In this document: piece after piece, positions 1-31,675 of the stretch | Layout of the letters: each line of letters opens with the position of its first letter | How positions within the stretch are numbered: the first letter of the stretch is position 1 | Virus record (IMG/VR): IMGVR_UViG_3300034980_000470 | Span: 1-31,675 of that record | Reading direction: 5' to 3' (one strand) | Length of the DNA stretch: 31,675 bases | Source: a virus | Notes under the pieces: model-generated | What the model was told of the DNA's origin: nothing | The model's database searches: none | Seen by the model: only the letters and a program-made list of their open reading frames with translations | Position numbers and translations under genes: made by a program

Positions 1-397
1 CCAACATGCAGAACAGGTGTCGGTAAGGAGAATAGAACTCCGATGCGTCGTCAATGAGCCATTGCAGGTAAGGGGTGTTGCCGCCATCGGCTAGGTGTTC
101 GAGATACCTGGGCGGGTAATCCTGCTTCCGGCGCCTCGGATCAAATTTTCCTTGCATGCAATCGAACAGGTCTCCGAAATCCAAGATCCCTGCGTTGCGC
201 TCAAGGGCTTGGTCCAGATGTAACTTTTCGTGTTCTTCGTTTGTATGAGGATTGTCGTGGTGGCGATCCGAGGACAGCAAGAACCACTGTTCCCACGCAC
301 GCGAATCTACGTCCATGTGAATGGCGACGGCGTTGCCGTCTGTTCGCTTTACGACGAACGGGCTGGATGAATATGTCGGAGTCGGTTTTTTCGGCAT
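1..397 (-). CDS. Metallophosphoesterase (calcineurin-like), 5' part only
   Basis: The reading frame opens at ATG 397 on the minus strand and runs without a stop past the left edge, so at least 132 residues are visible and the C-terminus is missing. Two signatures of the dimetal calcineurin-like phosphoesterase fold are visible: an SDRHHDN segment (the D-x-H motif) around residues 43-49, and GDLFD (the GD-x-x-D motif) around residue 75, with the typical spacing. The following MQGKFDPRR segment resembles phage relatives of this family that I recall. An AAGGA ribosome-binding-like site lies 9 bases before the ATG, inside a small GGAGC/GCTCC hairpin. Family members hydrolyse phosphoesters, often in DNA or RNA metabolism; the substrate here cannot be inferred. 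It is divergent from the replication operon. Confidence 0.72.
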   Translation of the reverse strand, partial: MPKKPTPTYSSSPFVVKRTDGNAVAIHMDVDSRAWEQWFLLSSDRHHDNPHTNEEHEKLHLDQALERNAGILDFGDLFDCMQGKFDPRRRKQDYPPRYLEHLADGGNTPYLQWLIDDASEFYSPYRHLFCML

Positions 398-650
398 GCT
401 GGAGCGTCCTTGCTCCCACTCAATGGTATGTGTCCCCCCGCCCATCGAAGTGGCCGGGCCCCTGCCAGGATAAACTCTAGCATGTCAAGAAAAAATTCGG
501 ATTAGAAATTCCGCAAGGGTCAGGACCATGGTCAGGACTGACAGGCTGCACGTCAGACCGCATGAGGGCAAATGAGGAGGCGTGAAAAGGCGCAACGCTG
601 TGTGAATACTCGCATATATCCCATGTTGCCCATATTGCCTATTGTCCCGC

Positions 651-717
651 CGTCAACTTCCCGTCAGTGACGGCGCCGTGCTTCGTCAACTTCCCGTCAG
701 TGACGGGAACATGACGG
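651..717. repeat. Phased operator or iteron array (two 23-bp repeats with palindromes)
   Basis: A 23-base sequence occurs exactly twice, at 651-673 and 684-706, offset by 33 bases. Each copy ends in an odd-centred palindrome of the form CCGTCA-G-TGACGG; the second copy extends to CCCGTCA-G-TGACGGG. GTCA starts at 652, 663, 685 and 696, and TGAC starts at 668, 701 and 712. All same-orientation spacings are multiples of 11 bases, one helical turn, so a protein could bind every site on one DNA face. The array lies just upstream of the -35 hexamer at 731. It could be an activator or repressor operator, or origin iterons for the nearby replication genes. The binding protein is unknown. Confidence 0.7.
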
Positions 718-730
718 ACTTTGTGGCCTG

Positions 731-758
731 TTGACATTCCCCACAGATTGGCTATATT
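731..758 (+). promoter_or_regulatory. Sigma70-type promoter for the recombination and replication operon
   Basis: A perfect TTGACA -35 hexamer (731-736) is followed, after a 16-base spacer, by TATATT (753-758). The expected transcription start is near 764-766, which coincides with the ATG at 765. It directly follows the half-site array, so it is probably controlled by whatever binds there. Confidence 0.65.
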
Positions 759-764
759 CTCGCC

Positions 765-956
765 ATGCCACTTTACCTTGGACGAACCAAAGAAACCGTA
801 AAACTAGAAGAGCGCGTGGAGAGCCTTGCCCAGAGGCAGCCAACCCCCACCAGCAAGAACAAAATGGCCTCAAACCTGATTCACGTCGTTCTGGACGTTG
901 TGGATCGGTCTGGAGACCCGCTTTCCTGGCAGAGGCTTAGGCTTAAGTCAAAGTAA
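765..956 (+). CDS. Small hypothetical protein, possibly leaderless
   Basis: This gene encodes a 63-residue protein with a charged N-terminal helix-like region and an aliphatic C-terminal stretch containing LIHVVLDVV. I do not recognise the family. No Shine-Dalgarno sequence precedes the ATG. The promoter's -10 ends at 758, so the predicted transcript would start at or within a base of the ATG, meaning the mRNA could be leaderless. It is the first gene of the rightward operon, a position often taken by small early regulators or host-interaction proteins, but nothing in the sequence shows a function. A competing frame (TTG 731 to 940) overlaps it and is less protein-like. The gene ends 11 bases before the Gam-like gene. 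Confidence 0.5.
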   Translation: MPLYLGRTKETVKLEERVESLAQRQPTPTSKNKMASNLIHVVLDVVDRSGDPLSWQRLRLKSK

Positions 957-967
957 TAGAAAAAGAT

Positions 968-1576
968 ATGAGCGAACCGAGCGAGACTCTTGGTGAAATT
1001 CTGCAGGCCGCTGTGGAAGAGGTACAAGAGAACAAGGCCAGGCACGAAAAGAACTGGGGCACCGACGATGAGTCGATGTGCAACTGGTATCTGTCTGAAT
1101 TACGCAAAGACATGGCCATGATGGAGACAATCAAAGAGCAGGCACAGAGGCGACTCCGACAGATACAGGGGCGAATGGCATCGCTTGAATACAAGTTCGG
1201 TGCCGACTTCGTTCAGGCCGCCAGTAGGCTCATTGACCGACAGCCAGGAAACAAGTCGTCCATCGACCTCGACTGTGGGAGGGTCGGATATCGCAAGAGG
1301 AAAGAAACGGTCGAGATCATCGACGAACGAGAACTGGCCGATTGGTGTATCGAGAACATGGCCGAATGTATAAGTATCAGCGTCTCAAGGAAAACACCCA
1401 TTTATGACCACATCAAAGCCACAGGGAACGTCCCGCCAGGAGCACGAGTCCACCCCGAATATCGCGTCTTCTACCCAACCCCACCAACAGGATTGCAAGA
1501 ATTCGCCGCCGCCTGCGAAGAGGTTTTCGGAAAGCCTGGACAAGATAGCGGGAGCGCTGGCAAAGGCGCAGGCTGA
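968..1576 (+). CDS. Gam-like host-nuclease inhibitor
   Basis: The protein has 202 residues. It has a long charged N-terminal helical region (about 10-85). This is followed by a segment in which SIDLDCGRVGYRKRKE and later DHIKATGNVPPG resemble the conserved core of Mu Gam-type host-nuclease inhibitors as I remember them. Known members bind double-strand DNA ends and block RecBCD-type exonucleases. The last 30 or so residues look like an unstructured tail, and their coding bases overlap the ERF gene for 173 bases in another frame. Being next to an ERF annealing protein fits a phage recombination and end-protection module. The ribosome-binding site is weak and A-rich. Confidence 0.68.
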   Translation: MSEPSETLGEILQAAVEEVQENKARHEKNWGTDDESMCNWYLSELRKDMAMMETIKEQAQRRLRQIQGRMASLEYKFGADFVQAASRLIDRQPGNKSSIDLDCGRVGYRKRKETVEIIDERELADWCIENMAECISISVSRKTPIYDHIKATGNVPPGARVHPEYRVFYPTPPTGLQEFAAACEEVFGKPGQDSGSAGKGAG

Positions 1577-2231
1577 AATAGGACACGCCAAAACCTCTGG
1601 GCGAAACCCGTATTACGAAAGTGACTACGCCGAATTGGCCGATGTCATAGATGCCTGCCGGGAGCCGCTGTCAAGGAACGGAATCGCGGTTACGCAAATT
1701 GTGGTTCCGGGTCCAAAAGAAACAGAGTTGCAGACCATGCTCGTTCATGAGTCTGGGCAATGGATATGCTCCGGTATCAGCCTGGTGGCTGACCACCGAA
1801 ACCCGCAATCTATGGGATCAGCGATTACATACCTGCGGAGATACACGCTGGCAGCTATCGCCAACGTCGGGGTAAGAGGCGAAGACGATGACGGAGAAGG
1901 CGCAAAGCCAAAACCCAAGTCCACGTTAGCTTCCAAGGGTAACTCCGCTGCAAACAACAGACCCCGAAACGCAGAGCGCAAGACGACAGAGGGGCGGGCC
2001 AAGGCGGTGCGGGCAGCGCAAGCAAAAACCAAGACACAGGTCGTTAACTCGATAGAGAAATGGAGCGGCGTTCGGGATCAGTCCGAATTGGGCTCCCTGG
2101 TGCGTAGCTGTGTCGCAAAGTCTGGGGTCCGGAAAGGCGGGGACCAGACCCCGCTTACCAATAACGAGTGGTCCAAGGTTGGGGAGTGGATTGAGAAAAA
2201 CAAGGATAATGACTTCGTAGACGTACTATAA
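1404..2231 (+). CDS. erf: ERF-family single-strand annealing recombinase
   Basis: The protein has 275 residues from ATG 1404. The ERF core spans about residues 44-160: LDKIAGALAKAQAEIG, then NPYYESDYAELADVIDACREPL, VHESGQWICSG and GSAITYLRRYTLAAIANV, ending in an acidic GEDDDGE. This is the classic order in P22 Erf-like proteins, which anneal complementary single strands and help circularise or replicate phage DNA. The C-terminal part is basic and low-complexity (K/R/A-rich), then a short helical end. An AAGGA sits 12 bases before ATG 1404. No later ATG, GTG or TTG occurs before the core, so either the long overlap with the Gam-like gene is real or a CTG codon is used. The first 40 residues are Ser/Pro/Gln-rich and look disordered. 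Confidence 0.85.
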   Translation: MTTSKPQGTSRQEHESTPNIASSTQPHQQDCKNSPPPAKRFSESLDKIAGALAKAQAEIGHAKTSGRNPYYESDYAELADVIDACREPLSRNGIAVTQIVVPGPKETELQTMLVHESGQWICSGISLVADHRNPQSMGSAITYLRRYTLAAIANVGVRGEDDDGEGAKPKPKSTLASKGNSAANNRPRNAERKTTEGRAKAVRAAQAKTKTQVVNSIEKWSGVRDQSELGSLVRSCVAKSGVRKGGDQTPLTNNEWSKVGEWIEKNKDNDFVDVL

Positions 2232-2245
2232 AAGCGGGCGAGAGC

Positions 2246-3172
2246 ATGGAAGACCTTGCACCCATTTCCAAAGACGCGGCAGACGACATCATTTCTGAAT
2301 TCTGGAAGGCTTGCGATGAAGGCAGAGAACAATACTGGATCATGGCCAAGAGCGCAAAAACCCTTCTGGAGCGGAAGGCATACAAAACGCTCGGCTGTAA
2401 AAGCTGGAACGACTTTTGTGAAAGCAATCTGGGAATGTCCGGCAGACAGGTTCGTCGGATAATCGAAGCCTATGAAAAGCGGTCGAGGTTGCTGCCTGGA
2501 ATTCGGGCCGAACTGGGCGAGGGCTCAGATGTGAGCGAGCACGCCCTGCGGGGGCTGCCAAAAGACATTTCAGATGATTGGGGACAACGGCTAGGAAGGC
2601 ACGCTAAAGATTCTGGGGCCAAGAGCGTGACCCCGACCGTCGTGCATGAGGTTTTTATTCGGGGCCACAGGCCGCTGTCCGAAAGTGCTTCTGAATTCCC
2701 CGAAAGACATGATTGGATGACCTGCCCGTGTTGCAACGCGGTGCTTCGCCTAGAAGCCGGCGGGCTCGTGGCTGTCATCGGGCCAGAAGACGGACCACCA
2801 GAAGCCTCGTGCGAGGGGCAGGAACCGCCAGTGCCGGTGCAGTATGGCGACAAGGGCCCATTTGATGACTGGTATGCCATTTACCCGAGAAAAGTGGGCA
2901 AGCAGGCCGCTAGACGTGCCTACGAGAAAGCCATAAAAAAGATTTCCCACGATCAACTGATCGATCGAACCGCCGCATACATGCGTTCGGTTTCCAAATG
3001 GCCCGCACAAAACATGCAATACGTCCCATATCCGTCAGCCTGGCTGAACAAGGGGCACTATGACGATGATCCAGCCGAATGGGACAGGAACGCAGAAGAA
3101 GACGTGGTGGGCGAAACAATCATCCAGATGAAGATGGAAGATGGCATTCGCCCAGACGAAATACCGTTCTGA
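2246..3172 (+). CDS. Replication-protein-like gene (O-like C-terminus)
   Basis: The protein has 308 residues. Residues 35-75 (ERKAYKTLGCKSWNDFCESN then SGRQVRRIIEAY) resemble a helix-turn-helix-like module found in phage and plasmid DNA-binding proteins. A CPCC motif near residue 160 could be half of a zinc site. The C-terminal third (FDDWYAIYPRKVGKQAARRAY and later YVPYPSAWLNKGHYDDD) strongly resembles the conserved C-terminal block of many phage replication (O-like) proteins. I infer an origin-binding or helicase-recruiting role; the precise function is not shown. It follows erf by 14 bases and overlaps the frame of the next gene only if that gene starts early. The neighbouring half-site array is a candidate target. 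Confidence 0.6.
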   Translation: MEDLAPISKDAADDIISEFWKACDEGREQYWIMAKSAKTLLERKAYKTLGCKSWNDFCESNLGMSGRQVRRIIEAYEKRSRLLPGIRAELGEGSDVSEHALRGLPKDISDDWGQRLGRHAKDSGAKSVTPTVVHEVFIRGHRPLSESASEFPERHDWMTCPCCNAVLRLEAGGLVAVIGPEDGPPEASCEGQEPPVPVQYGDKGPFDDWYAIYPRKVGKQAARRAYEKAIKKISHDQLIDRTAAYMRSVSKWPAQNMQYVPYPSAWLNKGHYDDDPAEWDRNAEEDVVGETIIQMKMEDGIRPDEIPF

Positions 3173-3188
3173 CTATTGGGGCACCCCT

Positions 3189-3728
3189 ATGGCCAAGAGG
3201 GCACAGGAATCTAAGACCAAGGCAAGGACCATATTCGACAACATCGGTTTAATACAAGGTCTATGGCCGACCAAAGAAGAGTGGACCTCGGATTTGGTAC
3301 GAGAGTGGAAGAAAGCCTTTGAGAACGACAACCAGGACTGGCTCGAAGAGGCCATTTCTCGCGTAAAGCAGAAGTCCTATGGCCGATACCCAGATATCTG
3401 TAAGGTAAGGAGCGAGCTTGTCTCGATCCGGAAGGAAAGGGCCCTGGAAACCCACGCGGCCCGTGAAGACGCTGCCGACCAGGAGGAATACCAACAAGAA
3501 AGGAAGCGTATCGAAGGCGAGTCCGAGGTTCTGCAATACCTTGAGTCTTTGCCAGAAGACCAGTTGAAGGATGCCAAGAGACGTTTCTGGGCTAGATACG
3601 GGCCCGGTCTATCAAAAATCCCTGCTATCATGGGACGTAAGCCGAAGGCCACAGAAGGCCCGGCAGGATGGCCTACGATACTTCGCAGTGGCGTATATTT
3701 TATGTCGAAGGGCGAGTTGCCCGAATAG
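3189..3728 (+). CDS. Hypothetical protein, possibly replication helper
   Basis: I choose ATG 3189 (179 residues), which lies 17 bases after the previous stop. ATG 3141 in the same frame would give 195 residues and overlap the upstream gene by 32 bases. The N-terminal half (GLIQGLWPTKEEWTSDLV through YGRYPDICKVRSEL) recalls the arrangement in phage replication P-like or helicase-loader-like proteins, where a helical domain samples a short list of positions ending in a P-D/E-I motif. The middle is a highly charged, probably coiled-coil segment (residues 80-125). I am not certain of any family. Position after the O-like gene favours a replication role, which is inference. Confidence 0.55.
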   Translation: MAKRAQESKTKARTIFDNIGLIQGLWPTKEEWTSDLVREWKKAFENDNQDWLEEAISRVKQKSYGRYPDICKVRSELVSIRKERALETHAAREDAADQEEYQQERKRIEGESEVLQYLESLPEDQLKDAKRRFWARYGPGLSKIPAIMGRKPKATEGPAGWPTILRSGVYFMSKGELPE

Positions 3729-3753
3729 ATGCCACGCTTATGGAGAAGTTGCT

Positions 3754-4050
3754 ATGGATGGCAAACGCCTGCTCCTTTTTACCGTGCTCGCCGCCATGTT
3801 TGTCGGCGGGTGCCAAACGCTTCCAAATCAATCAACCGCGCCGGCGACCTCTGATACAGCCGCGCCAGTTGTAGATCCAACCCAGTTCTTTAACGATGCT
3901 GGAGACTTCGCATCCAGCATTCTGCCTCCACCATGGAATCTTGTCGCTGGCGCCGCAATCGTGGCGATCGGTGGATGGTGGGTTCGTGGTCGCTCCATCA
4001 AGAAAAATGGCGGCGGTTCCGGAAGCCAAGATGAAGCATCTCAGTCCTGA
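3754..4050 (+). CDS. Lipoprotein with C-terminal membrane segment; spanin candidate
   Basis: ATG 3754 is preceded by GGAGAAG five bases upstream, which decides this start over the in-frame 3571. The 98-residue product begins with a textbook lipoprotein signal: a basic DGKR start, a hydrophobic stretch, then FVGG before Cys20. Gln follows the Cys, compatible with outer-membrane sorting in Gram-negative hosts. A Thr/Pro/Asp-rich linker of about 35 residues leads to a second hydrophobic segment (WNLVAGAAIVAIGGWWV, about 56-72) and a basic then Gly/Ser-rich tail. A lipid anchor plus a C-terminal transmembrane helix is the topology of unimolecular spanins, which fuse inner and outer membranes at lysis. 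The linker is short for that role, so the call is tentative. Confidence 0.6.
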   Translation: MDGKRLLLFTVLAAMFVGGCQTLPNQSTAPATSDTAAPVVDPTQFFNDAGDFASSILPPPWNLVAGAAIVAIGGWWVRGRSIKKNGGGSGSQDEASQS

Positions 4051-4129
4051 GCAGTGCAGGGCGGCGATGTTTCTTTTTTTTCTTGCAATGCTCGCGGCGG
4101 CAGGTCTGTGCCTGCTGATTACGAGATAG
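4031..4129 (+). CDS. Small membrane protein (32 residues) overlapping the lipoprotein gene
   Basis: ATG 4031 has a GGAAG site five bases upstream. The protein has a polar N-terminus (KHLSPEQCR) and one hydrophobic helix from about residue 12 to 30, ending in TR. Its first 20 bases overlap the end of the lipoprotein gene in another frame. A tiny single-helix protein overlapping a lipoprotein gene suggests a lysis-related pair such as a pinholin, antiholin or spanin partner, but this is inference from topology and position only. It is short enough to be missed by standard gene callers. Confidence 0.45.
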   Translation: MKHLSPEQCRAAMFLFFLAMLAAAGLCLLITR

Positions 4130-4150
4130 GATCATAATGGAGGCTGCGTT

Positions 4151-4381
4151 ATGGCTGCAGTAAATGCGGGCACGACCAATCTAACGGCGGGCACATACGA
4201 GCTTGACGTTTCTACGACCTATACGCTCCTGAATACGACCAGCGGAGCTTGCACGACGACGATCGACGGCGGGGACGCATCTGAGATCCCACAGAATGCG
4301 ATATTCGATATCGGCCCAGGCGTTGCCAAGATCGTTATAGGCAGCAGCGATACGGCGGTTTTGGTTGGGCGGAATCGATAA
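4151..4381 (+). CDS. Small Thr-rich virion-type hypothetical protein
   Basis: This gene encodes 76 residues rich in Thr, Ala and Gly with a predicted all-beta character (alternating segments such as TYELDVSTTYTLL and AKIVIGSSDTAVLVG). No signal peptide or catalytic motif is visible. A GGAGG site precedes the ATG by about 7 bases. Its stop overlaps the start of the next gene by one base (TAATG), so the two are probably translationally coupled. Composition and position at the head of the tail and virion block suggest a small structural protein; I do not recognise the family. Confidence 0.6.
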   Translation: MAAVNAGTTNLTAGTYELDVSTTYTLLNTTSGACTTTIDGGDASEIPQNAIFDIGPGVAKIVIGSSDTAVLVGRNR

Positions 4382-5391
4382 TGGCCGAATCCACACTCAA
4401 CACCACGATCGCTGACTTGCGATCTTCTGTAGGTCGCTTTCTTGGTATCGGACGAACCGAGGCCGATTGGAACGACAACTCTACAGAAGTGGACGAGATC
4501 ATCGAGCGGGGTTTGCGCCAGTTCTATCACCCGCCGGCGGTATCCATTGAGCCAGGGCGGCCAGCCTCGGTTCATCAATGGTCATGGCTGAAGCCGTGGA
4601 CGACGATAGACGTTTGGCCGGATCGAAACTCAGAAGTCTCTTCAATATCCGGCACCACGGTAAACATTGATGACACCGACTTTCCGACCGATGGAACAGC
4701 CGTTGGGCAGAGAATCAAGTTTACCGCGTCCGGAAACTCGTTCACCATTTCCAGCGTGACAGACAACAACACCGCTGTTGCCACGGCAACGATGGGAGGA
4801 GAGTCTGACGGCGACGACATTACCCTCCTGGGAGGGAATTACTCGTTGCCGGACAACTTCGGGGGCATGGATCGATATCTGACGTTTGAAAGCGACACCG
4901 GATATCCGGCGATCCCGCTTACCTCCACACATATGGTCGAACGACGCCGGATGGATTCGAGTTCTGCCAACACCGGACGGCCAAGAATAGCTGCCATTCG
5001 ACTTAGCAAATATAAGCTAATAGATTCGAGCCATGGGTCCAGATACGAGCTTGTTCTCTGGCCCACGCCCGACAAAAACTACACTTTGCGGTATCGATAT
5101 CTTCAGCTTCGAGACGCCCCTGGCACCACCGAGTTTCCTGCAGGCGGCCTGCCGCACTATGAAACAGCTTTGGCAAGTTGCCTTGCCGTAGCAGAAGAAT
5201 ACTCAGACCCAAACAATACAGACCGGCAGAAAGACTGGCAGCACAAGCTGATATCCAGCATACTGCTGGACCGGACGGCCTTTGAGGCCGACAACCTCGG
5301 ATACAACGGTGACGCCACAGTTTCGCGCCCGTTTAATCGACACATACTCAACGATGCCGTGGCTGTAAACGGCACGACTTGGACCCGATAG
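4381..5391 (+). CDS. Putative head-tail adaptor or connector protein
   Basis: The protein has 336 residues. The N-terminal helical part (TIADLRSSVGRFLG, then VDEIIERGLRQFYHPP) and the later pattern of a beta-rich insert (about 85-150), YSLPDNFGGMDRYLTFE, LVLWPTPDKNYTLRYRYL and a C-terminal helical block (ETALASCLAVAEEYSDPNN) resemble adaptor or neck proteins placed between portal and tail in podovirus-like phages. The beta-rich insert with TTVNIDDTDFPTDGTAVGQRI is reminiscent of a small Ig-like or tube-like domain. The assignment is by general architecture from memory, not by a diagnostic motif. It is followed 9 bases later by the next virion gene. Confidence 0.45.
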   Translation: MAESTLNTTIADLRSSVGRFLGIGRTEADWNDNSTEVDEIIERGLRQFYHPPAVSIEPGRPASVHQWSWLKPWTTIDVWPDRNSEVSSISGTTVNIDDTDFPTDGTAVGQRIKFTASGNSFTISSVTDNNTAVATATMGGESDGDDITLLGGNYSLPDNFGGMDRYLTFESDTGYPAIPLTSTHMVERRRMDSSSANTGRPRIAAIRLSKYKLIDSSHGSRYELVLWPTPDKNYTLRYRYLQLRDAPGTTEFPAGGLPHYETALASCLAVAEEYSDPNNTDRQKDWQHKLISSILLDRTAFEADNLGYNGDATVSRPFNRHILNDAVAVNGTTWTR

Positions 5392-5400
5392 GAGCATGAA

Positions 5401-5802
5401 ATGAGCGGACACCGACTAGCGCACGACCAACTGATGTCGGAGAGCGCAGGTTCTCACGCAGAATCAGTTACGGCGACATCTGACGGACTTACAACCGGGC
5501 TGATCCCGGCTACGGCGCGTTTTGTAACCGCGTCGTCGTCGGACGCAAATCACATCATCACCCTGCCGACCCCGGTTACCGGCCACCAACTCTGGATTCA
5601 GGCCGATGCCTCAACAAACTGTGAATTGAGGACACCGGCCGATAGTGGGAACACGATCAATAACGTAGATTCGGACGGCACCAACGAGTGTCTAGTTACC
5701 GCCGCCAATTCCCTTCACTGTCTTGCGACCAGTTCTACAAGCTGGATAGTGATGCGATGGACCAACGTGGCGGAGGCGGCAACGAGGATCACACCCGACT
5801 GA
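5401..5802 (+). CDS. Virion-type hypothetical protein (beta-rich)
   Basis: The protein has 133 residues, rich in Thr, Ala and Ser, with few charges and strong beta propensity. A segment IITLPTPVTGHQLWIQADAS followed by CELRTPADSGNTINNVDSDG and ending in TSSTSWIVMRW resembles a recurring beta-sandwich found in small phage decoration or fibre-base proteins, where values such as missing positions are described by a repeated strand pattern. I do not have a specific family. It starts 9 bases after the adaptor stop with a weak GGAGCATGAA leader. It lies in the same co-directional block as other probable structural genes. Confidence 0.6.
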   Translation: MSGHRLAHDQLMSESAGSHAESVTATSDGLTTGLIPATARFVTASSSDANHIITLPTPVTGHQLWIQADASTNCELRTPADSGNTINNVDSDGTNECLVTAANSLHCLATSSTSWIVMRWTNVAEAATRITPD

Positions 5803-5835
5803 TTGGTAGTCGCTTATTAGAGTAGGAGGCTGCCT

Positions 5836-6246
5836 ATGGGAGCCCTCAGTGTAACGACCACAAGTATTATCAAGCCGGTTGCGGCAACATCGGAGACGGT
5901 GACGGCCGGCGAAGCCGTGACGATTGGGCAGGCGGTTTACCGGCATTCAAACGGCAAATACAAGCTGACCGATGCGGACGTGGAAAGCTCGTCGGAAATT
6001 GCCGGGATAGCCCTTACACAAGCCGCCGCCTCCGGCCAGCCACTTGTGATCTGCACGGCCGGTGACCTGCCAATGAAATCCAGCGGGATCACGGTCGGCA
6101 CGGCATATTACGTTCATACAACACCTGGCGCCATCGCGCTCATCGGTGATCTTTCGAGTGGCGATTACGTCAGCCTGGTTGGGATAGCGATTAGCGCCAC
6201 TACGCTGAGGCTAGACTTCCTCGTAACGGGCGTCACGGTTCCGTAA
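5836..6246 (+). CDS. Putative capsid decoration (cement) protein
   Basis: The protein has 136 residues. The order AGEAVTIGQAVYRHSNGKYKLTDAD, then EIAGIALTQAAASGQPLVICTAGDLPM, GITVGTAYYVHTTPGAI and GDYVSLVGIAISATTLRLDF is characteristic of small beta-barrel head-decoration proteins (DUF2190-like) that trimerise on the capsid surface. It has a very strong ribosome-binding site (TAGGAGG, 7 bases before the ATG), fitting an abundantly made virion protein. Oddly, it is far from the capsid gene and on the opposite strand, inside the tail-side operon, so a role on another virion surface cannot be excluded. Confidence 0.55.
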   Translation: MGALSVTTTSIIKPVAATSETVTAGEAVTIGQAVYRHSNGKYKLTDADVESSSEIAGIALTQAAASGQPLVICTAGDLPMKSSGITVGTAYYVHTTPGAIALIGDLSSGDYVSLVGIAISATTLRLDFLVTGVTVP

Positions 6247-6271
6247 CGGCTGTTCGACTGGAGAATCTTTT

Positions 6272-6712
6272 ATGGCAGTAAGCCCAGAAAAACCAGCGGG
6301 CGCCACAGGTGAAATACTTGAAGGCACCGGAATCGGGACTTCCGGCGGTGATACATTCGTTATCAAGGTGTTGGAGTCCGACACCGACTACTTTAGTCCA
6401 GTTCAAGAGGACACCGGGGATGGAGACCTGAGCCCGAGCTTTGAGAACTCAGGTTTTCTTTATGGGCAGGGAAGCATTCGCGGTGTCATGGTTGCGGGGC
6501 AGGAGGTTGGCCTGGAGAACCTTGTGGCAGCCGGTAACCCTATAACTTTCACGTTCCACTACGGGGCGACTATCAAACACACTGTAACGGCGATTGTCGA
6601 GCGCATTCGATTTCGATGGAGACGAAACTCGCCATACACCGCCCTTTCTATGCTCTACCGATGCACAGAGACGAGCGCTTCCAGTATCGAAAACACGACT
6701 TCCGGCGGATAA
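6272..6712 (+). CDS. Virion-type hypothetical protein
   Basis: The protein has 146 residues with a beta-rich pattern: TFVIKVLESDTDYFSPVQED near 30-50, then GQGSIRGVMVAGQ, TFTFHYGATIKHTVTAIVERI and a short Thr/Ser-rich end. Alternating strands with few helices suggest a tube-like or decoration-like fold, and some tail-tube proteins have a comparable size and strand order, but no diagnostic motif lets me assign it. A GGAG site lies 8 bases before the ATG. It sits between the decoration-like protein and a small hydrophilic protein in the same direction. Confidence 0.55.
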   Translation: MAVSPEKPAGATGEILEGTGIGTSGGDTFVIKVLESDTDYFSPVQEDTGDGDLSPSFENSGFLYGQGSIRGVMVAGQEVGLENLVAAGNPITFTFHYGATIKHTVTAIVERIRFRWRRNSPYTALSMLYRCTETSASSIENTTSGG

Positions 6713-6745
6713 CGACCACCTTATTCTTATTTGAAGCCGCAACAA

Positions 6746-7159
6746 ATGCCTATAGAGAATGAGTTTGATCGCAAAGACCCAGAGAGCCGAAAGGTTCATG
6801 GCGCTCTTGATCGAGACATATCAGACCTTTCGGACGAATTGGCTGAAAAGATCGAATTGCCGGAGGGGTTTTCTATGACGGCCGACCCAACAAGAGATGA
6901 TCCTGGGGTCATTCGTGAGCAGCCAGATGTCCTCTGGCGCCCGGAATCGCCATTGGAGGGCAGTGATTTAGTCGATCGCAATCCATTCGCTGGAATTAAG
7001 GGGTCTCCTTCGGCACAAATACTTCCGGCTCAGTTGTGGCCTGCGGGTCCAGAGCGTTCTGAGGACCAGCAGAGTGTTCCGGAACTGCTCAAGGAAATCC
7101 TGGGGGAAATCGAATCCCTCCCGATTCGTGTCGCTAGCGCGCTAGAAGGTCTTGGTTAG
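6746..7159 (+). CDS. Hydrophilic hypothetical protein, probably helical
   Basis: I choose ATG 6746 (137 residues); a TTG at 6731 in frame would add five residues. The N-terminal half is strongly charged (Asp, Glu, Lys, Arg), including SDELAEKIELPEGFSM. The middle is Pro/Gly/Ser-rich and probably disordered, and the end (VPELLKEILGEIESLPIRVASALEG) is a good amphipathic helix. Such acidic, disordered, helix-ended proteins occur as minor scaffold or assembly helpers in phages, but I cannot identify the family. Its stop overlaps the GTG start of the next gene by one base. Confidence 0.5.
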   Translation: MPIENEFDRKDPESRKVHGALDRDISDLSDELAEKIELPEGFSMTADPTRDDPGVIREQPDVLWRPESPLEGSDLVDRNPFAGIKGSPSAQILPAQLWPAGPERSEDQQSVPELLKEILGEIESLPIRVASALEGLG

Positions 7160-8040
7160 TGGCTGCTAACCAGAACATCAAAAGAGACATCCTCGCTGGA
7201 ACCAGCCTTACCGTTGGGATCTACACAGATCGACACGACCGGGCGGTTCGTCGGTGTCGAATCAAGAATCTGCCAGTCAATGACTCGGCATTACCAACGG
7301 CACTGAACGATCTGATTGCCAGTGTCGGGACATTCCACCCACAGCTAACATCCCTGCCTTTATCCCGAGCACAGGTGACTCGGCATGGCATAGATTCGGC
7401 AACGGGAACGGCGACCGCGTGGGTCGATCTCATTTACGCCCGCGACCGGATCAGCCAGAGCCTTCCCAACGAGCCGGCCTTTACGGTTCCTGAGTCCCGC
7501 ACAACGATCGAGCACACACCAGTTTACTTTGAAGTGTTCGATGAGGATGGTAATGAAGTGCCTCTTGAGGACGGGCTCCCCGCCGGAATGCTGCACATCA
7601 TCGAAGGGCCTCATTACACAAATCAGACCGTTGGCGGGACGCCACCCAAACCAGAACCGTATATGTGGCCCCGCCACGTTGTGCAATTCTATCCGTATCA
7701 GGTGCGAACATCATCGCCGGCTGCCGATGTCGAAGAAGCAATAGGAAAAGTGAATAGCGAATCTTTCCAGATCGGAGAAATCGAGTTTGAACCGAACACC
7801 CTGAGATTCGACGGCTTGGACGTGACATGGACCAACAGGTGGGCGCCCGGAACTCCAGACGCGCAGATAATGGCGCTTTGTGAGTATCAATTTACGGCCG
7901 CGCATCATGGATGGTATATGCAAACCGTGAAGTGGGAGCAACTGGTGGGGCCGCCGGCCCCAGGCCAGGCGTCTGGTCAATGGCTTCCAATAAACGGCGT
8001 CCAGCACCCGACGATCGATTTCAACTCGGTGTCCTGGTAG
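7159..8040 (+). CDS. Virion-type hypothetical protein (GTG start)
   Basis: The protein has 293 residues and starts with GTG overlapping the previous stop by one base, with an AAGG about 10 bases upstream. It is beta-rich with no membrane segment. Recognisable blocks are a beginning with GTSLTVGIYTDRHDRAVRRCRIKN, a central TVPESRTTIEHTPVYFEVFDEDGNEV and a C-terminal AAHHGWYMQTVKWEQLVGP. The His/Trp pair in the last block is unusual but no enzyme motif is apparent. I do not recognise a named family. It opens a run of genes (7.1-12.7 kb) that looks like a tail or distal-virion cluster. From memory, several members of this cluster resemble proteins in Planctomycetota phage-like loci. Confidence 0.55.
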   Translation: MAANQNIKRDILAGTSLTVGIYTDRHDRAVRRCRIKNLPVNDSALPTALNDLIASVGTFHPQLTSLPLSRAQVTRHGIDSATGTATAWVDLIYARDRISQSLPNEPAFTVPESRTTIEHTPVYFEVFDEDGNEVPLEDGLPAGMLHIIEGPHYTNQTVGGTPPKPEPYMWPRHVVQFYPYQVRTSSPAADVEEAIGKVNSESFQIGEIEFEPNTLRFDGLDVTWTNRWAPGTPDAQIMALCEYQFTAAHHGWYMQTVKWEQLVGPPAPGQASGQWLPINGVQHPTIDFNSVSW

Positions 8041-8050
8041 TGAGAGACGA

Positions 8051-8722
8051 ATGCCCAGACGTGTCCTCAAAGCGGTCAACAACTGGAGCACTGGTTCCGT
8101 ATTCGGTGGCCACTTTCGTCTGCTCATTCAAGAGATGGCCGAGCTTTGCTTCTGGTTAGCACAGCGAAAAACCGACATTACGCGCGTACTGATGTCGCCA
8201 CCGCCATCACCGCGCGATGTTGGTGGCGGTGGAACCGCTCACTTTCCCGCAAAGATTATTTCTTCAGCGGTTCTGAAATCAGAGCCAGATGAAGATGGAA
8301 CCCCCAGAGAATGGATGTGGGAATATACGTTGAAGCGCGCTGTTATAGAACCCAACGAAGTGAACCCAGAAGAATACATTGTTATTGATGGAGAGCCTGA
8401 GTTTTCCGCGCTCAACCGATTTGAGTCTCACAACGACGGCAAGCTGCGAGAGGGCGTCGGTGTAGATACGAAATACCCAGAACAACCGACTGAAGGTGTC
8501 AAAATCCTGATGCGACCAATTATGAACGGCTGCGTTGTCGAGGTCGTGGACGAGTCGAGCTTTGTGTATATCGACCCCAAACAGGAGCCGCCGCCTGTCG
8601 TCGGGCCTACTTATAGATTTGAGGCCATGAACGCCTTCGATATTGAATGTCCACAGGAAGATCCTGGGGTAACAGGATTCTATGTTGGAGAGGATTGTCG
8701 TGGCGGGGGCAGAGTCCGATGA
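8051..8722 (+). CDS. Hypothetical virion-associated protein
   Basis: The protein has 223 residues. The N-terminus (about 1-50) is helical with RLLIQEMAELCFWLAQRK. After a Pro/Gly linker comes a beta-barrel-like domain, PAKIISSAVLKSE through EWMWEYTLKRAVIEPN, ending in GVKILMRPIMNGCVVEVVDESSFVYI. This strand pattern, a 'value of W-E-Y followed by a limit on V-x-V', reminds me of small barrels in planctomycete phage-like proteins, but that is recollection only. The Gly/Arg-rich end (CRGGGRVR) overlaps the start of the cysteine-rich gene by four bases (ATGA), implying translational coupling. Confidence 0.55.
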   Translation: MPRRVLKAVNNWSTGSVFGGHFRLLIQEMAELCFWLAQRKTDITRVLMSPPPSPRDVGGGGTAHFPAKIISSAVLKSEPDEDGTPREWMWEYTLKRAVIEPNEVNPEEYIVIDGEPEFSALNRFESHNDGKLREGVGVDTKYPEQPTEGVKILMRPIMNGCVVEVVDESSFVYIDPKQEPPPVVGPTYRFEAMNAFDIECPQEDPGVTGFYVGEDCRGGGRVR

Positions 8723-9765
8723 CAAGTGAAGTGTTGCAAGAATGTTGTGCGTGCCCGAAAGGCTGTTGTTCCTGCTTTGACTGTTGTTATGGGATTTGCG
8801 ATACGCTCAAAGTTACCATCACATGGAACACCCTGAAGTTTGACGTTTACCCAGGCTGTTGTGACGGTTGCACACCACCTCCCCTTCCTGGCCCTGGCAG
8901 ACATCTCCAGCCTGAACCGTGGGGCGGCGGTCCTGGCGGCGGCGAACCGCCACCGATTGAGCCTACAGATCCTTCGCTGCTAGTAGCGCCCGTTGATGTT
9001 TGTGGGTGTGGTCCCAATCCCGGCTACGAGCCTCGTTGCGGACTTGTTGTTGGCGGCTGCGGAACGCGGACGGCAACATACTCATACTTTTCTTGCGACC
9101 CGAAGGGGAAAGCTGTATGGCACCGAGATCCTGCATCTGGAGGTGATGATGTTGGACCGGGATGTAAAGAACATGACCTGCCTTGGGCGATGGAAAGGAA
9201 TTGTGCCGATGGGACATGGAGATGGCGGGGAATTGACCCGAAACCATGTGTCGATGAGTGTCACTACTGTAGGCACCAATGGGGTCTGATCGGGGGCGTT
9301 TCTGGCCCAATCGGCAGCGTTCAAAATCCTTGCTGTGGGCCGATTGAAAGGACAGTCGATGGAGTGGTCGTCGGCCAGTATGCGTGGGGGTTAAATTGCG
9401 CCTGTATTGGTGCCTGCCCCGGCGGCATAGATTGTTGCGAGGAGTTGCACCTTCCAAACCTTCCCACACCCAGACCAGGGGAACTTGATCCAGAGGACTG
9501 GGATCTGCCGCCTTGGATAGCGCTGGGGACATCTGGAATGTGCATCGGGTACACGCATGAATGCGAAAGCGCGACTATGGAGTGTCGATTGGCTTTTCAG
9601 TCAGCGATAGGTGGAGACGATTGCCCTTGTACGGAAGCGACATCTCAAGATGGGGGGCCAAAGAAGATTGGGATTATGGAGAAGGAGCGAATCACTTGTT
9701 TCGACGACTACGATGAGACGGAAGATGTTTTGAGATGCTGTCCAGATCCGGGGGTCGTGTGCTGA
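8719..9765 (+). CDS. Extremely cysteine-rich virion-associated protein
   Basis: I start at ATG 8719 (348 residues) because it makes a four-base ATGA overlap with the previous stop; an in-frame start at 8647 would extend into the upstream gene. I count 38 cysteines, about 11 percent of residues. Twelve are packed into the first 51 residues (CCACPKGCCSCFDCCYGIC, then a short beta segment DTLKVTITWNTLKFDV, then CCDGC). A Pro/Gly-rich linker follows, and then spaced pairs such as CGC, CVDECHYC, CC, CAC and CPC. There is no signal peptide or membrane helix. The protein could be disulphide-bonded, metal-binding (Zn or Fe-S), or cross-linked in the virion. I know no matching family with confidence. 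Confidence 0.65.
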   Translation: MTSEVLQECCACPKGCCSCFDCCYGICDTLKVTITWNTLKFDVYPGCCDGCTPPPLPGPGRHLQPEPWGGGPGGGEPPPIEPTDPSLLVAPVDVCGCGPNPGYEPRCGLVVGGCGTRTATYSYFSCDPKGKAVWHRDPASGGDDVGPGCKEHDLPWAMERNCADGTWRWRGIDPKPCVDECHYCRHQWGLIGGVSGPIGSVQNPCCGPIERTVDGVVVGQYAWGLNCACIGACPGGIDCCEELHLPNLPTPRPGELDPEDWDLPPWIALGTSGMCIGYTHECESATMECRLAFQSAIGGDDCPCTEATSQDGGPKKIGIMEKERITCFDDYDETEDVLRCCPDPGVVC

Positions 9766-10355
9766 TGGATTACGCCTTTTTCAAAAACGATGCCAATGGA
9801 CAGATTGCCGTCTTCCACAAGAACAACGTGCCCGAAAATGTGTCCCTTTCGGAGCCGACGACAGATGAGATCGTCAAGAATCTGGTCTGGAAACATCGCA
9901 AATCACTAATGTACCGATTTCAGCATGGTGAAGACGTAGGGTTTGACAAAGCCGAAATCATGTCTGCCAAGTTCCGCTTCTATCGGGACGATGACAAAAT
10001 TGCGATACGAGACGCGACGACGGCGAACGGAGCCGAGCAGCCAACCGCCGAAGAAGTCAAGGATTACATCCTGGCAAAGTGGGACAACGTAGACCCCAAT
10101 TACAAAGAGATAATGGGCGACCCCAAAAGAGAAGAAGCTCTTGCGGCAGCCAGCCGGAACAGATCATGCTCAAATCCGATCGTGTGGTGGCTCGGCGCGC
10201 GGTGGTACGGTGTTCCTGCACCGATTCGTTGGTGGAACCGGGGTTTGGCGGCGGTGTTTCCTAACCGCCAGAAGCCTGAGAATTATCGTGGTTGCGGGTG
10301 TTTGGTAAAGGTCAAGGCGGCATGGATGGCTCTGAAGTGGCTATGGAAGGCTTAG
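9765..10355 (+). CDS. Hypothetical protein with Trp-rich, GCGC-containing C-terminus
   Basis: ATG 9765 overlaps the stop of the cysteine-rich gene by one base (TGATG), giving 196 residues. The first 130 residues are charged and mixed alpha/beta (DYAFFKNDANGQIAVFHKNN, later KFRFYRDDDKIAIRD). The C-terminal 60 residues are different: rich in Trp, Arg and Gly (PIVWWLGARWYGV, RWWNRGLAAVFPNRQKP) and ending with GCGCLVKVKAAWMALKWLW, a GCGC site followed by an amphipathic helix. The Trp-rich end could interact with membranes or with the cysteine-rich neighbour. No enzyme motif is visible and I cannot name the family. Confidence 0.55.
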   Translation: MDYAFFKNDANGQIAVFHKNNVPENVSLSEPTTDEIVKNLVWKHRKSLMYRFQHGEDVGFDKAEIMSAKFRFYRDDDKIAIRDATTANGAEQPTAEEVKDYILAKWDNVDPNYKEIMGDPKREEALAAASRNRSCSNPIVWWLGARWYGVPAPIRWWNRGLAAVFPNRQKPENYRGCGCLVKVKAAWMALKWLWKA

Positions 10356-11000
10356 ATGCGAAGGATACGGTCATTCCAGCACAACCCACTCAAAGGTCTG
10401 AAATATGACCGGGATACTGGACTGGAAGTCCTGGCTGGATCGAGCTTGTCTTTCGATTCGGATGGCAACATTACTTCGACAGCCGATCCCGACGATTTCT
10501 GCATCGTGTCTACCGTCTCTGAGAGCGAGATCGTCAACACGACCACGCCAACAAAAATCTTGTCAACCAATCTTGCGGCCAACACTCTGGCAGCAGGCAA
10601 GATCATTGAAGTCTCTCTGTGGGGTGACTACCTAAACGGATCGGGATCTAACCAGCAGCTAACCCCAAAGGTGACTCTGGGCACGAGCGCGATGTGGGAA
10701 GACACATCGACGAACTTGTCCAACAGCGCCCACAGACGCCCCTGGAGGTTCTATGCGACCATCCAGGGGACTTCCTCTAACAACCAACTCGTTAGCGGCA
10801 GCTTCATTATGACTCGTCACGGCAGCGCCACGACGGGCACCGGCATCCTCCACACAAGCCATGTGACAGCAACGCTTGGCGGGGCGGCGACAGAGAACCA
10901 TGCGTCGGTCCTGAATCTGAGCGTGAGTCTTGAGCATTCGGCAGCCAATGCGAGTCTTAGCGCCAAGTTTTACGGCGGCTTTATTCGGAAGATCAACTGA
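10356..11000 (+). CDS. Virion-type hypothetical protein, jelly-roll-like C-terminus
   Basis: The protein has 214 residues, starting immediately after the previous stop with AAGG about five bases upstream. After a short basic start (MRRIRSFQHNPLKG) the sequence is beta-rich and low in charge: TTPTKILSTNLAANTLAAGKIIEVSLWGDY, LTPKVTLGTSAMWEDTSTN, RRPWRFYATIQGT and TGILHTSHVTATLGG. The strand order and the W-x-D-T-S-T block resemble beta-sandwich domains of small phage fibre or head-fibre proteins. This is structural similarity by impression; no diagnostic motif is present. Its stop overlaps the next start by one base. Confidence 0.55.
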   Translation: MRRIRSFQHNPLKGLKYDRDTGLEVLAGSSLSFDSDGNITSTADPDDFCIVSTVSESEIVNTTTPTKILSTNLAANTLAAGKIIEVSLWGDYLNGSGSNQQLTPKVTLGTSAMWEDTSTNLSNSAHRRPWRFYATIQGTSSNNQLVSGSFIMTRHGSATTGTGILHTSHVTATLGGAATENHASVLNLSVSLEHSAANASLSAKFYGGFIRKIN

Positions 11001-11425
11001 TGCCACACACGCATAGTCGAAGCTACAGACAAACGAACGGCCATGCCAAGACCACGGCGGCCAGGATGGGGCGGGGTACAGTCGTTTATCCCGAACAGCA
11101 AAGCGAACAACTAAATCCAACGATCGACCTGCGGGTTACGGGGAACCAGACCAAATGGATTATGGTTCCAGCGAGAGCTATCAGCTTCTCGGTAAGCATC
11201 ACCCCGCCGTCGTCTTGGGGAACAACCGGGGCCACGGTGTTGGCCCAATGGTCTATAGATAAACGTGCCGGATACAATTTCGACAGTAGCGCCGAACTGT
11301 CGTCTACCAATTCAGCGCGGCGAAATGTGAACTGCGAATCTACGGACTGGATTCGCCTTCGAGTCTCGTCTGGTGATTCTACGGCAGACAAGAACGCGGA
11401 CTACACGATCGCGTTTTATGCCTGA
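11000..11425 (+). CDS. Virion-type hypothetical protein
   Basis: The protein has 141 residues and begins at an ATG overlapping the previous stop (TGATG). The N-terminus is basic and polar (HTHSRSYRQTNGHAKTTAARMGRG). The remainder is beta-rich: TIDLRVTGNQTKWIMVPARAISFSVSITP, then a WSIDKRAG segment, then CESTDWIRLRVSSGD and an AFYA end. It is the size of a single beta-sandwich and may pair with the preceding protein, which has a similar composition. I do not recognise a family. The gene is separated from the next one by a 25-base leader containing AGGAG. Confidence 0.55.
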   Translation: MPHTHSRSYRQTNGHAKTTAARMGRGTVVYPEQQSEQLNPTIDLRVTGNQTKWIMVPARAISFSVSITPPSSWGTTGATVLAQWSIDKRAGYNFDSSAELSSTNSARRNVNCESTDWIRLRVSSGDSTADKNADYTIAFYA

Positions 11426-11450
11426 TTGATTTGAAGAACAGGAGCCAAGG

Positions 11451-12653
11451 ATGGCTAATAAAACTTGGGTGGGCGGAACCACGCCCGTCGCGCAGGTATC
11501 GACCCTGACCCCAGGCGGAACGATTGAGGCCGGGGACGTATTTAACGTCATCTTGACGGATGAAAACGGAACCGCAACAACGGTCGCCGTTACTGCGACA
11601 GGAACCTCCGTTGCGCAGACAGTTGCGGACATCGTTTCAGCCTGTGGAAGCTCTACCAATTCGCTGTTTACAGCACTTACTTGGACAGACAGCACCAGCT
11701 TGGTGACGGTGACGGCGAAATCGCCTGGGGTGCCTTTCTACCTAACAGAGACGACAACGGAATCTGGCGGCGGGAGCGCCGACGACCAGACATTTGCCGT
11801 CGCCACGACGACAGCGAACGCGGGGCCGACCGACTGGAACACGGCAGCGAATTGGGACGGATCTGGTGTGCCTTCGAGCGGAGACGCCGTGTTCATCGTG
11901 GCGAAGGCCGGCGAGCCGAGCTACGACATCCGTTATGGCCTAGACCAATCCGCTGTTCAGATCGAAAGCCTGGAGGTAAGCCCTAGCTGGAAGGGCCGGA
12001 TGATCGGAGATCCAGAGAACAACTTCTACTTGAAGATCAGCGTAGATCACTCGTCCCCAAAAACCACGATCATCAACACCGAGACCGCGAAGGTATGGCT
12101 GTATGGGACAATGGAAACGGTCAACGTCATCGGAACCACATCCGGATTGACGGCTGTCAAGCTAAACGGAGACATTGACAACCTGCGAGTCTTAGGAGAC
12201 AAGGCGATCGGTCGCATCACGGTCGCTGACTCCGCAACGCTGGACAACGTGTATATGACCGCTTCTCGCGCCGAGGTCTACGTCGGCACATCCGTTAGCA
12301 GCCTTGATCTTGTGGAAATGACGGCTGGTTATATGGAGCTTGCTTCAACTGCAGGAGCATCGGGGCAAATCAATCTTGCAGGGGGCACCCTGCGACTCAT
12401 CGAGGGGACTGCCAACAAGATTGAGGTTCGTGGCGGCACACTGAGCTATGAATCCAACGACGACCTAGACGACGGGTCGTCTCCCACCATGACCGTATTC
12501 GACGGCACGGTGGACTTTACCAAGAATATGGCGGCACCAACGCTGACGATTACCTTGCTGGTGCAGTATGGGGGCCTGGTGACGGATGACTCTAATTTGG
12601 GCAACCTTGCCGTAAGCACCTACACCCAATACAGCGGTAAGAAGCGAATCTAA
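11451..12653 (+). CDS. Putative tail or fibre protein with beta-helix-like repeats
   Basis: The protein has 400 residues, with AGGAG 7 bases before the ATG. The N-terminal 110 residues contain repeated Thr/Ala strands (DVFNVILTDENGTATTVAV and SLVTVTAKSPGVPFYL). The centre has a DWNTAANWDGSGVPSSGDAVFI segment, the N-W-x-G-x-x-P-x-x-G-D-x-x-x-I pattern that caps many repetitive beta-solenoid surface proteins. From about residue 180 onward short strands alternate with turns (for example GDIDNLRVLGDKAIGRITVADSATLDNVYM), consistent with a right-handed beta-helix. Such proteins often bind host surface sugars. From memory the N-terminal plus N-W pattern is common in planctomycete phage-like loci. 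Receptor binding is inferred, not shown. Confidence 0.55.
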   Translation: MANKTWVGGTTPVAQVSTLTPGGTIEAGDVFNVILTDENGTATTVAVTATGTSVAQTVADIVSACGSSTNSLFTALTWTDSTSLVTVTAKSPGVPFYLTETTTESGGGSADDQTFAVATTTANAGPTDWNTAANWDGSGVPSSGDAVFIVAKAGEPSYDIRYGLDQSAVQIESLEVSPSWKGRMIGDPENNFYLKISVDHSSPKTTIINTETAKVWLYGTMETVNVIGTTSGLTAVKLNGDIDNLRVLGDKAIGRITVADSATLDNVYMTASRAEVYVGTSVSSLDLVEMTAGYMELASTAGASGQINLAGGTLRLIEGTANKIEVRGGTLSYESNDDLDDGSSPTMTVFDGTVDFTKNMAAPTLTITLLVQYGGLVTDDSNLGNLAVSTYTQYSGKKRI

Positions 12654-12667
12654 GGGGCGATACGACG

Positions 12668-15511
12668 ATGGCCAGAAAACGAAACAGAAGGCGGCCAGGC
12701 GGTCAAATGTATGGCCCTGGAATGCCAAACCAGGATTTGCCCCCTGATCTTCAGAAACAAGCTGATGATATTAAAGGCAAGCAGCCATCTGTCGGGCTGG
12801 CGCCAGCAGCGACAGCGCCTCCGGCGGCGGACGTTACAACTTTGACACCACAGGAAGCTGAGATAGAGGCGGCGGTTGCAAGAGATCGGCTGGGCCGCCG
12901 AGAAGCGGCCAGGATTGGAAAAGAGCGCCAGGATCGCTTATCGGAACTTGCCGACCCGAATCTTATGGGTCCGAAGTTGCCAAAAGCCGAAATCGATAAG
13001 CGCTATGAACAGCAGACCCAGGCCGAGGTTCAGCGGCGGTTGGATGAGAGCAAGGGTCTGCGCGACAAACGTATTGAAGCAGAAAGACAAGCAGATCCTC
13101 GGAGACATGGGACAGATCGAACACTGCCTGGAATCACGCTTTCAGAACACGACCAGCGGCTCGTCGGCCAGCTTGGTGGGGAGCGCTATAACACTCTTCT
13201 GAAAATCATTGATGGCGGTATGGTGCCGGAATCGCTTTACAGCGACCCAACCTCGCTTCGTATTCTTCAAGAGATATGGCCGCAGATAAAGGGTGCCAGG
13301 CGACGGAGGCGTCAAGAAGAGGCCAGAGAAAGGTTACGGCCCGACCCCGCTGCAGTTGAGGCGGCGCAGCAGAAGTTGACCGAGCAGCAAAGGACAAGGG
13401 GTCAGGCGGCGTCGAAACTCATGGGAGAAGGGGGCCCCATGGGCGAAGAGGAAGCTGCTTCAATCGGCAAACAGCTTGGGGGTTACTACGGAAGCGCCCA
13501 GGGCTTGGCCGACATGGTGGGGAAAACTCCATTTGATGCGCTGCAATCGGTGTTGGTCGCTAATTCAGGCATGACCCTGGAAGAGGCATTCGAGAGCACC
13601 GATCCAGACATCCAGAACGCCATCCTTGTCTTCGACAGGGCTAGAAAAAGCCAGAAGATAGAGATGGCGCACCAGTCGCGCCTGGCCGACATTGAGATAA
13701 ACAAAGCAAAAAGAGAGTTGGCCCAGAACCGCGTCTACGACATGGATCGCAGGCGCATGGAGCTAAACGAGGCCAGGGGCGTTGGCCCCGGAGACCCTGG
13801 CTACCTTCCTACCAGTTCTGAGAGAATCACTCAGAGGGAAAGGATAAACAGTTATTTCCGCGACAGGCGGCTGGGAGATAGGGGAAGGCGGAACAAGCTA
13901 CCGCCAGTCGGGACAGCGCCGAAGGTTCCGTCCGGAATCATTAGTCGGAGCGAGGCCGAGCACACGACCGAGCTTCCAAACGGACAGATTGTTAGGGAAG
14001 CAGACGGCAGGCACAGCATGATCGTTTCCGTTGACGGGAAACGCCAAGCGCTTCCGATGCATCGGGATGTATACGGAAACCTGAGACCAGATTCGAGCGC
14101 AATTGAGAGGTTCGGTTATCACCAGAAGTTGGCCCAGTCTCCTGTTTTGCGTAAATCAATGATAGGGGAAATTACTTCCGATGAGTTTCATCCTTTCCAC
14201 GGGGATATGAGAAAGACCCTAGAAGAGCGCAGCGTGTTGGTTGCAAACGGTGGAAATGACGAAATGGCAGCCAAGCGAGAAAAAATTCGAGCGGCCAGGG
14301 GTAAAGGCCAGCTTTCTTCGGAACAGGCAGGCGCCCTGTATGAACGCCTAGACGAGGAACTCGACGACCTTCTCAAGGAACACGACAAACGAATTAGCGG
14401 CCTGTTGTGGGAGTCCGACCAGTCGGACCTCGACTACACGAGCGTTATGGATGAGGTAAGAGCACGATTAGAGAAACAACGGGAAGGAAAGGACGATTTC
14501 GGCGCCGACCAGGCCGAGCAGCTCACCCCAGAGGAGATGCGTAGAGCGGTAATAGAGGAAAGAACGAATTTGCGATCTGCATTTTCCCTCGGTCCTGAAA
14601 GCGGGACAGAAACAAACCCAGAGCTTGATATCGCTATAGGTGAGGTTGAAGATGAGGCGGGCGGCAATTTTGTTACTGGCCTGCTTCCGGCGCGAGGATT
14701 TACATCGCGGCTTAGCAAATCGCCCGTCCCCTTCCCCATCGCGCCTGGCTTTTTACCTACCGTAGGCGCGGCCTCTGACCTCGGATGGGCGGCCTATGAC
14801 CATTTAAAGCCAGGGGCAGAAGTGACCGGGCAAGTTGTCGCCGGCAAAATCACCAGGGCCATCGGCTCGGCTTGGCAAGGTGTTAAGGGAATTTGGACCG
14901 GCCAAGAAGGTTCACTACCGCGCCAAGATGTTGATCCCAACGCATACCAAAAATCAATGGACAGACACGGCGGCATGGGCGGCCCAAGACCTCGGAAAAC
15001 TAATGAATGGAGAAATGTGGTCGATACCCCCATCGGCGCGAACGATGCCCACCAGGTTGACAGCTATCTGATCGGCCTCGCTGACTACCACCCGTTCGGC
15101 TCCAAGATAAGTCCAGAGGACGTTCATGGGATAATGGGTGAAATTTACCAGGTTCTTGGCGGCAAGGTGTCGGAGAGAGACGTTGTAGCCATTCTTGGCC
15201 ACACAATCAATACTTACGGATGGGAAATCGACGAGAGTGCCGACCCTATGCACGGTGAGAACTACAGAGAAGACGTTATGGAGAACTCGCCAGGCCCGCC
15301 AGTAAAAAGCACTTCCGATGCGGTGTATTACGGAGAGACAGAAGATACGCCGGGCGGTCCCGTGGGACACGGTATCGGGATGGCCGTAGACAAGAGCGGA
15401 TTCAAATTCTTTGGACAGTTTGCTTCCGGTCAACCGTTTGCCGGCACCCTCACGGACCCAGGTGGTCGTGCGGTTGGTGAAATTGTGAACGGGGAACTCG
15501 TACAGGCGTAG
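12668..15511 (+). CDS. Large internal virion or ejection-type protein
   Basis: The protein has 947 residues; AAGGGG sits about 10 bases before the ATG. A basic, disordered start (RKRNRRRPGG) is followed by a long charged, coiled-coil-prone region (about 60-400) rich in Arg, Glu, Gln and Ala. A less charged region with mildly hydrophobic stretches follows at about 675-735 (including FPIAPGFLPTVGAASDLGWAAY). The C-terminal 150 residues form a distinct folded-looking domain (DVHGIMGEIYQVLGG to GWEIDE) plus a Gly-rich beta end. No catalytic motif is seen. Its size, helical character and place immediately before the giant polyvalent protein fit podovirus internal or ejection proteins that leave the capsid with the DNA. 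The function is inferred. Confidence 0.55.
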   Translation: MARKRNRRRPGGQMYGPGMPNQDLPPDLQKQADDIKGKQPSVGLAPAATAPPAADVTTLTPQEAEIEAAVARDRLGRREAARIGKERQDRLSELADPNLMGPKLPKAEIDKRYEQQTQAEVQRRLDESKGLRDKRIEAERQADPRRHGTDRTLPGITLSEHDQRLVGQLGGERYNTLLKIIDGGMVPESLYSDPTSLRILQEIWPQIKGARRRRRQEEARERLRPDPAAVEAAQQKLTEQQRTRGQAASKLMGEGGPMGEEEAASIGKQLGGYYGSAQGLADMVGKTPFDALQSVLVANSGMTLEEAFESTDPDIQNAILVFDRARKSQKIEMAHQSRLADIEINKAKRELAQNRVYDMDRRRMELNEARGVGPGDPGYLPTSSERITQRERINSYFRDRRLGDRGRRNKLPPVGTAPKVPSGIISRSEAEHTTELPNGQIVREADGRHSMIVSVDGKRQALPMHRDVYGNLRPDSSAIERFGYHQKLAQSPVLRKSMIGEITSDEFHPFHGDMRKTLEERSVLVANGGNDEMAAKREKIRAARGKGQLSSEQAGALYERLDEELDDLLKEHDKRISGLLWESDQSDLDYTSVMDEVRARLEKQREGKDDFGADQAEQLTPEEMRRAVIEERTNLRSAFSLGPESGTETNPELDIAIGEVEDEAGGNFVTGLLPARGFTSRLSKSPVPFPIAPGFLPTVGAASDLGWAAYDHLKPGAEVTGQVVAGKITRAIGSAWQGVKGIWTGQEGSLPRQDVDPNAYQKSMDRHGGMGGPRPRKTNEWRNVVDTPIGANDAHQVDSYLIGLADYHPFGSKISPEDVHGIMGEIYQVLGGKVSERDVVAILGHTINTYGWEIDESADPMHGENYREDVMENSPGPPVKSTSDAVYYGETEDTPGGPVGHGIGMAVDKSGFKFFGQFASGQPFAGTLTDPGGRAVGEIVNGELVQA

Positions 15512-15528
15512 CCAGGATCGGAAACACG

Positions 15529-18500
15529 ATGCCCCAAGAAGTCGCCACACCAGAATGGGATTACACCAAGGTCCAAGCCTACATCGACAAACAGGCTCAC
15601 CATCAGCCCGAATCACGCCGAGCGGTTGTTCGGCCCAGCGCCAAAAAAGAAACCGCCACACCAGAATGGGATTACACCAAGGTCCAAGCCTACCTCGACA
15701 AACAGAAGACGACTGATGGTGAGGATGAGGGTTACGTCGGGGGCACAGTAAAGCCCGCGCTCATTAGGAGTTGGGCTCGGCTGAGTCAGATTTATTTGAC
15801 TGCGAAAAACCAGTTGTCACCAGATCCAAACTTCGCAAGAAAAATGGTGGCGAATAGACAGCTTGCCCGAACCCCATACGGAGCAGAACACACAAGGAGT
15901 ATGGAAGAGTTTCATGAGTCTGAGGGTTTGGATATGGTCAAGGAACTCTTAGATAACCCCCATGTAGTACCAGGCGTTCTAATGGAACAGATCGCGCCTG
16001 TGTTGGGATTTCAGTTGCCCGCTACGGCCGTAACGACGGCTGGCGGCATGGTCGCTGGCGCGGCTGCTGGCGCGGCTGCTGGCGCGGCTTTTGGCCCTGC
16101 GGCGTTGCCTGCTGCTGCGGTCGGTGCCAGGTTAGGTTCCAGGGCCGGGGCCATGGTGGGAGTGGGAGGTTCGTCGGCGCTTCTCGAAGGGGTGGAAGCG
16201 TTTTATTCCAAAATAGAAGAGGGGATCTTGGCCAAGGGTGGGGACATTGACAGCGCCGAAGATTGGGAAGATGCCTTGGGCGATGCCGAGTTAGTCCGCG
16301 CAGCGAAGGGTTATGCGCTTAAGTCTGGATTGCCGGTTGGCGCGCTTGATGCGCTCGGGTTTGGGGTGGCCGGAAAACTTTTGAAGGCTGCCAAGGGCGC
16401 CGGCAAAATAAAGAAGGCCGGTGCTGCTGCCGGCGAACTGGGAATTCAGTCCGGCACTGCCATGGCTGGAGAGGCTCTAAAGCAGCAGGTGACGGGAGAG
16501 ATAAGCGCGCACGATGTGGTGCTTGAGGGCTTTGCCGAACTCGTCCCCGGCGTTGGCGAAGTTGCCTTGGGCACGTCCATAGAGAGTGTTGGAACGGGTG
16601 GATTGCGCGCGACGGAGGTGCGAACCGCCCTTTCCGGATTAGCCAACGAACTCGTGAACGAGGCGTCCGAAATGACGCTAACCTCTCCTGCCGAAAAGAT
16701 TGCGAACATACCTGGCGATCCGAGTCGAAAAGAGATAAGAGGCATCCTCGGGGGGGAAGCCTACAAGCAACACCAGTCGTGGCTTAGTCAAAAACGCAAC
16801 CGAATCGCTTTGAAGGAAGCTGTTGCCTACCGCCTGGATGCTCGGGCGGTCGAGGAATCTGCCGCTACAGATCGTCGCAGGGCCATTGAGGCCGAAGCGC
16901 CCACCGAGGTTGCGCCCGCTGAAGTTGCGCCCACTGAAGTTGCGCCCACTGAAGTTGCGCCCACTGAAGTTGCGCCCACTGAAGTTGCGCCCACTGATGT
17001 TTCCCCCCCCGCCCCCCGCGCCGCCGAGGGTGCGGGTCGCCCCGTAGAATCTGTGCTTGACGAATACGGGGAGATAGACGAGGCAATCGACACTGCTGCC
17101 CGTGCTCTTGCCAGAGATGCGGATATGGGCATCACCAAAGATCGGGATCTGTCCTCCGTAGTGAGGGACGAAAATGGTGAGGTGATCGGTGCGCAGTGGA
17201 GGTCATTCGATGGCGACAATTACGAGTTTGATGTTGTAGTTGCCCCGGAACACCAAGGTTCAGGCGTAGGCAGAAGCCTTATCGATGACGGGATTGCTGG
17301 GTTCGATGAGCATTTGGAGTTCAATCCAGATGCGACGATGAGACTCTCCGTAACTTCCGATGTGTCTGAAGCCGCTCTTTCTCGCAGGGGCTTTGAAGTT
17401 GTCGGTGGGGACAACCGTATCAAGGTAATGGAACGCACCCCCCGCGCCGCCGAGGTTGCGCCGAAAAAGCCCGCGCCGAAGAAGCCTGCGCCGAAGAAGC
17501 CTGCGCCGAAGAAGAGGGAAGGTGACGAGGCGCGCTATTGGAAAAGTATTACCAGGAGGTCGCCGGGGTGGTCCAAACAAAAGGTTGATATTGAGGTCGG
17601 TGACGAGGGTAAAACGAAGAAATTCAAAACAGAAGCATTGGCTCTCGATGACTCATGGGCCATTACCCGTGGTGTTATTGAAATCAAAGGCGAGCTTGTT
17701 CCAATAGACAGGCGACATCTGGACGCTGGCGATTGGAAAGAACACAAACACAAAGAATGGAACTTAAAATACCTTCCCTCTGGCAAGCGCGTTGCCTCAG
17801 CATCAAAAACTAGGCTCAGGCATCTTTATCAGATGATTCAAGACGCGGGTCTCGCGTTTCCGAAAACGACTGCCGGTTGGCAACATATGCAGAAAGCGAA
17901 AAAGGGCGCTCTTTCGGAGGAAGCGCGCCATGTGGTGTCGGCCTGGGAATCCAAGAGCATGGCTGCCCTCCCCGACGACCTGCGCAAGCAGATTTTAAGT
18001 GTTGTTGAGGCCCCCGACCCCGGCATAACGGCAGACATGATTTTAGATTTGGCTGATTTGAAAGGGGCCCGTCAGGGCATGGAGATCATTAGGGGCCTTG
18101 TCAGGGAAGTGCCGGAGTTCGCTTACGACCCAATTTTCATTGTTGGCAACGACAAGAAACTTGTGTTTCGGGACCACTATGTTTATCGACTCGAACCGTC
18201 AATTTTCAATATCGACGCAGACAGCCTCGCGGTGGGACAATCGGTCGGTGTCAACCTGCCTGACCTGGGCATAAAAAAAATCACCTCCAAGGCAGAGGTC
18301 ATCAAAAAGGCCCTTAAGGTTGCGGGGTATAAGGCTTCTCAGGGGGCTGCGCGTAAGCAGGAAATTATCGACGCGATTCAGTGGGACCAGAAAAAGACGC
18401 AGGCGGGCATTGTTGCCAAGCCCGCGCCGGCCAAAGAAGAGGTTCTGCCGAGTGGTGCCGGTGTGGTCGCCGCGCCTTCACGAAGCTACTCGTCAGACCT

Positions 18501-21500
18501 TGCGGCCGTCAGGGGGAAAAAAGATCGCGCCGCTGATGCCCAGACCAGGAATTACAGGGCCAAACGACGGGCTGAGCGAGACGGGCAAAAGGCCCGCGAT
18601 GCGGACAGCATTTACGATCTCATTGAGGACGTTTCTAAAAAAATGGGGATGGGCGCCCCGAGCGTAGATCGAACCAGTCGAAGGTCGTGGGCGGCAGCCT
18701 GGTACGACCCACACACCGAAGCGGCGAGAATCAAGTTTGGATCATACGTCGGGCCGTTTTTGCACGAAGTCGGACACCACCTTCACAAGTTACTCTTCAC
18801 GCTACCTGCAGCAGAGCGTGCCGGCCAGAAACACCTTGGGCCAAAAGAACGACGAAAAATCAAATCGGACGAGCTTCCAAAAGAGTGGCGTCCTGATCTT
18901 CATGTTTTGGGGAAGGATCTTTACAAAGACAGAACACCTTCGAGTGGGTACGAAGCAGAGGGGTGGGCCGAGGCGATTAGATTTCTTTTCGTAGATCCCG
19001 ACCATTTCAAGGAGAGAACGCCCAAGCTCTATCAGGAATTGACAACGATGTTGCAAGCGGAACACCCACGAACATGGGATCTTATCGAACAAGGGCGACA
19101 TCGAATTCAGGATTTTATTCAGGCAGCCGAAGACGATCCGGTCGCACATCGAATCTACCGGGGCAGAACAAATTCTTGGTTGAAGACAACGCTGCAACAG
19201 AAGTTAACCTGGTTTCGGACCAGGTTCACCGATCGAAACGATTTTGCGAACTACTTGCAGGCTGTTTTGGGCCTCACGGGCAGAAAGGCCGACCCCAAGT
19301 TAGCTGCAAGGTTAACACCGTCCAAAGACGTTCACTTGCGGGCGCTGCGAAGCCCAAGCATGATCGTGGGAACGATGGAGGAAATCGTCCAGGGTAGTGG
19401 GCTGTTTCCCTACGACGATCCCACCGGCTCCTGGGACGAGTTTGTCAAAAGTAATCCCGACCTTAATGTAAAAGACCGGAGTTCACTTAGAGATCGACTG
19501 GCCTTGATAAAAAACGACGTGGAAATGGAGCGATTTGAAAGCTATATGGTCGCTCTGCGGGCCAAAGAAAAGCGCAAACAGGGCTTTAAGGTATTGGGAA
19601 CGCCGGGTGACGCCAGCATGCTGACCGATTTCTCTGACAAGAGTCTCGACGAGCACCTGGCCGATACGGAAAAGGAATACCCGCACTTCGCTGAGGTTGC
19701 AAGGTCGTTTTCGGAATTCGATAGGTGGGTTATCGGTTGGATGGTACACAGGGGCATGTTGACCAGACAAAGCGCGAAACTAATACTGGATGCCAACCAA
19801 CACTACATCACATTCTCTCGAATGCCTCTTCGAGATGTAGCCAGTCGTGGTTGGTCAGGTGGGCTCGGGTTTGCAAATAAAACCCCCGGACTAAAGCGGT
19901 TCTTCGACGATCGCGGGGAGGCGATGGTGCCGCCGCTCGATGCATATTTAGGCCATCTTATGCATGTGTTGGGGCAAATAGAAAACAACGAGGTTGTCAG
20001 GGCGTTGGGTCAGTTGGATCAAATTGTTGAGGGTACCGGAAGGTTTTTCACCGATCCCGGCCCATACATGAAGCCGCACTTTGTTTCCAAAGATCAGGTG
20101 GTGAAGCATGTTCTTGATCAGCTTGGCATTGGAATCGACGGCGAAGGTGACCGGCAGATTCCTTCTTGGTTGGAAAACATTCCCAAAGAAGAGGTCGAGG
20201 AAATAATTGAGGCCTTTCACACCATTGAGGGCGGCTCGTTTTGGAAAACCAGCATCGATCCGTCGATGGACAGGCACAAGATTTTCTCGTATTTGGACGA
20301 GAATGGAAAACGGGTTTATCGCCAGGCAAGCAACGACAAGAATGGAGAAATGCTGTTCTCTTTTCTGAAAGGGTTGAATAACCCCAAGATTGTGTCTGGT
20401 TGGATGAAATTTTTGACCATTCCTCGCCGGGTTCTCATGAAGGGCGCAACGGAACTAAATCCATCGTGGTCGATCCCCAACCTGATTCGAGACACGGTGT
20501 CCGCAATAACGATGTCAGAGGGAGATTTTCTCAAACTACCGTTGGCCGATGGCCATCGTATGCGGGGTATGAAAACGGCGTTCTTGGGCGGCGACTTGTC
20601 GAAAGTAATGGCTCTTAGCGGCGGCAATATGTCGGGCCTTTATCACGACGCATGGGATGGGTCGCATGTCAGCGAAAAAGCTCTACTTGGCCCCAGGCCG
20701 AAATTGATGGGTCTTATCAAAGGGGACAGGGCTTCGGCTGTCTTGGGCGATTTGCTGACTCTTGGTCCGATATCCAGGTTGAATCGCGCCCTCGAGCGCA
20801 TGAACCGGCTGGCCGAAGCGGCGATTGTTCTGGACAAGAATCGGGGGCGTCTCGAAGACTATCGTGCGCATAGACGTGAGAAAAACGAGCTTATAGCAAA
20901 CGCCGAAAGCATACCGGAAGGGGAGTTTTTTCGTCGTCGAAAGGAGCTTGAGGAAAGGGAAGCCACGATGTGGAGTGCCTGGGATGTCATGCTCACCTCC
21001 GGTCAGGCATCAGCAGACATCACCATAGACTTCCATCGTGGCGGAACGTGGATCAAGGAGATGAACCAGTTCATTCCCTTCCTTAACGCCGCCGTCCAGG
21101 GCACCAGCAAGCTCGCGCGGTTTATTTCCAAAAACCCAGGGGCCGCACTTGGAAGAATCTTCACCATGACGGTCGTTCCCAGTATCGCACAAATCCTACT
21201 TGTGTGGGACGACGAAGAGTATTGGTCAAAGCCACAATATAGCCGTGACCGATACTACTACTTTCCTATTGGACGCGACAACAACGGAAATCGTGAATAC
21301 CTAAAGATTCCGAAGCCGTATGGTCTTGGCGTGTTTGCCATTGCAACAGAACGGTCCATTACGAGAATGATCGGCATGGACCCGATCACCGGCAAGCATA
21401 CCGGAGACCCCGGCGTTGATGTGTCGGGCACGGTATGGAGTCTAGTAAAAGAATTGCGTCCACAGCTAAGCATTGCGGCCCTGCAGCCATTTATGGAAGT

Positions 21501-22140
21501 GATGGCCGGCAATCAGGGCTACGACTACTTCCGAAAACAATCCATCGTCAGTTTCAGGGATCGGGATCTCCCCAAGAGTCTCCAGGGGGCATCCAGGTCG
21601 TCTGAGTTGGCCCGGTATTTCGGAGAAATGCTGGACTATGCGCCGGCCAAGATAGACCACCTCATATATGGGTATTTCGGCGGCCTGGGCAGAGATGTCG
21701 TGGGAATAAGCGATCGCGTCGTGCGAGCGGTTTCTTCAGAGGCTCGCAAAGGAGAGCCGCTTGGGTTTTCAGACTGGCTTATTGTTCGTCGATTCCTCGA
21801 AACGGGAACCACGACTCAACACGAAGCGGTACGCCGGTTTTACGACGACTGGGATGAGATCAGATCAACGTATCGCGGACTAAAGGCACAAACCAGCGCC
21901 GATGCAAGGCGACAATACGCCAAGACCAACAAGCTCAAGCTGTCGCTCTACAAAGGCTACAGCCAGTCCAGCAGAACCATGTCAAAATATTTCGGAAGCC
22001 TCCGAAAGCTGTACGATGCTACGGACATGGATGCTTACGAGCGAGAAAAGAAAATGAATGATCTACAAGAGGCAATCATAAAGCGCGCCCAGGCAGTGCA
22101 ACAGTATCACAGAAGAATAAAGGAATCCGTCGATGAGTGA
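15529..22140 (+). CDS. Giant polyvalent ejection protein with GNAT and zincin domains and LPD38-like region
   Basis: The protein has 2203 residues. In order: two copies of a 17-residue motif with WDYTKVQAY (6-22 and 43-59); an Ala/Gly-rich hydrophobic region (about 165-215) able to touch membranes; seven APTEV-type repeats (457-491); a GNAT acetyltransferase domain (about 515-640) with the acetyl-CoA loop QGSGVG at 576-581; APKKP repeats (644-662); an unassigned domain (about 665-990); and a zincin region with HEVGHHLHK (HExxH at 1079-1083) and a downstream GWAE whose Glu1148 could be the third metal ligand. Further on, NPSWSIPNLIRDT (about 1644), FIPFLNAAVQG (about 1847) and YLKIPKPYG (about 1924) match the LPD38 polyvalent-protein domain as I recall it. 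Polyvalent proteins are injected with DNA and act in the new host. Targets of the enzymes are unknown. Confidence 0.8.
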   Translation: MPQEVATPEWDYTKVQAYIDKQAHHQPESRRAVVRPSAKKETATPEWDYTKVQAYLDKQKTTDGEDEGYVGGTVKPALIRSWARLSQIYLTAKNQLSPDPNFARKMVANRQLARTPYGAEHTRSMEEFHESEGLDMVKELLDNPHVVPGVLMEQIAPVLGFQLPATAVTTAGGMVAGAAAGAAAGAAFGPAALPAAAVGARLGSRAGAMVGVGGSSALLEGVEAFYSKIEEGILAKGGDIDSAEDWEDALGDAELVRAAKGYALKSGLPVGALDALGFGVAGKLLKAAKGAGKIKKAGAAAGELGIQSGTAMAGEALKQQVTGEISAHDVVLEGFAELVPGVGEVALGTSIESVGTGGLRATEVRTALSGLANELVNEASEMTLTSPAEKIANIPGDPSRKEIRGILGGEAYKQHQSWLSQKRNRIALKEAVAYRLDARAVEESAATDRRRAIEAEAPTEVAPAEVAPTEVAPTEVAPTEVAPTEVAPTDVSPPAPRAAEGAGRPVESVLDEYGEIDEAIDTAARALARDADMGITKDRDLSSVVRDENGEVIGAQWRSFDGDNYEFDVVVAPEHQGSGVGRSLIDDGIAGFDEHLEFNPDATMRLSVTSDVSEAALSRRGFEVVGGDNRIKVMERTPRAAEVAPKKPAPKKPAPKKPAPKKREGDEARYWKSITRRSPGWSKQKVDIEVGDEGKTKKFKTEALALDDSWAITRGVIEIKGELVPIDRRHLDAGDWKEHKHKEWNLKYLPSGKRVASASKTRLRHLYQMIQDAGLAFPKTTAGWQHMQKAKKGALSEEARHVVSAWESKSMAALPDDLRKQILSVVEAPDPGITADMILDLADLKGARQGMEIIRGLVREVPEFAYDPIFIVGNDKKLVFRDHYVYRLEPSIFNIDADSLAVGQSVGVNLPDLGIKKITSKAEVIKKALKVAGYKASQGAARKQEIIDAIQWDQKKTQAGIVAKPAPAKEEVLPSGAGVVAAPSRSYSSDLAAVRGKKDRAADAQTRNYRAKRRAERDGQKARDADSIYDLIEDVSKKMGMGAPSVDRTSRRSWAAAWYDPHTEAARIKFGSYVGPFLHEVGHHLHKLLFTLPAAERAGQKHLGPKERRKIKSDELPKEWRPDLHVLGKDLYKDRTPSSGYEAEGWAEAIRFLFVDPDHFKERTPKLYQELTTMLQAEHPRTWDLIEQGRHRIQDFIQAAEDDPVAHRIYRGRTNSWLKTTLQQKLTWFRTRFTDRNDFANYLQAVLGLTGRKADPKLAARLTPSKDVHLRALRSPSMIVGTMEEIVQGSGLFPYDDPTGSWDEFVKSNPDLNVKDRSSLRDRLALIKNDVEMERFESYMVALRAKEKRKQGFKVLGTPGDASMLTDFSDKSLDEHLADTEKEYPHFAEVARSFSEFDRWVIGWMVHRGMLTRQSAKLILDANQHYITFSRMPLRDVASRGWSGGLGFANKTPGLKRFFDDRGEAMVPPLDAYLGHLMHVLGQIENNEVVRALGQLDQIVEGTGRFFTDPGPYMKPHFVSKDQVVKHVLDQLGIGIDGEGDRQIPSWLENIPKEEVEEIIEAFHTIEGGSFWKTSIDPSMDRHKIFSYLDENGKRVYRQASNDKNGEMLFSFLKGLNNPKIVSGWMKFLTIPRRVLMKGATELNPSWSIPNLIRDTVSAITMSEGDFLKLPLADGHRMRGMKTAFLGGDLSKVMALSGGNMSGLYHDAWDGSHVSEKALLGPRPKLMGLIKGDRASAVLGDLLTLGPISRLNRALERMNRLAEAAIVLDKNRGRLEDYRAHRREKNELIANAESIPEGEFFRRRKELEEREATMWSAWDVMLTSGQASADITIDFHRGGTWIKEMNQFIPFLNAAVQGTSKLARFISKNPGAALGRIFTMTVVPSIAQILLVWDDEEYWSKPQYSRDRYYYFPIGRDNNGNREYLKIPKPYGLGVFAIATERSITRMIGMDPITGKHTGDPGVDVSGTVWSLVKELRPQLSIAALQPFMEVMAGNQGYDYFRKQSIVSFRDRDLPKSLQGASRSSELARYFGEMLDYAPAKIDHLIYGYFGGLGRDVVGISDRVVRAVSSEARKGEPLGFSDWLIVRRFLETGTTTQHEAVRRFYDDWDEIRSTYRGLKAQTSADARRQYAKTNKLKLSLYKGYSQSSRTMSKYFGSLRKLYDATDMDAYEREKKMNDLQEAIIKRAQAVQQYHRRIKESVDE
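15544..15705 (+). repeat. Duplicated 51-bp coding motif (two copies)
   Basis: The bases 15544-15594 and 15655-15705 are identical except for one base (ATC versus CTC, Ile to Leu). They encode the same 17-residue peptide containing TPEWDYTKVQAY. Near identity at the DNA level indicates a recent in-frame duplication. The peptide lies at the extreme N-terminus of the polyvalent protein, where a packaging or capsid-docking signal would be expected; that role is inference. Confidence 0.85.
16897..17001 (+). repeat. Seven tandem 15-bp repeats encoding APTEV
   Basis: Seven consecutive 15-base units, the middle four identical (GCGCCCACTGAAGTT), encode an APTEV linker immediately before the GNAT domain. 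The first, second and last units carry single or few substitutions. The array is likely to vary in length through slippage. A run of eight C bases follows at 17004-17011. Confidence 0.9.
17458..17514 (+). repeat. Tandem 15-bp repeats encoding APKKP
   Basis: Three full 15-base units and a 12-base remnant (unit GCGCCGAAGAAGCCT) encode a lysine/proline linker immediately after the GNAT domain. Together with the APTEV array it brackets the acetyltransferase domain with flexible linkers of opposite charge. Confidence 0.88.
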
Positions 22141-22648
22141 CCGTCCCTCCATGGTGGCAATGAGCAAGATGCATCGCAAGAAGCTCACCGAAGAGTCTAA
22201 GAGCCGAGGGATTAGCATCAGGGAAACGATTGAGATGATATTGGACGACTTTTTCGCCAAGCCGGCAGAAACCGCCGCCCCGAAGACCGATTTCGATTTC
22301 CATGCTGAGGAGTTTTACTGCGTTGACTTTTCCAGCATGATGGAGATGAAAATCCTTGGCACGGAAAGCGGCGGCCCGCTGATATTCGATTCGAGGAAAG
22401 CTGCGATCAAGTGTGCCCAAGAACACGAGGCCAACGTGCTGTGCATCGAGAACAGCGAGTACGGGGTTGATGGCCTTGCCTCATACAACCTGGCACCAAT
22501 GGCGATTCCGGTGCCAGACAACGCTATCTTGTTGAAAGATTACCGTGATATACGGCCCATAAGTGTTCGACTACCCGATCCGGTAATTCGGGTCGGAGAG
22601 CCCAGGGTCGCAGGCATAGTCCCGGTCAGTCGTATATCGCAGCCTTGA
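22133..22648 (+). CDS. Hypothetical protein with possible ribbon-helix-helix N-terminus
   Basis: The protein has 171 residues; the ATG overlaps the end of the polyvalent gene by 8 bases. Residues 7-42 (MVAMSKMHRKKLTEESKSRGISIRETIEMILDDFF) follow the strand-helix-helix layout of CopG/Arc-type ribbon-helix-helix DNA-binding proteins, with a turn at the RGIS position. The remaining 125 residues are mixed and contain LIFDSRKAAIKCAQEHEANVL, then a Pro/Val-rich end; I do not recognise them. It could be a regulator at the end of the late operon, but the RHH call is by pattern only. The 3' end overlaps the convergent minus-strand gene by 23 bases. Confidence 0.55.
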   Translation: MSDRPSMVAMSKMHRKKLTEESKSRGISIRETIEMILDDFFAKPAETAAPKTDFDFHAEEFYCVDFSSMMEMKILGTESGGPLIFDSRKAAIKCAQEHEANVLCIENSEYGVDGLASYNLAPMAIPVPDNAILLKDYRDIRPISVRLPDPVIRVGEPRVAGIVPVSRISQP

Positions 22649-23027
22649 TGTGCTCGACGCCGTGTTGAAGGTAATGCTCTCCACGCATTACGGCGCGCCT
22701 GGTTTCTTCGATCGACGAAAGCAGTTCGGAGTATTTCTTGTGCGCCCGTTCTGCTGACTCGTTAAGGTCCGCGCCAGCAGCCGGATTAATACCGTGGACG
22801 GTCAGGTCATGCGCGAGAAGCATTTGCTGCAGGTTCATGATGATGGACGTGTTGACATCCATTGATCGGGCCATCTGAATCTGGGCGCTCACAATGGTAT
22901 CCAGGCGTTTGGCAAATTGGGACATCATCCATCGTAGGACGAGAATGAATGCGCCGCCGAGCACGGCGAACCCGCCGAAGTCCAACCACTTGCTCGGGTC
23001 AGTTCCTATCTGAGATAAAAGCTCCAT
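22626..23027 (-). CDS. N-terminally anchored coiled-coil membrane protein
   Basis: The protein has 133 residues. A single hydrophobic segment (FGGFAVLGGAFILVLRWMM, about 17-36) is followed by a long helical, coiled-coil-prone region running to the end. One N-terminal anchor plus a helical tail is the topology of BhlA-like holins and of inner-membrane spanin partners, but no sequence signature decides between these and an unrelated membrane protein. It starts only 14 bases beyond the T-run of the strong terminator after the decoration gene, so its expression needs read-through or another promoter. The 3' end overlaps the convergent plus-strand gene by 23 bases. Confidence 0.6.
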   Translation of the reverse strand: MELLSQIGTDPSKWLDFGGFAVLGGAFILVLRWMMSQFAKRLDTIVSAQIQMARSMDVNTSIIMNLQQMLLAHDLTVHGINPAAGADLNESAERAHKKYSELLSSIEETRRAVMRGEHYLQHGVEHIKAAIYD

Positions 23028-23041
23028 GTTCTCATGTCCCG

Positions 23042-23083
23042 AAAAACTGGGCCCGCAGAGTTACACCCAAACTCTGCGGGCCC
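23042..23083 (-). terminator. Rho-independent terminator after the head operon
   Basis: On the minus strand a perfect 14-base-pair stem (arms 23049-23062 and 23070-23083, GC-rich, containing GGGCCCGCAGAG) with a 7-base loop is followed by AGTTTTTC. It lies between the lectin-like decoration gene and the membrane protein gene. On the plus strand there is no T-run, so termination is specific to leftward transcription. Confidence 0.85.
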
Positions 23084-23112
23084 ATAAGCAAGAAGAATCC
23101 ATTTCCGTGCGT

Positions 23113-23982
23113 CTACTGCTGCGTGGTCACGATGCGGGTGTCGCCGTGTCGAAGCTGCGCACACTTCCACCAGTCAATCGTTAGGGTCTCGGACGTGCCG
23201 GCACCGTTGTTGATGCACGCGATGAAGCCCAGGCCGATGTCGGACGGCGTGGTAGTCGCCGCGTTGTCATCAGCCTGATCCGTCGTCGGCTGCGCCGCGC
23301 CGTCGATGTACCATGTGATCTTCCCCGAATCGTCCATGTGGAAGCCGAGGTTGATGTAGGTATCGACCGCGAGCGTGCCCACGGCATCGTTCACCGTGTT
23401 CACGGTTCCGCCGTTGAGCATGGTGACGCAATCAATCCCGGTCGTGTCCGCTTCGAGCTGGTGGAATCCGACAAAGTTAACGTCGGCCAGCGCGCCGGCA
23501 GCCGTGATCGGCATGGTTGCGGTCATCGTCTGCGCGTCGATCAGTCCGACGAGGATTCCCATTTCGAGCGTGGTGATCGTGCTCGGCTTGACGCGAGCCT
23601 CGAACCAGAGCGCGCCACTGCCGGACGAGAGCCGGTACGGCTGGTGGAGAGTCCGGATGCCCACGTTGTCGTTGTTGGTCGCGTTCGTGAGGACCAACTC
23701 ACCGCCACACGTGTTGGTGGTGGTGACGACCGTGCCGGGCGTGGCGTCTCCAAACGAGTGATACAGGATGTGCGCACGCTCGTTGTGCAGGGCGTCCGAC
23801 GTGATCGTGCCGGAGATGCCCAGGTCGAGGAAATCGTCGAACTGGTAGTACCCGACGCCGGGGTCGAGCATCATTTCGAGCAACGGGCAATCGTTCCAAA
23901 ACGAACTTAGACCCGTTGCCTTGGTCGTTCCGCCCGGCGCTGTAGCTTGCTGATGAGAGGTAACAGGATATGGAATAGCCAT
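23113..23982 (-). CDS. Lectin-like (concanavalin-type) virion protein, probable capsid decoration
   Basis: The protein has 289 residues. YYQFDDFLDLGISGTI, then GGELVLTNATNNDNVGIRT, ALWFEARVKPSTITTLEMGILVGLID, GFHMDDSGKITWYIDG and a WW-containing end follow the strand order of concanavalin A or LamG-like beta-sandwiches that I recall in proteins encoded next to phage capsid genes. It directly follows the major capsid gene and has a near-perfect ribosome-binding site, so it is probably made in large amounts and displayed on the head. It is noticeably more GC-rich at third codon positions than its neighbours, which has produced long open frames on the opposite strand. A different origin from the capsid gene is possible. 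The last gene before the terminator. Confidence 0.65.
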   Translation of the reverse strand: MAIPYPVTSHQQATAPGGTTKATGLSSFWNDCPLLEMMLDPGVGYYQFDDFLDLGISGTITSDALHNERAHILYHSFGDATPGTVVTTTNTCGGELVLTNATNNDNVGIRTLHQPYRLSSGSGALWFEARVKPSTITTLEMGILVGLIDAQTMTATMPITAAGALADVNFVGFHQLEADTTGIDCVTMLNGGTVNTVNDAVGTLAVDTYINLGFHMDDSGKITWYIDGAAQPTTDQADDNAATTTPSDIGLGFIACINNGAGTSETLTIDWWKCAQLRHGDTRIVTTQQ

Positions 23983-23987
23983 GCTAT

Positions 23988-23996
23988 CCCTCCTTT
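23988..23996 (-). promoter_or_regulatory. Strong ribosome-binding site of the decoration gene
   Basis: On the minus strand AAAGGAGGG lies five bases before the ATG at 23982. It is the best Shine-Dalgarno match I see in the window and fixes the start of this gene. Confidence 0.8.
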
Positions 23997-23997
23997 C

Positions 23998-25041
23998 TTA
24001 TGCAGGGTTGGCAGTTGCCAACAGGAAGTTGCGGCGGCGGTCACGGCATTCCACCTGCACGGTGCAATCGATATGCGTTTCGCTCACGTTGTGTTGGCCG
24101 TGCTTAGCTGAAATTGTTGTTTCTCGCATCATGTCGCCAGCGAGGAACACGAACTTAAAGACGCCCCAGTTAATGCCGTAAATTGGACTTCCGGTTTTGG
24201 AATCAAGTTGGGGAACCCAAACGACCGGGTTTTGCCGGAACATCGTTCGCCCGGCCATGCTGTTAAGGTCTGAACCAAGGTTGCTGTTCTGGCTTTCCAG
24301 AATCTCTTCCATGGTGCTCAGGACGCTATACGGAACGTAGTATCCGAAGTCATTGCCGGTGTTGTACGACGAGACGTTAGACCCGAGAGGCGACACAAAT
24401 CCGCACTTGGTCGATGCTTCTCGCATCTTCCTGATCGCATCTGTGCGACTGACTGAGGTGTATTGGTCCGTGTAATTCCGCCAACGCGGGTAGGTGGTGG
24501 TGTTTAATCCGGCAACATCACTGAATCCACTCGGCGTTCCGCCGTTGAATCCCGAGGTGGCCGAGTAAACGAGCCAGTAATCGACTCCGTACACCTGGTC
24601 GTCGGTAGCCGAAGTTGCGGGCTTTGACCAGAAATCGGTTTCGACCAATTCTGCCAAAGAGATCATTGCATCTGCGCGCCGGCCCTTGGCCAAATCAAGA
24701 ATACGCGCCGGGTCTCTGTTCATGAGCACTTCTCTAACGTCCAGGGCCCATCCAGAAGTCCAGTGAGACCACGGAATCGAGGCTCTTACGAATACATCCT
24801 GTACGTTCAGTGAGTCTGTGCTGAAAAGTCCGGTACGCCTTGCGGCACCAGAATGCTTCACCATTACGGAGAATTCAACCCCGTAACCACTGGTGATTTG
24901 GCGGCGTTTGCGCCGCATCAATTCGTTAAAGGCAACATGAGAAGCTGTGTCGGTCGCAATCTCTGTCCACTTGAATTTGCCTAGTTCTCTCTGAGTTAGT
25001 GCGACGAGATCGGCAATATCATCGCTGTTTAAGACGGCCAT
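23998..25041 (-). CDS. Major capsid protein
   Basis: The protein has 347 residues. It follows a scaffold-like gene in the standard terminase-portal-scaffold-capsid order. The sequence has an N-terminal helical arm, SGYGVEFSVMVKHSGAARRTGLFS, the P-domain-like KGRRADAMISLAELVETDFWSKP, a variable middle, and a C-terminal block with PVVWVPQLDSKTGSPIYGINWGVFKFVFLAGDMMRE and HIDCTVQVECRDRRRNFLLAT. Such 'W-V-P ... G-I-N-W' and final R-R-R-x-F endings are common in HK97-fold capsid proteins of podovirus-like phages. AAGGGG lies about 9 bases before the ATG. The identification rests on position plus overall pattern. Confidence 0.75.
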   Translation of the reverse strand: MAVLNSDDIADLVALTQRELGKFKWTEIATDTASHVAFNELMRRKRRQITSGYGVEFSVMVKHSGAARRTGLFSTDSLNVQDVFVRASIPWSHWTSGWALDVREVLMNRDPARILDLAKGRRADAMISLAELVETDFWSKPATSATDDQVYGVDYWLVYSATSGFNGGTPSGFSDVAGLNTTTYPRWRNYTDQYTSVSRTDAIRKMREASTKCGFVSPLGSNVSSYNTGNDFGYYVPYSVLSTMEEILESQNSNLGSDLNSMAGRTMFRQNPVVWVPQLDSKTGSPIYGINWGVFKFVFLAGDMMRETTISAKHGQHNVSETHIDCTVQVECRDRRRNFLLATANPA

Positions 25042-25073
25042 CCGGCTGCCCCTTTCTTATATGAAAAGCGGGT

Positions 25074-26132
25074 CTACCCGTCGAAGTCTATTTCATCTTC
25101 AGAAACAGAGGTGGGGGCCCCAGTGCCATCAATCATCCCGCGATCTTTCATGAACTGCGCAATGCGGCTCAATGTGGCGCGCCTCCCGGTCGTATCCCTG
25201 GTGGCGCTCGTGGGACGGTGAAGCATTTGCCCCCTTCGGTCTTCGACTTGTTTCTCGACCTGCTTTCTCGCAATCTGCTGGTGAAAATCGTTAAAGGAAA
25301 TACTTACGGCTCGTTCCATCAACGCCTTTTCGTCCAAGACTTGACCACGTTCGGCCAGCGCTATCCTCTGCACTTCCATTTCATCTCGAACGCGCTGGCG
25401 ATTCTTGAAATGGGCGCCCGTTGGTCGGAGGTCCGACGTTGGGCCTGCTCCGAACTTATGCTGCCATTCCTGGCTTTCCCCATCAAACATTTGGTCGAAG
25501 GTTTGGGCTTCTTCGTTCTGTCGTTTCAGCCTGTGTTCTTCAATCATCGAATTGATGGCGTCTTCCCGCTCACCGAGCGCAACCACGCTTGCGTTTATAG
25601 ATTCAACCATAGAATCCATCTGCGCAATTAGGTCTTCGTCGTATAGATCGGGGTCAAGCGTATTGGTCAGTTTTTGGGCCGGCGAGGCGTCGGGATTTGC
25701 CGACTCTTCCCGAACAGGAGCGTCCGGCTCCACGGTGTTCGGGGCATCGGAACGCTTGTCCAAAAGATCCAACATTTTGGAAAGCTGTTCCGGCGTGCCA
25801 AATTCATTTGCGTCATCTGGCGAAAATCCGTAATCGGACGCTCTAAGAATGAGATCGTCTGAAATCTCATTCGGAGTAACCGCCTTGGGCTCGGGCTCAT
25901 GGGGGCCCTCGGCGCTCTCAAGTTCGTCAATCTGTTCGTCGTCTGAACCCGCGCCATCGACTTCCGTGTCGGGCGCGGGCGCGGCATCTGCTTTTTGAAC
26001 TTCGGGGCCCAAGTATGCATACTCGGCTTCCTCAGATGCCGGATCGAAACCTTCTGAGCCGTCCATGGCCTCGGCGTCGATTTCTTTTTTCATATCTTCT
26101 GGCGTTTCAGCCATCGTTGCTTGTTTTGGCAT
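25074..26132 (-). CDS. Putative capsid scaffolding protein
   Basis: The protein has 352 residues. The N-terminal 150 are very acidic and probably disordered (many Asp, Glu, Ala and Pro). From about 170 to 320 the sequence is helical and charged, prone to coiled coils (MVESINASVVALGERED, HRLKRQNEEAQTFDQMF, RKQVEKQVEDRRGQML). It ends with a short basic helix (RRATLSRIAQFMKDRG) and an acidic tail, the layout of scaffolding proteins that bind the capsid through a C-terminal helix. It lies directly upstream of the capsid gene on the same strand. ATG at residue 7 (26114) is a possible alternative start; neither has a strong ribosome-binding site. Confidence 0.7.
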   Translation of the reverse strand: MPKQATMAETPEDMKKEIDAEAMDGSEGFDPASEEAEYAYLGPEVQKADAAPAPDTEVDGAGSDDEQIDELESAEGPHEPEPKAVTPNEISDDLILRASDYGFSPDDANEFGTPEQLSKMLDLLDKRSDAPNTVEPDAPVREESANPDASPAQKLTNTLDPDLYDEDLIAQMDSMVESINASVVALGEREDAINSMIEEHRLKRQNEEAQTFDQMFDGESQEWQHKFGAGPTSDLRPTGAHFKNRQRVRDEMEVQRIALAERGQVLDEKALMERAVSISFNDFHQQIARKQVEKQVEDRRGQMLHRPTSATRDTTGRRATLSRIAQFMKDRGMIDGTGAPTSVSEDEIDFDG

Positions 26133-26170
26133 ATCTGATTTACTTTTGATTGTCCGTTTGTCAGGAATAC

Positions 26171-26242
26171 TAGCGGGAACAGGATTTGAACCTGCGACCT
26201 CCTGCTTATGAGGCAGGCGAGCTACCCCTGCTCTATCCCGCT
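26171..26242 (-). tRNA. tRNA with CAU anticodon (Met, or Ile if modified)
   Basis: The minus strand folds into a complete cloverleaf of 72 bases. The acceptor stem is AGCGGGA paired with TCCCGCT and discriminator A. The D arm is GAGC/GCTC, the anticodon stem CCTGC/GCAGG with loop CTCATAA (anticodon CAU), and the T arm has TTCAAAT. No CCA is encoded. The first pair is A-T, not the mismatch of bacterial initiators, so it is an elongator Met or a lysidine-type Ile tRNA. It lies between a hypothetical gene and the scaffold gene and is probably cut from the head-operon transcript. Confidence 0.92.
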
Positions 26243-26291
26243 ATGGCAATCGTAGGGCCACCTATATGCGGTTACAACCCATATTGCGGCC

Positions 26292-26657
26292 CTAGTCTCC
26301 ATAGCAGCCATCCTTGTCGAACATTTGCCTGTGCTTCAAATATCTGCTCCTTGCCTTCCGATCACGAATCTCGCATATCCCGCATTCCTTGAAGTTTATT
26401 CCGGTAATGCCAGCCTTGCGGGCATCAGCCTGGGCCTCCTTGGCTTGTGAGGGATGAACGCCAAGAGCGTCACACTCCTTGGGCCAGTTGCCAGGAGTCG
26501 CATCGAACCCACCCATTTCGGCCGCCTTGTTGCGCCGGGCCGGGCGTCCGTCGTCTAAAACGATCATTTTTGGGGGGGGGTCGCCCCTGGTCGTGAGGAA
26601 AACGTCTACCAGTTCTCCTGGCGATCGGCAAAATGTGGTCTCGTAGGTAAACAGCAT
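26292..26657 (-). CDS. Conserved phage hypothetical protein (GCYGD end)
   Basis: I choose ATG 26657, seven bases after the previous stop, giving 121 residues; an in-frame ATG at 26765 would add 36 unconvincing residues and overlap the basic-protein gene by 101 bases. The C-terminal half (ECDALGVHPSQAKEAQADARKAGI, then RDRKARSRYLKHRQMFDKDGCYGD) matches a small family I recall from many phages, in which a 'S/C-D-A-x-G-V-x-P-x-Q' block is followed by R-x-R-Y and a G-x-Y-G-D end near the portal gene. Its function is unknown. The coding strand contains a run of nine C and five A bases at 26566-26580, a possible slippage site. Confidence 0.6.
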   Translation of the reverse strand: MLFTYETTFCRSPGELVDVFLTTRGDPPPKMIVLDDGRPARRNKAAEMGGFDATPGNWPKECDALGVHPSQAKEAQADARKAGITGINFKECGICEIRDRKARSRYLKHRQMFDKDGCYGD

Positions 26658-26664
26658 TACAGGA

Positions 26665-26916
26665 CTACCGTTTTCGGCCAGCGGTCTTTTTTTTCCGACC
26701 AACGGCCACTTTTCCGGCTGCGCTAACAACGGGCCCCATGGGCCGACTTTTTCGGGAGGCGGCATCTGCCAGCATCTCCCTCGCCAAGATCGACCGGGAT
26801 GCGGCTTCGCTGATGCCGCCCGGTGCCTTCTTTCTCACCCTCTTTTTCTTTGCGGCCTTCGCTGCAGCCATTCCTGATGCGGTATAGGGGTATTTTTTTG
26901 ATCCAACCCGTGGCAT
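26665..26916 (-). CDS. Small highly basic protein
   Basis: The protein has 83 residues, strongly Lys/Arg/Ala-rich. It opens with MPRVGSKKYPYTASGMAAAKA, a start I recognise from small basic proteins encoded near the portal gene in many podovirus-like phages; those usually continue with an A-K-A-x-A-K-K pattern as here. The end is RKKKTAGRKR. A protein of this charge probably binds DNA, perhaps counter-ions for packaging, but no role is shown by the sequence. AGGAG lies 6 bases before the ATG. It follows the portal gene by 17 bases. Confidence 0.65.
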   Translation of the reverse strand: MPRVGSKKYPYTASGMAAAKAAKKKRVRKKAPGGISEAASRSILAREMLADAASRKSRPMGPVVSAAGKVAVGRKKKTAGRKR

Positions 26917-26933
26917 GGATATCTCCTGTGTGT

Positions 26934-28736
26934 TTATTCCTCGCGCCCACTAAGCGGGCGATCGAGGGTCGCAGTCTGGTCTTTGTTTGCGCCGCCACCA
27001 AGAAGAACAGACTGAAGGATGTTGGATGTGCCCTCGCGTGATTTGCCAGGAATCGAACGCCGGATTTCAGTCCTGGTTGTGTTGGGTGACTTTCTCGGCA
27101 TTTCCTTGCCTGGCGACCCGCCGGCATTCTTTGCCGGAATTCCAGTCAGCACATCCCTTATCTCTGGTGTGTCTGAATATCTGGCAATCAGGTCAAACAG
27201 GGCGACCGGATCAATACCGACGCCCTGAGCCATAAATTGATCTTGCATGGGCAACACCAATTCCTTCAGGACTAGGTTGATCGTTTGTAGTTTCTCTCCT
27301 GGTGACCGATGCTGCATAGAGAACGGAGAGATGCTCAGGTTGTAATCCAGCCGGTCTCCCTCCCTCAACTCTGGACTAAACCTGATGGGAAGCTCCATCG
27401 AGGTTCCTTCTACTCGCTTCACCAGGGGAAGGTCTATCAGCGGGTCGTACCAGAGATAGTCGGCCAAATCCTCGACAACGCCCTGCACAAACGTGACCGT
27501 GTGATCCTGCATCTCAAGGATTCTCTGAGAGGCAGCGGACGAGAGCATTCGCTCCTGTCCGTATGTCTCTGCTTGCGGACTTAATCCGGCCAGGGAATCG
27601 ATATTGCCATTCAGGTAGACGAACAGGTCTCTCGTGTTCGAGAAAAACAGCATCTGCTCGCCGCTGATCCCTCCATATTTGACTTCTTTGAACGATTCAG
27701 GGTTTTCCGTTCTCACCATTTCACCGCTTTTGGCGGTTCGTACCCGATCGGCGTCAGCTTCGTGTCCAGCCTGATAAAGGCCGACAGTCTTCTGCCTTTC
27801 TGCATCCCGCCCCATCTTGTTAAACAGCGTATTGGCGAGCAGGTGAAGGTCCATCATGATCGACACCGGAGCCAGGGGCATGACGTTGTTCGGAACCCTG
27901 TTGTAACCCAGGTGGTGATACGGCCCCCTTTCGGGGCCCTCCCAGTCAACTATGCTGACCGGCTTGGGAACGATGTTTCCCGAATCGTCTACCGCAAGAG
28001 ATACGACAAGCCTGTCATGAGGCAGCCAGAGATCCCATATCTCAACAATGTCTTTGAACTCTTCGTCGCCCCCGGTTTCGCCCCCAGTGGACAAGCCAGA
28101 TACCCGCTCGTCCCCCTGCTCGTTGAAAGCGGTACGCATTGTCGGCCTGGTGCCACCAGATTTGAACACTGGCGACTCGTTGAAGTCTTCCCACCGCATC
28201 CGGAAGCGATTGCCGGCAAACGCAACCTCCTCGTACCGCTTTACCGTCATATCGTGGCACCAGTCGTCCAGATCCACCGGATCTGCAAACGGCTGGCCGG
28301 CGTTGTGTCGGAATCCCAGGCTCTCACCGAGAGACGGATCTGTAATGCCAACCTTCATGATGCCGAAAGAGAAAAGGGCGTCTACAACCACATCGTCTAT
28401 AGATCGCCGCAGGTCTATTTCTTTAATCAGGTGGTTGATTGCCAGTGCGAAATCTGAGGAGAACGGCTTAAGTGAATTATCCAGCGCATTGACAACGACT
28501 TGTGGCGATCTGGCTGATAGCTGACGACGATACGTCGATACCGCAAGCTCCATTAGGTTGATGGGAACCCGATCCTCTGCCCCGGAGTGGTCTTCGGTGT
28601 AATGGAACCCAACAAACTGCTTTATCGCCTCAAGCCTGTGGGACCGAAACGCCTCCTGCTTTTTACGAGACCACTGAACGGCGTTCACAAGCCGAGACAT
28701 TTGACGTTCGTTTTTTGGATTGAATCTCTTAGCCAT
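26934..28736 (-). CDS. Portal protein
   Basis: The protein has 600 residues, within the usual size of podovirus-type portals. It follows the large terminase gene by 81 bases. The N-terminal helical region (WSRKKQEAFRSHRLEAIKQFVG), ARSPQVVVNAL, a helix block (SSDFALAINHLIKEIDLRRSIDDVVVDALFSFGIMKVG), central beta-rich wing residues with VEIWDLWLPHDRLVVSL, and the later helical ILEMQDHTVTFVQGVVEDLADYLW are typical of portal proteins. Portals form the dodecameric ring through which the DNA is packed and leaves. The C-terminal 60 residues are Pro/Arg/Lys/Thr-rich and probably disordered. GGAG lies 7 bases before the ATG. Confidence 0.8.
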   Translation of the reverse strand: MAKRFNPKNERQMSRLVNAVQWSRKKQEAFRSHRLEAIKQFVGFHYTEDHSGAEDRVPINLMELAVSTYRRQLSARSPQVVVNALDNSLKPFSSDFALAINHLIKEIDLRRSIDDVVVDALFSFGIMKVGITDPSLGESLGFRHNAGQPFADPVDLDDWCHDMTVKRYEEVAFAGNRFRMRWEDFNESPVFKSGGTRPTMRTAFNEQGDERVSGLSTGGETGGDEEFKDIVEIWDLWLPHDRLVVSLAVDDSGNIVPKPVSIVDWEGPERGPYHHLGYNRVPNNVMPLAPVSIMMDLHLLANTLFNKMGRDAERQKTVGLYQAGHEADADRVRTAKSGEMVRTENPESFKEVKYGGISGEQMLFFSNTRDLFVYLNGNIDSLAGLSPQAETYGQERMLSSAASQRILEMQDHTVTFVQGVVEDLADYLWYDPLIDLPLVKRVEGTSMELPIRFSPELREGDRLDYNLSISPFSMQHRSPGEKLQTINLVLKELVLPMQDQFMAQGVGIDPVALFDLIARYSDTPEIRDVLTGIPAKNAGGSPGKEMPRKSPNTTRTEIRRSIPGKSREGTSNILQSVLLGGGANKDQTATLDRPLSGREE

Positions 28737-28817
28737 CCTTGGCTCCAGAGGTATGTGTAGTCTATACCATTCTTACGCCCGCGCTTACGGGTAACGACAG
28801 GCATGTTCGCGGTGCCA

Positions 28818-30677
28818 TCACCACATCGTAGTCTCCAACTGCTCCTCATCCCAAATCTTCCGCCTCCAGGCAAAACATCCCACAGGAATGGTTACCGGGC
28901 CTTCGCCTGGGGGGGCCGCCTTTTCCTTGGCGATTTTATAGCAGAGGGCGCCCGCTGTAGGCCGGTCTCCGTGCTGTTCGCCGGCCCCGGATGGGTCGTG
29001 GGAGTTTGACTCTCGGGTATGCAATATCCACCTTGTATTGGTATAGATGAAGTGCCTGCATTCCTCCAACTGGTGCTTAGACCTTACCTGGAACGAATCT
29101 TCGTGAAGGGCCGCCTTGAAGTCTCCGAAAAGGCGCTGTTTTTCATCCTTGGTCGGCCACCACCCCGGAATGTTGCTTTTCCTGCGACGAACCAGACTTC
29201 TCTCATCTCGTCGGTGGTAGAAATTCCTAAAGCCCAGGTCGAGTATTCTGGCCTCAAAGTTTCGTCCCGGCCCCGGAGCCTCCCAAATCATGTGGGCCGG
29301 ATCTCCGCTGGCGTCGTGGAACCACATGGCCAAAGCCACCGCCAATTCAGCCAGTTCCTCTGGACGAATGTGGGGATCGGTGTATTCGGCAACCTGCTCC
29401 TGGGTTGTAATGTCAGATACGACTAGGCAGGAGTTGGATGCCCCCGTTCCCGACGAGATATCGGCACCTATCGCATACCTGTGATCGTAGGTGGGCCTTC
29501 CCTGTTGAAGGGGGCACCACAGATCGAGCCGGCCCTTTGCCATGGAGGAAAACCGTGTAGGCTGAATTGGGTCAACGGTGTATTCCAGCGCTCCGGTATA
29601 CCGTGGAGGCTCGACCATCGATCCAACGCACTTGTCGATTAGGCTTGGCTCGAAGTAGGTTGACGCAGAGCCGATAAAGTCCATGTCAAGCTCTTGGGCG
29701 ATATCACTGCTGTGGCGTGCCCTGGCACACTCGGCGTCGTACCAGGGACTTCTCGTTTTGCCATCACGGATAAACTTGTATCCGTCCGGCGGTGGGCTTT
29801 CGGGGTTGAGCACCCTTACGTCTGCCCGTCCGGCCACATAGAGGCCCCGGTTTTTGTTGGGGTGTATTGGCCACCAGAGCCTCATTTGCTGGAAATTCTC
29901 AGAACTGTCACCCCTGGAAATGTCGTAGGCGACGTTCCCAGAGCCTTCAGGCGTAAACAAGCAGATGCGGCAGTTGGTTACATCCCGCATTCCACGGAAG
30001 ATGGTCGCCTGGTTATCCATCTTCGAGAACTCATCCTTGAACACAGCCAGCCGACGATCAGAGACCCCAGAAAACTCTGCTGTTGTTTCGCCATCGATAA
30101 CACTGTTGTTGTCGATGTTCAGAGAATGCAGTTCTTTCTGGTGCGTAGACGGCAGAAGCCATCCTGGCTGGTGCTGATGAAGGAATGCGAACTTGGTAAA
30201 CAGGGCCTTTGGATCTCCGGGGTTGTAAACGAGGCTCTTTTTTCGGCTCATCCACAAGAACGATGCGAACGAGTGGAAGTGCCACGTCCATTCCATTGCC
30301 GTAATGCACATCCATGAGGCCCCCATGTCGCGGGACTTCACGACGACCAAGTCGCGCTTACCTATGCAGTCGCATATTTCCAAGATTGCATCGTCTTGGA
30401 AAGGAAACGTAATAAACGGCAGAACCGCCCTAGTTCTCGGCTCAAAGATCCAGCAAAACGTGTTTATGTAGAACAGAACGTCTCTGGCGCACATGACCCA
30501 CAAGTCTTGCTGCATTTCCCGATCGCCAGCAGCGCGGTTGATTATCTTTTTGCGCCACAACAGGTTGGCGGACTGTTCTTTCGGAACAAGGTTGTAGTAT
30601 GGACAGCGATCCGAGTGGTCTTCTGTCGGCGTGTACGGCAGAGCCTCGGCTCCTGGCGACTGCGGCCAAGAAATCAC
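28818..30677 (-). CDS. terL: Large terminase subunit (ATPase-nuclease)
   Basis: The protein has 619 residues and starts with GTG 30677, overlapping the previous stop (GTGA). The Walker A-like loop VVVKSRDMGASW lies at 111-122 and Walker B RLAVFKDEFSK at 209-219 with D215/E216 as catalytic residues. The coupling-type CLFTPEGSGN follows at 239-248. A RuvC-like nuclease domain starts at YAIGADISSGTGASNS (about 401-416), with D406 as a likely metal ligand, and has a later RLFGDFKAAL block. It powers DNA packaging through the portal and cuts concatemers. The order ATPase then nuclease and the gene neighbours support the call strongly. Confidence 0.88.
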   Translation of the reverse strand: MISWPQSPGAEALPYTPTEDHSDRCPYYNLVPKEQSANLLWRKKIINRAAGDREMQQDLWVMCARDVLFYINTFCWIFEPRTRAVLPFITFPFQDDAILEICDCIGKRDLVVVKSRDMGASWMCITAMEWTWHFHSFASFLWMSRKKSLVYNPGDPKALFTKFAFLHQHQPGWLLPSTHQKELHSLNIDNNSVIDGETTAEFSGVSDRRLAVFKDEFSKMDNQATIFRGMRDVTNCRICLFTPEGSGNVAYDISRGDSSENFQQMRLWWPIHPNKNRGLYVAGRADVRVLNPESPPPDGYKFIRDGKTRSPWYDAECARARHSSDIAQELDMDFIGSASTYFEPSLIDKCVGSMVEPPRYTGALEYTVDPIQPTRFSSMAKGRLDLWCPLQQGRPTYDHRYAIGADISSGTGASNSCLVVSDITTQEQVAEYTDPHIRPEELAELAVALAMWFHDASGDPAHMIWEAPGPGRNFEARILDLGFRNFYHRRDERSLVRRRKSNIPGWWPTKDEKQRLFGDFKAALHEDSFQVRSKHQLEECRHFIYTNTRWILHTRESNSHDPSGAGEQHGDRPTAGALCYKIAKEKAAPPGEGPVTIPVGCFAWRRKIWDEEQLETTMW

Positions 30678-31282
30678 TCCCCAGACTCCGATGACATCTT
30701 CTCAAGTTCTTCGATCGCGCGAATAACTTGATCTCCCTTGTCGGAAAACCGGAGTTGCGAATCCAAGTCGGCGCGGCTTGGAAAGATGCGTGTAGACAGG
30801 TCTTTCCAAAAGCAACTTTCGTTTGAAGGTGTGCGTTGTGCCCACCTGAGCATGCCATACGCCATCGGGCTCGGCGCATCCTTGGCCGACACTTCTTTCA
30901 GCACCACGTTGTCAGCGACCCACTTGACGGCAACATGCGATGGGCAGTCTCGATCTCCGAACACCTCTTTGTCCACCCGGTCGCCAAACAGGACAAGGCC
31001 GTCTTCCGGTCGCACCTTCCCTTTGGGGAGCGGCGGAAGATTCTCTGGCGACACGGGCGGAAACGATTCGGCCGCCGCCACCCAAGCCTCGCCAGCGGGA
31101 ATACCAAGTCCTATAAGCATTTCCCGCTTTTCATTGAAGGCGCCTAGGTTTCCTTCCCGAGTTAGCCGCTCGCGCGTGACCTTTTTGGGTTGCCTTGCGT
31201 ATTCGGGGTAGCTCGAATAGTCGCCGCCTTGACTTGTATCGGAGGCGCGCTTCCCTGGGATTTTATTATTGTTGTCGTCCAT
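30674..31282 (-). CDS. Putative small terminase subunit
   Basis: The protein has 202 residues and overlaps the terL start by four bases, indicating translational coupling. It is hydrophilic with a disordered N-terminus (DDNNNKIPGKRASDTSQGG), a helical segment (RERLTREGNLGAFNEKREMLIGLGIPAGEAWVAAAESF) that could include a helix-turn-helix, and a C-terminal helix (DQVIRAIEELEKM). Small terminases are poorly conserved, so the call rests on gene order (immediately before terL) and size. An unrelated early head-operon protein is the alternative. It is the first gene of the leftward head operon and is divergent from the small basic-protein gene at 31349. Confidence 0.5.
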   Translation of the reverse strand: MDDNNNKIPGKRASDTSQGGDYSSYPEYARQPKKVTRERLTREGNLGAFNEKREMLIGLGIPAGEAWVAAAESFPPVSPENLPPLPKGKVRPEDGLVLFGDRVDKEVFGDRDCPSHVAVKWVADNVVLKEVSAKDAPSPMAYGMLRWAQRTPSNESCFWKDLSTRIFPSRADLDSQLRFSDKGDQVIRAIEELEKMSSESGE

Positions 31283-31348
31283 GACTTTTCTCTATCTGCC
31301 AAGACCCACGGTCGTCTCATTATCGAAACATTGCGTAGGATAATATCC

Positions 31349-31609
31349 ATGCATAACGACTCGACCTATCACGTCAAATTCAAGAAAAGGCTTTGGCTAA
31401 TAGATACGGGCCGGACGCTGTCGCGCACAGATGGGTTGAATCAAAACGAAGGAAGCAGCTTCAGCAAGCTCCTTACGATTTGCCAGCATCGATTCGGACC
31501 TGGATGGATTAAGCGTGATGGAGATTCGTTGACTTGGAAGCTGAACCCCAAAGCAGATGATGGCGCCAAGGCCAAGAGAAGGGCCCAACGAAAAAAGCCG
31601 CCCACCTGA
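31349..31609 (+). CDS. Small basic hypothetical protein
   Basis: ATG 31349 is preceded by TAGGA 8 bases upstream, which I prefer over the in-frame upstream start at 31190 because that one would overlap the divergent terminase-side gene. The 86-residue product is basic, with YHVKFKKRLWLIDTGRTLSRTDG, a possible helix with SFSKLLTICQHRFG and a Lys/Arg-rich end (GAKAKRRAQRKKPP). It might bind nucleic acid; I do not recognise the family. The intergenic space to the divergent gene is 66 bases and has GATAAT hexamers facing each way but no good -35 partners. Confidence 0.55.
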   Translation: MHNDSTYHVKFKKRLWLIDTGRTLSRTDGLNQNEGSSFSKLLTICQHRFGPGWIKRDGDSLTWKLNPKADDGAKAKRRAQRKKPPT

Positions 31610-31627
31610 GCCTGGCGACAAAAGAGC

Positions 31628-31657
31628 ACCCCCCTGCCAAGACAGAACCAGGGGGGT
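31628..31657. terminator. GC-rich hairpin, possible terminator
   Basis: ACCCCCCTG (31628-31636) pairs with CAGGGGGGT (31649-31657) around a 12-base loop, 18 bases after the stop of the preceding gene. On the plus strand no T-run follows. On the minus strand it is followed by GCTCTTTTG, a weak tract, so it may instead end a leftward transcript entering from the right. The orientation is unclear. Confidence 0.35.
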
Positions 31658-31675
31658 ACGAGGGGGGGAACATGA

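Follow-up and report, generated by a model that had tools for sequence, protein, structure and literature searches.

The window analysed here, a virus record of 31,675 bases from a podovirus-like contig, contains on its plus strand (8719..9765) a gene for a protein of 348 residues, 38 of which are cysteine. Judged by sequence comparison, genes of this kind are an undescribed, fast-changing family that recurs in many uncultivated phages, flanked by the same two partner genes. The explanation that we favour on balance is that the protein is a hypervariable, cysteine-scaffolded tail adsorption protein, the centre of a three-gene set with an adaptor and a CGC or CGGC partner. Its probable place is in the part of the tail with which the phage holds on to the host cell.

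The cysteine-rich gene and its setting

On the minus strand of the window a terminase, a head-tail adaptor-like protein and major head proteins were recognised. The plus strand begins with an Erf-like annealing protein and a replication protein, and the structural genes follow. Within 3751-4050 a frame starting at an internal ATG begins MDGKRLLLFTVLAAMFVGGCQ, which resembles a lipoprotein signal, and continues with a second hydrophobic stretch; this is a possible lysis gene.

An earlier note on this DNA had counted 38 cysteines in 348 residues, with 12 in the first 51 arranged as CC, CxC and CxxC, and translation of 8719-9765 bears this out. The cysteine content is 10.9% against an average of 0.7% across the other proteins of the window. 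The binomial probability of at least 38 cysteines is about 1e-32, which excludes chance, and the remark that the protein is far outside ordinary phage structural proteins is supported. No N-terminal hydrophobic segment was visible on inspection, in agreement with the claimed absence of an export signal. Metallothioneins are short chains with about 20-30% cysteine and almost no aromatic residues; the present protein, with its length, its cysteine content and several Trp, Tyr and Phe residues, does not correspond to them.

The gene is coupled on both sides, as had been noted: the ATG at 8719-8721 overlaps the TGA of the previous gene (8720-8722) as ATGA, and the TGA at 9763-9765 overlaps the ATG of the next (9765-9767) as TGATG. 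An alternative in-frame ATG at 8647 would give 372 residues; the family signature, however, begins at 8719. This signature, MTSEVLQECCA (8719..8751, plus strand; MTS-x(5-6)-CC-[CA]), is common to four relatives. When 17 genomes were searched with the pattern MTS-x(4-7)-CC-[CA], five matches were obtained, one each in the window and the four relatives, and all five sit at the start of the cysteine-rich gene.

Relatives and synteny

Direct homology searching with the 8719-9765 protein found no relative in PHROGs, Pfam, NCBIfam, PDB sequences, 50,697 phage records or IMG/VR. The three proteins of the window set and a compact relative (L181) likewise had no match in the 50,697 phage records, Pfam, PHROGs or NCBIfam, and literature searches turned up no account of the family. 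Relatives were instead reached through the terminase, which matches 61 IMG/VR loci, the larger of these records being read whole or nearly whole. Gene calling followed a simple longest-ORF rule, and DNA identity served to decide which loci were nonredundant. One record (L002) overlaps the end of the window at 99.6-99.8% DNA identity, apart from a local insertion of about 120 bases (window 20907-20946) within the gene for a 2203-residue protein, and stops short of the cysteine-rich gene. Most of the other terminases are 42-48% identical to that of the window.

In all ten clade contigs that cover the region, a cysteine-rich gene (19-70 cysteines, 4.6-9.6%, 281-755 residues) comes after a homologue of the 8051-8722 gene, with one small gene intervening in G009. 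Two more distant records (G015 and G016) have no cysteine-rich gene. The large terminase subunits of the ten contigs are 42-44% identical, yet their cysteine-rich proteins are barely alignable, most of them failing to align with one another even at an E value of 1e-3. Membership of the window protein in the family therefore rests on position, the N-terminal signature and partner homology, a full-length alignable relative being absent among the sequences compared.

The upstream neighbours are themselves conserved. Two genes upstream, a tail-module protein of 293 residues (7159..8040, plus strand) gave profile matches in 10 of 10 related contigs, and its homologues keep the same place in related podovirus-like contigs. 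The upstream member of the set (8051..8722, plus strand) encodes 223 residues with a W-Y-W-E / N-x-x-E core; nothing matched it in Pfam or PHROGs, and nothing significantly in the PDB. An iterated profile collected 34 ORFs at E<1e-20, and homologues directly precede the cysteine-rich gene in many podo- and siphophages, with other genes intervening at some loci. In two siphophages (L205 and L195) the genes run from the tape measure through a protein of about 280 residues and the 8051-like protein to the cysteine-rich protein and then the GCGC partner; in L205 the genes for tail completion, tail terminator and major tail proteins stand before the tape measure block. A tape-measure gene just upstream is a feature of these two siphophages, and none was recognised in the window itself. 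Because the set follows the tape measure in both, this gene order supports a tail-tip or adsorption role, as well as the idea of a three-protein assembly, as far as synteny can indicate function.

Downstream, a protein of 400 residues (11451..12653, plus strand) has homologues near the cysteine-rich gene in L195, L131/L134, L128, L113 and L117, and for this reason is assigned to the same exchangeable region. Beyond it are two very large proteins, of 947 (12668-15511) and 2203 residues (15529-22140), with no cysteine at all; the latter has LPD38 and GNAT-like regions. Their giant counterparts in relatives, of up to 4448 residues, have zero, one or two cysteines.

The partner proteins

The next gene (9765..10355, plus strand, ATG at 9765) encodes a partner protein of 196 residues of a GCGC-motif family, defined by homologues and an AF2 model. 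As the earlier note had observed, the product closes with a GCGC motif: it ends ...YRGCGCLVKVKAAWMALKWLWKA, and its C-terminal end reads GCGCLVKVKAAW. The C-terminal domain (residues 138-196; 10176..10352, plus strand) has the order hairpin, helix, loop, CGC, helix according to alignment A4 and the pLDDT profile. The invariant positions of A4 are W142, G149, P151, R155, G176, C177, G178, C179, K184 and W187. The GCGC motif (10290..10301, plus strand), a dithiol motif of the CxC kind, is thus invariant across the 17 aligned partner sequences. Many partner proteins also have C-x2-C pairs in their N-terminal part.

Mean pLDDT of the partner model is 69.5, with block means of 82-94 from residue 141, and the CGC immediately precedes the last helix. 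This predicted position at a helix start would suit thiol or metal chemistry. The model gave no Foldseek match at E<=0.001 and no match to a thiol oxidoreductase or thioredoxin-like protein, the best VIA Z being 2.0.

Pattern and profile scans (the latter with a shortened GCGC alignment) for the domain RWxGxPxPxR...GCGCxxxLKxxW found about 21 nonredundant loci with a true homologue. The gene upstream is cysteine-rich (3.0-13.9%) in approximately 21 of 21, wherever that gene is intact. The pair in the window is therefore one case of a recurrent arrangement. A search for the GCGC domain in prophages of 398 genomes of the Nitrosomonas phylum and 5 of another phylum, run without a positive control, found none.

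In most clade relatives the next gene instead carries GLGDxIAKxTxAxGIKPCGGCKxRQxxLNKxFPY (alignment A1); GLGD is absent from the partner in the window. Scanning viral contigs with A1 gave more than 570 such places, of which 80 were kept, with 57 nonredundant viral loci among them. A gene with at least 3.5% cysteine lies directly upstream in 41 of the 57, in one case (L150) fused to the motif in a single frame, whereas 11% of the remaining genes at these loci are as rich in cysteine (Mann-Whitney p 4e-18); these figures carry an ascertainment effect, A1 having been built from genes adjoining cysteine-rich genes. The GCGC test is cleaner, since its pattern scan is blind to the upstream gene.

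Some of the exceptions among the 57 are Flavobacteriaceae-type phages (L123, L132, L155 and others, with Nonlabens phage P12024S as L190), in which a sigma-70 region 2 gene precedes the GLGD gene and a cysteine-rich neighbour is lacking. The domain also occurs in bacteria, and the idea that it is exclusive to cysteine-rich proteins was rejected. In Nitrosomonas (L188:7024-10611 and L189:3855-6212) a GLGD...CGGC protein stands after a subtilase-family peptidase and before several short proteins, some of which start MNMPGFTAE or similar; this cluster, with the same motif as the phages, looks like one for peptide maturation. The phages without a cysteine-rich gene and the Nitrosomonas gene beside a peptidase count against a dedicated role for GLGD everywhere. 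Right after cysteine-rich genes, the domain is in some phages (L114, L117, L125, L133, L134, L149 and L185) fused to glycosyltransferases or phosphoribosyltransferase-like domains: GT25 plus sulfotransferase-like in L114, GT4-type in L117 and phosphoribosyltransferase-like in L134 and L185.

Conservation and variability

Wherever homologues align, cysteine is the most conserved residue, and the cysteine-less homologues that would have spoken against the earlier note were not seen. Cysteine identity against the average was 0.85 vs 0.38, 0.73 vs 0.33, 0.76 vs 0.34 and 0.90 vs 0.73 in the aligned proteins.

The close relatives L241 and L242 show how the gene changes. Their neighbouring proteins are 95-99% identical, whereas the cysteine-rich protein is 71% identical with 29 gap columns, and its dN is 0.24 against 0.005-0.033 elsewhere. 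Identity is 98% in the first 112 and the last 55 columns and 53% in the middle; within this variable middle 27 of 35 cysteine columns are shared, while non-cysteine positions are 48% identical. The dS of the gene is also raised (0.84 vs 0.13-0.26), suggesting segment exchange. The pair L139/L147 behaves in the same way, so that in both pairs (the window has no close relative covering the gene) this is the fastest-evolving tail-module gene, with conserved flanks. L140 and L168 have different cysteine-rich genes in otherwise similar surroundings.

Cysteine counts in the family are even in 24 cases and odd in 33; even counts are thus not in excess, which gives no indication that all cysteines pair within the chain. 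Among the spacings, CxxC and CC are over-represented (z about 6). Lys (1.9%) and His (1.2%) are scarce in these proteins and Gly, Thr, Ser and Pro abundant, a composition that in our reading would speak for an extracellular scaffold rather than for metal storage. For the compact relative L181 (13 sequences) an all-beta, barrel-like domain is predicted with a mean pLDDT of 85. Foldseek/VIA comparison of this model with the PDB gave weak and mixed rows, the best (Z 6.2) being a de novo beta barrel, and no fold family is therefore claimed.

Proposed role and alternatives

These observations can be brought together as follows. The fold of the 8719-9765 protein would be held by its cysteines and not by a large hydrophobic core. 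The 8051-8722 protein would be the adaptor fixing it to the tail, leaving the cysteine-rich protein as the exposed, fast-changing part that touches the surface of the host. The downstream partner, a small protein with CGC or CGGC at a helix start, may handle thiols, either pairing or isomerising them or loading or holding metal. Through synthesis and assembly in the reducing cytoplasm the cysteines of the cysteine-rich chain would stay as thiols, with the bonds locking after lysis. The interpretation in the earlier note is partly supported: synteny upholds its placing of the gene in a virion cluster, here as part of the adsorption apparatus, and its three coupled genes are borne out as a unit by the cysteine-rich genes of unrelated phages, which have homologues of both neighbours on their flanks.

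That the frame is untranslated can hardly be credited. Its synonymous codon score (-0.01, against 0.01 to 0.14 in other genes) is no better than that of other frames, and codon usage alone does not support it; but the overlaps with both neighbours and the N-terminal signature common to four relatives argue for a gene. In two close family pairs dN/dS is 0.15-0.28, and these members must be translated and constrained; with the conserved cysteines, values so far below 1 support translation of the window frame too. We consider it distinctly unlikely that the protein, though expressed with tail genes, is a non-virion one, an assembly chaperone or an anti-host factor. The zinc-finger-like cysteines of the small partner proteins would agree with such a role, but the close linkage to the tail genes of podo- and siphophages would not; nor would the pattern of conserved ends and variable middle, which is usual for surface-exposed tail proteins.

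An unlikely explanation is a metal-binding tail-tip protein that would take up several Zn ions or Fe-S clusters on its cysteines while still in the cytoplasm, with the CGC/CxxC partner delivering the metal. It would extend the principle of the four-cysteine tail-tip Fe-S clusters known in lambda gpL and the RcGTA hub (PMC10721106, PMC7296036). The enriched CxxC and CC spacings, the zinc-ribbon-like C-x2-C pairs of many partners and the place of the set after the tape measure in siphophages are in its favour. Cysteine numbers from 9 to 70 with variable spacing, the scarcity of His and the lack of alignment to gpL-like families in Pfam are against it, and gain and loss of cysteines in the variable middle fits a scaffold better than fixed metal sites. 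It is highly unlikely that the protein is a chemically modified substrate (S-glycosylated or cross-linked, for example) to which the partner domain recruits a modifying enzyme. The glycosyltransferase and phosphoribosyltransferase-like fusions of the GLGD domain speak for such a role, as does the Nitrosomonas setting; most partners, however, including that of the window, have no enzyme domain, and the genes next to 8719-9765 yielded no recognisable modifying enzyme.

If the preferred reading, a cysteine-scaffolded adsorption protein, is correct, a wider proposal can be made tentatively: many uncultivated tailed phages may carry a hypervariable host-binding protein of this kind together with their own small thiol-chemistry partner (CGC or CxxC) for assembly in the reducing cytoplasm. 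This would be an antibody-like solution, a disulphide framework carrying changeable segments, which is not known in phage tails. A recurring tail-gene set around a protein of 3-14% cysteine points to an unstudied route to variable, stable host-binding surfaces, and with it to the question of how disulphides or metal sites could arise in phage proteins that stay inside the cell until lysis. With the partner motifs, such genes can be looked for in other metagenomic phages.

Comparison with known systems

Lambda gpL and the RcGTA gp13 hub have a tail-tip [4Fe-4S] domain held by four cysteines (PMC10721106, PMC7296036). Their cysteine-dependent domain lies at the tail tip and is encoded just after the tape-measure and distal-tail genes (PMC10721106, PMC7296036); the present system may resemble them in this, the cysteine-rich gene standing downstream of the tape measure in L205 and L195. 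Theirs, however, are four conserved cysteines in one family, whereas the cysteine-rich set is hypervariable, has 9-70 cysteines and shows no sequence match to them; the three-gene set also has different neighbours and occurs in podovirus-like phages too. The window protein has no match in Pfam, PHROG or NCBIfam that would place it with gpL, and no set of four cysteines is common to its 38 and those of the family. Sequence and cysteine number both disagree, and membership of the gpL-like group therefore does not fit.

Cys-Gly-Cys peptides can serve as minimal disulphide isomerases. The partner resembles the CxxC/CGC thiol-disulphide oxidoreductases in its invariant CGC (or CGGC) and in the CGC at a predicted helix start, but its model gave no thioredoxin-like match and its activity is putative. 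We know of no phage adhesin that combines 5-14% cysteine with a co-occurring CGC/CxxC partner gene. With receptor-binding and tail-tip adhesins of phages in general, the cysteine-rich family shares fast evolution with conserved ends, a setting among tail genes and a beta-rich prediction.
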